Source: Thermococcus stetteri (lineage in GTDB: Archaea; Methanobacteriota_B; Thermococci; Thermococcales; Thermococcaceae). Taken from it: DNA of 64,000 nucleotides. The notes below the pieces were generated by a model. That model ran no database searches and had not been told where the DNA came from. It worked only from the letters and a program-made list of their open reading frames with translations. Numbering within the stretch: the stretch's first letter is position 1; each line of letters opens with the position of its first letter. Of the stretch, positions 1 to 64,000 are shown one piece after another. The stretch spans positions 744,001-808,000 of the forward strand of contig NZ_JAGGKB010000001.1 of assembly GCF_017873335.1 (NCBI RefSeq). The letters run 5' to 3'. A program made the translations under genes and the position numbers.

Positions 1-1145
1 AAAAGAACCCGAGGAGTGTTATCAGGGCGAGGATTTTTGGAATGGTTATCGAGAACTGGTGGAGGGAGTAGGGAATGGGGGTCCTGGTCATGTGCTTTTT
101 TAGTATCCATGACCAGTTGCCTCCGAGTGCTACTGCGGATTCTACGTATCCCTTTCTAAGCTCTTCCTTCACTATCGCCCTGACGCTTCTTGAGGCTTCA
201 CCAGCAACTATGAGGCCGAGGATGAATGCCACCACTATGGGTCTTATCGTGGTCATTTGTTTTGACGTGTTGAACGTCCCTAGGTCTATTGCCACCGCCC
301 CAACAAAGGGCAGAAGTGGAATTATCGTAAGAAGTCTGGAGGTCAGGTTTGAAAGCCTGCCCACTTTCCCCGGACCGCTCCGCTCATGCCGAGGAGGAGG
401 GAGAGGCCGACGGCGATAAGGGCCCCCTCAATCGTCACCATTATCGTGTCCCGTGTGCTCCCAATGAAGCCAGCCCACACATCCCTCCTGAAGGGGTCTG
501 TTCCAATGATGCCATAGCTTTCACCTTGGACCAAAATCCTGGCGCTTTCGTTTGGGCTAAACTTTTCATCGGGAAAATAAAACGGCTCTAAGATTATCTT
601 GTACTCCCCTTTTACGAGCTTGGGATTGCTGAGGCAGTCTTGGGTGTGGGGTTCCGTGAAGAGTATCGAGAACGGGGGTTTGAGCATGACTTTTTTGTCA
701 AGGTTTGGACACTTTTCACTCTTCATTCTCTCCCAGTCGGGCGCGAAGAGCAGGTTTCTGCCGAGATAGATACCATCGGGTAAGGGGTTTCCTTCGTAGA
801 GGACATAGCTCTCGTTGAGAGGGTCTATGATTGTTATTCTTATTTTTTAGTCGAATTTGTGAGAACGAGTATATCCTTAGGCACTTTGGAGTACTTAAAG
901 TCGTAAGTGAAAATCAACTTTCCGTTCACGTACTCGCTGGGAAGCCACGCCGTCTTGGGAAGTCCTTTTAGCTCTCCGTAAAATGCAGGCGAAGCGTTTG
1001 TAGGGTTGTTTTTCCATAGATCTGGGTTGTTCCATTTCTCGGCTATATTCGGATAAAAGTGAGGCCCGATTATTGCCACTATGATGTAGGCGGTGACTAT
1101 TGTTATGGATAGGATGATTCTGAGGGGCACTCTAATCCTCGCCAT
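1..1145 (-). pseudogene. Decayed DppC-type peptide ABC transporter permease (partial, two frameshifts)
   Basis: Reading right to left, the first 101 codons give a start, one membrane helix and the beginning of an extracytoplasmic domain (ending NSTKK-stop). The protein then resumes in another frame (IRITIIDPLNESYV at about 838-798) and runs through the EGALIAVGLSLLLG helix to about 365. It then changes frame again (VGRLSNLTSRLL) and continues with EASRSVRAIVKEELRKGYVE, the permease cytoplasmic loop, to the left edge. The first shift lies in a T6 run at 843-848 and the second at CCCC 368-371. Adding one base in each run restores a single open frame. The layout (helix, long outside domain, permease core) matches the intact 514-aa permease at 9242-10786. 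The gene starts inside the end of the upstream permease, as in a normal dppBC operon. Either real decay or homopolymer read errors could explain the breaks. Confidence 0.8.
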
Positions 1146-2144
1146 ACACTTCCCTCCTGGGGTCCAGACGAAGGTACAGAGCTTCCATTATCGTGGAGTT
1201 CAGGAAGTAGAGGAGTGTCATGATAAAGGCCACAAAGAAAACGAGGTAGGGGTTGAAGTAGAACGTTGGCGCCCACCCATCACCAGTAAAGACGTAGAAC
1301 CTATCTATGGCCTTTGTCAGAACGAATCCAATGCCAGGAACGTCAAAAAGCTTTTCTAGGGCCATTCCGTTTATCATGAGGTTAAGGAAGTTGTAGCTCG
1401 TGTAGGTTAAGAAGGAAGGCGTGACCGTTCTCAAAAGCTTTCGGAGGATCTTCCTCTCGGGAAGACCCTTAAGGACATCGGCAAAAAAGTAGTCCTCCTT
1501 GACTTCTTTCTTCACAAAGTTCCTCACGTGGAACGCGTAGACCGCTATGTTGCCGATTGTTAGGGCGAGGAAGGGGATTAATAGAGCATTAAAATAGTCG
1601 CTTATCCCAGGCTTCCATTGGCCATTTCGCGGTGTATGTAATTAAGATAGCTGATCGTACCTATGTCGAACTTCCACCACAGCGTCCACAGGAGGAACAA
1701 ACCCCAGAACCAGGCAGGGATTCCAGAGAAAACCGGCGCGAGAATGAGAAGAATCCTGTCTGAGACTCCTCCCTTATACCCCGCGTGGAGCCCCCAGTAG
1801 AGTCCGAGGGGCAGGACTATGAGCATCGTAACTGCCAGCAGGAAGAATGTGGTAAGAACTGCGGTCTCGTGGGTTATACCAGTAACGTGTTGAAAAAGCT
1901 CCCCTGGTGTTATCCGGTACTCTCTAAACGCGCCGAAGAGAATGCTCTTCCATCTTATTTCCTCTTTCCCTTTTATGAAAACACTTATTGAAAACTGGAA
2001 ATACTCCCAGGTTCTGTGGAGGGCTTCTTTTAGGGTTAGGTCCTTGGGTGGCTCCTCTCCGATCATTACTGCTTTCTCATCGGCGTAGGCTATGGCGATC
2101 CCCGTGAGGAGCAGTGCGATAACTACAAGGAGGATGTTTTCCAA
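1132..2144 (-). pseudogene. Decayed DppB-type peptide ABC transporter permease (frameshifted)
   Basis: The 5' part (TTG at 2144, 180 codons) carries an N-terminal helix, an outside segment and a helix-rich core, and stops at 1602 after MANGSLG. The protein continues in another frame as KPGISDYFNALLIPFLALT, then through an in-frame ATG at 1527, to a normal permease end at 1132. The break lies near 1615-1621; one extra T there would read MANWKPGISDYF. The start is uncertain. An alternative N terminus (GTG, VVISLNKFW) would join the ENILLVV helix if one more G were present near 2140, so a second break is possible. The gene overlaps the downstream permease by 14 nt. ATPase and binding-protein genes are not visible and may lie left of the window. 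Inference: a non-functional or sequencing-damaged copy of a peptide importer. Confidence 0.75.
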
Positions 2145-2316
2145 AATTTGTTTAGTGAGATTACCACCCTCAAGGGGATTCTAGCTTGGGGTTTTTAACT
2201 TTTACTACTTTCACTTTTGTTGTACTAGGTATCAGAAATAATTACAATCATACAATCACATAGAGGGATCTGTAGAACGAAAAGTAAGTAAATCGGACTT
2301 GGGTCGTGGGCTGATG
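2145..2316. other. Short intergenic gap between two minus-strand units
   Basis: An AT-rich gap holding the presumed promoter of the decayed permease pair (minus-strand AGTTAAAAACC near 2190-2202, a possible TATA box, and GAGGGTGGTA near 2160-2170, a possible ribosome binding site). No open frame or structured RNA is seen. Confidence 0.4.
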
Positions 2317-3225
2317 TTATTTAAGGAGCCTCTCCCTCTTAACGACTGGTGCCACTTCTCTAGCGACTCTCTTCGCGCTGAAGAGAGTCAATGGATCCAT
2401 CGTCCGGTATATCGCAAGCTGACAGCCGCTTATCCTCACATCTATGTACTTCTTGGCCCCCATAGCCGCCTTGAGGAACTCCCTTATGCTCTCTGCCCTC
2501 TCGAAGTCAAGACCGGCTTTCTTCAGCCTCTCGACGTTCAGCTCGTGGATAGTCAGTGGCTGGAGCATCATCTCGTCTATTCCCAGGGAAGCTGCCAGCT
2601 CGGCTATCTTTGGTATGTCCTCGTCGTTTATGCCCGGCATGAAGATTGTCCTCACTACTGAGCGGACGGACTTGTCCCTTCCAACGATCCTGAGGGCGTT
2701 GACGACGGCCTCAAAGGTGTCGGCGTTGGTTATCTTGAGGTGCTTCTCCCTGCTCGCGGCGTCGAGGCTTATCATGACGAGATCGAAGTCGAGCTTCGCC
2801 CAAAGCTCCTCGGTCAGGAGAGAGCCGTTGGTCTGGAGATCTAACCTCGCATTCGGAAACCTCTCGCGGAGCATTCTGTTAACTTCGACTATGCGCGGGC
2901 TTATCAGCGGTTCTCCATACTGGGAGACGGTTATCGCGTAGGGGTTTTCCCAGCCGTAGTAGCCGGGCTTCGGCGCCTTTCCGAGCTTCACCGCGACGTT
3001 TGAGTAGCAGAAGATGCAGTCGTGGTTGCAGGCTGGGGTCAACTCGTAGCTAGGGTGGTGAACCGGGTTCGGGTTGCTCAGATCAAGCCCCTGGCAACCC
3101 TGACAGTGAGTGGGAAACTTTAAATCCATCACGAACTGCTTTAGGAGTCTCGCCTCTTTGTTCTCGAGTATCTGGGGCTCGACCCCCATGCTCCTCGCGA
3201 ACTCTTCCCAGCTCATCTTCTTCAT
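2317..3225 (-). CDS. Radical SAM domain protein
   Basis: A 302-aa radical SAM enzyme. The [4Fe-4S]-binding motif CNHDCIFC has its cysteines at residues 66, 70 and 73, preceded by a CQGC pair at 41-44 that could hold a second metal site. The rest has the pattern of a partial TIM barrel (SQYGEPLISP, DLQTNGSL, SLDAASREKH). The substrate is unknown; the family cleaves S-adenosylmethionine to start radical chemistry. The frame is open 49 codons further upstream, but ATG 3225 is preceded by GGTGAGAG and avoids a long overlap with pyrK, so it is preferred. It lies 47 nt after pyrK and is probably co-transcribed with pyrC and pyrK; no functional link to pyrimidine synthesis is evident. Confidence 0.85.
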   Translation of the reverse strand: MKKMSWEEFARSMGVEPQILENKEARLLKQFVMDLKFPTHCQGCQGLDLSNPNPVHHPSYELTPACNHDCIFCYSNVAVKLGKAPKPGYYGWENPYAITVSQYGEPLISPRIVEVNRMLRERFPNARLDLQTNGSLLTEELWAKLDFDLVMISLDAASREKHLKITNADTFEAVVNALRIVGRDKSVRSVVRTIFMPGINDEDIPKIAELAASLGIDEMMLQPLTIHELNVERLKKAGLDFERAESIREFLKAAMGAKKYIDVRISGCQLAIYRTMDPLTLFSAKRVAREVAPVVKRERLLK

Positions 3226-3272
3226 TCTCTCACCGGCCAAAACGGAGAAAAGGGGTTTAAAAAGCTCACTGG

Positions 3273-3974
3273 TCAGAGCAGTCCCTTCAGCTGGAAACCA
3301 TCGAAAACGGGCCCGTCGCGGCAGACGAGGTACTTTCCGAGGTTGCAGGAACCGCAGACGCCTATTCCGCATTTCATGTATCTCTCCGCGGAAATCTGGA
3401 TGTTCCTGTAGTTCATGACCCTGAGTGCTGCCCTCAGCATCGGCTCCGGGCCGCAGGCGTAGACTTGGTCAAACTCTCCCTTTCTCTCGGCGAGAACCTC
3501 CGTGGGAAAGCCCTTTCTTCCGGCCGAGCCGTCATCGGTCGTGATTACCACTTCGTCCACGTAGTTCTCGATGTCCATCAGGGAAAGCTCGTCCTCTGAG
3601 CGGGCGCCGTAGATCAGGGTTACATGCTCGAATTCCCCCCGGTTCTTCCTTGCAAAAGCGTATAGCGGTGGAATCCCTATGCCTCCGCCCACCAGTGCAA
3701 TCCTCTTCCCTTTCCTCGTGAACCCGTGGCCGTATGGCCCTCTGACCCACAGCCTGTCGCCCTCTTTAAGCTTGAAGAGTTCCGTTGTGAAAGGCCCCAC
3801 GCGCTTCACGACTATCATGTCCTTCCACGCCAGGCTGAAGGGCTTTTCCCCCACCCCTGGAAGCCACGCCATAATAAACTGTCCAGGCGTGAACTCAATG
3901 CTATCATCGAATCTGAAGGCCCTCACGTCCTTTGCCACGTCCCAGGTTTCCTCAATGGTTACCACCCTGTACAT
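3273..3974 (-). CDS. pyrK: Dihydroorotate dehydrogenase electron-transfer subunit
   Basis: A 233-aa ferredoxin-reductase-fold protein. It has an N-terminal FAD-binding barrel (FTPGQFIMAW, EKPFSLAW), a nucleotide-binding stretch (ALVGGGIGIPPLYAFA, about residues 93-108) and a C-terminal cysteine cluster (CGIGVCGSC followed by another Cys), typical of the [2Fe-2S] site of PyrK. In the family, PyrK pairs with the catalytic PyrD subunit and passes electrons from orotate formation to NAD+. It overlaps the 3' end of pyrC by 23 nt, so the two are translationally coupled. No pyrD is present in the window and it must lie elsewhere. Confidence 0.92.
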   Translation of the reverse strand: MYRVVTIEETWDVAKDVRAFRFDDSIEFTPGQFIMAWLPGVGEKPFSLAWKDMIVVKRVGPFTTELFKLKEGDRLWVRGPYGHGFTRKGKRIALVGGGIGIPPLYAFARKNRGEFEHVTLIYGARSEDELSLMDIENYVDEVVITTDDGSAGRKGFPTEVLAERKGEFDQVYACGPEPMLRAALRVMNYRNIQISAERYMKCGIGVCGSCNLGKYLVCRDGPVFDGFQLKGLL

Positions 3975-5181
3975 CCAGCCTTACCCCCTCCGGCTTTCCT
4001 ATAATTTCATCGTCTTCCATAACCACTTTTCCTCTGATAACGGTCATCACGACCTTTCCTTTCAACGTTTTTCTCTCCCAGGGACTCCATTTGGCTTTTG
4101 TGTAGAACTCCTCTGGCCTGACTTCCCACTCCCTCTTTGGATCAACTATTGTGAAGGTCGCCTCGTTGCCGGGTTCAAAATCCCTCCCCCTGATTCCAAA
4201 GAACCTCACGGGGTTGTCGTGCATCTTCTCAACGATGTCGAATATTGTCATGAGACCCCTGTTCACTGCATCCAGAAGGAGCGCTACCTCGCTCTCCAGC
4301 CCTGGAATTCCGGCGGCCCCGTTCTTCTTGTCCTCAAGGGTGTGCGGTGCGTGGTCGCTCGCTATTATTGGAATCCTTGAGAAGTTTTTCCAGAGGGCTT
4401 TCCTGTGTTCCTCGCTCCTCAGCGGCGGGTAGACCTTGAGCAGGGGGTTCTTCTCGAAGTCCCTTTTCGTGAGGAATAGGTGATGGGGAGTTACCTCAAA
4501 GCTCACCCAGGGAAGGCTCTTTTCGATTATTGCCTCAACCCCACCCGCGGTTGAGACGTGACATATGTTGAGTGGCTTCCCCAGCTTTTCAGCGGCATTA
4601 AGGGCTTTGTTTATCGCTCTGATTTCGGCCTCAGGAGGTCGGTTGGGATTCTTATTTATTATCTCTGGGTCTTCTGCATGAACGCTGACGATGTCAGGGG
4701 CACAGGAGTAGTCACCTTCAAAGTCCTCAGAGAATATCCCCCCGGTCGAGGCTCCCATAAAAATCTTGTAGAAATCCGCCCTTACTCTGGACGCTTCCCC
4801 GCAGTTCCCGGCGAGGAGGAAGCCTACTGCATAATCTGAGTAAGCTTGTTTTTTGAGAATGTTCAGTCTTTTTTTGAAGGTTTCTGAGTCCATAACTGGT
4901 GGCTTCGTGTTCGGCATGTCGAAGACTGCCGTTATTCCTCCATGAACGGAGGCCTTTGTACCGCTCTCTACGGTCTCCTTTTCCTTCTGCTCGAAGTCCC
5001 TTAGGTGGACGTGTGTGTCTACGAGACCGGGCAGTATGACTTCATTTTTGAGAAATATGGTCTTTTCACCCTTAATGTCTCTCCGGGAGATCTCCTTGAT
5101 AACACCGTTGTCGATACCTATGCTCCCTCTAACTATCTCCCCGTTCAGTACGAACTTCCCGGATAGAACCAGCTCGTGCAT
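3952..5181 (-). CDS. pyrC: Dihydroorotase
   Basis: A 409-aa cyclic amidohydrolase that closes carbamoyl-aspartate to dihydroorotate in pyrimidine synthesis. Metal ligands are visible: HVH at residues 57-59, Lys139 in FYKIFMG (the carbamylated bridging lysine), His168 (VHAED), His208 (CHVST) and Asp276 (ASDHAPH). The DMPNT motif near 88-92 binds substrate. The length is normal for archaeal class I enzymes. The start ATG 5181 lies about 60 nt downstream of a minus-strand TATA element. It is the first gene of the pyrC-pyrK-radical SAM unit. Confidence 0.95.
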   Translation of the reverse strand: MHELVLSGKFVLNGEIVRGSIGIDNGVIKEISRRDIKGEKTIFLKNEVILPGLVDTHVHLRDFEQKEKETVESGTKASVHGGITAVFDMPNTKPPVMDSETFKKRLNILKKQAYSDYAVGFLLAGNCGEASRVRADFYKIFMGASTGGIFSEDFEGDYSCAPDIVSVHAEDPEIINKNPNRPPEAEIRAINKALNAAEKLGKPLNICHVSTAGGVEAIIEKSLPWVSFEVTPHHLFLTKRDFEKNPLLKVYPPLRSEEHRKALWKNFSRIPIIASDHAPHTLEDKKNGAAGIPGLESEVALLLDAVNRGLMTIFDIVEKMHDNPVRFFGIRGRDFEPGNEATFTIVDPKREWEVRPEEFYTKAKWSPWERKTLKGKVVMTVIRGKVVMEDDEIIGKPEGVRLDVQGGNH

Positions 5182-5240
5182 GAGTGCCCACGCGGGCTTA
5201 ACCTTCCTCAGTTTTAAGCTTTTTTGTTACGTTCTATGGC

Positions 5241-5249
5241 TTTATATCC
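5241..5249 (-). promoter_or_regulatory. TATA box of pyrC
   Basis: On the minus strand the sequence reads GGATATAAAGCC, a good archaeal TATA element about 60 nt before the pyrC start. Confidence 0.55.
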
Positions 5250-5436
5250 TTTTTCTAGTTTTCTACAGGCACGTCAGTAACTCTGAACCTCTATTTGGGA
5301 AATTTAGGATTGGAATATGGATAAACTCGATTATATGCGACGCAATCAGACTATGATGAGTTTTTCTTATTCTAGTAGCGTAGAGAAGCGTTTTCCAGTC
5401 TGTTTTTTTGTCCGCTCTCAATTTTTAACGTAACCC

Positions 5437-5444
5437 TTAAATAG
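5437..5444 (+). promoter_or_regulatory. TATA box of the peptide-binding protein gene
   Basis: CCCTTAAATAGG is a Thermococcales-type TATA box. Transcription should start near 5467, giving a leader of about 55 nt that ends in the ribosome binding site GAAGGAGG (5506-5513). Confidence 0.5.
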
Positions 5445-5454
5445 GTCTCGAATG

Positions 5455-5500
5455 TATAGCATTATGCCATTACACGCCGTATATGGCAAATGCTGCTATA
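5455..5500 (+). repeat. Nested inverted repeat over the transcription start
   Basis: Outer arms TATAGCA (5455-5461) and TGCTATA (5494-5500) enclose inner arms TGCCAT (5465-5470) and ATGGCA (5483-5488). The position just after the TATA box suits either an operator or a leader hairpin. Confidence 0.5.
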
Positions 5501-5522
5501 AACTTGAAGGAGGCAGTGGAAT

Positions 5523-8009
5523 ATGAATAGGAAAGTCCTAGGCCTGTTCGTTATGGGCCTGATGTTGTTGAGCACCTTCTACGTGGCCAAGCCAGCGAGT
5601 GCAGCTGAAGTGCCAGGAGACACCCTCAAAATAGTCTACCTTGCCGCTCAGGGAAGCCTCTTCATGGGCGTCTTCAACCCCTCACCAGACGGAATGACCG
5701 ACGTTTACACCAACCGTGTCTGGTACTTCCTCAACGATGCTGCCATTGTCACGGGTCCCGATGCCCAGAGGCACGGATACAGGTGCCAGCTCGTTGACGT
5801 TAAGTACAACGTTCAGGTTCCCGACAGTGCTATCATCTGGAACGGAACCTCCAAGAAGTGGGAGTCCCCATACGCTGGTCAGGAGGCCAAGAGCGCCGTC
5901 ACCTGGAAGTGCGGTCTTGGAACTTGGGTTGACGGCCACAAGATAACCCTCGCTGACTACCTTTTCTCATACGCTATGGACTGGGAGTGGGCCTACCAGA
6001 ACGGTGAGGACGACAAGTACTACAACGAGAACTGGGGCAACTCCCTCCAGGGCACCCTTGAGAGCGTAATGGGTATAAAGGTTGACAAGCTTACCGACGA
6101 GTACATTGAGTACACTGTCTACCAGGACTACGTCGTCCCGTACAGCGAGTGGGCAACTGCACTCAACTACATGGTCAAGCCGGGCTTCCCATGGCAGGTC
6201 TACTACACCGTCAGCAAGATGGTCGCCGAGGGCGTCAACGGTAAGGTCTTCGATTGGAGCACCCAGCCGACCGATGGCTACCAGCTCGACATGATCGACC
6301 CGGATCAGGCCCCGTATTTCAAGGCCGAGGCTCAGGCCATACTCAACAGCGGAGAGCTCATCCCGGTCTGGCTGAGCAGCAACCTCGCCGACTACCTCCA
6401 GAAGTGGGGCATCAGCAAGGAGCAGGCTGGCCTCACCGACGACATGGCCAAGGTTGGTTATGAGAACATCATCAAGTGGGTTGACAACTACAAGAACATC
6501 CTCATCGGCGACGGTCCGTACTATGTTGAGAAGTACGACCCGAAGGCTATGACCGTCGTCCTTAAGCTCGCCAACAACAAGAGGATTGGTTATCCGGGCG
6601 AGGTCAACGGTCAGAAGATACCGTTTGAGCCGTTCTGGAAGGAGATTGACATCTACGGTAGCCTCAACGATGACACTGCAGTCCTTGCCGTTGCCAAGGG
6701 TGAGTACGACCTCTACTGGTACGCAAGGCCCTACAACAAGCTTGCCAAGGCTATCGAGGAGTACGGTGACCAGGTCAACCCGATAAAGACCATCGCCGTC
6801 TGGTGGAGCCTCGACCTCAACCTCGTCGGCGACCCGCAGACCGGCCTCGTTAACTCCTCCGGAACCGAGAAGTTCAACCCGTTCGCCATCAGGGAAGTCA
6901 GGTACGCCATGAACTGGCTCGTCAACAGGCAGTACATCGTCAGCCAGATCCTCCAGGGTAGCGGTGCTCCGCTCTTCGGTGCCGAGGTCAGCGGTCAGGT
7001 TGACGCTTACACCAACTACATAAAGGTCGCCAAGGCCCTCAGTATCACTGCCCAGGGTGACGAGAACTACGCCCTCAAGCTCATCGACGAGGGCATGAAC
7101 AAGGCCGCCCAGGCCCTCGCTGCCAAGGGCCACAAGCTCCAGAAGAAGGATGGCAAGTGGTACTTCGACGGTGAGCCGGTTACCGTCAGCGTCATCGCCC
7201 GTGTTGAGGACGAGAGGGTTGACGAGGGTAAGTACATCGCCCAGCTCCTTGAGAGGGCCGGCTTCCAGGTTAACCTTCTCCAGTGGCAGAGGAGCCAGGC
7301 CAGCAAGGCCGTCTACCAGGGCGACCCGAGCACTCTCCAGTGGCACGTCTACACTGAGGGTTGGGTCGTCAGCGGAATACAGGACGTCGCCAGCCTTGCC
7401 TGGGACTTCTGGTACTTCGACATCTACGTCGTCCCGAACATGGGTACTGACTACCACAACCCGATCACCGTCAGGGACCTCGTTAACGTCATCGCCGGTG
7501 GCGACGTTAACAAGTTCATCCAGACTCTTGACCTCAAGTACTACAACACCCCGGACAAGCTCAACGACATAATGGACTGGACCGGCTACGACCTCGCCAG
7601 CGTCCTTCCGTACGCCAAGTGGACCGGCCCGAACAACGTCACCGTCTCACTCAAGAGCCTCGACCAGTTCTGGGACCTCTTCAAGCTCGCCTACGGTGCA
7701 CACATCTACAACGCTCCGCGTGTCTACACCGCCGAGACCTGGAACTTCTTCCTGACCAACAAGAGGATCCAGGCCGTCATGGTTGACCCGATCAGCGGTG
7801 TCGGTGGCTTCCTCGGCGCCAGGAGCCTTGCTCCGGCCCAGGCCACGACCACCAGCACAACCACAACCCAGACCACGACCACAAGCACTACTACAACGAC
7901 CACCACTACAAGCAGCCCATCAACCAGCACTGGTGGAGGAGGCATCTGCGGTCCGGCTTTCCTCGTCGGCCTCGCAGTAGTCCCGCTCCTCCTCAGGAGG
8001 AGGAAGTGA
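5523..8009 (+). CDS. Oligopeptide-type ABC transporter substrate-binding protein, CGP-CTERM anchored
   Basis: An 828-aa secreted binding protein of the extracellular solute-binding family 5 (DppA/OppA type). The N-terminal signal peptide (residues 1-28, hydrophobic core then PASAAE) is followed by a large two-lobe domain with the typical motif of the family (FAIREVRYAMNWLVNRQYI). A Thr/Ser linker begins near 775 and ends in GGGGICGPAFLVGLAVVPLL plus RRRK. This is the Thermococcales CGP-CTERM signal, in which the Cys is thought to be processed for membrane anchoring. It is the first gene of a dppABCDF-like set but is followed by T-rich DNA and a second promoter, so it can be expressed separately and more strongly. 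Its last 167 bp are nearly identical to the 3' end of the amylopullulanase gene. Confidence 0.9.
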   Translation: MNRKVLGLFVMGLMLLSTFYVAKPASAAEVPGDTLKIVYLAAQGSLFMGVFNPSPDGMTDVYTNRVWYFLNDAAIVTGPDAQRHGYRCQLVDVKYNVQVPDSAIIWNGTSKKWESPYAGQEAKSAVTWKCGLGTWVDGHKITLADYLFSYAMDWEWAYQNGEDDKYYNENWGNSLQGTLESVMGIKVDKLTDEYIEYTVYQDYVVPYSEWATALNYMVKPGFPWQVYYTVSKMVAEGVNGKVFDWSTQPTDGYQLDMIDPDQAPYFKAEAQAILNSGELIPVWLSSNLADYLQKWGISKEQAGLTDDMAKVGYENIIKWVDNYKNILIGDGPYYVEKYDPKAMTVVLKLANNKRIGYPGEVNGQKIPFEPFWKEIDIYGSLNDDTAVLAVAKGEYDLYWYARPYNKLAKAIEEYGDQVNPIKTIAVWWSLDLNLVGDPQTGLVNSSGTEKFNPFAIREVRYAMNWLVNRQYIVSQILQGSGAPLFGAEVSGQVDAYTNYIKVAKALSITAQGDENYALKLIDEGMNKAAQALAAKGHKLQKKDGKWYFDGEPVTVSVIARVEDERVDEGKYIAQLLERAGFQVNLLQWQRSQASKAVYQGDPSTLQWHVYTEGWVVSGIQDVASLAWDFWYFDIYVVPNMGTDYHNPITVRDLVNVIAGGDVNKFIQTLDLKYYNTPDKLNDIMDWTGYDLASVLPYAKWTGPNNVTVSLKSLDQFWDLFKLAYGAHIYNAPRVYTAETWNFFLTNKRIQAVMVDPISGVGGFLGARSLAPAQATTTSTTTTQTTTTSTTTTTTTTSSPSTSTGGGGICGPAFLVGLAVVPLLLRRRK
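7843..8009 (+). repeat. CGP-CTERM cassette, copy 1
   Basis: The 3' end of the peptide-binding protein gene, nearly identical to the 3' end of the amylopullulanase gene (37457-37623, opposite strand). Confidence 0.85.
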
Positions 8010-8040
8010 ACCCTTTCCTTCTTTTTCTTGTCTTTTTCCT
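8010..8040 (+). terminator. T-rich termination tract after the binding-protein gene
   Basis: A pyrimidine-rich stretch with repeated T runs (CTTTTTCTTG, CTTTTTCC) directly after the stop codon, the usual form of an archaeal terminator. Confidence 0.45.
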
Positions 8041-8116
8041 GGTAGCTTTCTGTGCATGTGAATAAAATGGACTAGTTATACTCTTTTGTGTGCATTTGTG
8101 CACTGAAGGGAGAAAA

Positions 8117-8125
8117 CTATTTAAA
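8117..8125 (+). promoter_or_regulatory. TATA box for the permease-ATPase genes
   Basis: ACTATTTAAAG lies about 70 nt before the permease start, suggesting that permeases and ATPases have their own promoter downstream of the binding-protein gene. Confidence 0.45.
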
Positions 8126-8190
8126 GTTTAACTTTCACGTAAAAGTTGACTCCATGAAAACCCAGTAGTATCGCCTCTGGAGGGGATAGA

Positions 8191-9231
8191 ATGGGAATGA
8201 GTTTCGGAAAATACGTGGCGTACAGGCTTGTAAACGCAATAATAATCCTATTCCTGGCGGTTCTATTAATGTCCGCCCTCTTCACTAAGCTGGCCACAAT
8301 CCAGCTGACTTCTCAGGTGGACGAGGAAGTACAGATGTGGGTTCGTGGCTATACCCAGCAGCACCACCAGCAGCCCACGAAGGAGATGATAGAGAGCTAC
8401 CGCGAGTCGAGGATCAAGTACTACCGCCTCGACCAGCCCTACTGGAAGATGATGTGGATGTATACAATTGACACGTTCTTCTTCAAATGGGGCAATTCAT
8501 TCGTCAAGGTCTTTGGAACAACGGACATCATAAGCCAGATCAAGACGGCACTTGCAAGGACGGTGCTCCTCTTCACGACGTCGGAGATATTCATCATCCT
8601 CATAGGCCTCTCGCTCGGTCTAAAGAGCGCCCGCCACCCGGGAAGCCTGCTCGACAGGACGATATCCATACTGGCAATGATAGCCTCGAGCCTCCCGATG
8701 TGGTGGGTAGGAATGCTCATGATACTCCTCTTCGTTGTCTACCTCGGCTGGCTCCCAATAACGCTCTACTCCCAGGTTGAGGTCTCTGGATGGGCCAACA
8801 TACTGAAGAAGATGAGCCTTCCGGTCCTCACCATAGTCCTCGTCTCCTTCGGAGGATGGGCCTGGACGACCAGAAACATCATGATCGGTACAATGCAGGA
8901 AGACTTCATCATGGTCGCTAGGGCAAAGGGTGTCCCTGAGAGGAGGATAATCTACGGACACGCCCTCAAGGCAGCGGCTCCCCCGATCATCACCATGGTC
9001 ATCTTCGGACTCATTGGTTCCCTTGGAGGTGCAATAATCACTGAGATCGTCTTCAACTGGCCGGGAATGGGCCGTCTCTACTACGAGGCACTCCAGCTCA
9101 ACGCGGTCAGGACTATGATGGCCCTCAACTACATGTTCGCCGTCCTCACAGTCCTGTCAATGGTCCTCGCGGACATACTCTACGCGTACCTTGACCCGAG
9201 GATCAGGATTGGTGCAGCCGCACGCTCGTGA
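8191..9231 (+). CDS. Peptide ABC transporter permease, DppB type
   Basis: A 346-aa membrane protein. An N-terminal helix (residues 10-32) is followed by an outside loop of about 90 residues and five further helices with the binding-protein-dependent permease signature (MVARAKGVPERRIIYGHALKAA, near 240-261), which contacts the ATPase. The C terminus YLDPRIRIG is typical of DppB. The start ATG 8191 is preceded by GGAGGGGATAGA. It forms the transport channel with the next gene, from which it is separated by 10 nt. Confidence 0.9.
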   Translation: MGMSFGKYVAYRLVNAIIILFLAVLLMSALFTKLATIQLTSQVDEEVQMWVRGYTQQHHQQPTKEMIESYRESRIKYYRLDQPYWKMMWMYTIDTFFFKWGNSFVKVFGTTDIISQIKTALARTVLLFTTSEIFIILIGLSLGLKSARHPGSLLDRTISILAMIASSLPMWWVGMLMILLFVVYLGWLPITLYSQVEVSGWANILKKMSLPVLTIVLVSFGGWAWTTRNIMIGTMQEDFIMVARAKGVPERRIIYGHALKAAAPPIITMVIFGLIGSLGGAIITEIVFNWPGMGRLYYEALQLNAVRTMMALNYMFAVLTVLSMVLADILYAYLDPRIRIGAAARS

Positions 9232-9241
9232 GGTGATGTGA

Positions 9242-10786
9242 ATGAGATGGGTTGACTTTAAAGACAGCGTCAAGAGGTTTTGGAGCGAATACAAGCACCA
9301 GAAGAGCGGAATGCTTGGCCTCATATTCCTCATTATCCTCCTAGTCTTGGGCATAGCTGCGCCTTACCTCACAAGTCCGGACATGCCCAAGCAGTGGCAA
9401 ACGGGTGAGGCCTGGATCGTCAATCCAAAGAACGCTCCTCCTTCATGGGAGAACGTCTTCTCGAACCAGAAACTCGCCGATCAAAAAGTGTATACAATAC
9501 ACGACATGAAGGTTGCAGAGAGTAAGAACGGTAGCTACAAGGTGTACACCCTCACATTTACCTATAATATGGATTATGACATTCCCCCGAAGGATATCGT
9601 CATAACCGGACTGAAATCCAACGCAAGCAGACCGCAGGACAACCCGCTGATCTCAGTGTACGTTGAGAGGCCCGCGGAGCAGGGTGCTAAGGTTGAGAAG
9701 TTTCTCCTGCTCCCCGACACCCAGCTCCCCAGCAAAGGTGTGCTCCATCTCTCATACCTAAAGGAAGTTAAGACCCTCCTCTTTTACTGGCTCTACGAGA
9801 ATGGCATTGTCAAGCTTCCAATGGCCCCGCCAGAGGCTCTCCCCATGGAGATTAAGCTCATGCAGATCAACCAGCAGATACAGCTCGACAGCAAGCTCTA
9901 CGGATACTTCCAGTCAATGGATCCGATGAGGGTTCTCTTCGGTGCCCTCACCGAGAACGGACAGCTCCGCACCCTCGACCAGGTCATAAACGATCCAAAA
10001 GCACTCAAGGGCAACTACAAGTTCACAATTGTCATAAAGGCCCCGGAGAACATCAAGGTTGATCTCAGTAACTTCGAAGTTGCTATGGTCGGTAGGACGT
10101 TCGGCATTCTTGGAACTGACCAGTACGGCAGGCCAATAGGTGTCGGCCTCCTGTGGGGTATCCGTGTCGCCATAGCAATAGGTCTAGCGGTTTCTATAAG
10201 CTCCGTCGTCATTGGAATTCTCATAGGAGTTACCAGCGCCTACCTCGGTGGCTGGGCCGATGAGGTCATCCAGAGGATAACAGAGTTCTTCATGACCCTC
10301 CCAGTACTGCCGATGCTCATCCTGCTCTCCCTGTACTTCGGAGGAAGGATCACACTGAAACAGCTGGTGTTGATCCTTGTCATATTCGGATGGATGGGTA
10401 CGACGAAGGTCGCTAGAAGTATGGCACTGCAGATCAAGGAGCAGACCTACATTGAAGCCGCTAGGGCACTCGGTGCGAGCACCGGCAGGATAGTCTTCAG
10501 GCACATAGTCCCACAGCTCCTGCCATATGCGTTCGCGAGCATAGCCCTCAGCGTTCCGGGTGCCATCCTCAGCGAGGCTGGTCTGAGCTTCCTTGGCCTG
10601 ACGAGCAACAACATGATCACGTGGGGTCAGATGCTTAACGTCGCCCAGCAGAACGGTGCGACGCTCAACGGCTACTGGTGGCAGGTCATTCCGCCGGGGC
10701 TGGCAATAGCGCTCGTGGGACTGATATTCGTCCTGATAGGTGTCTCGCTCGACACCGTGCTCAATCCGAAGCTCAAGCGCGCATGA
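9242..10786 (+). CDS. Peptide ABC transporter permease, DppC type, with large outside domain
   Basis: A 514-aa permease, far longer than the usual DppC of about 300 residues. After the first helix (residues 22-42) come roughly 230 residues of predicted extracytoplasmic sequence with mixed beta character. The normal core of five helices follows, with the family motif (EAARALGASTGRIVFRHIVP). GILGTDQYGRPIGVGLLWG before the second helix is the standard DppC motif. The ribosome binding site GAGGTGATG precedes ATG 9242. The decayed permease at the left edge has the same layout, so the outside domain is a trait of this subfamily; its role, perhaps docking of the binding protein, is inferred. Confidence 0.9.
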   Translation: MRWVDFKDSVKRFWSEYKHQKSGMLGLIFLIILLVLGIAAPYLTSPDMPKQWQTGEAWIVNPKNAPPSWENVFSNQKLADQKVYTIHDMKVAESKNGSYKVYTLTFTYNMDYDIPPKDIVITGLKSNASRPQDNPLISVYVERPAEQGAKVEKFLLLPDTQLPSKGVLHLSYLKEVKTLLFYWLYENGIVKLPMAPPEALPMEIKLMQINQQIQLDSKLYGYFQSMDPMRVLFGALTENGQLRTLDQVINDPKALKGNYKFTIVIKAPENIKVDLSNFEVAMVGRTFGILGTDQYGRPIGVGLLWGIRVAIAIGLAVSISSVVIGILIGVTSAYLGGWADEVIQRITEFFMTLPVLPMLILLSLYFGGRITLKQLVLILVIFGWMGTTKVARSMALQIKEQTYIEAARALGASTGRIVFRHIVPQLLPYAFASIALSVPGAILSEAGLSFLGLTSNNMITWGQMLNVAQQNGATLNGYWWQVIPPGLAIALVGLIFVLIGVSLDTVLNPKLKRA

Positions 10787-10796
10787 GGTGGTTTAG

Positions 10797-11756
10797 ATGA
10801 GCAGGCCAGTCCTTGAAGTTAAGAACCTCAAGATGTATTACTTCACGAACAAGGGCGTTGTCAAGGCAGTCGACGACATCAGCTTTACCCTCAACAAGGG
10901 TGAGGTCCTGGGACTTGCCGGTGAGAGTGGTTGCGGCAAGTCCTCCCTCGGTTTTACCCTTTTGGGAATGCCAACGCCGCCCGGTAAAATAGTGGACGGT
11001 AGCATCAAGATCGACGGAAGGGAGATAGTCGGTCTTCCAGAGGACGTCCTCAGAAGGGAGATCCGCTGGCAGAAGATATCCATGATCTTCCAGGGAGCTA
11101 TGAACGCCCTCAACCCGGTTTACACCATCGGCTACCAGATGACCGAGCCCCTTATCTACCACAAGGGAATGAGCCAGGAGGAGGCCCTCGACAGGGCGCA
11201 GAAGTACCTTGAGCTCGTCGGTCTTGACCCGGAGATAGTCTACCGCTACCCCCACGAGCTCTCCGGTGGTATGAAACAGCGTGTCGTAATAGCAATGGCG
11301 CTCCTCATGGAGCCGAGCGTCGTCATAGCTGACGAGCCGACAACGGCCCTCGACGTTATCGTCCAGGCACAGATCATCAACCTGATGAAGCGCCTGAAGA
11401 AGGAGCTCAACCTCTCGATGATATTCATCACCCACGACCTCAGCATCCTTGCAGAGATCAGCGACAAGGTTGCGATAATGTACGCCGGAAAGATAGTGGA
11501 GATCGGCGACAGCGAGAAAATCTACTACGAGCCGGCTCACCCATACACCCAGAAGCTCCTCGCAGCTATACCGAGGCTTCACGAGGACGTTGAAAGGCTT
11601 GAGTTCATCCCTGGTCAGCCGCCCAACCTCATCAACCCGCCGAAGGGATGCCGCTTCCACCCGAGGTGCCCATATGCAATGGACATTTGTAGGGAGCAGG
11701 ATCCCGAGCTGAAGGAAGTTGATAAGGATCACTACGCCGCATGCTGGCTGCTGTGA
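10797..11756 (+). CDS. Peptide ABC transporter ATP-binding protein, DppD type
   Basis: A 319-aa ABC ATPase. Walker A GESGCGKSS lies near residues 41-49, the signature LSGGMKQR near 155-162, Walker B VVIADEP near 175-181, and the H-loop ITHD near 210. The C-terminal oligopeptide extension carries the cysteine cluster of DppD/OppD proteins (CRFHPRCPYAMDIC...C), which can hold an iron-sulfur cluster in related transporters. It starts 10 nt after the permease with GAGGTGG and powers import together with the next ATPase. Confidence 0.92.
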   Translation: MSRPVLEVKNLKMYYFTNKGVVKAVDDISFTLNKGEVLGLAGESGCGKSSLGFTLLGMPTPPGKIVDGSIKIDGREIVGLPEDVLRREIRWQKISMIFQGAMNALNPVYTIGYQMTEPLIYHKGMSQEEALDRAQKYLELVGLDPEIVYRYPHELSGGMKQRVVIAMALLMEPSVVIADEPTTALDVIVQAQIINLMKRLKKELNLSMIFITHDLSILAEISDKVAIMYAGKIVEIGDSEKIYYEPAHPYTQKLLAAIPRLHEDVERLEFIPGQPPNLINPPKGCRFHPRCPYAMDICREQDPELKEVDKDHYAACWLL

Positions 11757-11766
11757 GGTGTGAACG

Positions 11767-12774
11767 ATGGCGGAGCCGATACTCAAAGTTGAAAACCTCA
11801 AGAAGTATTTCCCGCTCAAGAGGGGACTGCTTGCGGCACTCCGCGGCGAGCCCCACCGCTTCGTCCACGCGGTTGACGGAGTGAGCTTTGAAATCTACAA
11901 GAAGCAGGTATTCGCGCTCGTCGGTGAAAGCGGCTGTGGAAAGTCCACCACCGGAAGGCTGATAGTCAAGCTCCTCGAGCCGACGGACGGAAAGATATAC
12001 CTCGAGGGACAGGACGTTACTCAGATAACCACCAAGGAGGAAATCCTAGCCTATAGAAGGAAGGTCCAGATGATATTCCAGGATCCCTTCGCTTCCCTCA
12101 ACCCGCGCTTCAGGATATTCGACGTCCTCGAGGAGCCGCTCCTCATCCACGGCATCGGTGAGACCAGGGCAGAGCGCGAGGAGCTCGTCTACAAGGCCCT
12201 CGAGATGGTTAAGGTCACTCCACCGGAGGACTACGTGGGCAGGTTCCCTCACATGCTCTCCGGCGGTCAGAGACAGCGTGTCGCCATAGCCCGTGCCCTC
12301 ATCCTCAACCCAACGTTCGTCGTTGCAGATGAGCCGGTTTCGATGCTCGATGTTTCAATACGTGCAGAAATCCTCGAGCTGATGAAGGAACTGAAGGAGA
12401 AGATGGGCGTTACCTACCTCTACATCACCCACGACATGTCAACTGCGAGGTACTTCGCCGACTGGATGGCTGTGATGTACCTCGGAAGGATCGTAGAAAT
12501 GGGGCCTGCAAAGAAAGTTATTGACAACCCGCTTCACCCGTACACGAGGGCACTGCTTGCAGCGGTTCCCGAACCGAAGCCAGAGAGGAAGAACGTCATA
12601 AAGGAACTGCCCATTAAGGGTGAAGTTCCGAGCGCCGTTAACATACCACCTGGATGCCGCTTCCACCCGAGGTGCATCTACGCTCAGAAGGGCCTCTGCG
12701 ACGTCAAACAGCCCCAGCTCATCGAATACGAGCACAACCACTTTGCGGAATGCCACCTTGTTGGCAAGTACTGA
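11767..12774 (+). CDS. Peptide ABC transporter ATP-binding protein, DppF type
   Basis: A 335-aa ABC ATPase. Walker A is GESGCGKST, the Q-loop is FQDPFASLNPR, the signature is LSGGQRQR and Walker B is VVADEP; the C-terminal cysteine cluster is CRFHPRCIYAQKGLC. It pairs with the preceding DppD-type ATPase. It is the last gene of the transporter set; T-rich DNA follows at 12775-12797. Confidence 0.92.
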   Translation: MAEPILKVENLKKYFPLKRGLLAALRGEPHRFVHAVDGVSFEIYKKQVFALVGESGCGKSTTGRLIVKLLEPTDGKIYLEGQDVTQITTKEEILAYRRKVQMIFQDPFASLNPRFRIFDVLEEPLLIHGIGETRAEREELVYKALEMVKVTPPEDYVGRFPHMLSGGQRQRVAIARALILNPTFVVADEPVSMLDVSIRAEILELMKELKEKMGVTYLYITHDMSTARYFADWMAVMYLGRIVEMGPAKKVIDNPLHPYTRALLAAVPEPKPERKNVIKELPIKGEVPSAVNIPPGCRFHPRCIYAQKGLCDVKQPQLIEYEHNHFAECHLVGKY

Positions 12775-12807
12775 CTTCCTTTCCTTCTATTTTCTGGTGG
12801 TGTGCTT

Positions 12808-13296
12808 ATGGGGGAAGTTATCCGAGCCTTCAGGAAGTCCCGGGTTCTGTCTTTGGGGCTCTTCATGGTTGTCTTGGCCCTTGTGCTCTCTGCTGTAGCG
12901 AGCTTTGTAGTTGAGGATAAGTCCTACAGCCAGAGCGGTGAGCTTGGGCCTGGTGAGTACGCTCTGGGAAACGAGAGCTTTGAGAGCAAATACCTGTATC
13001 CCAACCGGACTCTCGTTCTCACATCCGATAACGCCACTTTGCTAGTCTCCTCCGGTGAAAACCGCTCATATAACTTGAGAGGAAAGATAGTTCTTCATCC
13101 TGAGGGGAAGCCAAACGTCGTTGTTTACAACGGGAGCGTCAGCTACACCTACAGTGTAAAGGCCTTAAACTATCCGTACTCTGATTTGTCCATACCCGCC
13201 CTTATACTGGCCCTCGTTGGGTCGGTCTTCCTCTGGGTGGGCTACGCGAAGGCTCTCCGTGATGTTAGGGAGGAAGGGAAAAATGAGAAGGCTTGA
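12808..13296 (+). CDS. Small membrane-anchored protein of unknown function
   Basis: Not recognised. A 162-aa protein with one helix near the N terminus (about residues 15-35), an outside domain of about 85 residues with several N-glycosylation motifs (NES, NRT, NAT, NRS, NGS) and a second helix (about 132-150) ending in a short charged cytoplasmic tail. ATG 12808 is preferred over GTG 12802 because GGTGGTG lies at the right distance. Its end overlaps the start of nadE by 14 nt, so the two are probably translated together; no functional link is known. Confidence 0.7.
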
Positions 13297-14047
13297 CTAC
13301 CCATTCGTGGTTGAGAGGATAACGCACTTCATCCGGGAAAAAGTCGATGAAGCTGGAGTCGAAGGCGTTGTCGTCGGCGTGAGCGGCGGAATAGACAGCG
13401 CTACGACGGCTTACCTAGCCGTTAGGGCTCTTGGAAAGGAAAAGGTTCTGGGCCTCATAATGCCCTATTACGAGAACAGCGACGTTGAAGACGCAAGGCT
13501 CGTCTGTGAATCCCTCGGGATAGACTGCAAGGTCATAAACATCAGGCCGATCGTTGATTCGTTCGTCTCACAGCTCGGCTTCCAGCCGGACAAGCGCTCC
13601 CTTGGGAACATCATGGCCAGAACGCGGATGATACTCCTCTATGCCCATGCCAACCAGATGAACAGGCTCGTCCTAGGGACGAGCAACAGGAGCGAGTTCC
13701 TAACTGGGTACTTCACAAAGTGGGGCGATGGTGCGAGCGACTACGCACCGCTGATAAACCTCTACAAGACCGAAGTCTGGGAGATAGCGAAGATACTCGG
13801 CGTCCCGGAGATGATAATCCACAAGAAGCCGACTGCAGGCCTCTGGGAGGGACAGACCGATGAGGACGAGCTGGGAATAAGCTACCGCCTCCTCGACGAG
13901 ATACTCTGGCGTCTCGTTGACCTCAAGATGCCCAAGGATAGGATAGCGGAGGAGCTTGGGATAAGCATTGAGAAGGTCGAATACGTTGGGAGACTTGTAA
14001 AGAGGAGCGAACACAAGAGGAGACTCCCGGTGGGGCCGGAGTTTTGA
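13283..14047 (+). CDS. nadE: NH3-dependent NAD+ synthetase
   Basis: A 254-aa enzyme converting nicotinic acid adenine dinucleotide to NAD+ with ATP and ammonia. The ATP-pyrophosphatase loop SGGIDS is at residues 34-39. [20 protein letters not shown] and the [16 protein letters not shown] segment are characteristic of NadE. There is no glutaminase domain, so it uses free ammonia, as is usual for archaea. ATG 13283 follows GGAGGAAGG; the longer upstream frame lies inside the previous gene and is not used. Confidence 0.95.
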
Positions 14048-14056
14048 GGTGAAATC

Positions 14057-14929
14057 ATGAGGAAGGGTTACCTTTTGGTTTTTTTGGCGGCTTCAATGTG
14101 GGGCACGCTTGGCATCTTTGCCAAGTACTTAAACGGTTTTGGACTAACGCCCTTCACGATGGTGTTTTACCGCGTTGTTTTTGCCCTGCTCCTTCTTGGT
14201 ACCTACATCAAAATAAAGGGCATTGGCTTTTCAATAGAGCGTTCAAGGCTCAGGTTCTACGCCGCCTACGGATTCTTCAGCATCTTCCTGTTCTACACTC
14301 TATACTTTTACACCGTTACTATTTCCTCAGTTTCCTTCGCCGTCCTCCTGCTGTATACAGCGCCCATGTACTCAATAATTCTCGGCAGACTGATCTTTAA
14401 GGAGGAGATTACGAAGGAGAAGGTAATCGCACTGGTCATGGTCACTATAGGTGTGTTCTTGGTGAACGGGTTCGGCGCTTCCTTCTCGACCAAGGCCCTG
14501 GTTTTTGGCCTTCTCTCGGGCTTTACGTATGCACTCTACGGCATCCTTGCCAAGTTCGCTGTTAGAAAGGAAGAACCTGAAAAGGCGCTCTTCTACACTC
14601 TTCTGTTTGGCTTAATCTTCCTCGCTCCCTTTTCGGATTTCGGCGTTCCACTTGGGGCAGTCCCGTACCTCTTCGCTCTGGCACTCTTTCCGACTTTCCT
14701 TGGATACGTTCTCTACAACCACGCCCTCCAGGAAGTTGAGGTCAGCAGGGCCAGCATAGTGGCAACTGTAGAGCCCGTCGTGGCAATTTTTCTGGCTTTC
14801 CTCCTCTTCGGCGAGGAGCTAACTCCAGTTCAGATGCTAGGTGCGGCTCTCATAATAGGCGGCTCCATCATAGTGCACATGGGGGAGAAGGAGGGGCCTG
14901 AAGAGGCCCTGCTGGAGGAGACCCATTAA
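14057..14929 (+). CDS. EamA/DMT-family membrane transporter
   Basis: A 290-aa protein with about ten membrane helices arranged as two EamA repeats (the first starting at AASMWGTLGIFAKYL, the second at GLLSGFTYALYGILAKFA). The family exports or imports small metabolites; the substrate cannot be told from sequence. It starts 9 nt after nadE behind GAGGTGAAATC. Its last 4 nt overlap the convergent glnA gene. Confidence 0.88.
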   Translation: MRKGYLLVFLAASMWGTLGIFAKYLNGFGLTPFTMVFYRVVFALLLLGTYIKIKGIGFSIERSRLRFYAAYGFFSIFLFYTLYFYTVTISSVSFAVLLLYTAPMYSIILGRLIFKEEITKEKVIALVMVTIGVFLVNGFGASFSTKALVFGLLSGFTYALYGILAKFAVRKEEPEKALFYTLLFGLIFLAPFSDFGVPLGAVPYLFALALFPTFLGYVLYNHALQEVEVSRASIVATVEPVVAIFLAFLLFGEELTPVQMLGAALIIGGSIIVHMGEKEGPEEALLEETH

Positions 14930-16257
14930 ACGTGGAAATACCTCTCAAGCTCCCACTCCGTAACCTTCTTTGTGTCTGCGGGGATGCCCTGCGAGCTTAG
15001 GTACTCGAGGTACTCTTCCCATTCCCTCTCCTTGTAATCGATGAAGTTCCTGTAGGCCCCGCCAAGGGCTTCTCTAACTGTTTTATCCTTCTTCAGCTCT
15101 TCTAGGGCCTCTCCAAGGCTTCCTGGGAGGGTCTCTATCCCAAGCCTCTCCCTCTCGGCCTCGTCCATCTCATAAACGTTGGTCTCGACGTATGCCTCCG
15201 GTTCAATCTTCTTCTTTATGCCCTCCAGTCCAGCCATCAGTATCCCGGCGAAGGCTAAGTATGGGTTCGCACTCGGGTCCGGACAGCGGTACTCAATCCT
15301 CGCGCCGCTTCCCTTGAAGGCCGGAACCCTGATGAGGGCGCTCCTGTTCCTGTAGCCCCAGCTGAGGTAGACCGGTGCTTCATAGCCCGGCACAAGCCTC
15401 TTGTAGCTGTTGACGGTTGGGTTTGTGAGTGCAGTCAGGGCCTTTGCGTGCTTCAGTATTCCACCGATGAAATGCAGGGCAGTGTCGCTCAAGCCTTCTT
15501 CGCCGACGAAGAGGTTTTCTCCGTCCTTCCACAGGCTTATGTGGAGGTGCATTCCGTTCCCTGGGAAGCCGTAGATCGGCTTGGGCATGAACGTGGCGTA
15601 GTAGCCGTGGAGCTCCGCCACTGCCTTGACGACGTGCTTGAAGCTGAGGATGTTATCGGCCGTTCTGAGGGCTTTGTCGTAGCGGAAGTCTATCTCGTGC
15701 TGGGCCTTTCCAACCTCGTGGTGGAGAACCTCCGGCTTGAGGCCTAGGTAGGGCATGTAGAACGCTATCTCCCTCCGTATTTCCCTGACTTTATCAAGGC
15801 TTACGAGGTCGAAGTAGCCGCCGCCGTCCGGAAGGTGGAGCTCCCATGTTCCGTTCTTCTTGAATATGTAGAACTCCGGCTCCGGGCCTATGTAGGCTTT
15901 TAGCCCCTCTTTCTCGAGTTGTTCGAGGGCCCTCTTCAAGATTCCCCTCGGATCGGCGTGGTAGGGCTTATCATCTTTGTAGATGTAGCCGTAAACCCTC
16001 CCTATTCCTTCCCAAGGTATTTCGGCGTAAGTGCTTGGGTCGGCTTTGAATACCAGATCACTGTCTTCTATTCCCTGAAAGCCGGGTATCGAAGAACCGT
16101 CGAAGGAAATGCCGTCATCTACAGCCTCTTCGTAGCGCTCCATAGGTACCTCCATGCCTTTAAGTGCTCCATTGATATCAGTGAATGCCAGCAGGAGGAA
16201 CCTCGGCTTTGGGGTTTCGGTCTGTATTGTTCTACCAACTCCTTTGATTTCGTTCAT
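14926..16257 (-). CDS. glnA: Glutamine synthetase type I
   Basis: A 443-aa enzyme forming glutamine from glutamate, ammonia and ATP. Conserved GS segments are visible: DGSSIPGF near the N terminus, GPEPEFYIF (metal ligands), HHEVGKAQHEIDFRY, NGMHLHISLW, and the R-rich SALIRVPA stretch with EYRCPDPSANPYL. The length and lack of the bacterial adenylylation region fit the archaeal alpha type. The frame is open upstream to 16350, but ATG 16257 has GAGGTGGTGAAA in front and the right N terminus. It is transcribed alone, from minus-strand promoter elements near 16284-16329. Confidence 0.95.
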   Translation of the reverse strand: MNEIKGVGRTIQTETPKPRFLLLAFTDINGALKGMEVPMERYEEAVDDGISFDGSSIPGFQGIEDSDLVFKADPSTYAEIPWEGIGRVYGYIYKDDKPYHADPRGILKRALEQLEKEGLKAYIGPEPEFYIFKKNGTWELHLPDGGGYFDLVSLDKVREIRREIAFYMPYLGLKPEVLHHEVGKAQHEIDFRYDKALRTADNILSFKHVVKAVAELHGYYATFMPKPIYGFPGNGMHLHISLWKDGENLFVGEEGLSDTALHFIGGILKHAKALTALTNPTVNSYKRLVPGYEAPVYLSWGYRNRSALIRVPAFKGSGARIEYRCPDPSANPYLAFAGILMAGLEGIKKKIEPEAYVETNVYEMDEAERERLGIETLPGSLGEALEELKKDKTVREALGGAYRNFIDYKEREWEEYLEYLSSQGIPADTKKVTEWELERYFHV

Positions 16258-16476
16258 TTTCACCACCTCTTCTATGAACATTAGTTTAATAATAACACGA
16301 CTAACTGACTGTTCTTTCAAATTTAACGTTTTCTGTTGATTATTTGTCACGATGACGAAAGAAACTTCTGCGGTTTTTCTCTTTACTAAATAATGTCAAA
16401 ATCATTGGAAAAATGCCATCCATTTGACGTTTAAATGCTAACCAATGTTTTTGAGGATGCCACTTTAACCCTAAAC
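16258..16476. other. Divergent promoter region of glnA and a UPF0216 gene
   Basis: AT-rich. Minus-strand TATA-like elements lie at 16318-16329 (ACGTTAAATTTG) and 16284-16294. A plus-strand TATA element GACGTTTAAATGC lies at about 16426-16438. No gene or RNA is seen. Confidence 0.45.
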
Positions 16477-16884
16477 ATGCCCAAGGCCGAAGACCTGCTG
16501 AACAGAGAGATAATGAGGGTAAACATTCACCTGCCGAGGCAGAGAGTTAGCCTTGAAGAGGCCCTTAAGAGTGAGAACGGGTACGTCGTCCTGAGAGACG
16601 GGAGCAGACACTATTTCAGGGCATCTGAGCTCAAATACCTATCCGACATCCTTGACGAGGAAGAATGGGCGAAGCTCAAACTGCCAATAATCCTGGAGAT
16701 AAGTACCGTTGATAGGGGTTATTTTAGGGTTCATGGAAGGGTGGAGGTTAAAGTCATCGATACGGTCCTAGGTCAATTCGACCCACTCGATGAAAGATCT
16801 GAGGGGAGGTACCCCAGATACCTCTTACCAAAGATAAGGAGAACCCTCCCGACGACTACAACGTACGCGTTCATAATGGAGTGA
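16477..16884 (+). CDS. UPF0216 (DUF61) family protein
   Basis: A 135-aa cytoplasmic protein of the archaeal DUF61/UPF0216 family, recognised from NREIMRVNIHLPRQRVSLEEAL and RDGSRHYFRASEL near the N terminus. The function is unknown. An open frame begins at 16435, but that ATG sits in the TATA box (GTTTAAATG), whereas ATG 16477 is about 40 nt below it. The start at 16477 therefore gives a short-leader mRNA and is preferred. It is followed at once by a small membrane protein gene. Confidence 0.75.
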   Translation: MPKAEDLLNREIMRVNIHLPRQRVSLEEALKSENGYVVLRDGSRHYFRASELKYLSDILDEEEWAKLKLPIILEISTVDRGYFRVHGRVEVKVIDTVLGQFDPLDERSEGRYPRYLLPKIRRTLPTTTTYAFIME

Positions 16885-16889
16885 TAGCC

Positions 16890-17165
16890 ATGAAGGAGGA
16901 GGACAGGGTCTTCCTGAGGTATTTAATGTTCACGGTACCCCACGCTACAGTCCTAGCGGGTGCATTGTTAGGGGTCATGCTCGTTCTCAGGGTGAAGCCG
17001 GAAGTTGCCGCTGGTGTGTTCTCCCTCTTCTATGGAGTTCTCTTGAGTATTTTGGCCGCGATTGTCAGGGACCATTTCTCAAAATCTTACCTCTACAAGG
17101 CCTTTGTCGGTATTGGGGTCCTCCTCCTAGTTGGAGGGATAGCGATACTTTTTAGCCTGCGCTAA
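16890..17165 (+). CDS. Small three-helix membrane protein
   Basis: Not recognised. A 91-aa protein with hydrophobic segments near residues 15-35, 43-60 and 68-88 and a charged N terminus (MKEEDRVFLRY). ATG 16890 is chosen because GGAGTGAT lies before it; the GTG at 16881 would overlap the previous stop. It is probably co-transcribed with the UPF0216 gene. Unknown role. Confidence 0.6.
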   Translation: MKEEDRVFLRYLMFTVPHATVLAGALLGVMLVLRVKPEVAAGVFSLFYGVLLSILAAIVRDHFSKSYLYKAFVGIGVLLLVGGIAILFSLR

Positions 17166-17209
17166 CGTTTTATACTTTCGTGCGCTTTTAGTTAGGGGTG
17201 ACAAAGGAT

Positions 17210-18841
17210 ATGAAAAAATCCCTACTTGTTTTTTTGATGATAACCCTCTTTGTGTGGGGCAATGGTGTTATTGGGGCTCCCAACAAAAGCGGTGACGGTG
17301 GCATCACTGTTGTTTCTGGTGATTATTCGGAGGGCCAGATAACCCTGTATAACCCCCTGAAGGCCACATATAGTAGAGCAATTTTACGGCAGATTTCAAT
17401 ATATGACGCTGAGGGCAAATTAGTTAGTGGAATAAACGTGTCAATCATCCCCAAGGTTATTGACAATTGGAAAGGTTCAGCACCGCTCAACTTCCGTTAT
17501 CTGGTTAACTGTTCTGGCCCTGTCCCCCCTGGGAATTATACAATAACACTGAAGTTCATTGGTGTTCTAAGCGACGGTGATGTTAACGTGTTCAGGGTGT
17601 TTATCCCCCTTAAAGTTTTAGGCTCTCCAATTGTCGTGGAGGGGGTCGAGGTTTATCCTAATGGGTCTACTGTTTTCATCAACGATACTCTGGTTGGGTA
17701 CATCCGTATCCTGAACATAGGCCATAAGAATATCTCAGCAAGTTTTTCCTTCATGATGAAAAAAGGCGATAAGACGTACTATTCATCCTTCCAGGATATT
17801 TTACTTCATCCCGGTGAGCTGAAAGTGGGTGTTGAGGTTCCAATAACGTCGGAATTCGACGATGGCAGTTATGATGCCATCTTCACCGTTAGGTCTCGGT
17901 ATGGAGAGTACGTCATTAAAAGGCAGATAACGATATCTACGGGCGTCGAGGTTTTTTCACTGTCCCTCGATCGGGAGGCTGTCTATCCCGATGAGGAGTT
18001 GAACCTGTATCTTTCACTACTTTCCTCCCGAGACGCCCTCCTCTCCGTATCTGTGAAAGTTTCCAAGGATGGCACTGTTGTTTGGCACAACTCATCAAAG
18101 ATATACGTTGAGTCGGGTATGAAAGTAGTTAACATCAAGCTACCAACGAAAGAGCCAGGGAACTATACTGTGGACATCGCGGTCAGCGCTTTCAACGTTA
18201 CTGTGGGTAAGAGTGTCGCATCTTATACAGTTTGGAGCCTACCGACTATTGAGGGCATTGTACCCTCCCTAAGTGGAGAAAACGTCTCTTTTTATGTTAA
18301 GATCAGCAACAGTGGACCTGAGGAAAGAGGGGTTCTATCGTACACTATCACTCTGGATGACCACATCTTTTATTCTGGTTCTAAGATAGTTGAAATACCA
18401 CACGGGGAATCGAACATTTCACTCCGCTTCCCCCTCTCAGTTTCTTCGGGGGGCAATCTCTCCTATACTTTTGTCCTCAACGTTAGGGGGCACGCCTCGA
18501 AGTACGCAGGTGAGTACATGATTTTTGTCCCAAAATCGACGGAGTCCTCCACGAGTCCCACCTCAACCACTTCAAATGTTATTAACAACGAGACGGGGCA
18601 ACCTTCTTCGACGTCCATTGGGACGACCAGTCCGAGCGGATCTGGCATCAACTCGGGAACTGTGGTGCTGGGGATAGTCCTGCTCTTGGCGGTGGTGGGG
18701 CTGTGGGTTGCTGAGAGCCACAACCGGAAGGCAAAGAGGCGTTCAAGGCCGAAGCCAAAGCGCCGTTCCCCGCTTGGGAGATTCAAGAGGCCCAAACCGC
18801 CAAAATTCGGTGGATTAAATTCTCTTCCCAGGAGAAAATGA
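17210..18841 (+). CDS. Secreted cell-surface protein with Ig-like repeats, C-terminal helix and basic tail
   Basis: A 543-aa protein not assigned to a known function. It has a signal peptide (residues 1-23) and then four or five beta-rich segments of about 100 residues that resemble CARDB/Ig-like adhesion modules, with more than ten N-glycosylation motifs. A Ser/Thr linker follows (about 445-480), then one membrane helix (GIVLLLAVVGLWVA) and a tail of about 45 residues extremely rich in Arg, Lys and Pro. The ectodomain is anchored by the helix, not by CGP-CTERM. ATG 17210 is preceded by GGGGTGAC. A role in cell envelope or surface interaction is inferred. Confidence 0.75.
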   Translation: MKKSLLVFLMITLFVWGNGVIGAPNKSGDGGITVVSGDYSEGQITLYNPLKATYSRAILRQISIYDAEGKLVSGINVSIIPKVIDNWKGSAPLNFRYLVNCSGPVPPGNYTITLKFIGVLSDGDVNVFRVFIPLKVLGSPIVVEGVEVYPNGSTVFINDTLVGYIRILNIGHKNISASFSFMMKKGDKTYYSSFQDILLHPGELKVGVEVPITSEFDDGSYDAIFTVRSRYGEYVIKRQITISTGVEVFSLSLDREAVYPDEELNLYLSLLSSRDALLSVSVKVSKDGTVVWHNSSKIYVESGMKVVNIKLPTKEPGNYTVDIAVSAFNVTVGKSVASYTVWSLPTIEGIVPSLSGENVSFYVKISNSGPEERGVLSYTITLDDHIFYSGSKIVEIPHGESNISLRFPLSVSSGGNLSYTFVLNVRGHASKYAGEYMIFVPKSTESSTSPTSTTSNVINNETGQPSSTSIGTTSPSGSGINSGTVVLGIVLLLAVVGLWVAESHNRKAKRRSRPKPKRRSPLGRFKRPKPPKFGGLNSLPRRK

Positions 18842-18847
18842 CCAAAC

Positions 18848-18857
18848 CTTTTTATTT
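18848..18857 (+). promoter_or_regulatory. TATA box of the RNase P RNA gene
   Basis: CTTTTTATTT lies about 26 nt before the first base of the P1 helix at 18879, as expected for an archaeal RNA gene promoter. Confidence 0.5.
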
Positions 18858-18878
18858 CTCTTCTTCTAACGTTTTCTA

Positions 18879-19202
18879 GGCGAGGGGGTCGGGGGCTCTC
18901 GGGGTGCTCCCGAGGAAGTTCCGCCCACCGCACCGGGGCCGCGGTGCCGCAAGGCACCGGCCGAGAGGCCGGGCAACGGCGCAGAAACGACACGGCCCCC
19001 CGGAGATGGGAATGAAAGAGGCGAAGGGCCCGGTGACGGGTTCCGAGCTAACCCGCAGACGACCCGGGGGGATGCGGTGAAACGGCCGTCCCGCGGGGTG
19101 CAAGGCCGAGGGAGGGGCGATGAGTTCCCGGTGTGAGCCCCGTGGTAGGCCGCTCAGTCGAATGCCCCCTTGACACAGAAGGCGGGCTACGGCCCCCTCG
19201 CC
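18879..19202 (+). ncRNA. rnpB: RNase P RNA, archaeal type A
   Basis: This 324-nt GC-rich RNA gene carries the universal P4 elements: GAGGAAGTTCCGCCCACC near the 5' end and ACAGAAGGCGGGCTACGG near the 3' end. It also has the conserved CAGAAACGACACGG core. The ends are set by a 13-bp P1 helix: GGCGAGGGGGTCG at 18879-18891 pairs with CGGCCCCCTCGCC at 19190-19202, with one G-U pair. RNase P removes 5' leaders of pre-tRNAs; one protein subunit, Pop5, is encoded at 47837-48199. The stop codon of the convergent EamA gene begins at the next base, 19203. Confidence 0.96.
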
Positions 19203-20048
19203 TCACCTTCTCAAAACGTCCAGGGCGGAAGCGAGAAGTATCAAAGCGCCGCCGATGATTGTCGTTATTTTCGGGACTTCCCCAAACACGAGATACGCGT
19301 AAACTACAGCACTCGCCGGGTCAAGGTAGCTCAAAAGCGCTGCCTCCTTCACCTCCACCTCCTTGAGGCCCTCCATGTAGAGGAACAACGCCAGAACCGT
19401 GTGGACTAGTACTAGTATCGAAACCGCCCACCAGACTGGTCTCCCAACATCTTGGACGAGGATGAAGGGAATGAGGACTAGTGTGGCTACACCCAGCTGG
19501 CTGAGCGTTAGTACTTTTCCGTCAATCCCCTTCAAGAGTCTCCCAAGGTTTGGTATCATGGCGTAGAAAAACGCCGCTGTGAACGCAAGCAGGATTCCAA
19601 CGAAATTTCGATTTTCAAGACTCATCTCCTGGCCATTCACTATCAAAATAAGACCTGAAAAGGCCAGAATTATGAGACTTACAGTTCCTCTGTCTACCTC
19701 TTCCCCGAGAAAACGCCAGGAAATAAGAGTGGCCAAGATGGGTGCGATGTAATAGACCATTACAGCACTGGCTATCGTTGTGTAGTTGAAGGCCGTGAAA
19801 AGGAACGCCCAGTTGAGTGCTAAAGCCGTACCAAGAGCAAGCAGCGGCTTCCAGCTGTTTCTGAAAATTATGGGGAGCTCCCTTAGTAGCTCCACCTTAG
19901 TTAATCCAATAACCACAAGCAGAACCAGAGCGCCAAGGGAAACCCTGGCAAAGGCAACCCCAAGACCACTTAGGCCAGATAACCTTCCGAATATCCCCAC
20001 GCTGCCCCATATGAGCATGGAAACCGCTACTTTTGTCCGCCCTTTCAT
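19203..20048 (-). CDS. EamA/DMT-family membrane transporter
   Basis: A 281-aa protein with about ten helices in two EamA repeats (MLIWGSVGIFGRLSGLSG at the start; VGILLAFTAAFFYAMIPNLG at mid-protein). The substrate is unknown. Its ATG overlaps the stop codon of priS by 4 nt, so it is translated from the primase mRNA. Its own stop touches the RNase P RNA 3' end. It is only distantly similar to the EamA protein at 14057-14929. Confidence 0.88.
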   Translation of the reverse strand: MKGRTKVAVSMLIWGSVGIFGRLSGLSGLGVAFARVSLGALVLLVVIGLTKVELLRELPIIFRNSWKPLLALGTALALNWAFLFTAFNYTTIASAVMVYYIAPILATLISWRFLGEEVDRGTVSLIILAFSGLILIVNGQEMSLENRNFVGILLAFTAAFFYAMIPNLGRLLKGIDGKVLTLSQLGVATLVLIPFILVQDVGRPVWWAVSILVLVHTVLALFLYMEGLKEVEVKEAALLSYLDPASAVVYAYLVFGEVPKITTIIGGALILLASALDVLRR

Positions 20049-21085
20049 CCCTCATGTAGCTCCTTCCATTCCTGATAAGCTTTTTGCACTTCTTTCTTCC
20101 TGAACTCGGGCACTGCTTCCCTGAAGGGGTCGAACTTCTCTAGCTTCTTTTCGTCGCTTCCGATGTAAGTTGCAACAAGTCCAACCTTGGAATGGAGCGT
20201 TGAGGGAAGGCGGAGTATTCTTTTCAGATCAACTGTAACTCTTCCATCGAAATAAGCCTTTGAAAACGTCGTTGAGAGTCCAAACAGCCTTAACAACGTC
20301 CTATATCCGATCCCCTCTGGAAAAGCGGCAAGCAAACCCTTTTTGACGAACTTTTCGATAATCTCCCGCCTTATTTCTTCGTCAAGGAGCCTCTGAGTAA
20401 GCGGCTTTTTGAGTCCAAGGTTCTTCAAGTGGTTTTCGTTTATTCTCTGAATGAAGTACCCGAACCTCAACCTGAACACCCTAAAGTAACCGCTCGACAG
20501 CATTATGTACCTCTTCTGGATGTCATCAAAAGTTACCTCTTCCGCCGCGCTGACGTAGGAGAGTATCCTCTCACGGGCCTTGGAGTCGAGTTTGAGCGCC
20601 CACTCATCGAGCACCCTGATGTGGTACCCCCTTCCGGAATACACTACGTGGACGTTTTCAAATCCAAAGTCCTCCTTCAGTATTATCAGCGTGTCCCTGG
20701 CGAGCTCCTTCGCGTCTTCGAGGCAGATTGGGCACACTTGTCCGGAGGGATGTTCGTTCTGGCAGCGTCTGAGCGGGAGGTCTTTGGCGTCTATGTCGAA
20801 GACGAGTTCAGCACCGATCCAGCCTTCCATCTCCTGGGGGTTCCTGTAAAATGCGACGCTAGAATACGCTGCGTAGGGAGCGGTTGCCCGGATGTAGTCC
20901 TCGAGGTCCCTAACGTCTGAGAATGCGTTCTTCCTGTCGCTCGGACCCTCGCCCGTGTGATCAAAGCCGAACTCTCTGTTTTCGATGCTCTCCAGTATGA
21001 ACCCGGGTATTTTCCTGGCGTTCCATTCCCGTGAGTAGTAGAGCCTTCTCTCTTCCTGAGTCACTTCCCGTAACAGCTCACTCAC
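20045..21085 (-). CDS. priS: DNA primase small (catalytic) subunit
   Basis: A 346-aa archaeo-eukaryotic primase that makes the primers for DNA replication. The catalytic aspartates Asp97 and Asp99 lie in VFDIDAKD. The zinc knuckle has Cys108, His112, Cys118 and Cys121. SGRGYHIRV contributes to nucleotide binding, and RLPSTLH near the C terminus is conserved in PriS. The start is a GTG at 21085 behind GGTGAGACCA, giving the usual N terminus (MSELLREVT); the longer frame would intrude into priL. It overlaps priL by 8 nt. Confidence 0.93.
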   Translation of the reverse strand: MSELLREVTQEERRLYYSREWNARKIPGFILESIENREFGFDHTGEGPSDRKNAFSDVRDLEDYIRATAPYAAYSSVAFYRNPQEMEGWIGAELVFDIDAKDLPLRRCQNEHPSGQVCPICLEDAKELARDTLIILKEDFGFENVHVVYSGRGYHIRVLDEWALKLDSKARERILSYVSAAEEVTFDDIQKRYIMLSSGYFRVFRLRFGYFIQRINENHLKNLGLKKPLTQRLLDEEIRREIIEKFVKKGLLAAFPEGIGYRTLLRLFGLSTTFSKAYFDGRVTVDLKRILRLPSTLHSKVGLVATYIGSDEKKLEKFDPFREAVPEFRKKEVQKAYQEWKELHEG

Positions 21086-22280
21086 TGGTCTCACCTTCCT
21101 TCTTTTTTCCCTCAAGGTAGAGCCTCTTGAGGTAGTAGCTCAGCGGGTTCTTTATTCCGCGGCAGTACTTGTCCGGTTTGCACAGCGAGGGTGCGTTTGC
21201 TCGGATCTTGTCGCAGTTCGGTGGGAAGTACCACGTTGAGTTCCCGCTGTCCTCCATTGTTGGGCTGTCGGTCAGGCCAAATCCCAGGTGGTACCAGATG
21301 TTCTTTATCTCATGGGGCTGGTCTTCGAAGAGGGGCGGCTTACAGCGGTTTCCAGCCTCTATTATGACCGGCAGTATCTCCTCTTCAAGGATCCTGAGGT
21401 CGTTAATGCAGTCTTTTACCCTAACATCTTTTTTGGGTGGGTTGGGACAGATTCTCGCATAGCTAAGAAAACTTGTGAGGAGCACGGTTATGGCGTAGTT
21501 CCTCATTCCTGCGGGCACTCCCTTGAGCGCTTCCTTAACGCACGGAGGGAACAGGTCAAACCTTAACGGAGACACAGTCCCCTTGAACATTCCTCCCCTC
21601 TCTTTAAAGTACTTCTCGGCGATTTCCTCGAGCTTCTCCCTGAGCCTGTAGTAGAACTCGGGAAGTTCGTCCCTGTGGTCGTAGAGGATGTTAACGGCCC
21701 TCTCAAACCTCTTCTCAAAGACCCTCTCCCACATCCTTAGAGCGGTTTCCCACCGCAGGTATGCGTATCCATTTCTTATGTAAACCTCTTTCAGGGAGTC
21801 CGTCCACAAGTTCAGAAAGTCCTTCAGGGGCATCTTGTATTTTATCTCAAGCCTTTCCCTCTCCTCTGGAGAGATGTGCCGATCCATCCGTCTTTCAAGG
21901 ATGTTTAGGTCAGTGTGGGGGATTTCATTCTCTTCCATGGGCATGACGGTCAACATAGTTTCATCAAGGCTCTTGGAGGCCTTTATCCTCTCCGAATATA
22001 GACGCAGGGCCGTTCTCTTAACTATCTCAGCTTCGAGTCCGTAGGGGGAAATTGAGGCCGCCCCAAGGAGGGCGTAGAACCTAAACAGATCGCGGAGTTC
22101 TTCGAGTCCCTCAACCTTAATCAGCTCCTGTGGAGGATTCTCTGATTCTAACAGCCAGCTTACCAGGGCTATTGGTTCATCAATTGAGACTGAGGAGGGT
22201 ATCCGCTCCAGGAAAGCCATTAGGTCCCCAAATTCTTCCCTTATGAGGCTCTCCGCTCTTTTTCCAAAAGGATCGAGCAT
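21078..22280 (-). CDS. priL: DNA primase large subunit
   Basis: A 400-aa partner of PriS that stabilises it and regulates product length. The C-terminal part carries conserved cysteines (FPPCVKEAL; YARICPNPP; the later FPPNCDKIR and LCKPDKYCRG) that in archaeal and eukaryotic PriL hold a [4Fe-4S] cluster. ATG 22280 follows GGTGGGAGT; an upstream open stretch of 21 codons is not used. It is the first gene of the priL-priS-EamA unit. Confidence 0.9.
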   Translation of the reverse strand: MLDPFGKRAESLIREEFGDLMAFLERIPSSVSIDEPIALVSWLLESENPPQELIKVEGLEELRDLFRFYALLGAASISPYGLEAEIVKRTALRLYSERIKASKSLDETMLTVMPMEENEIPHTDLNILERRMDRHISPEERERLEIKYKMPLKDFLNLWTDSLKEVYIRNGYAYLRWETALRMWERVFEKRFERAVNILYDHRDELPEFYYRLREKLEEIAEKYFKERGGMFKGTVSPLRFDLFPPCVKEALKGVPAGMRNYAITVLLTSFLSYARICPNPPKKDVRVKDCINDLRILEEEILPVIIEAGNRCKPPLFEDQPHEIKNIWYHLGFGLTDSPTMEDSGNSTWYFPPNCDKIRANAPSLCKPDKYCRGIKNPLSYYLKRLYLEGKKKEGETSE

Positions 22281-22475
22281 ACTCCCACCGGACTTGATAG
22301 CATAATTAACAATAAAACGGTTTCCTTTTCGGGATGTGCACAATATTGTACGATAAGGGCGATAAAATTCTCTATGGTGCTTGGCTATCCAAAAGTTTTA
22401 TATTATGATAGTTTCTAATACGTAGCAGTTAGTAAGTGATGATAGTATAATCATAGCGATATCGCGGTGATTGGA
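22281..22475. other. Divergent promoter region of priL and a KaiC-like gene
   Basis: AT-rich. It contains a plus-strand TATA element GTTTTATATT near 22395-22405 and a 10-bp palindrome ACAATATTGT near 22340. Otherwise nothing is recognised. Confidence 0.4.
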
Positions 22476-23225
22476 ATGACCGATAGATGGACTGTTCCAA
22501 GAGTAAAAAGCGGGATCCCCGGATTTGATGAACTTGTAAACGGGGGGTTTCCCAAGGGTACAACTGTTCTAGTAACCGGCCCAACGGGTAGCGGTAAAAC
22601 CACGTTTGCGGTTCAGTTTGTTTATAAAGGAGCTGAGCTCTACAACGAGCCGGGCGTGATAGTAACGCTTGAAGAGCGTGCCGTTGACCTCAGAAGGGAG
22701 ATGCGCGCGTTCGGATGGGACATAGAGAAATACGAAAAAGAGGGCAAGATAGCTATAATTGATGGCGTGAGTGCCGTTGTTGGACTTCCATCCGAAGAGC
22801 AGTACGTACTGGAAGGCAATCTCAACACCGAGGACTTTCTCAGGTACATATACCGTGTAGTTAAGGCTATAGACGCTAAAAGGCTCGTAATAGACTCAAT
22901 TCCATCGATTGCGTTCCGCTTAAAGAAAGAGGAAGAAATCAGAGAAGTTTTGCTCCAGCTGAACACGATACTCCTTGAAATGGGTGTGACTTCAATCCTG
23001 ACGACTGAGGCACCCGAGCCGTCTAGGGGGAAAATCAGCAGGTACGGAATAGAAGAGTACATAGCCAGGGGTGTCGTCCTCCTTGACTTCATCGAGCGTG
23101 AGGTTGAACTGAAGAGGTACCTCCTGATAAAGAAGATGCGTGAGACCAAGCATTCAATGAAGAAGTACCCCTTTGAAATAATGAGCGACGGACTCGTTGT
23201 GTACCCGAGCGGCGAAATATACTGA
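22476..23225 (+). CDS. KaiC/RadA-like RecA-superfamily ATPase
   Basis: A 249-aa single-domain ATPase of the archaeal KaiC-like group. Walker A is GPTGSGKTT at residues 35-43, preceded by the typical SGIPGFDELVNGGFPKGT. EE in VTLEERAVDLRREM matches the KaiC catalytic glutamates, and Walker B is RLVIDSI. Such proteins are common in Archaea as signalling or regulatory ATPases, with mostly unknown partners. ATG 22476 is chosen over GTG 22467 because GGTGATT precedes it. Confidence 0.88.
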   Translation: MTDRWTVPRVKSGIPGFDELVNGGFPKGTTVLVTGPTGSGKTTFAVQFVYKGAELYNEPGVIVTLEERAVDLRREMRAFGWDIEKYEKEGKIAIIDGVSAVVGLPSEEQYVLEGNLNTEDFLRYIYRVVKAIDAKRLVIDSIPSIAFRLKKEEEIREVLLQLNTILLEMGVTSILTTEAPEPSRGKISRYGIEEYIARGVVLLDFIEREVELKRYLLIKKMRETKHSMKKYPFEIMSDGLVVYPSGEIY

Positions 23226-23353
23226 TAGTTCTCTTGGTGGGGAAGCTTTCGCTCGAAAATTCCAGATGGTTAGTTGAAACTCTCTTGTGGTTAACTATCT
23301 CATCTTGCCAAAACATTTTTAAGCTTTCTGAGTATTTACCCTTTTGAGGAGTT

Positions 23354-24511
23354 ATGAAAACTAAATTGGTCATTGTTTTGTTGCTATCATTAGCGATAGT
23401 TTCTCTTGCGCTTATTCGACTCTCTCCTCCACGGGGCGATGCATTCACAGGGTTGTGCGTGTATTCCTCGCCGGGCTTTTCCGTCCTCTATAACGGAAGT
23501 CAGAGCGTTGCCGTTGGGAAATCCCTTGAAGTTGGAAAAGTTTATGCGGTCCGGGGTCGTTTAAGGAAGACCGGTAGAGGCCTCTGGATGGACGTTTCTT
23601 CCCTTAAAACTGCTTCTCCAGACTTTCTACTGGAGTCCCTTGAGGGGGCGTACTGGATAGACGAAACGCCTCGACTTTTAACGCCGGAGAGAGTGTACCT
23701 GGCCACTCCACTAAACGCCTCAAAGGGAGAGCTGGTTTTAGTGAAGGGCCTTCGATATAGAGGAAAGTTTTATCCCATCAAAGTTCGGAGACAGGGTTTT
23801 CTCAACTTTCCAAGAAACGGCTTTCCCTTTGCCGCTGAGGGAGTGGTCTTGTCCACCGGCAGGTACATCTCCCTCTGGAATGGGAGTGAAGAGCTCAGGG
23901 TTCTGAGGTTGAGAGGAGTCAGGCTCTCCCCAGGTCAGAAAATTCGGGCTGTTGGGATCGTTAGAATCCGGGATTACATATACCTTTACCCCTCTGACGT
24001 AACCGATGTAGTGCTATTGGGATATCCAGAGCCTGTTTCTCTGGAGGATTCCTCCGTTGGTAGCATCGTCGAGGCGGACTGCCTCGTTTTGGGTTCGGGT
24101 AAAACCCTGAAGCTCAACTGCACCAGTTTGAGGCTCTACGGGTTCAAAGCCAGAGTAGGGGATGCTGTCCACATCGTGGCCTTGAGGAGAAAGTCGTCCC
24201 TCCTCTGTCTGAACTGCTCCGTTGTTCAGCCGAGAGAAAAGCTATCCAACGGTCTGTGCGAGTACTCACCCGGAGACTTTGCCAGGATTTCCGGGACTGT
24301 TAGTTGGGTAAAGAAGTACCGCAACGGCTTTGGAGTTGCCAACATAACATACGGAAACTGCTGGGTTCTACTTAAGCTCCCAAAATCCCTGGGAGCGTCG
24401 GTGATCCCTGGTGAGAACGTAACTGCCTACGGCTTTTTCACAACGTATAGGGAAAAACCAGCGTTTGAAATCCAATCGGGGGATGACCTATGCTCAGGGA
24501 GCTCCTGTTAG
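23354..24511 (+). CDS. Secreted protein with repeated OB-like segments, unknown function
   Basis: Not recognised. A 385-aa protein with an N-terminal signal or anchor helix (residues 4-22) and then about four beta-rich segments with similar phrasing (VGKVYAVRGRLRK..., PGQKIRAVGIVRIRDYIYLYP, VGDAVHIVALRRK, ISGTVSWVKKYRN...VTAYGFF). These look like OB-fold modules. Several cysteines (LNCTSL, CLNCS) could form disulfides outside the cell. Its last 22 nt overlap the next gene, a TctA-like membrane protein, so the two are translationally coupled and likely work together. Confidence 0.65.
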   Translation: MKTKLVIVLLLSLAIVSLALIRLSPPRGDAFTGLCVYSSPGFSVLYNGSQSVAVGKSLEVGKVYAVRGRLRKTGRGLWMDVSSLKTASPDFLLESLEGAYWIDETPRLLTPERVYLATPLNASKGELVLVKGLRYRGKFYPIKVRRQGFLNFPRNGFPFAAEGVVLSTGRYISLWNGSEELRVLRLRGVRLSPGQKIRAVGIVRIRDYIYLYPSDVTDVVLLGYPEPVSLEDSSVGSIVEADCLVLGSGKTLKLNCTSLRLYGFKARVGDAVHIVALRRKSSLLCLNCSVVQPREKLSNGLCEYSPGDFARISGTVSWVKKYRNGFGVANITYGNCWVLLKLPKSLGASVIPGENVTAYGFFTTYREKPAFEIQSGDDLCSGSSC

Positions 24512-25614
24512 GGGTGCTCTTTGGGACTTTTACGGGGCTAACGCCGGGAATTCACGTTAACACTCTTGCCGTTTTGCTGAATGAAGTGTTGCTCCCTCCA
24601 CTCACGCTGTTTTCAATGGGGCTTACTCATACCTATCTCGACGCATTCCCCTCAACCTTCCTTGGAGTCCCCGATGAGGGAACGGCCCTCGGGATTTTGC
24701 CCGCACATAGGCTCGTTCTCGCTGGAAAAGGGATGGAGGTAGTAAGAATAGCACTGTATTCAAGTTTTTTGGCTACTCTCCTCTTTATCCCCCTCATCCC
24801 TCTCTACCTTGTAATTGCCACAATGTACACTTCAAAGGTAGGCAAAACGGCTGTTTTATTACTGATACTCCTGCTGGTGTTTACGGAAAAAGGCATGAAA
24901 AAGCTCTGGGCGGCGTTTATAGTGATCCTTTCTAGTCTAGTTGGCTTTGTAATCCTCGGACTTCCATTGACTGAGCCGCTATACCACCTCTTGACAGGTC
25001 TGTTTGGGGTTCCAGTTATCCTCGCGGCTCTCTTTTATGAGACTTCCAAGGTATCGCCTGGGAGTGCTGAACTGGAGATGAGTATCAGACGACTGCTCTC
25101 TTTCTCCTTTCTGGGGACACTCCTCGGCATGGTGGCCTCTCTTGTTCCTGCGTTTACCTCTTCCCAGGCGGCACTGATAGGCTCGTTTTTCTCAAGGGAC
25201 GAACGATCGTTTTTGACTGTTGTATACTCAACAAACACGGCCAACTTCCTCTTTTCTCTGGTCAACTTCCTTGAAACGGGGAGGGCCAGAAACGGCATAG
25301 TAATGAGAATGCCCCCCATGGGCCTTTCTGCCCTCCCGGTGTTTCTCCTCGCCTCACTCTTCGTCGGGATTCTAGTAATGCTCTACGCCGAATCTGTCTC
25401 AAAAATGCTGGCGTCGAGTATTTTCAAGATTCCATACAAAGCCATCAACCTTGGAGTGCTCGTATCCCTCCTTATACTCTCGGTCTATTTTGATGGTATT
25501 GCTGGAGCTCTGGCCCTTGCGGCTTCTTCCATCGTTGGTCTTTTGGCTGTTCTCCTTGGTGTTAGGCGTACCAACTGCATGGGCGCTCTGATGGTGCCCA
25601 TACTCGTGGGCTGA
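24490..25614 (+). CDS. TctA/DUF112-like membrane transporter
   Basis: A 374-aa protein with about ten hydrophobic helices. GVLFGTFTGLTPGIHVN near the N terminus and a second GTLLGMVASLVPAFTSSQ half matching it are the inverted-repeat signature of the TctA (tripartite tricarboxylate transporter large subunit) family. Classical systems have TctB and a TctC binding protein; neither is seen here, and the coupled partner is instead the secreted protein just upstream. The substrate is unknown. Confidence 0.75.
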   Translation: MLRELLLGVLFGTFTGLTPGIHVNTLAVLLNEVLLPPLTLFSMGLTHTYLDAFPSTFLGVPDEGTALGILPAHRLVLAGKGMEVVRIALYSSFLATLLFIPLIPLYLVIATMYTSKVGKTAVLLLILLLVFTEKGMKKLWAAFIVILSSLVGFVILGLPLTEPLYHLLTGLFGVPVILAALFYETSKVSPGSAELEMSIRRLLSFSFLGTLLGMVASLVPAFTSSQAALIGSFFSRDERSFLTVVYSTNTANFLFSLVNFLETGRARNGIVMRMPPMGLSALPVFLLASLFVGILVMLYAESVSKMLASSIFKIPYKAINLGVLVSLLILSVYFDGIAGALALAASSIVGLLAVLLGVRRTNCMGALMVPILVG

Positions 25615-25655
25615 ATCCAAGAAGAATAAAAACGAAGGTTGAGGAGCGAGGATGA

Positions 25656-25964
25656 TCAGCTGGACTTCTCTTTCATAATCTTCTGGAATTCGGAGTAGTC
25701 TGTAACTATCCTCTTGCCGTCGAGGGTCTCGAAGTAGACCTTCTTGATTTTGACCTTCTTAACGTCCGTGTACTTCATCTCCGGGGGGTCGTAGGAGCCG
25801 GGTTCGACGACCTCGTCCTCAACGACGTAGGTCTTAAGCTCGGGCTGGCCGACGTACTTCCAAACCTCATAGAAAACCTCGGGGTCTAGGTGTACCTCCC
25901 CCTCGAGTTCAATCCAGTCGGCCCCAATGTCCTCCAGAAACTCCTTGACTACCTCGAAGTGCAT
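25656..25964 (-). CDS. Small acidic protein of unknown function
   Basis: A 102-aa protein with no recognised domain. It is acidic, predicted alpha/beta, with no membrane segment. The start has GGGGTGATTCT in front, and the compact length and clean codon use support a real gene. It is convergent with the TctA-like gene and divergent from the rRNA methyltransferase gene. Confidence 0.6.
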   Translation of the reverse strand: MHFEVVKEFLEDIGADWIELEGEVHLDPEVFYEVWKYVGQPELKTYVVEDEVVEPGSYDPPEMKYTDVKKVKIKKVYFETLDGKRIVTDYSEFQKIMKEKSS

Positions 25965-26108
25965 AGAATCACCCCTGGGATTATAAGGCGCTTGTGGTTA
26001 AATACCTATCGCTTGAGTGTGTTGGAAGCTTTTGAAGTGTTTAGAAATCCAGCAACGAAAAGCAACAGTTTTTAAAGCCCTCACCTTTTAACGCAGAGGG
26101 TGGTGAGA

Positions 26109-27299
26109 ATGGCGAGAGTCATAGTTGATGCTCAAGCAGCGAGAGCCATTGGGAAGGGTGCGATGATAGTCTTCAAGAAGGGCGTCGTGAGGACTGAGGG
26201 AGAGATAACCCCCGGCGACATCGTTGAGGTCTACACGAGGGGCGGCAAGTTCCTTGGGAAAGGTTTTGCCAACCCGAACTCAAACATTATGGTCAGGCTC
26301 GTCACGAAGGACAAGGAGACCGAGATAAACAAGGAGCTCTTCCGCGAGAGGATAAAGAAGGCCAACGAGTACAGGAAGAAGGTTCTCGGCTACGATAAGG
26401 CCTACCGCATGGTCTACGGTGAGGCCGACTACCTCCCTGGCCTAATAGTCGACCGCTTCAACGAGATAGCTTCGATACAGATTTCCAGCGTTGGAATGGA
26501 GAGGTTCAAGCTCGACCTAGCTGAGGCCATAATGGAGGCCGAGCCTGAAATCGAGACCGTCTTCGAGAAGAACACCGGTAGGAGCAGAAGAAGGGAGGGC
26601 TTACCCGAGATAGAGCGCGTCCTCCTCGGGAAGGAAAAGTACAGGACGGTAATAGAAGAGGGCAGGGCAAAGTTCATCGTCGACATGCGCGGTCAGAAGA
26701 CGGGCTTCTTCCTCGACCAGAGGGAAAACAGGATAGCCCTTGAGAAGTACGTCAAGCCCGGCATGAGAGTCCTCGATGTTTTTACCTACACGGGCGGCTT
26801 CTCAATCCACGCAGCTGTTGCAGGGGCAGACGAGGTCGTGGCAGTTGACAAATCGCCCTGGGCAATCAACATGGTGAAGGAGAATGCGAAGCTGAACGGC
26901 GTCGAGGACAGGATGAAGTACATAGTCGGAAGCGCCTTCCCGGTCATGGAGGAGATGATAAAGAAGGGCGAGAAGTTCGATATCGTTATCCTCGATCCTC
27001 CGGCCTTCGTCCAGCACGAGAAGGACTTAAAGCGCGGACTCAGGGCCTACTTCAACGTTAACTACGCAGGTTTACAGCTGGTCAAGGAAGGTGGAATACT
27101 CGTCACAGCCTCCTGCTCTCAGCACGTCGACATGCAGACCTTCAAGGACATGGTCATAGCCGCCGCGGCAAAGGCCGGCAAGTTCCTCAAGATGCTCGAA
27201 CCTTACAGAACTCAAGCCCCCGATCACCCGATATTGATGGCCTCGAAGGACACTGAGTACCTCAAAGCCCTCTTCCTCTACGTTGAGGACATGAAGTGA
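26109..27299 (+). CDS. SAM-dependent rRNA (cytosine-C5) methyltransferase, RlmI-like, with PUA domain
   Basis: A 396-aa protein with an N-terminal PUA-like RNA-binding domain (residues 1-75, GDIVEVYTRGGKFLGKGFANP), a middle domain, and a Rossmann methyltransferase domain. Motif I is VLDVFTYTGGFSIHAA near 225-240, motif IV is DIVILDPPAF near 300, and the cysteine motif is TASCSQHV, whose Cys is the expected m5C nucleophile. It is the same family as E. coli RlmI and its Pyrococcus relatives. ATG 26109 follows GGTGGTGAGA; the GTG codons at 26100 and 26103 are less likely. Confidence 0.88.
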   Translation: MARVIVDAQAARAIGKGAMIVFKKGVVRTEGEITPGDIVEVYTRGGKFLGKGFANPNSNIMVRLVTKDKETEINKELFRERIKKANEYRKKVLGYDKAYRMVYGEADYLPGLIVDRFNEIASIQISSVGMERFKLDLAEAIMEAEPEIETVFEKNTGRSRRREGLPEIERVLLGKEKYRTVIEEGRAKFIVDMRGQKTGFFLDQRENRIALEKYVKPGMRVLDVFTYTGGFSIHAAVAGADEVVAVDKSPWAINMVKENAKLNGVEDRMKYIVGSAFPVMEEMIKKGEKFDIVILDPPAFVQHEKDLKRGLRAYFNVNYAGLQLVKEGGILVTASCSQHVDMQTFKDMVIAAAAKAGKFLKMLEPYRTQAPDHPILMASKDTEYLKALFLYVEDMK

Positions 27300-27303
27300 G
27301 GTT

Positions 27304-27374
27304 AGGGACGATGAGGAGAAAGCACCTCCTCTGAGACCGGCGTGAGTGCTGAGACGCCCACGGTCTGAGTCCCT
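27304..27374 (+). ncRNA. Candidate small structured RNA with C/D-box-like ends
   Basis: Closing arms AGGGAC (27304-27309) and GTCCCT (27369-27374) are perfectly complementary. Inside them lie a C-box-like CGATGA and a D box CTGA (27365-27368), giving a kink-turn-like terminus. Another CTGA occurs at 27331-27334. The interior can fold as two GC-rich hairpins: GAGGAG/CTCCTC with a short loop, and GACCGGCGT/ACGC-CCA-CGGTC. It sits between the stop of the methyltransferase gene and the AAA ATPase promoter. The C box is not perfect (ACGATGA, not RTGATGA), so it may be an atypical C/D RNA or another structured RNA. Confidence 0.45.
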
Positions 27375-27385
27375 TCCCTTTATTA

Positions 27386-27403
27386 TGGTCATTTAGCTGA
27401 CCA
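27386..27403. promoter_or_regulatory. Operator copy 1 (TGGTCA-N6-TGACCA)
   Basis: Perfect 6-bp inverted arms with spacer TTTAGC, upstream of the TATA box of the AAA ATPase gene. Confidence 0.7.
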
Positions 27404-27408
27404 AAATT

Positions 27409-27418
27409 CTTTTATATT
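27409..27418 (+). promoter_or_regulatory. TATA box of the AAA ATPase gene
   Basis: CTTTTATATTTG lies between two identical palindromes; transcription should start near 27438-27443. Confidence 0.6.
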
Positions 27419-27436
27419 TGGTCATTCAAATGACCA
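27419..27436. promoter_or_regulatory. Operator copy 2 (TGGTCA-N6-TGACCA)
   Basis: The same arms as copy 1 with spacer TTCAAA; symmetry extends to 10 bp per arm when flanks are included. It covers the DNA between TATA box and transcription start, a repressor position. It lies exactly 33 bp (about three helical turns) from copy 1. Confidence 0.7.
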
Positions 27437-27449
27437 AATGGTGGGCTTA

Positions 27450-28742
27450 ATGGTTGATTTAAATGGCTATCTTTTAAAGCTTTCAGCCGAACTTCCGGCG
27501 AGGTTTGACTATGCAAGGGGGTTGAGGAGGAGATTCCTTTTTGAGAAACTTGCGCACACTGTTGATGAATACCTCAATGGCGGACTTCCAAAAACCATCC
27601 TCCTTCCCGGGCTGAGGGGAACGGGCAAAACAACGCTTCTCGCCCAGCTTTACTTTCATGCTCTGTCCCGGACTTCAGACGTCATTTATTTTTCAGCCGA
27701 TGAACTCCACCTGCTTGGATTCAGCCTACATGAGGCTGTGGAGAGATATTTCAAGCTCTTTCAGCCGGAAAGACCTATTATACTTCTGGACGAGGTTCAG
27801 TACGATAACAGGTGGGATTTGACCCTTAAAATCCTCCACGACAGCAAAAGGGCCCTGGTCATAGCAACCGGTTCCTCCGCCGTAAGGCTCAGGGAAAGCC
27901 CAGACTTGGCTAGGAGGGCACTTCACATAGGAATAAAGCCCCTTAGCCTCAATGAGTATCTCCACCTTATCGGGGAGGATACGTTGTCCCCGCAACTGGA
28001 GGCACTCTTTGAGTGGGAGATTGACAAACTTGAAAAGGCCGTTTCGAGGGCCGTCAGACTAGGGGATAAGGCCGAAAGATATCTGCGGACTGGTTCTCTT
28101 CCAGTGGCCCTCGAATTCGACGAGAGGACGGGTTATGAGATAATGTTCTCTCTCATGGAGATGATAGTCTATAAAGACCTGCCCGAGGTCAGGAATTTCG
28201 ATTCGTCCACCCTGGACTCAGCCATGAGGCTTCTCGTTCTTCTCTCCAACCCAAAAGGGGAGCGCTTCAGCTATGAGAGGCTGTCCAAGAGATTGGGAGT
28301 ATCGAAGGGCACTGTTATAGAACTCGTGAAGGCGTTCATCGCGAGCGACCTTCTGCTTGAGATACCACCGGTAGGAAGCATTTCCAAAAAAATACGGAAG
28401 AGCCCAAAGCTTAAGTTTCTAGCCCCTTCTTTCAGAGCTGCACTGCTCTCAAAGTTCGATATCGTTGAGATTGCTCCTCTCCTCAAAGATGCCGTTGCTC
28501 TTTATCTGTCCGAGGAGGGAACCCTGGAATACGAGCCCGGAAAAGGGGGTGCTGACTTCGTTTTTACCAGAAAGGGAAAGCGTTACGTTATCGAAGTAGG
28601 TCTCGGGAAGGACAACTACTCCCAGGTAAGGAGGAGCATGGAGCGCCTTGGGGCCGATTTTGGAATCGTGATTGGGAAAGGGTTCGACGTAAAGGGGAAC
28701 TTGCTCATGATACCCTGGTGGGCCTTCTTAGGGCTTATGTAG
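27450..28742 (+). CDS. Archaeal AAA ATPase with DUF4143-like C terminus
   Basis: A 430-aa protein of the archaeal ATPase/DUF4143 group. Walker A GLRGTGKTT is at residues 54-62, Walker B ILLDE at 111-115, and sensor-like IATGSSA follows. A helix-turn-helix segment lies near 268-293 (YERLSKRLGVSKGTVIELVKAF). The C-terminal domain has a restriction-nuclease-like pattern (GGADFVF...YVIEVGLGK). The function of these ATPases is unknown; many are thought to be selfish or defence-related. ATG 27450 is preferred because GGTGGGC precedes it and ATG 27438 lies at the expected transcription start. Twin palindromes around its TATA box suggest tight regulation, possibly by the protein itself. It overlaps the convergent methyltransferase gene by 15 nt. 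Confidence 0.85.
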   Translation: MVDLNGYLLKLSAELPARFDYARGLRRRFLFEKLAHTVDEYLNGGLPKTILLPGLRGTGKTTLLAQLYFHALSRTSDVIYFSADELHLLGFSLHEAVERYFKLFQPERPIILLDEVQYDNRWDLTLKILHDSKRALVIATGSSAVRLRESPDLARRALHIGIKPLSLNEYLHLIGEDTLSPQLEALFEWEIDKLEKAVSRAVRLGDKAERYLRTGSLPVALEFDERTGYEIMFSLMEMIVYKDLPEVRNFDSSTLDSAMRLLVLLSNPKGERFSYERLSKRLGVSKGTVIELVKAFIASDLLLEIPPVGSISKKIRKSPKLKFLAPSFRAALLSKFDIVEIAPLLKDAVALYLSEEGTLEYEPGKGGADFVFTRKGKRYVIEVGLGKDNYSQVRRSMERLGADFGIVIGKGFDVKGNLLMIPWWAFLGLM

Positions 28743-29474
28743 CAAGAGGCTGTGCCTCCATCTCGTCCCTGCCTTAAACCGAATGTCCCTGATGGAGTAG
28801 CCGAGCTCTTTACCCTTTTCCGCGATAGCATCTATCAGCGGCTCCTTGTCTGGAAGGAAGAGGGCGACTTTGCCCTTTGGATGGAGGTAGTCAACTGCCT
28901 CCTCAATAAGCCTCACGGAGAACCCTTCACCATATCTTCCGCCGCCCACGCCTTCCCTCTCCATCAAAACTCCTCTCGTCGGAGCCTCGTAGTAGGGCGG
29001 TGCCGAAAAGATTACATCAAACTTCTCGCCTTCAGACACAACGCCTCTGACGATTCCGCCGTTGCTCTTGATGAGCTTGACTTTAGCTTTATTCTTCTCT
29101 ATGTTCCTCCTCGCGTACTCAAAAAACTCCTCGTCTAGTTCCGTTGCCGTAACGTCGCAGTTGAAGAGCTTTTCCGCCATGAGGGCCATCATCGCCGTGT
29201 GTCCTGTTCCAATCTCAAGGACTTTCTCTCCTCCCCTAAGAAAAGTCTTCAGGAAGATGTAGCGCGAGACTGGAGTCGTAACGAGGCCCCGGGGGTGGTA
29301 CTCTATATCCAACCCGAAGAGGGCCTTCGCTATGGCCCTGTTGTAGAGTATCCTTGCTTCTCTGTTCGAGAAGTCGAGCCTTCCTCTTTCATCAATGTAC
29401 TTCTCCAGCTCTGGAAATATTTTTACAGCTTCCCCTACTGGCAGTCCGAGCCTTCCGTCCTTCCATGCTGGCAT
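28728..29474 (-). CDS. RlmF/METTL16-like SAM-dependent methyltransferase
   Basis: A 248-aa Rossmann methyltransferase. Motif I is VLEIGTGHTAMMALMAE (near residues 85-101), the acidic residue follows in VTATELDEEFFEYA, and catalytic motif IV appears as SAPPYYEAP. That motif resembles the NPPF/Y motif of N6-adenine methyltransferases. Overall similarity in motif order points to the RlmF group (m6A in large-subunit rRNA), but the substrate is not proven. No clear ribosome binding site precedes ATG 29474, so the mRNA may be leaderless. Confidence 0.78.
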   Translation of the reverse strand: MPAWKDGRLGLPVGEAVKIFPELEKYIDERGRLDFSNREARILYNRAIAKALFGLDIEYHPRGLVTTPVSRYIFLKTFLRGGEKVLEIGTGHTAMMALMAEKLFNCDVTATELDEEFFEYARRNIEKNKAKVKLIKSNGGIVRGVVSEGEKFDVIFSAPPYYEAPTRGVLMEREGVGGGRYGEGFSVRLIEEAVDYLHPKGKVALFLPDKEPLIDAIAEKGKELGYSIRDIRFKAGTRWRHSLLLHKP

Positions 29475-29503
29475 GGAAAAAGTTGGGGAAGGTGTTTAAA
29501 AGC

Positions 29504-30783
29504 TCACTCCTTGGGGTTCATCAAGCGCCCCATGAAGAGAATCGTTCCGGTTTCCCTGTCGTAGATGAAGAAGATGAAGGGATGATCGGCCTTAAAGACT
29601 TTATATTCCTGCTCTCCCCCGGGGACGCCGCCCCTACTACAACAACCGCCGTTGCCGCGGCCGCTTCGGTCCCGTTCTCGGCAACGCTGATGAAGCTCTT
29701 GTGGAGGACATCTTCTATCGCCAGGTTTCTATCGTTGGAGATCCCAGAGAAATCCGGCACCAGAAATGCGCTCCTCATCCCCAGGTCCATGAGGGCGTTC
29801 CTGAGCTTATAAGAGGCCTCGAATCTGAACTTCGGCAGTGCGACTTTCACCTTTTCCTCGCGCATGTTTTCTATGATGTTCTCTATGGAGCCAGCGCTCA
29901 GGTTGCCTTCTACCTTCTCAAACTTTCCTCCCCTCGGCAAGATTATCAACATGCTCAGTCTCCCACCCTCGTATGGAAGTTCAAGGGCCTGAAGGTCGTT
30001 GTTTTCAAAATAGGGAAATCTCCAGGTTTGGTGCATCATCGGAACGAGGATTGTCCCGTTGGGCGCGTGGAAGGTTTCGTTTCTCGTGTTGGTTGCCTCG
30101 AACCTGCTGGACCAGTTTGCCTTGAAGTAGATCGCGTTCGTTATCACGAGCCTTGTCAGGGGGCTCAACCCCGATACGATGTCCTTGATCCTTCCGTTCG
30201 TCTGTTTCTCAACCCATTCGTTTATTTCCTTAGTTGCTCCCTCTGGGTTGCCCTTGAAGTCTACTTCTCTCGCCTCCCCAAGGTAGAACTCTCTTACAGT
30301 CCTCATGTACTCCCCCCGTAAGGAGTACCCTTTCTGAACCCAGAGGGCGTTGGCGCTCCTGATGATGAAGGGTGAGCCTTCGGGGCTTTTCAGGGAGAGC
30401 AGGAGATACCTGAAGCTGGCCCATCTTGTATCCTTATCCTCTGGAAGGTGGAGAACTCTCTCCATCTCCTCTGCGGTCTTTTCTCTTGCCCCCTCGTAGG
30501 CCATTGCTAGTGCCGTTTCGATACTGAAGGGCGAGAAGAAGATGTTGGTCTCATTTTTCGCCAGTTCGCGATAGAGGTTGAGGGCGAAGAAGTTTACAGC
30601 TTCAACAACCGGCTTTTCCTGTCCCTCTTTCAGAACATCGTACTTTGTCGTGGGGGAGACGAAATGAGACTCCGATGAGTGTGATGTTGGTTGACTGCCT
30701 GTGGGCTTTGGGTTGCCAATCTCACCTAGGCATCCGCCAGTGAGAACGAGAAGAACCATGATCAGGAGGACTATGCGCCTCAT
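29504..30783 (-). pseudogene. Lipoprotein serpin with a frameshift after the reactive loop
   Basis: A serine protease inhibitor fold. The signal peptide ends in a lipobox LTGGC (Cys18), so the protein is exported and lipid-anchored. Serpin landmarks follow: NIFFSPFSIETALAMAYEGA, ITNAIYFKANW, and the hinge ENGTEAAAATA of the reactive loop. At VVVVGAASPG the frame breaks. The frame as sequenced continues as a Ser-rich tail to 29521, while the correct serpin C terminus (HPFIFFIYDRETGTILFMGR) is intact in another frame and ends at 29504. One extra base in the C5 run at 29616-29620 restores it. Without this strand the protein could not fold as an inhibitor. It is either a recent loss or a homopolymer read error. 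Confidence 0.85.
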
Positions 30784-30867
30784 AAGACTACCAGGATTAC
30801 TATGCCCCTGGGAGTATAAATACGTCTCGACAGTTTCAACTGCGATTAAAGTTAATGGGAAAAGAAC

Positions 30868-32136
30868 TCAGAGAAGGGCCAGGGCCGCCATGACCTTGGC
30901 GTCTTCAACCATGTTGTCTATCTTGGCATACTCGTTGGGCTGGTGGGCGGTCTCGTCGAGCGTCGCCCAGACAACCGCGGGAATCCCGAGCTTCCTGAAG
31001 TATGCCGCGAAGGTCCCGCCGCCGATCCCGCCGACCTTCGCCTCCTTTCCACGGAGTCTCCTCAGGGCCTCCTGGAGGAGCTTCACTATCTCGCTGTTGG
31101 GGTCGGTCGGCTCTGGAGCGTCCATGCGCTGGAGAACCTCGAACTCTATCTCCGGCAGAACTTTTCCATCGAACTCTTTCCTGTACTTCTCCTTGACCTC
31201 CTCGGCAAGCCTCTCGGCGTCGGCAAGGATATCGTCTATGCTGTACCTCGGCAGAATCCTGCAGTCGAAAACCACCTCGTGCTCGCCCGGTGCTATGTTC
31301 GGGCTGTCGGCCGTACCGTGAACCATCGTCGGCTCGAAGGTGCTCTCCGCTGGCTCGAAGAGCTCGTCCCTCTCGCCGTACTTCTCGTGGAGGAGCCTGT
31401 CGAGATGGTAGGCGAAGTCGAGGGCGACGCGGTGGGCGTTCAGGCCTTTGTCGGGCATGCTGGCGTGGACCTGCTTACCCCTGACCTTCACCCTGAGCCA
31501 GAGGATACTCTTCTCGGCCACCTCGATGAAAGTGCCCTCCTCGTTTCCGCCATCCGGAACGAGAACTAGGTCGTCCTTCCTGAACAGCTCCGGGTGCTCC
31601 CTCATCAGCCACTCGACGCCGTACTTGCTCCCGGTCTCCTCGTCGCTGACGAAGGCGAGGATTACCGTTCTCTTCGGCCTTATCCCAAGGTTCATCATGG
31701 CCCTTACGGCGTAAAGCGAAGCCACCAGGCTCTGTCCGTTGTCCTCGCTTCCCCTGCCGTAGACCTTGCCGTCCTTGACGACCGGCTTGAACGGCTCCGT
31801 GACCGTCCACTTACTCAGGTCTCCGGGCGGAACGACGTCTATGTGGGTGAGAATCCATAACCTCGGGCTTTCTTCGCCCTTTTCACCGTAGTAGTACGCT
31901 AAAATGCTCGGTCTCACTCCGTTCTTGGCCCTCTCGTCCGGCGCGTTGTAGACCTCGACCTTGTCGAAGGGCCAGTCCTTTATCATCTCGAGCAGCTTCT
32001 GCGCCTTGTCGTACTCGCCCTCGTAGCCGTAGTCCGGGCTTATGGCTGGGATTTTAATCAGTTCGACGAGGGTGTTGACCATCTCGTCCTGGAGCTTCTC
32101 AATCTCCTGCGAGACCTTCTCAAGGGCTTCGCTCAT
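30868..32136 (-). CDS. M20 family metallopeptidase (ArgE/DapE-like)
   Basis: A 422-aa zinc hydrolase. Metal ligands are visible as HIDVV (His98, Asp100), the bridging Asp in GRGSEDNGQS, the catalytic Glu pair in SDEETGS, and a C-terminal His in DETAHQPNE. A dimerisation domain lies in the middle (VKVRGKQVHASMPDKGLNAH). The family cleaves peptides or N-acylated amino acids; the exact substrate is unclear. ATG 32136 follows GGTGGTGATAACC, better than GTG 32148. The gene follows the PqqD-like gene by 13 nt and is probably in one operon with it. Confidence 0.88.
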   Translation of the reverse strand: MSEALEKVSQEIEKLQDEMVNTLVELIKIPAISPDYGYEGEYDKAQKLLEMIKDWPFDKVEVYNAPDERAKNGVRPSILAYYYGEKGEESPRLWILTHIDVVPPGDLSKWTVTEPFKPVVKDGKVYGRGSEDNGQSLVASLYAVRAMMNLGIRPKRTVILAFVSDEETGSKYGVEWLMREHPELFRKDDLVLVPDGGNEEGTFIEVAEKSILWLRVKVRGKQVHASMPDKGLNAHRVALDFAYHLDRLLHEKYGERDELFEPAESTFEPTMVHGTADSPNIAPGEHEVVFDCRILPRYSIDDILADAERLAEEVKEKYRKEFDGKVLPEIEFEVLQRMDAPEPTDPNSEIVKLLQEALRRLRGKEAKVGGIGGGTFAAYFRKLGIPAVVWATLDETAHQPNEYAKIDNMVEDAKVMAALALL

Positions 32137-32149
32137 GGTTATCACCACC

Positions 32150-32485
32150 TTAGTCTAATTCATCCGTTCTTTTAAACTCAATCAAATACCTCTTCGCCAG
32201 CTCGAAAAGAAACGTCACCAGGCGCTCGTAGAGGGGCTCTGCGTCCTCTCCAAAGCGTGCCTTTAGAGCCTTCCCTATCTCCTTCACCGTTCTCCTGCCG
32301 TCATACAGCTCCCACGCGTAGGCCCCCATCTCGTCGAGCTCTATCCTCCTGTAGTCCCCGTGGAGCCTCCTGGCCAGAAAGTCCAGCTTTGAGTCCATGG
32401 GAATCAGGAGGTAGTACCTCCCCTCGACCTTCTTCAGTTCGATCTTCTCGTTGCGCACTGGCACGAGGTTCATGTACTCTTCCAT
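32150..32485 (-). CDS. PqqD-like small protein
   Basis: A 111-aa protein resembling the PqqD/RRE fold (small winged domain that binds peptide substrates): ELDEMGAYAWELYDGRRTVKEIGKAL is the typical segment, followed by a hydrophobic LVTFLFELAKR helix. No PQQ genes are nearby, so the role is unknown; in Thermococcales such stand-alone proteins are frequent. ATG 32485 lies 7 nt after GGAGG and is preferred to the upstream ATG and TTG. Confidence 0.7.
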   Translation of the reverse strand: MEEYMNLVPVRNEKIELKKVEGRYYLLIPMDSKLDFLARRLHGDYRRIELDEMGAYAWELYDGRRTVKEIGKALKARFGEDAEPLYERLVTFLFELAKRYLIEFKRTDELD

Positions 32486-32536
32486 GCCCATTCCTCCGGC
32501 GTTCAAAATTTAAAGATTGGGAAAGAAAAGGGGAAG

Positions 32537-33613
32537 TCACTTCCTCTTGCCCGTCATGTAGAGCCAGAGCGCTATTCCGGCAAGGAGGATAACTCCCAGG
32601 ATATTGCTGCTGAAGCCCGAGCTCGGGGCGACGCCTGCAACGATGAGGGCGGCGAAGAATATGCCCATGAGGGCCTCACCGGCGATGAGTCCTGCGGCGC
32701 CGAGGACGCCCGGGTCGGTCGGGTTCTCCCCTTCCTCGTTCCTGGACTTGGTGACGAAGTGCTTGACGAGACCGCCGATGAATATCGGAACGCCGAGGCT
32801 GAGCGGCAGGTAGATACCAACCGCGACCGGCATGACGGGGGTCCTGAACTTGGAACCCTTCATGGCGAGTATCTCGTCGAGGATTATGAGTGCTATGGCT
32901 ATTCCAGCGCCTATGTATATCATGTTCCACTCGAGGTTGCCGGTGAAGACACCCTCTGTGACCTTGGCCATGAGGAAGGCCTGCGGGGCGGCGAGAGCGT
33001 TTTCCTTGGCGGTCGGAGTTCCCGCTATACCGTAGGCCTGGATGAGCAGGTTGAGCACCGGGGCCATGACGAGGGCGGCGAAGAAGGTTCCGACCATCTC
33101 GAAGACCTGCTGCCTCTTGGGGGTGGCGCCGACCATGTAACCGGTGGCGAGATCCTGCATGGTGTCACCGGCTATGGCGGCGGTACAGATAACGGCCGCG
33201 ACGAGTATGGTCGCCGCCATGCCCTCCATCCCGCTGAGGCCGAGGGCTTTGAGGGCGAAGGCGGTGAAGAGCAGGCTCATGATGGTGATTCCCGAGACCG
33301 GGTTGTTGGATGAACCGACGACACCCGCGAGGTAGCCGGCTATCGAGCTTCCGAGGAAGCCGACGATGAGGAGTATCACCGCCATTATTGCCGCGATTCC
33401 CACCGAGCCGATGATGTGGAAGTATAGCAGGAACAGCGGGATGACGAATGCTCCTATGAGCATGAGGACATAGTTGAGCGGGAGGTCATCCTCGGTTCTG
33501 AGGATTGTCTCACCAGACTGCTTCCTCTTGGCGACTTCAAGGCCGGCCTTGATACCCCTCCTTATTGGGTTCCTGAGCTTGAATCTCCATCCGTGCGGGG
33601 AAAGGGCAATGTC
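32537..33613 (-). pseudogene. OPT-family oligopeptide transporter, 5' half missing
   Basis: The open frame encodes the C-terminal half of an OPT transporter: about eight helices, with family-type phrasing such as NPIRRGIKAGLEVAKRK followed by DLPLNYVLMLIGAFVIPL, then the DLATGYMVGATPKRQQ segment and DEILAMKGSKFRTPVMPVAVG. Full-length relatives have roughly 600 residues; here only about 350 codons remain. Upstream the frame meets a stop at 33614-33616 inside the promoter of the divergent MBL-fold gene, and no start codon lies between this stop and Met at 33463. The first half has therefore been deleted. Whether an internal ATG produces a half-protein is unknown. Confidence 0.8.
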
Positions 33614-33620
33614 TTATATA
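33612..33620 (+). promoter_or_regulatory. TATA box of the MBL-fold gene
   Basis: CTTATATACT, about 50 nt before the TTG start at 33669. It overlaps the truncated end of the OPT gene. Confidence 0.5.
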
Positions 33621-33668
33621 CTCCCTCTGTGATACCCCTATGTCTGCAGAAGAACAGGGGGTGGAGAT

Positions 33669-34484
33669 TTGATAGAGATAACCTTCCTCGGTAGCGGCGG
33701 CGGCAGGTTCATCACCATAACGCAGTTCCGCTCCACCGGCGGTTTCCACATAGCGGCCAGCAGGAACATCTACGTTGACCCCGGGCCGGGAGCACTCGTG
33801 AGGAGCTGGCGGTACAAGCTCGACCCCAGGAAGCTCGACGCCATCTTCGTCTCCCACAGGCACGTCGACCACTGCAACGACCTTGAGGTCATGGTCGAGG
33901 CCATGACCGGCGGAGCTCTGAAGAAGAGAGGCATCCTGATAGCCTCGAAGAGTGTTGTCTACGGCGATGAGGAGCATACTCCAGCTATAAGCCAGTACCA
34001 CATAAACGTCCTCGAGAGCGTGCACATCTCAGAGCCGGGAAGCAAGATCTCGATCGGAGAGGAAGAGCTACTGATAACACCGAGCAAGCACTCCGACCCG
34101 ACAACGATAGGCTTCAGGATGAGGACGGCCCTCGGCGATATATCCTACATTCCCGACACTGCGTACTTCGACGACCTCGTCCGGTGGCACGATGGGGCGA
34201 GGGTTCTGATAGCGGCAATAACGCGGCCGAGGGACATGGGAATTCCCTATCACTTGAGCACCGACGACGCCGTTGAGATGCTCAAGAGCATGGAGAAGAA
34301 GCCGGAAGTCCTGGTGATGAGCCACATCGGGATGAAGATGCACTTCGCCAACCCCTACAAGGAAGCTAAGTACATCGAGAACGTCACCGGAGTCAAGACG
34401 TACGTCGCCAAGGAGGGTTTCAGGATAACTGTGGACAAAAAGGAAATAGCGGTAAGGACCCTGAGGCCAGCGAGGTTCGTCTGA
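33669..34484 (+). CDS. MBL-fold metallo-hydrolase
   Basis: A 271-aa metallo-beta-lactamase-fold protein. The metal-binding motif is present as SHRHVDHCND (near residues 60-69), with further His and Asp ligands in SKHSDP, IPDTAYFD and a C-terminal VMSHIG. The substrate is unknown; RNase Z-like and phosphodiesterase relatives exist. The start is TTG 33669, preceded by GGGGTGGAGA. It reads toward the phosphohexomutase gene, from which it is separated by 3 nt. Confidence 0.85.
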   Translation: MIEITFLGSGGGRFITITQFRSTGGFHIAASRNIYVDPGPGALVRSWRYKLDPRKLDAIFVSHRHVDHCNDLEVMVEAMTGGALKKRGILIASKSVVYGDEEHTPAISQYHINVLESVHISEPGSKISIGEEELLITPSKHSDPTTIGFRMRTALGDISYIPDTAYFDDLVRWHDGARVLIAAITRPRDMGIPYHLSTDDAVEMLKSMEKKPEVLVMSHIGMKMHFANPYKEAKYIENVTGVKTYVAKEGFRITVDKKEIAVRTLRPARFV

Positions 34485-34502
34485 GATTTATTTTTTTTCA
34501 AC
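34485..34502 (+). terminator. T-run after the MBL-fold gene
   Basis: GATTTATTTTTTTTC directly follows the MBL stop codon and overlaps the convergent gene end; such T runs end transcripts in Thermococcales. Confidence 0.4.
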
Positions 34503-35840
34503 TTCTTTTACGATTCTTGAGACCGTCTCGTAGGCCATCTCAAAGAGCTCGTCTCTCCGCTTCTCGCTCGGCCCCTCAACGACCACCCTTATCTTCGGCT
34601 CGGTTCCGCTCGGCCTTATCAGTATCCACGAACCGTCAGTGAGGGCAATCCTGAAGCCTGAAATCGTCAGTACTTCCTTTATCTCTCCGGAAAGCTTCTT
34701 TTCGACCTCTTCGGCTGCCCTTCTAACGACTTCAGCCTTGTATTCGTCTGGACAGAGAACGTTGGCCTTTCTGAGATAGTAAGTCGGAATTTCCTTGACA
34801 AGCTCGCTGAGCGGGCCGTTCTCGTCTATAAGCTTTATGAGAAGTCCCATCGTCACGTACGGGTCAATCCACGGGCCGAACTTCGGGTGGACGAGCTTCC
34901 ACGGCTCCGCTGCGAAGATGGCACCGTACTTCTTTATGCCGTCATGCGGCTGACCGAGCGGGACGCGGTAGACTTTCCCGCCTGCCCTCTCCACAACATC
35001 GTCTATCCTCGACCCGGTGTCTATGGAGACCACTATCGTTCCTCCGCCGTGCTCCTCCACGTAGAGCTTGGCGAATATCGCTATAACGGTGTCCTCGTCA
35101 ACGTAGTTCCCCTTTTCGTCGAAGACCGCTATCCTATCAGCGTCCCCGTCTTGGGCTATCGCCAGGTCAACGCCAAGCTCCCTCACCAGCTTTCCGAGGT
35201 AGGCTATGTTCTCATACCTTGGCTCCGGCTTCCTGCCCGGGAAGTGACCATCCACGTGAGCGTTGACGCTGAAGACCTTCGCCCCCATCTCGCGCAGGAG
35301 GTAGGGAGCGACGAGGCTTCCAGCACCGTTGGCACCGTCGTAGAGGACTTTTAGGTTTGTCTCGTGGTTAACGAAGTCCAGAACCGCGTTTATGTAATCA
35401 GGGATGACCTCCACATTCCTAACGGGCTTTATCTCGTCCCACCTTGCCTTTCTGAAGTTCCCGGAGAAGATTACCTCCTCAAGCTCCCTTTCCTGCTCGA
35501 CGTAGAACTCCGTCCCATCGCCGTTGAAAACTTTTATACCGTTGTCGGTGGGCGGGTTGTGGCTGGCCGTTATCATAACCCCGGCATCCGCCAGCTTCCT
35601 CGTCCCCCAGGCAAGTACTGGAGTTGGTATCAAGTCAGCGTCTAAAACCTCCATCCCAGTGCTTAAGAGCCCAGAAATCATGGCGTTCTTGAGCATGACG
35701 CTCGAAGTCCTCCCGTCCCTCCCAACGAGGGCCTTCCCACTCTTGTAAGTCCCAACCGCCATTCCGACCTTCATGGCGAGTTCAGGAGTGATCTTCTCCC
35801 ACAGAGTCCCCCTGATTCCTGCTGTCCCAAAGAGCCTCAT
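34488..35840 (-). CDS. Phosphoglucomutase/phosphomannomutase family protein
   Basis: A 450-aa alpha-D-phosphohexomutase that moves phosphate between C1 and C6 of a hexose. Four-domain family marks are present: the catalytic phosphoserine in TASHNPP (Ser93), the metal loop AQDGDADRIA, the sugar-binding EPWK loop and the phosphate-binding RPSGTEPKIRV near the C terminus. It could act as PMM/PGM or as phosphoglucosamine mutase; sequence alone does not separate these. Its place near glycogen and maltodextrin genes suits supply of glucose-1-phosphate. ATG 35840 follows GGTGGTAGT. Confidence 0.9.
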   Translation of the reverse strand: MRLFGTAGIRGTLWEKITPELAMKVGMAVGTYKSGKALVGRDGRTSSVMLKNAMISGLLSTGMEVLDADLIPTPVLAWGTRKLADAGVMITASHNPPTDNGIKVFNGDGTEFYVEQERELEEVIFSGNFRKARWDEIKPVRNVEVIPDYINAVLDFVNHETNLKVLYDGANGAGSLVAPYLLREMGAKVFSVNAHVDGHFPGRKPEPRYENIAYLGKLVRELGVDLAIAQDGDADRIAVFDEKGNYVDEDTVIAIFAKLYVEEHGGGTIVVSIDTGSRIDDVVERAGGKVYRVPLGQPHDGIKKYGAIFAAEPWKLVHPKFGPWIDPYVTMGLLIKLIDENGPLSELVKEIPTYYLRKANVLCPDEYKAEVVRRAAEEVEKKLSGEIKEVLTISGFRIALTDGSWILIRPSGTEPKIRVVVEGPSEKRRDELFEMAYETVSRIVKEVEKK

Positions 35841-35869
35841 ACTACCACCGTAGGGAGTTGAGGAGGACC

Positions 35870-36271
35870 TTAAATATCTTTAGCGTATATCGCCAGCCCC
35901 CTGTAGTTGACGAGCCTCATAGTTTTCGGCATGACGTCCCCGGCCAGCGGAAGGATGAAAACGGGAACGCCGAGCTTCTCTCCCAGTTCAAGGATGGGTC
36001 TGACTATCTCCGGAGTGGGCCTGACGGAGTAAAGGGCCCTCACCCCCCTATACAGGTCGAACCTCGGGTTGAAAAGGTCGTCCCTAAAAGCCTCTATGCC
36101 CGCTTCCCTCGCGGCCTCAACGGCCCTTTCGTTCCAGTCAACGGCGAGAACCTGGAAGCCCAGCTCCTTTAGCTTGAGCGCGACTTTAAACTGGAAGCCT
36201 ATCCCGAGCTCGACGACCTTTCCCGCCGGGATTCTTGAGGCTATAAAATCCGCGAAGTCCTCGATCGGCAT
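35870..36271 (-). CDS. UPF0146 family protein
   Basis: A 133-aa protein of the archaeal UPF0146 family. It has a degenerate Rossmann methyltransferase-like fold (VVELGIGFQFKVALKLKE, then VLAVDWNERAV) but lacks the rest of a normal enzyme. Function unknown. A TATA-like GTTTTTAAAC lies about 25 nt upstream, between it and malK, so it probably has its own short-leader transcript. Confidence 0.8.
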   Translation of the reverse strand: MPIEDFADFIASRIPAGKVVELGIGFQFKVALKLKELGFQVLAVDWNERAVEAAREAGIEAFRDDLFNPRFDLYRGVRALYSVRPTPEIVRPILELGEKLGVPVFILPLAGDVMPKTMRLVNYRGLAIYAKDI

Positions 36272-36303
36272 GGGAGAAAAATTGGAGAAGGGTTTAAAAA
36301 CAT

Positions 36304-37422
36304 TCAGAAGACGGCCTTTCCGCTTCCCTTTTCGAAGACGTGGGCCTTCCTCATGTCGAAGACGACCTCAACTTCCTGCCCTTCCTGAACCCTCGACTCA
36401 GCAGGGAACTTGCCGAGGAAGGTGACGTCCCCGACGCTCAGGTGGACGATCTTCTCACCGCCGAGGTTCTCTATGATCTCCACGGTTGCCCTGGCCATGT
36501 TCTCCCCCGGAATCTTCACCTGGGCGAAGAGAGCATCGTAGATGTCCTCAGGCCTTATGCCGAAGATGACCTCCCTGCCGACGAGGTTCTTCTCCTGGAG
36601 CACTTCGAACTGATCGGGCAGGAACTTCAGCCTGAACTCGCCGAAGTCTGCGAAGCCGTCTTCGGTAACGGTTGCATCGATGAAGTTCATCGGCGGGCTT
36701 CCGATGAAGCCTGCAACGAAGGTGTTCGCGGGCTTGTCGTAGACTTCTTCAGGCGTTCCGACCTGCTGGAGCTGGCCCGCGTTGATGACCGCGACCCTGT
36801 CGCCCATCGTCATTGCCTCGACCTGGTCGTGTGTAACGTAGATGGTGGTGACGCCGAGCTGTCTCTGGAGCCTCTTGAGTTCGGCACGCATCTTCACCCT
36901 CAGCTTGGCGTCGAGGTTGCTCAGCGGCTCGTCCATTAGGAAGACCTGCGGCTTTCTCACGATAGCCCTTCCCAACGCTACACGCTGTCTCTGTCCACCC
37001 GAAAGCTCCCTCGGCTTCCTGTTGAGGAGTTCCGTCAGGCCGAGCATCTCAGCGACTTCCCTAACGCGCCTGTCGATCTCGTCCTTCGGAACCTTCCTCA
37101 GTTTGAGCGGGAAGGCTATGTTGTCGTAGACCGTCATGTGTGGGTAGAGGGCGTAACTTTGGAAGACCATCGCTATGTCCCTGTCCTTGGGCGGGACGAA
37201 GATTCCCTTCTCAGGGTCGGCGACTAGCTTGTCTCCAATGTATATCTGGCCTTTCGTAGGCTCTTCCAAGCCAGCTATCATCCTCAGGGTAGTGGTCTTT
37301 CCACAGCCGCTCGGCCCGAGGAGTATCATGAACTCTCCGTCCTTTATGTGCAGGTTCATCTCCTTAACTGCCGTGAAGTCGCCAAACTGCTTCCAGACGT
37401 TGATTAGCTTTACTTCCGCCAT
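36304..37422 (-). CDS. malK: Maltodextrin ABC transporter ATP-binding protein
   Basis: A 372-aa sugar ABC ATPase. Walker A GPSGCGKTT is near residues 37-45, the Q-loop is FQSYALYPH, the signature is LSGGQRQR, Walker B is VFLMDEPLSNLDAKLR and the H-loop is YVTHDQ. C-terminal regulatory TOBE/OB domains follow (FGIRPEDIYDA; EIIENLGGEKIVHLSVG). It energises MalFG for maltodextrin uptake. It is the last gene of the malE-F-G-apu-malK unit, 34 nt after the amylopullulanase gene; GGAGGTGGTAAA precedes ATG 37422. Confidence 0.93.
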   Translation of the reverse strand: MAEVKLINVWKQFGDFTAVKEMNLHIKDGEFMILLGPSGCGKTTTLRMIAGLEEPTKGQIYIGDKLVADPEKGIFVPPKDRDIAMVFQSYALYPHMTVYDNIAFPLKLRKVPKDEIDRRVREVAEMLGLTELLNRKPRELSGGQRQRVALGRAIVRKPQVFLMDEPLSNLDAKLRVKMRAELKRLQRQLGVTTIYVTHDQVEAMTMGDRVAVINAGQLQQVGTPEEVYDKPANTFVAGFIGSPPMNFIDATVTEDGFADFGEFRLKFLPDQFEVLQEKNLVGREVIFGIRPEDIYDALFAQVKIPGENMARATVEIIENLGGEKIVHLSVGDVTFLGKFPAESRVQEGQEVEVVFDMRKAHVFEKGSGKAVF

Positions 37423-37456
37423 TTTACCACCTCCAAAATAAAAATATTGGGAGGAG

Positions 37457-37623
37457 TCAGCGCCTTCTCCTGAGGAGGAGCGGGACTACTGCGAGGCTGA
37501 CGAGGAAAGCCGGACCGCAGATGCCTCCTCCACCAGTGCTGGTTGATGGGCTGCTTGTAGTGGTGGTCGTTGTAGTAGTGCTTGTGGTCATGGTTTGGGT
37601 TGTGGTTGTGCTGGTGGTCGTGG
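37457..37623 (-). repeat. CGP-CTERM cassette, copy 2 (inverted relative to 7843-8009)
   Basis: Read on the minus strand, this 167-bp stretch (Thr linker plus CGP-CTERM code) matches 7843-8009 except for a handful of bases, although the two proteins are otherwise unrelated. Confidence 0.85.
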
Positions 37624-40600
37624 TGGTGCTGGTCGTAGTAGTTGTGCTCGTCGTGGTCTCCGTTGGCGTCTCCCCACCGGTGCCCTTAACGAGCGGTATC
37701 ATGACAACGGTGGCGAGCTTTCCATTCTGGGCGTCATAGCTCTTGAGCTGCTCCTCCTGAGTCGGCTTAAAGCCCTCAGGAACGAGCATGTCCATAACGC
37801 GCGGGGCAACGTTGTTTATGACCGCCTGCGGGTCGGCACCGCCAACCTTCCACTGCTCTGCTTTGACAGCTACCGGCCTCCACTTGTCAGGACCATAGTC
37901 GTCCTGAGAACCTGTGAGGACTGCAGTGTATAGACCGTAGTCCGAGATTCCTGGGAGGTACTTCTTCGGAACCTTAACGATTATGGCGTTCTTCGTCGGA
38001 TCGGCTGAAATCTGCATCTCGCCCTGTATCACAGTGCCGTTCGGAAGGACGATAAGGTTTCCATAGTCCCAACCGGCTATCCTGAGAGCCAGATCCCACG
38101 GGTGGAACGGGTCGAGGTTGACGTTGCTTCCAGGCCCGTCCGGGAACATCTTGATGGCACTCGTGTTTCCGCCCTTCTTGAAGTCGAAGTAGACCTCTAT
38201 GATCTGGAGGCTGAAGCCGTTCGGCCCGTTCCACGGGTTGTCTCCAAGGTCCTTGAAGTAGAACTCCAGCACCCAGTCGTCGCTCTCCTCTGTCATCTTG
38301 AACTTGAGGAGGTCGAAGACTCCGGGCTTGAAGACTGAGTCGGTCGGATAAGTGTACGTTCCAGGTCCGTGGTCATCTCCCTCGGGATCCTTGACGACTA
38401 TGCCCTGCTTGATGAGCGGTATGGCCTTTACAGTGGCGAGCTTTCCGTTCTGGGCATCGTAGCTCTTGAGCTGCTCCTCCTGAGTCGGCTTAAAGCCCTC
38501 AGGAACGAGCATGTCCATAACGCGCGGGGCAACGTTGTTTATGACCGCCTGCGGGTCGGCGCCACCAACCTTCCACTGCTCGGCCTTAACGGCAACAGGC
38601 CTCCACTTGTCAGGACCATAGCCATCCTGAGAGCCGGTAAGGACGTCTCCCCAGAGGCCGTAGTCCTCGTTTATCTGGATGTACTTCTTCGGAACCTTAA
38701 CGATTATGGCGTTCTTCGTCGGATCGGCTGAAATCTGCATCTCGCCCTGTATCACAGTGCCGTTCGGAAGGACTATCAAGTTGCCGTAGTCCCACCCAGC
38801 GATCCTGAAGGCCACGTCCCACGGGTGGTCTGGGTCGAGGTTAACGTTGGCACCCGGTCCGTCCGGGAACATCTTGATTGCACTGCTGTTTCCGCCTTCC
38901 TTGAAGTCAAGGTAGACCTCGATAATCTGAAGGCTGAAGCCGTTCGGTCCGTTCCACGGGTTGTCTCCAAGGTCCTTGAAGTAGAACTCTATGACGTAGC
39001 TGTCCGTCTGCTCGAGCAGTCTGAAGCGGAGGAGGTCGAAGACTCCGGGCTTAAAGACTGAGTCGGTCGGATAATTGTAGGTCCCGGGTCCGTGATCGTC
39101 ACCCTCTGGGTCTTTTATGTCGGCTATGACGGCGCCCTTTACTTGGACCGGGAGCTTAAGCTCGATCGGTGAGCTTATCACCTCGAGGTCCCCCTTATCG
39201 TTCACCGTAGAGACCGCGAAGTAGAAGTCGCTCGGGTTTGAGAGGTAGTCGAAGGGAACCACGACCTCAACGCCCTCATCCGTCTCCTTGACGGTTGCGT
39301 TGCCCGCTTTTTCAGCATCGTCGTAGCCATTGGCCTTGTAGATTTCAGCCTTTCCGTCCCTGTATACCACGTGGGTTGTTATCATCATGCCGACGCTGTC
39401 CTTCGAGAACGGGAAGAGGGAGTACCTCAGCTCGGTCGGCTTGTTCTGGAGCATCGTGAAGGTGTTGCCGATCCTCTCGTCCGGGCTCCAGAGGCTGACC
39501 TCGAACTCCTTCAGGCTGCCCTTAACTAGGAAGTGCAGGCCATCGCTATCGAAGTAGACCTCGACTCCCTTGGCGAGGGAAGACTCACTTGAGTACTCCT
39601 TCTTCTCCCCCTCTCCGAGGCCCTCAAGGGCCCTAGTGATGTAGGGCTGGCCGTCCGGGTAGTAGTTTCCGTAGAGGTAGCTCGGCGGCTCAACCCCGGC
39701 CAGCTTGTAAATCTCGTAGAGGTAGGTCTTCATGTAGCGGTCGAAGGTGTAGTCCTGGCCGCTGTCCTGGTCGTTGCCGTACCACCAGAACCAGTCGCTC
39801 GCCTCTGCCCTTAGGAGATACTCAAAGGCCTTGTTCCAGGCGTCCTGGTTCATCTTTGCCTTGTTCTCCATCAGGGTCTTCCTGGCCAGGTAGAGCCAGT
39901 ACCAGCCGTAGTTCTCCTGCGGCTCGCCTATCCAGGTGGAGAGGGTTCCGTCAATCCAGCTCGACTCGGGCCACTGCATCTCCTCCTTGACCCCGACCAT
40001 GTCGTAGAGCTCCCCGAGGCTCTTGGCCTTGAGTAGGGCCTGCACCTTGTCCTCTGTGGAGAAGTCGAGGCGCTCCATCATCTTTGGAGTCAGCTTGTTT
40101 GCCTTGTCACCGTAGAGCTGGATGTACTCGCTCGGGGTGACCGTCCTTATCAGCCCAGCCTTCTGGAGCTCGGTGAGCTTCTTGTAGAGCTCCTCGAGGA
40201 ATATCTTGCCGTCGTATGGGTAGTGCTCCCACGGGTTCTCACCGTCGAGGGTGACGACGTAGACGAGCGACCCGTCGTAGTTCTGCTTCTGTATCTTGAG
40301 GAGCTCGTTAACGAAGTCCTGAACTGCCTGGTACTGGTTCATGCCGGCGTAGGAGAAGCCGACGCGGTCGCTGAGGGCGTGGTCGCGCGGGAACAGGTAG
40401 ATCTTCTTCCCGTTGAACTCGGCGACCCAGGGCTTGTAGTAGTTCTCAACAGTCTTCTCGACACCGAGCCTGTTTAGGACGAGCTGGTCGGTCATGACCC
40501 ACTGCCAGCCGTTCTCGGCGAGTATCTGAAGGGTCTTGTCGTTGAGGGCCGACTCGGCCGCCCAGCCGCCCTTGGGGGTGACCCTTCCGTCTCCGAGGTA

Positions 40601-41506
40601 CTTCTTGTAGAGCTCGTGGGACTTCTTGACGTGGGCATCAAAGTCGCTCTCCCAGCCGAAGTCGTTGAGTATCGGCCCTATCGGGTGGGCGTATGGAACC
40701 ACCGTCACCTCGACGTTCCCGTTGCCGAGGAGGTAGTTTATCTTCTCGTGCTCCTCGAAGGTGTGGTTGAGGAGCCACATCTGGGCGTCGAGGACGGTCT
40801 TGACGTCCTCCCTCGTGTAGCCGCCCGTGTCGACCTTGTCGTAGAGGGCCTTCAGCTTGGGGTCGTTCATTATGTAGTCGTAGTCTATCCAGGCCAGGTT
40901 GAAGAGCACCGCGAGGTCGATGTAGTCCTGCTCCGTGAACTCGCTGGTTACTTTTACCTTCTGCTCCTCCAGCGGCAGGTTGGCGTACTGGGCCTTCGCT
41001 TCCTGCATCTTGTTCTTGAGCTCGGTATAGCGCTTCCATATCTTCCTGATCGGGTTCCCGTTCTGGTCAGTCACTGGTTCACCGTTCCAGGGTATTGTGT
41101 GGTCGAAGAACCCTCCCGGAGCCTGGAGGATAGTCCACTTCTCCTCAAGGGTGAGGGGTTCGCCGTTCGCTATCTCCTCGGTGATCATCTGGAGCGTGTC
41201 TTTTTTCCCGTTCATGTAGTCCGCTATCTGGGCAATGAGGGAACCCGAGAGGTCTATGGTAGCGTGAACGTCCGGATATTCGCTTAGGTAGTGGGCCATC
41301 TTCCAGTAGTTGTTGGCAGCATGGAGCCTGACCCACGGCCTCGTGTAGACGTCCTGTATCGGGTCGTAGTAGTAGGGCTGGTGCTGGTGCCAGACTATTA
41401 TGACGTTCAGGGGCTTTGGTTCTTCAGCCAGCGCGAACTTCGCGTTCGCTCCTATTATACTTCCAAGCACCAAAAGGGCGAGGAAGAGGGAAACCAACTT
41501 CTTCAT
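37457..41506 (-). CDS. apu: Extracellular GH57 amylopullulanase, CGP-CTERM anchored
   Basis: A 1349-aa secreted enzyme that cleaves alpha-1,4 and alpha-1,6 bonds in starch and pullulan. It has a signal peptide (residues 1-27). The GH57 catalytic motifs are HQHQPYY (from 40), GGWAAES with the expected nucleophile Glu318, and VTLDGENPWEHY with the expected acid Asp421. After the catalytic region come two tandem repeats of about 240 residues (starting at KDPEGDDHGPGTY), similar to the C-terminal module of glucodextranase, probably for surface or carbohydrate binding. A Thr-rich linker and GGGGICGPAFLVSLAVVPLL plus RRRR form a CGP-CTERM anchor. Its location between malG and malK puts the extracellular degradation step in the same operon as uptake. 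Confidence 0.95.
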   Translation of the reverse strand: MKKLVSLFLALLVLGSIIGANAKFALAEEPKPLNVIIVWHQHQPYYYDPIQDVYTRPWVRLHAANNYWKMAHYLSEYPDVHATIDLSGSLIAQIADYMNGKKDTLQMITEEIANGEPLTLEEKWTILQAPGGFFDHTIPWNGEPVTDQNGNPIRKIWKRYTELKNKMQEAKAQYANLPLEEQKVKVTSEFTEQDYIDLAVLFNLAWIDYDYIMNDPKLKALYDKVDTGGYTREDVKTVLDAQMWLLNHTFEEHEKINYLLGNGNVEVTVVPYAHPIGPILNDFGWESDFDAHVKKSHELYKKYLGDGRVTPKGGWAAESALNDKTLQILAENGWQWVMTDQLVLNRLGVEKTVENYYKPWVAEFNGKKIYLFPRDHALSDRVGFSYAGMNQYQAVQDFVNELLKIQKQNYDGSLVYVVTLDGENPWEHYPYDGKIFLEELYKKLTELQKAGLIRTVTPSEYIQLYGDKANKLTPKMMERLDFSTEDKVQALLKAKSLGELYDMVGVKEEMQWPESSWIDGTLSTWIGEPQENYGWYWLYLARKTLMENKAKMNQDAWNKAFEYLLRAEASDWFWWYGNDQDSGQDYTFDRYMKTYLYEIYKLAGVEPPSYLYGNYYPDGQPYITRALEGLGEGEKKEYSSESSLAKGVEVYFDSDGLHFLVKGSLKEFEVSLWSPDERIGNTFTMLQNKPTELRYSLFPFSKDSVGMMITTHVVYRDGKAEIYKANGYDDAEKAGNATVKETDEGVEVVVPFDYLSNPSDFYFAVSTVNDKGDLEVISSPIELKLPVQVKGAVIADIKDPEGDDHGPGTYNYPTDSVFKPGVFDLLRFRLLEQTDSYVIEFYFKDLGDNPWNGPNGFSLQIIEVYLDFKEGGNSSAIKMFPDGPGANVNLDPDHPWDVAFRIAGWDYGNLIVLPNGTVIQGEMQISADPTKNAIIVKVPKKYIQINEDYGLWGDVLTGSQDGYGPDKWRPVAVKAEQWKVGGADPQAVINNVAPRVMDMLVPEGFKPTQEEQLKSYDAQNGKLATVKAIPLIKQGIVVKDPEGDDHGPGTYTYPTDSVFKPGVFDLLKFKMTEESDDWVLEFYFKDLGDNPWNGPNGFSLQIIEVYFDFKKGGNTSAIKMFPDGPGSNVNLDPFHPWDLALRIAGWDYGNLIVLPNGTVIQGEMQISADPTKNAIIVKVPKKYLPGISDYGLYTAVLTGSQDDYGPDKWRPVAVKAEQWKVGGADPQAVINNVAPRVMDMLVPEGFKPTQEEQLKSYDAQNGKLATVVMIPLVKGTGGETPTETTTSTTTTTSTTTTTSTTTTQTMTTSTTTTTTTTSSPSTSTGGGGICGPAFLVSLAVVPLLLRRRR
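37711..38397 (-). repeat. Amylopullulanase C-terminal module, second copy
   Basis: The second of two tandem in-frame modules; the copies are offset by 723 bp. Long tracts are identical, for example 37961-38049 and 38684-38772. Confidence 0.8.
38434..39120 (-). repeat. Amylopullulanase C-terminal module, first copy
   Basis: The partner of 37711-38397, 241 codons upstream in the protein. Confidence 0.8.
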
Positions 41507-41515
41507 CTTATCACC

Positions 41516-42763
41516 TCACTCTTTAAGGCCTCCAACCGTGAGGCCGCTCCTTATGTAGTTCTGGGCGAGGATAAACATCACGAACACCGGCAGGGCGAAC
41601 AGCAGTGCCGCAGCCGCGAAGTAGCTCCAGTCAATTCCCCTGCCGATTCCGCCGAGGAGGGAGTATATCCACACCGCCAGCGGCTGGTTCTCCTGGGTTA
41701 GGAGGAGGCTTGCGAGGATGAACTCCGTCCATCCGCCGATGAATGCAAAGACTGCCACGGTGGCTATTCCTGGAAGGGCCATTGGGAGGAGGACGTGCCT
41801 GATTATCTGGAGGTAGCTTGCACCGTCAACGAGCGCCGCCTCGTCGAAGTCCGGGCTTATTGAGTCTATGTACCCCTTGAGGAGCCATGTGTTGAAGGGC
41901 ACGCTTCCGGCCGCGTAAATAAACGCTAGCACTGGGAGTTTGCCGTAGAGGCCGAGTTTGACGAGCATTCCGTAGAGGGCTATAAGCCCGGCTATTCCCA
42001 GACCGCCTGAGACCTGGGTGAACATCAGGTAGAAGTAGAGTATGTGCTCCCTGCCGAAGAACTGGAGCCTTGAAAAGGCGTAGGCCGCCGGGACGACGAA
42101 GATCAGTGCCAGTATTACCGTAAGTGTTGCCAAGATCAGGCTGTTCTTCAGGTACTTGAAGAATTTGGAGTTCACGAACTTGCCAAGTGCTGTGAACTCG
42201 GCCTTTCCGGTGTTTCTTGCCCTGATGTACCCGTCCATCTGCCCGCTGACCTTCACCCCATCAACTGTGCCCTCTGTTAGGGTGACGTTCCTCACTATCC
42301 CAAAGCCTATCGTCCCGTCGTCGTTGATCCTCGTCAGGATTATCGTCCCGCTGACCTTCCCGCTGAAGTCCCCGCTACCGGAGCCGCCGTTGACGGTGAA
42401 AGTTGCCCTCTTGACCGGGACCTCAAACTTTATGCCTGTGAACGGCCCGTATTTCACAGTCCCGATGAGGGTGCCGTCGGTTACGTAGAGCTTGCCGTTC
42501 TGGAGTGTTCCCTTCCCAGTTATCCTTCCTTCAAAGTCCTCCATCAGCCTGTCACCGGAGAACCCGAAGAGGACTTCCCTGTATGAATCCAGGGTGACCT
42601 CCTTTGGTATGAGCTCCAGCTCGGTCGTTGCGAGCGTTGATTTCGAGCTTATCGAGACGGTGAAGATGTAGTACACTGGAAAGAGGATTATGAACATTAT
42701 GAACACTGCCAGTAGCGTCAGGACGAAGCTTTTGAGCATCTCGGATCTCTTACGGCCCATCAT
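41516..42763 (-). CDS. malG: Maltodextrin ABC transporter permease with inserted outside domain
   Basis: A 415-aa MalG-type permease. Helix 1 lies near residues 12-34. It is followed by an insertion of about 150 residues with strong beta character and no hydrophobic segment (FEGRITGKGTLQNGKLYV; VSGTIILTRINDDG), then five helices with the EAA loop (DEAALVDGASYLQIIRHVLLP). Usual MalG proteins have about 280-300 residues, so the insertion is additional and should face outside. It starts within the malF stop (ATGA overlap) and ends 9 nt before the amylopullulanase gene. Confidence 0.9.
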   Translation of the reverse strand: MMGRKRSEMLKSFVLTLLAVFIMFIILFPVYYIFTVSISSKSTLATTELELIPKEVTLDSYREVLFGFSGDRLMEDFEGRITGKGTLQNGKLYVTDGTLIGTVKYGPFTGIKFEVPVKRATFTVNGGSGSGDFSGKVSGTIILTRINDDGTIGFGIVRNVTLTEGTVDGVKVSGQMDGYIRARNTGKAEFTALGKFVNSKFFKYLKNSLILATLTVILALIFVVPAAYAFSRLQFFGREHILYFYLMFTQVSGGLGIAGLIALYGMLVKLGLYGKLPVLAFIYAAGSVPFNTWLLKGYIDSISPDFDEAALVDGASYLQIIRHVLLPMALPGIATVAVFAFIGGWTEFILASLLLTQENQPLAVWIYSLLGGIGRGIDWSYFAAAALLFALPVFVMFILAQNYIRSGLTVGGLKE

Positions 42764-43662
42764 CCCCTGGCACCCTCCTGGAGCCTGGTTATCCTAACGT
42801 TCACATACATGTAAACGGCGAGAATGAGCGTGGCTATTACCATTATTGCCGCGGCCCTTCCGTAGTGCGGTGTGGCACCGAAGGCCTTCCTGAAGCCGTA
42901 GAGCAGCAGAAACCTGTCCTCAAAGAGGCCCGCGTTGTATATGTACGGCACCATGAAGTACTGGAAGCTTGTGGCACTCGTTAGTATGGTCGCGAAGGCT
43001 ATCGGCTTTCCAACTATTGGTACTACCACGTGCCAGATCCTCTGCCAGTAGTTGGCCCCGTCTATGATGGCCGCCTCGATCAGCGTGTCCGGGACTGACT
43101 GGAGTGCGGCGGTTATTACTGTCATCATAAACGGGTAGGCCAGCCAGACCTCGATTATGTTGAGGGCCACAAAACCCCAGGTCGGGTTGTTCACCCAGTC
43201 GGGCCCATTAATGCCGATTGATTTGAGCATCAGGTTTATCGGGCCAAAAACGGGGTCAAACATGAACTTCCACACGGTTACCGAGAAGAGAAGTGGGAGC
43301 GCCCACGGGATTATGAGGAGTGATCTGTAGATCGCCTTTCCCTTAACGTACTTGCTGTTGTAGAGCAGGCTGAGGAAGAGGCCAGCGAAAACCTTTAGGG
43401 TGACGCTGGTGAAGACGAAGACCCAAGTCCACTTGAAGGCGTTGATAAATTTGTTGTCTGAGAGCGCCCACTTGAAGTTTTCGAGTCCGACAAAATGCAG
43501 GGGTTCAACTGCACTCTGGGGGTTGTAGATGGGGAAGTTTCCTAGCTGGGCGTTTGTGAACGCCAGGTAGATCGAGTAGACTATCGGCCATAGGTTGAAG
43601 AACAGGAACGCGGCCATTCCGGGGAGTATGAGCATCAGCGCGGCGGCGGTCGTCTTCTTCAT
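42760..43662 (-). CDS. malF: Maltodextrin ABC transporter permease
   Basis: A 300-aa permease with six helices and the EAA loop (IEAAIIDGANYWQRIWHVVVP, near residues 200-220) that couples to MalK. It lacks the large second periplasmic loop of E. coli MalF, as usual in archaea. ATG 43662 follows GAGGGTGCTAAA, better than GTG 43677. It lies 39 nt after malE. Confidence 0.92.
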   Translation of the reverse strand: MKKTTAAALMLILPGMAAFLFFNLWPIVYSIYLAFTNAQLGNFPIYNPQSAVEPLHFVGLENFKWALSDNKFINAFKWTWVFVFTSVTLKVFAGLFLSLLYNSKYVKGKAIYRSLLIIPWALPLLFSVTVWKFMFDPVFGPINLMLKSIGINGPDWVNNPTWGFVALNIIEVWLAYPFMMTVITAALQSVPDTLIEAAIIDGANYWQRIWHVVVPIVGKPIAFATILTSATSFQYFMVPYIYNAGLFEDRFLLLYGFRKAFGATPHYGRAAAIMVIATLILAVYMYVNVRITRLQEGARG

Positions 43663-43701
43663 TTTAGCACCCTCCACAAGGTAATAAAAAGAGAAAGCGG
43701 C

Positions 43702-45048
<1,347 letters not shown>

Positions 45049-45063
45049 CTATTTGCACCTAAG

Positions 45064-45080
45064 TATCATCGTGAGTGATA
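45064..45080. promoter_or_regulatory. TGM-like operator in the malE promoter
   Basis: TATCAT-CGTGA-GTGATA differs by one base from the Thermococcales glycolytic motif TATCAC-N5-GTGATA bound by TrmB-family regulators. In the malE direction it lies just downstream of the TATA box, where binding would repress. Confidence 0.75.
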
Positions 45081-45086
45081 TATATA
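45078..45086 (-). promoter_or_regulatory. TATA box of malE
   Basis: The minus-strand sequence GGTATATATATC lies about 50 nt upstream of the malE start and overlaps one arm of the operator. Confidence 0.65.
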
Positions 45087-45373
45087 CCTTGCGCTTCTTG
45101 GTTCATCCCTGGTGACATGAATTGATATGTACATCTATGTTCAATCAAAATCTGGCGGTCAGAGATAGTGGAGGAACGGGTATTCTCTCCCTACGTTTGT
45201 TTAAGAACGCAGTTGCTTGAATACTCTCTTTAGAACTGATTAATGTCCCTAGATCCCTCTGGTTTCTGTTTTCTTCTCGCGTACACGGGATTTTTGCCGT
45301 CCTCGAGGATTGGGTTTAGCCTCAATGGTCAAGTCCACAAAACCCGAAAACCTTATACACTCATACCACCTTG

Positions 45374-45387
45374 TATCACTGGTGATG
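45374..45387. promoter_or_regulatory. Palindrome near the regulator's transcription start
   Basis: TATCAC-TG-GTGATG has TGM-like half-sites but a spacer of two instead of five. It lies about 25 nt after the TATA box; autoregulation is possible but unproven. Confidence 0.4.
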
Positions 45388-45432
45388 ATTAAACTTATGT
45401 CAGTGAACCTAAACATATCCGGGGGTTAAACC

Positions 45433-46458
45433 ATGAGGGAAGACAAGATAATTGAAAAGCTCCAGAAGCTCGGCCTCACCAAGTACGAGAGCCTTGCTTA
45501 CATAACTCTCCTAAAGCTCGGGCCTAGCAAGGCAACCGACATAACGAAGGAGAGCGGGATTCCGCACACTAGGGTTTATGATGTCCTCAGCTCCCTTCAC
45601 AGGAAGGGCTTTGTTGATGTGATGCAGGGTACTCCAAGGCTGTATAAACCCGTAAACCCCGAAGTCGTGCTTGAAAGGATTAAAGAAGAGCTAATCGAGG
45701 ATATTGAAGCTCTCAAAAAGGCCTTCCTCGACCTCTACCGCGAGGCCCACGGTGAGGAACTCCCCGAGATATGGACGATACAGGGCTTTGACAACACCCT
45801 TGAGAGGGCTGAGCACGTTATAAGGACGGCAAAGCACGAGGTTCTTATAAACACCCCCTTCGAGTTCCTGAAGCTCCTCCAGGGTGAGATAAAGAACCGC
45901 AAGGACGTAATCTTCGTCATCATCAGCAACTTCGGAGACGAGATACCGAACTGGCTTAAGGGCGACAACATAATCCTCGCCAAGAGCGGTGGAGCGCCGT
46001 GGCTCATGGCGAGCTGGATAATCGGCGACATCGACTACGCGCTCTTCTTCGGCGCCCTACCCAAGGACAGGAGAAGGGAAAAGTTCTACTCCTTCTGGGC
46101 AAAGAGCCCCAGGATAATCCAGAACTACATGCACTGGTTCTACACGATCTACTTCGACAACAGCGAGGTCATAAAACCCCTCGCCTACGAGAGGCTCCAG
46201 AAGCCGGTTTCGCTGGTCAACATCAGGACCCTGATAATGGTTCTGAAGTTCGCGGGGCTTCCCAGGAAAGCTGAGATAGCCGGAAGGCTCATAGACACAA
46301 AGGAGCCCGTTACCCTCGATGGAGAGATAGTGGACTACGAATACACCCCGCTCACTGCAAACGTCACCTTCAGGTACAACGGTAAGGAGCTCAAGGTGGG
46401 CGGCATAGGGAGCTACTTCGAGGACGTCGAGGGGGAGAAGTTCATACTCCTTGAATGA
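45433..46458 (+). CDS. TrmB-family sugar-responsive transcription regulator
   Basis: A 341-aa regulator. The N-terminal winged helix-turn-helix is visible at residues 5-75 (LGLTKYESLAYITLLKLG; KATDITKESGIPHTRVYDVLSSL), followed by a coiled-coil dimer segment and a C-terminal TrmB sugar-binding domain with an all-beta end. Divergent placement from the mal-apu operon, whose promoter has a TGM-like site, makes it most likely the Tgr/TrmBL1 type global regulator of sugar uptake and glycolysis, or the local TrmB. These two cannot be told apart with certainty from sequence alone. Confidence 0.9.
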   Translation: MREDKIIEKLQKLGLTKYESLAYITLLKLGPSKATDITKESGIPHTRVYDVLSSLHRKGFVDVMQGTPRLYKPVNPEVVLERIKEELIEDIEALKKAFLDLYREAHGEELPEIWTIQGFDNTLERAEHVIRTAKHEVLINTPFEFLKLLQGEIKNRKDVIFVIISNFGDEIPNWLKGDNIILAKSGGAPWLMASWIIGDIDYALFFGALPKDRRREKFYSFWAKSPRIIQNYMHWFYTIYFDNSEVIKPLAYERLQKPVSLVNIRTLIMVLKFAGLPRKAEIAGRLIDTKEPVTLDGEIVDYEYTPLTANVTFRYNGKELKVGGIGSYFEDVEGEKFILLE

Positions 46459-46493
46459 TCCCTTCTTTTTAACATTTTCAACAGGTGAAGACT

Positions 46494-47840
46494 ATGAGAA
46501 TCCTCATGCTCGGCTTTGAGTACCTCCCTGTCAAGGTCGGCGGTCTTGCGGAAGCGCTCACCAGCATAGCAGAAGGTCTTGCAGAGCTGGGAAACGAAGT
46601 CGTTGTATTCACACCAGACCATGGAAGGAAGCTCGGCGAGGAGGTTGCCTCCTTCAGGGTTCTCCTCGAGGGCCAGGAAGTTGAAGTAAACGTAAGAAAG
46701 CGGGAGCAGAACGGCGTAACCGTTTACTCCCTTGGCGGGAGCTATCTAGATACCGACGTCTACCCCGGTTGGGAAGACCTTCTCAGAAAGGCCGTCATCT
46801 TCGGAAAGGCCAGCGCCGGGCTTATGAACATCATTATCGGCGAGTTCAAACCCGATGTAGTCCACGCCCACGACTGGCACACGGTATTTGCCCTGGGCCT
46901 TCTGAAAAAGTACTTCGGGACAAGGAGCGTTTTCACCGTTCACAGGCTCAACAGGGCGAAGGTTCCCGCTGGCTACTTCCACGAGGCCAACCTCGGTGAG
47001 CTCGCGCCCTATCCTGATCTCGACCCAGAGCATACCGCCGGATACCTGGCGGACGTGGTGACGACCGTGAGCAGGAGCTACCTCATGGAGGAGTGGGACT
47101 TCTTCAGGAACTTCGACGGGAAGGCAACGCACGTCTTCAACGGTATCGACTGCTCCTTCTGGAACGAGGAGCTCCTTGAGGGCAGGGACCTGTCGAGGGA
47201 GGAAAGGCGGCGGAGAATACTCGAACGCTTCGGCCTCTCCGACGGGAAGGCCTTCATGTTCATCGGCCGCTTCGACAGGGCCCAGAAGGGTGTCGATACC
47301 CTCCTGAGGGCCATCGAAGTGCTCTCAACGGATCCGGTCTTCAAAGGACTGAGGTTCCTGGTAGTTGGAAAAGGGGACCCCGAACTTGAAAACTGGGCCA
47401 GGGAAACCGAGAAGCGCTTCCCGGAGAACGTTAAGGTGATAACTGAAGTTTTGCCCAGAGAAACGGTTAGGGAGCTCTACGGCTCGGTGGACTTCGTGAT
47501 TGTACCATCTTACTTCGAACCTTTCGGCCTGGTTCAGCTCGAGGCCATGTGTCTTGGAGCTGTCCCAATAGGCAGTGCTGTTGGGGGCATCAAAGACACA
47601 GTCATTGACCTCGACGCCGACCCGGAGAGGGCGACCGGGCTTCTAGTTCCCCCAAGGGACGCGTTCGCCCTAGCAAGGGCCATAGTAAGGGCTGCGGAAC
47701 TCGATGAGGAAACCCTAAAACGGCTCAGGGAGAACGGGAAGAGAAGGGCAAGAGAGGACTTCACGTGGGAGAACGCCTGCGGGAGGTACATGAGGGTCTA
47801 CCAGAACGCGGTGGATAAGGCAATCCCCTTCCTCCGCTAG
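46494..47840 (+). CDS. glgA: Glycogen synthase, GT5
   Basis: A 448-aa GT-B glycosyltransferase that extends alpha-1,4-glucan from a nucleotide sugar. KVGGLAE at residues 14-20 is the donor-binding loop, [10 protein letters not shown] is the N-domain motif and [15 protein letters not shown] carries the E-x7-E motif of the C domain. ATG 46494 follows CAGGTGAAGACT. It is 35 nt downstream of the regulator gene and probably on the same transcript, joining storage to maltodextrin uptake. Its last 4 nt overlap the convergent rnp2 gene. Confidence 0.93.
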
Positions 47841-48199
47841 CGCCAGCCGTACTCGGCCAGAAACTTCTTTTTCAGCCTTTTTATCGTCCCCGAAACTCCG
47901 AGGGTTCTGAAGATTGCCTTTGAGCCGTTTATTTCCGTGAGCATGGTCAGTGCAAAGCGGAGCTCCTCAACGTGCTTTCTGTCAACCCTAACTATTCCAG
48001 TCTGGCTTTCCTCGTCAAAGGAAATGAACCAGGGCTTTGCCCTCGCCGAGCCGAGGTAGCCCAGGGCCGAAAGTGAGGCCTCCCAGATGGCTTTCTTTAC
48101 CTCGTCCTTCTTGAAGGGTCTCTCCCCAACGACCTGGAAGGCTATGTACCTGTTCTTGTCCCTGAGCGTCGGCGGCAGGTACTTCGGCTTCTCCCTCAT
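47837..48199 (-). CDS. rnp2: RNase P protein component 2 (Pop5)
   Basis: A 120-aa Pop5/Rpp14 family protein, a structural and catalytic helper of archaeal RNase [20 protein letters not shown] near the N terminus and [20 protein letters not shown] at mid-protein are the typical segments; the fold is ferredoxin-like. ATG 48199 has GGAGGTGTTGGG in front; the longer upstream frame is not used. It acts on the RNA encoded at 18879-19202. Confidence 0.92.
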
Positions 48200-48273
48200 C
48201 CCAACACCTCCACGGATTTGTCCACCAACCTTTTTAAGCCCTCCCCTGAGTCCCAACTTGCGAGGTGATATAG

Positions 48274-49359
48274 TTGGTCTGGGAGACGCCCTACTTTTCA
48301 TACGCAGTGAGAGAGCTCCCGAAGGGCTGTCAGCTCTGCGTTAGGGGTGAGAAGCTCGTCCTCTTCACCACCGGGAAGTGTCCGAGGGACTGCTTCTACT
48401 GCCCCCTCAGCCCCTGGAGGAGAGAGGATGTAGTTTACGCCAACGAGAGACCCGTGAAGAGCGTTGAGGATGTCATCGAGGAAGCCAAAATTCAGGAAGC
48501 CAAAGGCGCTGGAGTCACCGGTGGAGACCCTCTGGCGAGGCTCGACAGGACTGTTGAGTATATCAGAGTCCTGAAGGAGAACTTCGGAAAGGACTTTCAC
48601 GTTCACCTCTACACCACGGGGGCTTTGGCTACTGAAAAGGCCCTCTCAAAGCTCTACGATGCCGGACTGGACGAGATACGCTTCCATCCTGATCTCTTCA
48701 ACCCGAATTCAAAGCTATTCAAGGTTGAAATCGAAAACATAAAGGAGGCCTTCGACTTCGACTGGGACGTTGGGGGAGAGATTCCATCCATTCCCGGTCA
48801 GCTCGAAAGGATGAAGTGGTACGCGGAGTTTCTGGATAAGCACGGCGCCAAGTTCCTCAACGTGAACGAGCTCGAGTTCAGTGAAATGACGCTCAAAACC
48901 CTTCTTGAGAGAGGCTTCCAGCCAGTAAGCGACGAAAGCTCCGCGATTAAGGGTTCCCTTGAGCTCGGCCTTGAGTTTTTAGAATGGGGAGAGGAGAACA
49001 CCTCCCTTAGCTACCACCTCTGCACGGCGAAGCTGAAGGATGCGGTTCAGCTGAGAAACAGGCTGAGGAGGATGGCCAGGAACGTCGCAAAACCCTACAT
49101 GGAGATCACGGAGGAGGGAACCCTGCGCTTCGGCATAGCTGAATACGAGGACTTAGACGAGCTCTACAGGTTCCTCGTTGAGGAAGCGGAAGTCCCTGCG
49201 GAGTGGCTCCACATCAACCGGGAGAAGAAAAGGATAGAGATGCCCGAAGAGGTTGCCGTAGAGCTTGCCGAGGCGGTAGAAGGCGACGTTAGGTTCTTCG
49301 TCGTCGAGGAGTACCCGACCTTCGACAGGCTTGAGGTGGAGAGGATTCCGCTCCCTTAG
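48274..49359 (+). CDS. Radical SAM protein with extra CxxC motif
   Basis: A 361-aa protein. The radical SAM cluster motif is CPRDCFYC (Cys36, 40, 43), preceded by CQLC (19-22), which may bind another metal. TGGDP and [11 protein letters not shown] belong to the barrel. A C-terminal domain of about 100 residues is not recognised. The start is TTG 48274 behind GAGGTGATATAG. The substrate is unknown. It resembles archaeal radical SAM proteins loosely related to pyruvate formate-lyase activating enzymes. Confidence 0.82.
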
Positions 49360-49397
49360 GCTGTTTCTCCAAATTATCTGAAAAAAGAGGAGAAGAA

Positions 49398-52300
49398 TCA
49401 AATCGGAACTGCAACGGCCACCTGGGCCGTGCTGGCAACCGGCTGGAAGGCAGTCATAAACCTCAGGAAGGCGTGGCTGAAGGCCCAGTCAGGGTCGCTG
49501 GTTCCCCTGTGTACCGGGGAGACCTCTCCCGTTGGGCCGGGGTGATCCCTGTCAACGCTCCAGAAGGCTAGGGAGCGTATTCTGTGCTGTATCGCCCAGT
49601 CGACGAGCTTTTCGGCATCCTGGAGCGAGAAAACGCTCTTATCATCGTTGGTTCCTATCATCGGGGTCAGGCCAATCATGCCCCATATTTCGTCGTCGCT
49701 CTTGTTGGGATAAATCTGCTTGAGCTGTTTGAAAACGTGTTCGGCCACGCTTATGGCGTTGTCCGCGTTTGCTGGCGTCCAGTAGTAGTCCATCGTCATC
49801 GGGTTGACCCTGTCGACGATAACCCCCTTCTTTGCCATGGTCTCTATTATCCCGTATCCGCCCGCAAGACCTATTCCTGGGTCGCTGGGCAGTGTGAAGC
49901 TAAGTCTAACGTTCGGTCTTTCCCTCTGTACGATAAGGAGGGCATCCGCCAGTTTGTCGGCGTCCACACCAGACTCGATGTCAAAATCAAGGTAGGTGGC
50001 GTTGTAGGTGTCTATAACCTGAATGTACCACTGCGCGAGCTGTTCGGGGGTCTTTGCCTGCTGGCAGAGGTAGGGGCCAACTGCGCCTCCGAAGGCTATA
50101 ATAACGTCCCCTCCGGCTTCTCTGAGCTCCTTCACCTCATCAACGAAGGCATCCAGTGGAATGCTTCCAGCCCAGGCCGGCCCGTTGTAGACTGAACTGT
50201 ATAGGATAAAGGCGAGGGTGAAGTAAGGTGTCCCGGTGAGTTTGTAGTACTCAACGAGCGGCTTGTGGATACTGAGGCTCATGTCGATGTACGGAGCGAA
50301 GAAGTGCTCGGGAAGACCCGGGCCTGCTGGAACGTAGGGACCCGTCTCGTTTCCTGGGCTGGGGTTTGGATTGGTTTCGTTGCCCGGTGATGGGTTTGGA
50401 CTGGTCTGGTTTTCGGAAGGGGTTGTCTCGTTGCTTGGGTTGGGGGCAGTTTCTGGCCAGACGTCCCAGAGCTGGCCGTTCACGTAGAGGTACATTGACT
50501 CGACCGGCTTGCTCCCTGTGGCAATGAACCCGAAGGTTGCCGTTGGTCCTTTGTTCCAGCTTGGTGGAGTGAAGACGACGTACCCGTCCTCTTCGGCCTT
50601 GTTTGCACTCCAGAAGCTTGAGACTGTCGAACCGTCCTTCAACTTGACCTTAACGACCCAGTCGTAAGTGCCGCCAAGGTTTAAGGTCACATCGTACTCT
50701 GTGCTTCCCCAGTCTTGGATTTTGACGCTGAACGCATCCGGCTTGACCAGATCGCCGGTGGATGGAGTCGTCTGGTTGTTTGAGGGCGTGGTCTCGTTTC
50801 CTGGGCTGGGGTTTGGATTGGTTTCGTTGCCCGGTGATGGGTTTGGACTGGTCTGGTTTTCGGAAGGGGTTGTCTCGTTGCTTGGCGGTATTGGGGTTGG
50901 CTCTGGAACGGTTATGTTGCTCGGGATGTTCGAGCCTATGTAGTAGGTATCGGGAATCCACGCCGGTGGCTTCTCGCCGAGGTGCTGGAGAACCGTATCG
51001 AGGAGCGGGTGGCTGTTGGTTCCGGGCTTCCTGTCGGCGGTGATCTCCCAGATCATCACTCCGCCTAGTCCGTTCTTCAGCATGTAGTCGACCTTTATTC
51101 CTATCGCCTTGGGGTCGTCGAAGGTTATGAATATCTTCTTGCTTGGGGAGTAGAGCCACGCGACCTGTGCTATCGGGTCCCAGTGGTACTCGTATTCACT
51201 GCTCTGGTTCTTCTTGGCGACGTCCCAGTAGTCCATGACCCCGTAGGTTTCGTAAGCGGGCCCCCAGGTGCCATCAGGAGTGCCACTGAAGGGCTGGTAG
51301 AGGCCGCTGTTCTCGGGCGGGACGTTTGCAAAGCTCCTGCTGTAGAATGGGAGGCCGACGGTTATCTTGGTCCTGTCTGGGACGTGCTGGACGTACCATT
51401 GGACGGTGTAGTTGACGCAGAAGTGGTACTTGACGTTCTCGTCGGTGTAAGGTGCATTAGGGTCGCAGTAGAGCGGGGCGAGGTGGCCGGTTATTGTCTC
51501 CCAGGCGCCGTGGTAGTCGTAGGTCATGATGTTGATTGAGTCGAGGTACTTGCTTGCCTCGTTCCAGTCTATCCTGCCGGCCTTGACCGGGTCGGCTGGC
51601 GTTGCGGCTGTTAGGAGGTAGTCCTTGTGATCCTCCTTTTCAGCCTGATCTAGAGCTTCTCTTAACGTCTTTAGGAGGAGTACAAAGTTCTTACCGTCGT
51701 CGGGGCTCTCGTAGTTTCCTTCCTTGCCTCCGCCGCCGGGGTACTCCCAGTCGATATCAATTCCATCGAGGTCGTACTTCCTTATGATCTCTATGGCTGT
51801 CTCGGCGAAGCGCTGCCTCTTGACCGGGTCGGCAGCTACCACCGAGAAGTATTTGCTGAGGGTCCACCCGCCGACTGAGATTAGAACCTTAACCGCTGGA
51901 TACTTCCTCTTGTACTCCTTCATGGCCTCAAGGTTGAGCGGATCTGCGTAGGTGTCGAAGAAAGCCACCGTACCATCCTCCTTGAGGTCGAGGAAGGCGT
52001 AGTTGACGTGGGTCACCTTTTCCCAGGGGATATCGCTCACGTAGAACTTCCTCGCGTACCTGCCCCATGAAATATAGTAGACTATGACCCTGTACGGCTC
52101 CAGGGGGGTCGTTATGGCGAGAACGTTCGACGGACTTCCCCTGCTTCCATCGGCGAGAACTGGAACGACCCCGTAGTGGTAGGTGGTGTTGGCCTTCAGA
52201 TCCCACTGGTCGAGGTAGTTGGTGGTTGGGACAACATCTCCCACGAGCTCCCAGGAGTCATCGCTTCCGGGAACGCTCTGGGTCCAGTATTTAACGCGCC

Positions 52301-52616
52301 ATATCTTTCCGTTGTACTCAACGACGTCGCCCTGATTGTAGGTCTTTCCAGGTTCGTATTTTGGATAGCTGCTCCAGTTGACAATCACCAGCAGGTTGTT
52401 CGGTGAGAACAGGTTGGAGGGATCTGTGCTCCTGTAAACTTCGTACGCCTTTGCGTTGCTGTATGGGCTCCACGTCAGGTTCACGACGTCCCAAGCGATG
52501 GCGCTTCCGCTCAGGCTTACGCTCTCCGCTGCCGAGGCCCAGGGGAAAGTGCCCACTTGGGCCAGGGACAGCAGAAGCAGGGCCATTAAGACTATCGAAG
52601 GTCCCCTCTTTCGCAT
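49398..52616 (-). CDS. chiA: Secreted chitinase with two GH18 domains and two chitin-binding modules
   Basis: A 1072-aa enzyme. It has a signal peptide (1-30), a short Ig/FN3-like stretch interrupted by a CBM5/12-type chitin-binding module (about 86-127, YEPGKTYNQGDVVEYNGKIW) and a first GH18 domain (about 175-550, DGIDIDWE, catalytic Glu291). An Asn/Pro/Thr linker leads to a CBM2-like module (about 625-725), a second copy of the linker and a second GH18 domain (about 770-1050, YLDFDIE, catalytic Glu881). In T. kodakarensis ChiA the first domain is exo-acting and the second endo-acting; that protein has three binding modules, against two here. ATG 52616 lies behind GGGGTGTGGCGG. It degrades chitin outside the cell to diacetylchitobiose for the genes that follow. 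Confidence 0.95.
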   Translation of the reverse strand: MRKRGPSIVLMALLLLSLAQVGTFPWASAAESVSLSGSAIAWDVVNLTWSPYSNAKAYEVYRSTDPSNLFSPNNLLVIVNWSSYPKYEPGKTYNQGDVVEYNGKIWRVKYWTQSVPGSDDSWELVGDVVPTTNYLDQWDLKANTTYHYGVVPVLADGSRGSPSNVLAITTPLEPYRVIVYYISWGRYARKFYVSDIPWEKVTHVNYAFLDLKEDGTVAFFDTYADPLNLEAMKEYKRKYPAVKVLISVGGWTLSKYFSVVAADPVKRQRFAETAIEIIRKYDLDGIDIDWEYPGGGGKEGNYESPDDGKNFVLLLKTLREALDQAEKEDHKDYLLTAATPADPVKAGRIDWNEASKYLDSINIMTYDYHGAWETITGHLAPLYCDPNAPYTDENVKYHFCVNYTVQWYVQHVPDRTKITVGLPFYSRSFANVPPENSGLYQPFSGTPDGTWGPAYETYGVMDYWDVAKKNQSSEYEYHWDPIAQVAWLYSPSKKIFITFDDPKAIGIKVDYMLKNGLGGVMIWEITADRKPGTNSHPLLDTVLQHLGEKPPAWIPDTYYIGSNIPSNITVPEPTPIPPSNETTPSENQTSPNPSPGNETNPNPSPGNETTPSNNQTTPSTGDLVKPDAFSVKIQDWGSTEYDVTLNLGGTYDWVVKVKLKDGSTVSSFWSANKAEEDGYVVFTPPSWNKGPTATFGFIATGSKPVESMYLYVNGQLWDVWPETAPNPSNETTPSENQTSPNPSPGNETNPNPSPGNETGPYVPAGPGLPEHFFAPYIDMSLSIHKPLVEYYKLTGTPYFTLAFILYSSVYNGPAWAGSIPLDAFVDEVKELREAGGDVIIAFGGAVGPYLCQQAKTPEQLAQWYIQVIDTYNATYLDFDIESGVDADKLADALLIVQRERPNVRLSFTLPSDPGIGLAGGYGIIETMAKKGVIVDRVNPMTMDYYWTPANADNAISVAEHVFKQLKQIYPNKSDDEIWGMIGLTPMIGTNDDKSVFSLQDAEKLVDWAIQHRIRSLAFWSVDRDHPGPTGEVSPVHRGTSDPDWAFSHAFLRFMTAFQPVASTAQVAVAVPI
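50344..50438. repeat. 95-bp direct repeat, linker copy B of chiA
   Basis: Base-for-base identical to 50791-50885. It encodes the Asn/Pro/Thr linker after the CBM2 module. Confidence 0.95.
50791..50885. repeat. 95-bp direct repeat, linker copy A of chiA
   Basis: Identical to 50344-50438; the distance of 447 bp (149 codons) keeps the reading frame if the copies recombine. Confidence 0.95.
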
Positions 52617-52674
52617 CCGCCACACCCCATTGGAATCTTTTGGGGATTTTGCATTTTTTACATGTACCCAGATG

Positions 52675-52683
52675 TTTATAAAT
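52675..52683 (-). promoter_or_regulatory. TATA box of chiA
   Basis: The minus-strand sequence ACATTTATAAACAT lies about 60 nt before the chiA start. Confidence 0.55.
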
Positions 52684-52794
52684 GTTTCCTGAATTACATT
52701 TATCACTTTTTATGTATCTGTGGTATTCAATGTCCATACTGTCAACTGAAGCCGAAAAATATCCGTTAAAAGTGCACAGACGGGGTTCCAAAAA

Positions 52795-52804
52795 GATTAT
52801 AAAA
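52795..52804 (+). promoter_or_regulatory. TATA box of dac
   Basis: GATTATAAAAT lies about 35 nt before ATG 52837, giving a short leader with the ribosome binding site GAGGTG. Confidence 0.55.
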
Positions 52805-52836
52805 TAGGGCAACTCTATAATATCGAGGTGCATGAC

Positions 52837-53640
52837 ATGGGGTTTGAACCGTTTGAGAGGTTTGACGATGCACTTTCGGCACTCATGGACGAGCTTGACT
52901 TCAAAATCAACGAGCCTTTCAAGGACGTGGAGAAGGTTCTCTGCATAGAGCCGCATCCAGACGACTGTGTCATCGGGCTCGGGGGCACCATTAAAAAGCT
53001 AACTGACTCCGGAGTTGAGGTTGTCTATCTACTTCTCACGGACGGTTCGATGGGAACGACCGACGATAGGATATCACGCCATGAGCTTGTCCTAAAGAGA
53101 CTTGAAGAAGAAAAAAAGAGCGCTGAAATCCTTGGGGTTAAGAAGATACACACCCTAGACCTTGGCGACACCGAACTTCCCTACACGAGGGAGGTCAGAA
53201 AGGAGATAGTCACTGTGATAAGAAAGGAGAAACCTGATATGGTTTTGATGCCCGATCCGTGGCTCCCCTACGAGAGTCACCCCGATCACAGGCATGCGGG
53301 ATTCCTCGGAATAGAGGCGGTCGGCTTTTCGGGTCTCCCAAACTTCAACAGAACCGACCTCATCGCTGGACTTGAGCCCCATAACGTCTCCGCAGTTGGC
53401 TTCTACTACACCCACAAACCAAACTACTTCGTTGATATAACCGATGTCATGGAAACAAAGCTGAGGGCTGTGAGGGCCCATAAAAGCCAGTTTCCTGACG
53501 ACATCTGGAAGCTTTGGGAGCCGTATCTCAGGACAATAGCTCTCTATTATGGAAAAATGAGTGGCTACAAGTACGCTGAAGGTATAAGGTTCATTCCTAG
53601 CCTTTTCCTGCATATATGTCCTTTTGCCGAACTTATTTAG
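52837..53640 (+). CDS. dac: Diacetylchitobiose deacetylase (PIG-L family)
   Basis: A 267-aa zinc deacetylase of the LmbE/PIG-L fold. Zinc ligands are expected at His40 and Asp43 (PHPDD) and His151 (SHPDH). In Thermococcales this enzyme removes the acetyl group from the non-reducing residue of diacetylchitobiose made by ChiA, giving the substrate for GlmA. ATG 52837 follows GAGGTGCATGAC. It is divergent from chiA across a 220-nt promoter region, so both can be induced together. Its end overlaps vapC (opposite strand) by 4 nt. Confidence 0.92.
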   Translation: MGFEPFERFDDALSALMDELDFKINEPFKDVEKVLCIEPHPDDCVIGLGGTIKKLTDSGVEVVYLLLTDGSMGTTDDRISRHELVLKRLEEEKKSAEILGVKKIHTLDLGDTELPYTREVRKEIVTVIRKEKPDMVLMPDPWLPYESHPDHRHAGFLGIEAVGFSGLPNFNRTDLIAGLEPHNVSAVGFYYTHKPNYFVDITDVMETKLRAVRAHKSQFPDDIWKLWEPYLRTIALYYGKMSGYKYAEGIRFIPSLFLHICPFAELI

Positions 53641-54089
53641 GCCTTTAATTCTTCCTCTACCATCCTTTCTACTTCTTTCAGGAAGTAGTCAAGCTCCATC
53701 ATGTCAAGTCCAAACTCGGTTAGGGGCTTATATCTATCCTGGTCAGCGGTTACCAGGAGCATTCTGTGCTTTATTGCGAAGGCTCCCGTGAGCACGTCAT
53801 CGACTTCAAGTCTCAGCCCCTTTTTGAGGAGTTTGGCCTCTATCTTTGCACCGTGTAGAACTATCTCCTCGGTTAGGGGGAGGATGGCGTAGATTTCGTT
53901 GAGGACTTTGAATTCGTTCTCTATTTTTCTGTTTATGTATGCCTTAGATACCAGATACTTGTAAATCGAGATTATCGGGACGAAAACGTTGAATTTTGCT
54001 AGGGTCACCTCAAGTAGCCTCCTCCTGCTTGCAGTGTGCATTTTTATTAGTGATGTTGCGTCAAATAGGATGCTGTCTGGGAGGGTCAT
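53637..54089 (-). CDS. vapC: VapC-type PIN-domain toxin (ribonuclease)
   Basis: A 150-aa PIN-domain protein. The acidic metal-binding residues are Asp10 (ILFDATSLIK), the mid-protein acidic pair (LEVDDVLTGAF) and the C-terminal VTADQDRY. Such toxins cleave tRNA or rRNA and are kept inactive by VapB. It overlaps vapB by 4 nt (ATGA) and the convergent dac gene by 4 nt. Together with vapB it lies between GH1 and dac, inside the chitin gene group. Confidence 0.85.
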   Translation of the reverse strand: MTLPDSILFDATSLIKMHTASRRRLLEVTLAKFNVFVPIISIYKYLVSKAYINRKIENEFKVLNEIYAILPLTEEIVLHGAKIEAKLLKKGLRLEVDDVLTGAFAIKHRMLLVTADQDRYKPLTEFGLDMMELDYFLKEVERMVEEELKA

Positions 54090-54295
54090 TGCTTACCCCT
54101 CTCTTTAATGACTCTAAGTAGCATTTCCGCTTCGTCATCATCGACGATTACGTCTTCGACCTTCTTGTCAAGCTCCACGAGGTGCCAGGTTTCAATGAGC
54201 TTCTGAAGCACCTCATCGTAGGATCTTGCGTCGAGCTTGTCCTTCAGGAGCTTTATCTTTTTCCAGGTGTTCTCATCAACTGCTATCGTTTTCAA
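54086..54295 (-). CDS. vapB: VapB-type antitoxin
   Basis: A 69-aa protein starting with TTG at 54295. The N terminus (KTIAVDENTWKKIKLLKDKLD) has a ribbon-helix-helix pattern and the acidic C terminus (DDDEAEMLLRVIKERG) is the toxin-binding tail. The start codon overlaps the stop codon of the GH1 gene and the ribosome binding site GGGAGGGATTA lies in that gene, so it is translated from the glycosidase mRNA. Confidence 0.82.
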   Translation of the reverse strand: MKTIAVDENTWKKIKLLKDKLDARSYDEVLQKLIETWHLVELDKKVEDVIVDDDEAEMLLRVIKERGKQ

Positions 54296-55746
54296 GGTAA
54301 TCCCTCCCGCACAATTTTCTTGTAGGTTTCTATGCTCTTGGGCCTTGGTATCCTCTGCTTGCTTATCGGGTCAACCTCATAAAGTCCGAACTTTATTTTA
54401 AAACCCATCGCCCATTCGTAGTTATCCGTGAGTGCCCAGTGGAAATATCCCTTCACATCGGCGCCAGCTTGAATTGCTTCAAACATCTTTGTCACGTGTT
54501 CCCTTATATATCTCGGCCTTAAAAGGTCTCTGGAATCAGCTATCCCGTTTTCCGTTATGTAAACGGGTTTTCCATACTCGTTTCCTATCATTATTGAATC
54601 GTACATCCCCTGAGGGAAGCACTCCCAGCCAAAGTCGCTCGTTGGATTGTTGTCCTTTGAGACGCTATTGGGCTCTGAAGAGTAGCCATAGCCTTCCGTT
54701 CCTACGAAGTTTATTATCGGAAGCTCATCGTATTTTGGCTCTGTGTACCTTATCACTTCCCTGGTGTAGTAGTTATCGCCTATCCAGTCGTTTCTCTCCA
54801 AGTGATTGATTTTGGCGTAGTCTCCGTCGAAATTAAGATCAACCTTTCCTTCGTTTACTCCATCCAGGAATATCCTATTGTGGAAGAGGTCGTAGTTCTC
54901 GGTGGCCTTCACGTCCTTAGGGTCGTTTGGGTCGCGGGGATATGCTGGGATTATGTTGAGGATTATCCCAACGGGTTTGTCCGAAAATGCTTTTATAGCA
55001 TCGTAGGCCCTTGCGTGTCCAACGAGTTGGTTTATGATAACTGCTTTGGCAGCTTTGGGGTTTAGTATTCCGGGGGGCCACCCAACGTAGGGTGCCAGAT
55101 AGCCGAGCTCCACAGTCACCATTGGCTCATCAAAGGTTGCCCAGAAGTCGACCAAGTCTCCGAGCTTCCAAGCGGCAAATGCTGCAAACTTGGCAAACTC
55201 AAGTATGGCTCTTTCATCGGCCCACCCCTTGGCCCGGGCTTTCTCGAAGTTCTGTCTGACTTCTATAGGGTCATGGAGCCATATCGGCTGGGCCTGGTGG
55301 TTCAGAGTTACGAAAGTGGAGAACCCCAGCTTTTTGAGGTTCCCTAGGACTTTTCTGTAGTGCTTCACTTCTCTAAGGTTTGAGAGCCCTTCGAGCTCTT
55401 TGAGGGTTTCTTTGGTTATCTTTATCCTCTTTATAAGTCCGTAGGAGTCCCTCTCAAAATCAACTTCGACTCCAAAAGTCGGGCAGGGGAAGATTCTGCT
55501 CCACTCAACCGTTATCTGATAGGCGTTGAGCCCCATATCCTTCGCAAGCTGGTGGTCAATCTCATAGAGTCCGTAGTTGTTTATGCCATCCTCCGGAAGA
55601 TGGCCGCTCACGAGATCGTTTTTTATGTTGAAAGGGTCGCGGACCCAGTGCCACCAGTCACTCCTCGTATCTATGAACCTCCTGAGAGGATCGCCCATCT
55701 CGAACTGAAACGCTGACTGTACAACACCCCATGCAAACTCCGCCAT
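54292..55746 (-). CDS. GH1 beta-glycosidase
   Basis: A 484-aa intracellular GH1 TIM-barrel enzyme without signal peptide. The nucleophile is Glu399 in ITENG and the acid/base Glu207 is in TFDEP; family members normally have TFNEP, so Asn is replaced by Asp206. The N terminus WGVVQSAFQFEMG is that of archaeal enzymes. Related Pyrococcus/Thermococcus proteins act on beta-mannosides or beta-glucosides; the substrate is not certain. The gene is the first of the GH1-vapB-vapC unit, with TATA at 55781-55789 and GGTGAAAGC before ATG. Confidence 0.9.
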   Translation of the reverse strand: MAEFAWGVVQSAFQFEMGDPLRRFIDTRSDWWHWVRDPFNIKNDLVSGHLPEDGINNYGLYEIDHQLAKDMGLNAYQITVEWSRIFPCPTFGVEVDFERDSYGLIKRIKITKETLKELEGLSNLREVKHYRKVLGNLKKLGFSTFVTLNHQAQPIWLHDPIEVRQNFEKARAKGWADERAILEFAKFAAFAAWKLGDLVDFWATFDEPMVTVELGYLAPYVGWPPGILNPKAAKAVIINQLVGHARAYDAIKAFSDKPVGIILNIIPAYPRDPNDPKDVKATENYDLFHNRIFLDGVNEGKVDLNFDGDYAKINHLERNDWIGDNYYTREVIRYTEPKYDELPIINFVGTEGYGYSSEPNSVSKDNNPTSDFGWECFPQGMYDSIMIGNEYGKPVYITENGIADSRDLLRPRYIREHVTKMFEAIQAGADVKGYFHWALTDNYEWAMGFKIKFGLYEVDPISKQRIPRPKSIETYKKIVREGLP

Positions 55747-55780
55747 GCTTTCACCTATATAAATTATAACTCCAATCTTT

Positions 55781-55789
55781 TTTATAATT
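55781..55789 (-). promoter_or_regulatory. TATA box of the GH1 gene
   Basis: The minus-strand sequence AAATTATAAAAAAG lies about 38 nt before the start codon. Confidence 0.5.
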
Positions 55790-55911
55790 TTCGTAACCTT
55801 GGCATTTTGCTGTTTGGCGTTTTTGCCTCCTCAGGAACATCGCTCACTGGATAGCCCAATGTGGTATTTAGGGCATTTTTGCAATTATTAGCTCAGGTCT
55901 ATACAGAAAGG

Positions 55912-55919
55912 TTTATATA
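55912..55919 (+). promoter_or_regulatory. TATA box of the second ABC importer
   Basis: GGTTTATATAG lies about 60 nt before the first duplicated ATG (55976) and about 113 nt before the true start (56029). Confidence 0.5.
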
Positions 55920-55932
55920 GATGGGGCTTAAA

Positions 55933-55985
55933 CCGTAAACTATAAAACTGACCAACCTTATAAGCGGTGGTGCCTATGAAGAAAG
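55933..55985. repeat. 53-bp tandem repeat, copy 1 (contains RBS and ATG)
   Basis: Exact copy of 55986-56038. The unit includes GGTGGTG, ATG and the first four codons of the binding-protein gene. Confidence 0.95.
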
Positions 55986-56032
55986 CCGTAAACTATAAAA
56001 CTGACCAACCTTATAAGCGGTGGTGCCTATGA
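55976..56032 (+). other. 18-codon upstream ORF created by the duplication
   Basis: Starting at the first ATG (behind GGTGGTG), the frame encodes 18 residues (MKKAVNYKTD...) and stops at TGA 56030-56032, which overlaps the real start ATG 56029. It could reduce or couple translation of the downstream gene. Confidence 0.6.
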
Positions 56033-56038
56033 AGAAAG
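55986..56038. repeat. 53-bp tandem repeat, copy 2 (contains the used start codon)
   Basis: Exact copy of 55933-55985; five further bases (CCGTA) begin a third unit. Confidence 0.95.
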
Positions 56039-57921
56039 CCGTAGCCATGGGCCTTATGGCCATTTTACTGGCCAGCCTCTTCGGGGCTGGATACGGTTTG
56101 GCGGCAGAAAGTCTGCCAAGGAATGAGACCCTCTACACTGCCAACAGCGCCCCTCCAACGAACGCCAACCCGTTCACGGGGGGCTCAGTGCTTGGAATAG
56201 ATGGTCTTGTTTTTGAGCCACTGTTCATGTTCAACTTCATGACCGGCGAGCTCAAACCGTGGCTTTCAGAAAGTGCCAAGTGGGTTGACGACGACACCTT
56301 TGAAGTCAAGCTCAGATCGGGCCTCAAGTGGCAGGACGGCAAGCCCCTGACCGCCGAAGACGTCAAGTTCTCCTATGAGTACTACGAAAAGATTGGCCTT
56401 AGGAACTGGGGCAACCTCGGACTCAAGGAGATAAAGGTCGTTGATGACAGTACGGTTCAGTTTATCTTCGAGGGAACCCCCAACTATCAGCTCTGGCAGC
56501 TTCAGATGTTCTTCGGCTGGGGACAGGGTGCACTCATAGTTCCGAAGCACATTTTTGAGAAAATCAACCCCGAGGACATACCAAAGATGACCTTCACCGG
56601 CGATGAGATGAAGTACCTCGTCGGTTCTGGAGCCTACAAGCTCAAGGAGATAGTGGGACAGGAGAAGGCCATCCTTGAGAGGAACGAGGACTGGTGGGGA
56701 GCAAAGGTCTTCGGAAAGCCCGGACCGAAGTACATCGTCCAGCTCTACGTCACCGACAACAACCAGGCCGCCAACATGTTCATCAAGGGCGACCTCGACG
56801 TCGGTACCTATTATATCGACATAGTCTCGGCCAAGCAGAAGAACCCCAAGCTCGCGAGCTGGCTCGACAAGTACCCCTATTTCCCGCCCGTTGCTCCCGT
56901 TCTGCTCTACTTCAACACCAAGCACGCCCCGCTCGACAATCCGAAAGTCAGAAGGGCAATAGCGATGGCAATCAACCCTTACCAGATCGTCAACCAGGGT
57001 CCTATAAGCGACCTTCCAAAGCAGGTTCCATTCGGTCAGGGTCTCCTAAACAAGTGGAGCGACAAGGTTGGTATTGACGGCCTCATCAGCCAGTACGGCT
57101 GGAAGTACGGTGATGTTGCCGGGGCAATAAAGCTCCTCGACGAGGCCGGAATCAAGGATACCGACGGCGACGGCATCAGGGAGTACAACGGCAAGCCGCT
57201 CAAGCTCAAATTCGTCACATGTGTCGGCTGTAACGACTGGCTCCAGGCCGGTGAGATCATAGCGAACCAGCTCAAGGCCGTTGGAATTGAGGTCGAGATA
57301 GAGAAAGGTGACTGGACCAACTTCTTTATGAAGAGCCTTCAGAACGGTGACTTCGACCTTGCCCTCCACTGGTCCGGAACCTTCCAGCCGAGTGCTTATG
57401 CTGTCTTCAACATGCTCATTTCAAAGGACGGTGGAGCCAACTACGGCAAGTATGAGAACCCGCAGGTTGACCAGATTTTAGAGGAGTTTGGAAAGACCGT
57501 TGACGAGAACAAAGAGGCCCAGTACATAAGGCAGCTCTGCCAGATATGGCTCCAAGACGTTCCAGCGGCTCCGGTTTACATGGCAACGCTCTTCTACGAG
57601 GCCAACACTGAGTACTGGACTAACTGGCCGAACGAGAAGAACCCATATGGTGTTCCAATTTTCTGGACGAACTACGGCACCTGGGGTACAGCCCTTGCGC
57701 TCCTTGGTGTCAAGCCCGCTAAAGCCCCTGCCTCCGAGACCACAACAACATCGACAACCACAACATCGTCCCCAGCCACAACCAGTTCAAGTGGATCATC
57801 GACATCCTCTTCATCCGAATCTCCGACTTCATCAACGAGCAGTGGCGGTGGAGGAATCTGTGGGCCTGCTGCAGTGGTTCTCCTCGCGGCGGTTCCCCTC
57901 CTGATGAGGAGACGCCGCTGA
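56029..57921 (+). CDS. Oligosaccharide/peptide-type ABC transporter substrate-binding protein, CGP-CTERM anchored
   Basis: A 630-aa family-5 solute-binding protein. A signal peptide (1-25, ending near GLAAES) is followed by a two-lobe domain (ETLYTANSAPPTNANPF; NPKVRRAIAMAINPYQIV). A Ser/Thr linker from about 565 and GGGGICGPAAVVLLAAVPLL plus MRRRR form a CGP-CTERM anchor. Placement between chiA-dac and glmD-glmA indicates that it binds chito-oligosaccharides, although the family was first known for peptides. The protein start is the second ATG of a duplicated leader. Confidence 0.9.
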   Translation: MKKAVAMGLMAILLASLFGAGYGLAAESLPRNETLYTANSAPPTNANPFTGGSVLGIDGLVFEPLFMFNFMTGELKPWLSESAKWVDDDTFEVKLRSGLKWQDGKPLTAEDVKFSYEYYEKIGLRNWGNLGLKEIKVVDDSTVQFIFEGTPNYQLWQLQMFFGWGQGALIVPKHIFEKINPEDIPKMTFTGDEMKYLVGSGAYKLKEIVGQEKAILERNEDWWGAKVFGKPGPKYIVQLYVTDNNQAANMFIKGDLDVGTYYIDIVSAKQKNPKLASWLDKYPYFPPVAPVLLYFNTKHAPLDNPKVRRAIAMAINPYQIVNQGPISDLPKQVPFGQGLLNKWSDKVGIDGLISQYGWKYGDVAGAIKLLDEAGIKDTDGDGIREYNGKPLKLKFVTCVGCNDWLQAGEIIANQLKAVGIEVEIEKGDWTNFFMKSLQNGDFDLALHWSGTFQPSAYAVFNMLISKDGGANYGKYENPQVDQILEEFGKTVDENKEAQYIRQLCQIWLQDVPAAPVYMATLFYEANTEYWTNWPNEKNPYGVPIFWTNYGTWGTALALLGVKPAKAPASETTTTSTTTTSSPATTSSSGSSTSSSSESPTSSTSSGGGGICGPAAVVLLAAVPLLMRRRR

Positions 57922-57945
57922 ATTTCTCTATTTTCTTTTAAAAAA
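57922..57945 (+). terminator. T-rich tract after the binding-protein gene
   Basis: ATTTCTCTATTTTCTTTTAAA follows the stop codon; it may end part of the transcripts and raise binding protein over permeases. Confidence 0.35.
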
Positions 57946-57961
57946 GTGGGAGGGAAATTCT

Positions 57962-58948
57962 ATGGGGTTCAAGAAGTATCTGGTGCGCAAAACCGGTGTG
58001 TATCTAATAACTTTTCTGTTCGCTGTCACACTCAACTGGTTACTCCCAAGGCTCATGCCGGGCAATCCCATAGAGGGCATGATGGCCCAGGCCGGTACTG
58101 GGGGGGTTAACGAGGCTCTAATCGAGTTTTATGAGAAGCTCTACGGGCTCGACCAGCCTCTCTGGAAGCAGTTCGTAAACTTCTGGTCGAGCCTCTTCCA
58201 CGGGGATTTGGGTTATAGCATCCTTTACCGGGCCCCCGTAATGGATATACTAAGGCACGCCCTTCCCTATGATATTGTAGTTCTCCTTCCCGCGATAGCC
58301 CTGAGCTGGCTCGTTGGAAACTGGCTTGGGGCGATAGCCGGTAAAAATAAGAGGTACGACAGGTACACTATGCCCATATTCTACTTCCTGGCCAGCATGC
58401 CTTACTTCTGGTTTGCCATGCTCCTCGTTTACTTTGTGGGGGTTGAGCTCGGCTGGCTCCCGTATCAGGGGGCTTATGACCCGAGTACTGTGCCCTCATT
58501 CTCGGCAGGGTTCGTTCTCGACTTCCTGAAGCACTGGATACTTCCCTTCCTAAGTCTGTTCGTTGTCATGATTGGAAGCTGGGCCATAGGCATGAGAAAC
58601 ATGATCATCTACGAGCTCGAGGCCGACTACGTCCGCTATCTTGAGGCCCTCGGCGGCAGCGAGAAACTCCTGACTAAGCACGCATACAGGAACGCAATCT
58701 TGCCCCAGGTGACTGGATTGGCGCTTCAGCTTGGACTGATGGTCGCCGGAGCAATAGCCACGGAGATAGTCTTCAATTATCCAGGAATAGGCGTTCTCAT
58801 AATGAACGCCGCCCTGAGTCAGGACTACTTCCTTCTGCAGGGAGCTTTCCTGATTGTCGTCATATCGGTACTCCTCGCCAACTTCATGATCGACATAATC
58901 TACCCCTTCATAGACCCGCGTGTTAGAGCGAGCTATACTGAGGGTTGA
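57962..58948 (+). CDS. ABC transporter permease, DppB type
   Basis: A 328-aa permease with six helices: N-terminal segment TFLFAVTLNWLLPRLMPGNP, the coupling loop (YVRYLEALGGSEKLLTKHAYRNA) and the C-terminal YPFIDPRVR. The length is normal for DppB. GGGAGGGAAATTCT precedes ATG 57962. Together with the next permease it should import products of extracellular chitin degradation. Confidence 0.9.
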   Translation: MGFKKYLVRKTGVYLITFLFAVTLNWLLPRLMPGNPIEGMMAQAGTGGVNEALIEFYEKLYGLDQPLWKQFVNFWSSLFHGDLGYSILYRAPVMDILRHALPYDIVVLLPAIALSWLVGNWLGAIAGKNKRYDRYTMPIFYFLASMPYFWFAMLLVYFVGVELGWLPYQGAYDPSTVPSFSAGFVLDFLKHWILPFLSLFVVMIGSWAIGMRNMIIYELEADYVRYLEALGGSEKLLTKHAYRNAILPQVTGLALQLGLMVAGAIATEIVFNYPGIGVLIMNAALSQDYFLLQGAFLIVVISVLLANFMIDIIYPFIDPRVRASYTEG

Positions 58949-58950
58949 GA

Positions 58951-59895
58951 ATGCCGAGTAGAAGCAAACTGGACACGGTTAAGATAGCTTTCCGGAACAA
59001 CAAGTTCAGATTCGGATTCGGCCTGCTAATGTTCTTCATTATTTTCTCGTTGGTCGGAGGAATCTTCACGCCGTTCAGCGGCGACGGGCTGTACTACGAG
59101 CAAATTCCCAACACCACGGTTAAAATAGCGACCTACTCTCAGAAGACCCTTCCCCCAATGAGCGAAGAGACTCTGATCACGTACCTGGGCAGGGAGATTA
59201 AGGTTCGCCACATACTTGGTACCGATGCCTTCGGCAAGGACGTCTACGCCCAGCTGGTGCAGGGTCTCAGGACGAGCCTTTGGGTGGCCTTCTTGGCGGC
59301 CATCATAGGCACGATCCTTGGAATAACGATAGGCTTTGCTGCTGGCTACAGAGGGGGATGGGTCGACGAAGGACTGATGATGTTCGTGAACATCATGTTG
59401 GTAATCCCATCAATAATCCTCTTGATACTCGTGGCGGCTTACCTATCCGCGAGGAGCCCCGAAGTACAGGCTTTGATAATAGGAATAACGAACTGGCCGT
59501 GGGTCGCGAGGGCGGTTAGAGCGCAGGCCCTCTCACTGAAGAACAGGGAGTTCGTGGCGCTGGCCAAGATAGCGGGTATGAGGGACCTGGCCATAATCTT
59601 CGGGGAGATAATGCCCAACATGGTCTCCTACGTCTTCATGGCGGGCATACTCCAGTTCAGCGGAGCAATTTTGGCGAGTGCCACTCTCGACTTCATAGGT
59701 CTCGGCCCGACGACAACAGTCTCGCTGGGAACTATACTCCAGAAGGCTATAGCCTACAACGCCCTTCAGTTTGGAAGCTGGTGGTGGTTCATACCACCCG
59801 GACTGATTATAACCCTGATAATAACGGCATTGTTCTTCGTCAACCTCGGAATGGAGGAGGTTTTCAATCCGAGGCTTAGGAGGGGTGGTGAATGA
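58951..59895 (+). CDS. ABC transporter permease, DppC type
   Basis: A 314-aa permease. After helix 1 a moderate outside loop leads to ILGTDAFGKDVYAQLVQGLR, the standard DppC motif. Five further helices carry the coupling loop (FVALAKIAGMRDLAIIFGEIMP). ATG 58951 lies after GAGGGTTGAGA; an upstream TTG at 58945 is less likely. It overlaps the first ATPase gene by 4 nt. Confidence 0.9.
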   Translation: MPSRSKLDTVKIAFRNNKFRFGFGLLMFFIIFSLVGGIFTPFSGDGLYYEQIPNTTVKIATYSQKTLPPMSEETLITYLGREIKVRHILGTDAFGKDVYAQLVQGLRTSLWVAFLAAIIGTILGITIGFAAGYRGGWVDEGLMMFVNIMLVIPSIILLILVAAYLSARSPEVQALIIGITNWPWVARAVRAQALSLKNREFVALAKIAGMRDLAIIFGEIMPNMVSYVFMAGILQFSGAILASATLDFIGLGPTTTVSLGTILQKAIAYNALQFGSWWWFIPPGLIITLIITALFFVNLGMEEVFNPRLRRGGE

Positions 59896-60866
59896 AGAGA
59901 ATTCTCGATGTGAGAAACCTTAAAATCTACTACAAGACTCCGGTGGGTTATGTTAAGGCTGTGGATGGTGTGTCCTTTGACGTTAGGGAGGGGGAGGTTT
60001 TCGGAATAGCGGGGGAGAGTGGGTGTGGTAAATCCACCCTCGTTCACTCCCTCATTCTTCGCAAGCCTCCGATGACTCACATGGGGGGTGAAGCCGTCTT
60101 CAAGGGTAAAGACCTCATGAAACTCAGTAAGGAGGAGGAGCGCAGGATAAAGTACAATGAGCTTTCAATAATTCCCCAGTATGCTATGAACGCTTTGAAC
60201 CCGACTAAGAAAATCAAGGATATTGTTTGGGATTTGGCCAGGGAACACGAGGCTGAGGACAAAGAAGAAGTTGAGAAACTCCTCAGGAAAAGGCTTAGGA
60301 TGGTTAAACTCAGCGAGAAAGTCGCTGACATGTATCCAGTGGAGCTAAGTGGTGGGATGAGGCAGAGGGCAACGATGGTTGTTTCAACGCTATTGAACCC
60401 GGACTTGCTCATTGCTGACGAGATTACTTCAGCGCTTGATGTTACAACGCAGAGGGTTGTTCTCGAGCTCCTTCATTACTTCATGAAGGAGGGGATCGTT
60501 AAGTCCATAATCTTCGTGACTCATGATCTGGCTCTCCTTGACAAGATAGCGGATAGGGTTATGGTTCTCTACGCGGGTAAGGTGGCTGAGATTGGTCCGA
60601 CTGAGGAGGTCATTAATTCTCCAGCGCACCCGTACACTTCAATGCTCATCGAAGCCCTTCCAAAGATTGGCGTGCACTACAAGCAGACTAAGCTGAAGGG
60701 TATTCCCGGGTATCCTATAAGCCTTCTCAACCCGCCTGAAGGCTGTAGGTTTTACCCGCGGTGTCCTTACGCGATGGAGCACTGTCCGAGGGTTGAGCCG
60801 AGATTGGTTAGTGTGGGGGATGATCATTTGGTTGCTTGTCATCTTTACGGGGGTGAGGAGGAATGA
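59892..60866 (+). CDS. ABC transporter ATP-binding protein, DppD type
   Basis: A 324-aa ATPase. Walker A is GESGCGKST, the signature is LSGGMRQRA, Walker B is LLIADEIT and the H-loop is VTHD. The C-terminal cysteine cluster is CRFYPRCPYAMEHC. Codons here end mostly in T or G, in contrast to the permeases before it. Both ends overlap neighbours by 4 nt, so it is translated as part of the operon. Confidence 0.92.
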   Translation: MKRILDVRNLKIYYKTPVGYVKAVDGVSFDVREGEVFGIAGESGCGKSTLVHSLILRKPPMTHMGGEAVFKGKDLMKLSKEEERRIKYNELSIIPQYAMNALNPTKKIKDIVWDLAREHEAEDKEEVEKLLRKRLRMVKLSEKVADMYPVELSGGMRQRATMVVSTLLNPDLLIADEITSALDVTTQRVVLELLHYFMKEGIVKSIIFVTHDLALLDKIADRVMVLYAGKVAEIGPTEEVINSPAHPYTSMLIEALPKIGVHYKQTKLKGIPGYPISLLNPPEGCRFYPRCPYAMEHCPRVEPRLVSVGDDHLVACHLYGGEEE

Positions 60867-61831
60867 GTGAGCCTTTGGTTAGGGTTGAGCACTTGACTAA
60901 GGTTTTCACTTCGGGTTTCATTGGGGGTTTTCAGGTTAGGGCTGTGGATGATGTTAGTTTCAACATTGGGGAGGGTGAAATTATTTCCCTGGTTGGGGAG
61001 AGTGGTAGTGGAAAAACTACTATTGGAAAGCTTATTTTGAGGCTTTTGACTCCAACGTCGGGTAGGATTCTCTTCAGGGGGGAGGATATCAGTGAGTTTA
61101 GTGGGAGTAAGTTGAGGAAGTATTATTACAAGCAGGTTCAGGCGGTCTTTCAGGATCCTTTCGCGAGTTTTAACCCGTTGTATCCTGTGGATAGGGCGTT
61201 CGACTTGGTTTTCAGCAGTTTCTTCCCTAATACGAGTAGGGGTGAGAGGGAGGAGTTGATTGCCAAGTCTTTGGAGGATGTTGGTTTAAACCCTGGGGAG
61301 GTTCTTGGTAAGTATCCTCACCAGCTTAGTGGTGGTCAGCTCCAGCGTATTCTAATAGCTAGGGCTTTGCTTGTTGAGCCGTCGCTTTTGGTGGCGGATG
61401 AGGCGGTTTCGATGCTTGATGCAAGCACTAGGATTGATGTTTTGAATCTTTTGGGTGAGGTGAGGGATAGGCTTGGGACTTCGGTGCTTTTCGTTACGCA
61501 TGATCTTGCGTTGGGTTACTACATTAGTGACACGACGTTGATCATGTATAGGGGGCGTTTGGTGGAGTTTGGTGATACTGAGAGGGTTTTCAAGAATCCT
61601 TTGCACCCGTACACTAAGATGCTTTTGGAGAGTGTGCCTGACTTGAATGTTAAGTGGGAGTTCAGGGGTGAGGTTCGGCCGGAGAAAGAGGAGGAGAGTG
61701 TTTACGAGATAGTTGGGTGTAATTATGCTCCGCGTTGCCCGTTGGCGACTGAGAAGTGCTGGAGGGTTAGGCCTGAAGTAGTTGAATTCGAGAAAAACCA
61801 CTGGGTCGCATGCCATAATGTTGGGGGGTGA
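60863..61831 (+). CDS. ABC transporter ATP-binding protein, DppF type
   Basis: A 322-aa ATPase. Walker A is GESGSGKTT, the Q-loop is [10 protein letters not shown], the signature is LSGGQLQR, Walker B is [11 protein letters not shown] and the cysteine cluster is [14 protein letters not shown]. The coding strand is strikingly G/T rich and poor in C for nearly the whole gene, unlike the similar ATPase gene at 11767-12774. It is the fifth transporter gene. Confidence 0.92.
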
Positions 61832-61835
61832 GTGG

Positions 61836-62816
61836 ATGCACAAGACAATCGAGGAAATCAGAAGGGTTCCGAAGGGGATTCTTGAGGCTCAGAAGGCTTT
61901 TGAAAGGTTTGTTAATTTATACGAATTCAAGATACCCGGTGAAGTTCTCTTTACGGGTTGTGGTTCCTCTTACTTTCTGTCGCAGCTGCTGGCCATGGCA
62001 ACCACCCACCTGGGGGGCAGGGGGGTGGCCCTCCCCTGCTCCGAACTTCTTTATTCCCGCGAATACTATCCTTTGGGAGCTCCTCAGCTCATAGTTTCAA
62101 TCTCGCGTTCTGGGGAGACTACCGAGGCGATAATGGCCATTGAGGCACTAAACATCCCCAAGCTTGCCCTCACAGCCTACGAGAGTACGCTCTCAAGAAT
62201 GGCGGACTATGCTCTGATCGTTCCTACTCATGAGGAGAGCGTTGTGATGACCCACTCCTTCCCGGCTTTCTACTTTGCCTACCTCCAGCTCCTTCTGAAA
62301 TCGTGGGGTAGGGAGACTTACAACGCCCTTGAAATCTCACAGCTCACGGAAGAGGTACTCAAAGCAGAGCCATACATCAGGGACCTCGTGGATTCCTTTG
62401 ACTTCAGGAACGTCATATTCCTCGGTTCGGGAATCCTTTACCCAGTAGCCCTCGAAGCGATGCTGAAGATGAAGGAAATGGCGCTCTTCTGGAGCGAGGC
62501 ATATCCTACCTTCGAGGTCAGGCACGGCTTCAAGTCAATAGCCGATGAGGGAACGCTCGTTGTTTTGCTTGCCGACAGGCCCTTTGACTGGCATGAGAAA
62601 CTAACTAAGGAGTTCCAGGATCAGGGTGCGAGGGTCTTCACGGTTGCTCCCGAAAACACGGGAGCTGACTACTTCCTGAAGACTCAAGAGCTGGAGGGGG
62701 CTATTGCACCAATCGTCTACCTCCCGGTTATCCAGCTCTTGGCCTACTACAAAGCGGTTCAAATGGGCCTCAATCCCGATAATCCGCGCTTCCTGAGCAA
62801 GGTTGTAAAGTGGTGA
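61836..62816 (+). CDS. glmD: Glucosamine-6-phosphate deaminase, SIS-domain type
   Basis: A 326-aa protein made of two SIS sugar-isomerase domains, similar to the C-terminal half of GlmS but without the glutaminase half. FTGCGSSYF is at residues 39-47, [11 protein letters not shown] near 86-96, and the second domain has [20 protein letters not shown]. In Thermococcus this enzyme turns glucosamine-6-phosphate into fructose-6-phosphate and ammonia, the last step of chitin use. ATG 61836 follows GGGGGGTGAGTGG; the longer frame overlaps the ATPase gene and is not used. Confidence 0.9.
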
Positions 62817-62821
62817 TGGGA

Positions 62822-64000
62822 ATGGGAAAGGTTGAGTTTCGCGGCAAAAGGTACATCATCGATGGAGAGCCCGTTACGATAGCGGGGGGAACGCTTCAGT
62901 TCTTCAGGGTTCCGGCAAACACATGGAGGGACAGGCTCTTAAAGATGAAAGAAGCTGGCCTCAACACGGTTGACACCTACGTCGCCTGGAACTGGCACGA
63001 ACCTGAGAGGGGGAGCTTTGATTTCACTGGAGACACCCACCCACAGAGGGATTTGGTCGGCTTTCTTGAACTTGCCCAGAATCTTGGCTTCTACGTCATC
63101 ATAAGGCCCGGCCCCTACATTTGCGGCGAGTGGCGGAACGGCGGCATTCCAGACTGGCTTATAAATGAACATCCGGAGATTCTGGCCAAGGGGCCGAACG
63201 GGCCGCTTCCTAGGGACATCTACTATCCGCCCATCACCTACCTCCACCCCACTTACCTGGAAGCCGTGGAGGAGTGGTACAACGCCGTCTTTCCCGTGAT
63301 CAGGAAGTACCTTTACACGAACGGGGGGCCGATAATCAGCGTCTCAATCGACGACGAGCCCTCATACTGGGAAACTATATTTCAGCCCTTCCTAACTGAC
63401 TACAACGAGGTAATAACGAGGCCCGGGGGACTGTGGGAGAGGTGGCTTGAGGAGAACTACACAATTGAAGACCTCAGGAGGCGCTACAAGGGTGACTTCA
63501 GGGACTACTCCGAGATAAAGGTGCCGACGAGCTTCTCCGAGCCCCTGCCAAAGCTCCTCGACTGGCACCACTTCAAGCTCTGGATGGTCAACGAGTACGT
63601 CCGCTGGATTTACGAGAGGATGGAGGGGGAGTTCGACGTTCCCATCAGCATCCTCGATCCCTACCTCCTTCAGGTGGCCTGGAGGCACTTCTTCAACTAC
63701 ATTAGGAGGCACAACATGAAAATTCACGTCTGGACCGAGTTCTGGTACTCATTCTACCGTTCTTCCGACTTCAAGGAGGACAAGCTCGGCCACATCTACT
63801 ACAAGACGGGAATCTACTGCTACCACGTCAGGAAAGCCGGAACGCCGCCGCTAAGCATCGAGACCCAGAGCTCTCTTGCCCACACCATCGACCCGACGGA
63901 GGCCGAGCTCCTGTACTCCATACTGCCCCCGCGGGGCATACCGAACATCAACTACTACCTCTTCGTCGGTGGGGAGAATCCGAAGGGCTATGAATCTCAC
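62822..64000 (+). CDS. glmA: Exo-beta-D-glucosaminidase, GH35 (partial, cut by the window end)
   Basis: The first 393 codons, open to the last base. GH35 marks: FFRVPANTWRDRLLKMKEAG and TVDTYVAWNWHEPERG at the start, IIRPGPYICGEWRNGG, acid/base Glu179 in SIDDEPSYW, and nucleophile Glu347 in SIETQSS. There is no signal peptide, so it acts inside the cell on (chito-)oligosaccharides delivered by the ABC importer. In T. kodakarensis GlmA hydrolyses the Dac product to glucosamine. ATG 62822 has GGTGATGGG in front; the ATG at 62816 overlaps the glmD stop and is less likely. Confidence 0.93.
   Translation, partial: MGKVEFRGKRYIIDGEPVTIAGGTLQFFRVPANTWRDRLLKMKEAGLNTVDTYVAWNWHEPERGSFDFTGDTHPQRDLVGFLELAQNLGFYVIIRPGPYICGEWRNGGIPDWLINEHPEILAKGPNGPLPRDIYYPPITYLHPTYLEAVEEWYNAVFPVIRKYLYTNGGPIISVSIDDEPSYWETIFQPFLTDYNEVITRPGGLWERWLEENYTIEDLRRRYKGDFRDYSEIKVPTSFSEPLPKLLDWHHFKLWMVNEYVRWIYERMEGEFDVPISILDPYLLQVAWRHFFNYIRRHNMKIHVWTEFWYSFYRSSDFKEDKLGHIYYKTGIYCYHVRKAGTPPLSIETQSSLAHTIDPTEAELLYSILPPRGIPNINYYLFVGGENPKGYESH

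Follow-up and report, generated by a model that had tools for sequence, protein, structure and literature searches.

An exact 53-bp tandem repeat places two SD-ATG units before the binding-protein gene of a chitin-utilisation operon in Thermococcus stetteri

Termination-reinitiation at 4-nt stop/start overlaps has been demonstrated in the archaeon Haloferax, and ATGA gene pairs coupled in this way, whose upstream frame contains an SD, are described from Haloferax and E. coli (PMC6728339). In bacteria, regulatory uORFs and leader peptides are short ORFs situated just upstream of the gene that they regulate. Tandem duplications formed by slippage or microhomology consist of head-to-tail exact copies with 2-5 bp shared at the joint. 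The T. stetteri locus described here resembles these systems in the features named.

The analyzed window is a 64,000-nucleotide stretch of a Thermococcus-type genome (2.03 Mb, draft assembly in 7 contigs). TRF gave a period of 53 bp with 2.1 copies and 100% match over positions 55933-56043, and direct string comparison agreed. The two copies are adjacent, direct and identical at 53/53 positions, and beyond copy 2 the match extends 5 bp (CCGTA) to 56043. The duplicated unit, TAAACTATAAAA...AAAGCC, contains an operator-like palindrome, TATA-like elements, an SD and a start codon, and two SD-ATG units (ATG1 at 55976 and ATG2 at 56029) consequently precede the binding-protein gene. This confirmed the original prediction of an exact duplication of leader, ribosome-binding site and start codon, with a second site and ATG ahead of the real one and an 18-codon frame whose TGA overlaps the real ATG as ATGA at 56029. 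The coordinates are collected in Table 1.

Table 1. Features of the duplicated leader and related sites (positions in the window).
Feature	Position	Strand	Evidence and remarks
Primary TATA box TTTATATA, preceded by BRE (AGAAAGG); unduplicated	55912..55919	+	Best leader BRE/TATA score, 14.56; conserved across the orthologous leaders that align
Left edge of copy 1, TAAACCGTAAAC, with 7 extra bases	55929..55940	+	Leader alignment; none of the aligned relatives has the extra bases
Repeat copy 1 (53 bp)	55933..55985	+	TRF, string comparison
Repeat copy 2 (53 bp), equivalent of the ancestral leader	55986..56038	+	TRF, string comparison; match to G057 leader
Operator-like palindrome, copy 1 (CTATAAAACTGACCAACCTTATAA)	55940..55963	+	Genus pattern search, symmetric PWM, relatives
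Operator-like palindrome, copy 2	55993..56016	+	Pattern search, PWM; lies 53 bp, or about 5 helical turns, downstream of the copy 1 palindrome
TATA-like element of copy 1; possible start near 55986, skipping the uORF	55956..55963	+	BRE/TATA score 11.72; 23-bp TATA-TSS median
SD of copy 1 (GGTGGTG region)	55965..55972	+	Anti-SD duplex energy -8.8 kcal/mol
18-codon uORF, MKKAVNYKTDQPYKRWCL, ATG1 at 55976, stop TGA at 56030-56032	55976..56032	+	String comparison
Solute-binding protein (SBP_bac_5), 630 aa, true start ATG2	56029..57921	+	Pfam PF00496, E=3e-73; orthologue starts align
Same palindrome at PIG-L deacetylase/chitinase promoter, outside the duplication	52797..52820	+	Symmetric PWM score 27.0 vs Markov-control maximum of 19.4
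Weaker palindrome at divergent GH1 promoter	55764..55787	-	Score 18.2, within control range when taken alone; corresponding place in G057, G012 and G018

The operon that starts from the duplicated leader encodes the binding protein, two permeases, two ATPases, a SIS-domain protein and a GLMA-type GH35 enzyme, whose gene extends past the window end. Upstream of it lie a divergent GH1 gene, a PIG-L deacetylase gene and a GH18 chitinase gene. The placement of the repeat before an uptake gene of the chitin pathway was thus supported by a chitin-utilisation operon together with its neighbors. Both the binding-protein ORF and the downstream operon are intact. The chitinase has 30-bp imperfect repeats of its own (50344-50412 and 50789-50859), which code for Pro/Asn/Thr-rich interdomain linkers (PSPGNETNP).

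All orthologous Thermococcus leaders with an alignable start codon, the comparison suggested together with the original prediction, were single-copy. The relatives compared include named Thermococcus MAGs; three hits (L019, L022 and L024), rearranged or more distant and with unaligned start codons, stood outside the judged set. Since the aligned orthologues carry one copy, the leader comparison identifies the duplication as derived and lineage-specific. G057 is the closest relative, at 91% over the stretch searched and 96% in protein; its leader, also in single copy, reads GGCTTAAACTATAAAACTGACC...CCTATG. The window has 60 extra bases relative to G057, namely the 53 of the duplication and a further 7 at copy 1's left margin (CTTAAA/CCGTAAAC). 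CCGTAAAC, the sequence of the joint, is present twice with differing left flanks. The 7 bases were overlooked at first. Since they are absent from the aligned relatives, the alignment points to at least two mutational events at the leader. A 7-bp insertion that made CCGTA, followed by duplication between two CCGTA sites, fits the sequence, as does amplification to three copies with the later loss of 46 bp by deletion. We infer that the duplication arose by short-homology slippage or template switching, which would have placed the copy joint between the codon 4-5 sequence (GCCGTA) and the leader, and that a second small event, before or after it, left the 7 extra bases.

In a census of 1,235,862 sampled bases (about 61% of the genome), the 53-bp repeat was the only exact tandem duplication with a period of 12-399 and at least 24 matched bases, and the same bases held no further repeat with a period of 30-299 and an identity of 90% or more. 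Exact tandem duplications of period 12-299 numbered zero in 800,000 bases from four complete relatives. Thus, the 53-bp duplication is unusual and is not due to chance.

The exact identity of the copies had been taken to mean that the event is recent or an assembly artefact. The stretch that was duplicated is unchanged between the window and G057 except for one base near its end (GCCGTA vs GCCATA), despite 20% divergence at four-fold sites of the binding-protein gene. Since the unit is equally identical in G057, copy identity is expected under constraint and is no proof of youth. On this comparison, constraint accounts for the identity as well as youth does, and dating by copy identity was rejected.

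The duplication could nevertheless be a passenger, a product of recent slippage with no selected effect, to be lost in the future by contraction. This reading, which concerns the effect of the repeat and is compatible with our main explanation of its anatomy, is a serious possibility, to which we give a little under an even chance. The near-absence of such repeats from these genomes is as expected of short-lived repeats, and under neutral drift of both identical copies the event would date to within the last 24% or so of the time since the G057 split. However, identity is uninformative where elements are constrained, and the 7 extra bp show that the locus was altered more than once.

Two kinds of transcriptional element within the repeat unit, a palindrome and TATA-like elements, had been overlooked in the original prediction. 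The unit holds a complete conserved palindrome, TTATAA-N12-TTATAA, with the pattern TTATAAAAYTGACN5TTATAA around the predicted transcription start, which it straddles. In a search allowing at most two mismatches, 25 of 61 genus genomes had the pattern, located in nearly every case at the binding-protein promoter, and the reversed-pattern control was near zero. In a profile search of the sampled part of the genome, the two leader copies ranked first, followed by the deacetylase/chitinase promoter. Elsewhere in Thermococcus, the palindrome was found at chitin-pathway promoters at L049:4796 and L049:7907. Across the window and relatives, the palindrome therefore recurs at co-functional promoters, clearly for the binding protein and the deacetylase/chitinase and weakly for GH1. 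These results suggest that it is probably a chitin-regulon operator, which the duplication has doubled. The proximity of the 53-bp period to five helical turns may be a coincidence.

A gene for a TrmB-type sugar regulator is present at 45433-46458, beside maltodextrin-type transport and GH57 genes. No other regulator was identified in the examined neighborhood, and this one is an unlikely candidate for the chitin palindrome. The palindrome predicts a dedicated chitin regulator; no description of one for Thermococcales was found in the literature searched.

The unduplicated primary TATA box scored in the top decile among 921 upstream regions, where percentiles are approximate because gene calls, SD energies and the BRE/TATA profile came from a simple script of our own run on sampled stretches. 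The distance from this box to the G of TGAC is 23 bp in most relatives and 21 bp in G012. Since the median TATA-to-TSS distance of T. kodakarensis transcripts is likewise 23 bp (PMC4247193), this G is by analogy the predicted transcription start. The 7 extra bases lengthen the distance to 30 bp in T. stetteri and may shift the start.

A different use of the repeat would be as a tandem promoter, with CCAACCTTATAAG of copy 1 as a new TATA box, so that most mRNA starts at about 55986, carries the copy 2 leader only and makes the uORF irrelevant. The score of the copy 1 element exceeds 10.81, the approximate 75th percentile of the maximum scores per leader, copy 2 begins about 23 bp past the element, and the spacing of the original promoter is disturbed by the insertion. 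However, the original TATA box is conserved and has the higher score, GACCAACC, upstream of TTATAA, is a poor BRE by eye, and in the single-copy relatives the same element is too near the ATG for promoter use. We consider this arrangement unlikely.

With respect to translation, both SDs have the same duplex energy, close to the genome sample median of -8.6 kcal/mol, and GGTGGTG lies within the last codons of the uORF. No stable structure of the leader was predicted at 85 °C, and the leader gave no Rfam match. An RNA switch between single and double leader was rejected, since most of the structure predicted at 37 °C is lost at 85 °C. Neither the uORF peptide nor its arrangement is conserved; both are absent from all aligned orthologous leaders. 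Of the possible leader duplications that take in SD to ATGA, 28% would yield an ATGA overlap, which makes the overlap a mechanical by-product that needs no selection. A 4-nt overlap with an upstream stop is possible for 73 of 938 called genes. Native ATGA overlaps occur in the same ABC operon at 59892-59895 and 60863-60866, the first preceded by a GGTGGTG SD like that of the duplicated leader.

Translation of the binding protein had been predicted to depend on re-initiation or on direct entry at the second SD. Both routes may operate, but the account was incomplete: since the unit also holds the palindrome and TATA-like elements, a short transcript without the uORF and a doubled operator are possible as well.

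We observed directly the structure of the repeat, its absence from the relatives that align and the conservation of its elements. That the locus is a genuine lineage-specific tandem duplication of the transcription-start, leader and start-codon segment of a chitooligosaccharide ABC operon, with the origin proposed above and the working that follows, is the explanation we favor, and we judge it reasonably probable. The upstream TATA box would still drive the main mRNA, containing both SD-ATG units. Ribosomes entering at SD1 would make the 18-residue peptide and halt at TGA with SD2 beneath them, and some of them would restart at the overlapping ATG2, by analogy with the same layout at the native junctions 59892 and 60863. 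SD2, which has ordinary strength and is largely free of structure at growth temperature, would likely also recruit ribosomes directly. The binding protein would thus still be made, with its output modestly changed. Furthermore, chitin-dependent control may become tighter through the second palindrome, and copy 1's TATA-like element may give rise to a minor, shorter mRNA lacking the uORF. The duplication probably alters gene control, with plausible effects on both transcription and translation.

A stronger version, in which the repeat is an adaptive cis-regulatory innovation with two operators on the same helical face, cooperative repression, and a uORF-coupled long and an uncoupled short mRNA, seems to us very doubtful; if true, it would provide reversible, copy-number-switchable control of the chitin-uptake operon. 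An assembly artefact in a truly single-copy genome is extremely improbable: the sequence is a draft and the single available assembly of the species, but the repeat ends share only CCGTA, so that an assembly loop in a k-mer or overlap graph is unlikely and the joint must have been in the reads, the 7 extra bases are likewise absent from relatives, and assemblers usually collapse 53-bp repeats rather than create them. With one assembly available for the species, the duplication may be a variant of a subpopulation or mixed population.

The locus offers a natural test of how an archaeal ribosome deals with two identical SD-ATG units joined by ATGA, and of the effect of a doubled operator, for both of which single-copy G057 is the control. 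The palindrome common to Thermococcus chitin-pathway promoters is perhaps the more useful result and the more lasting lead.

The duplication is real and rare, but belongs to an ordinary class of mutation. In comparison with simple slippage duplications, it also carries a 7-bp remnant on its left margin, which indicates more than one event. Unlike bacterial leader peptides, the T. stetteri uORF is unconserved in relatives, matches no Rfam family and is present in one genome. Compared with coupled ATGA pairs, its upstream frame is only 18 codons long, arose as a by-product of the duplication and is preceded by an SD of its own, the same as that of the downstream frame; the likeness is one of layout.
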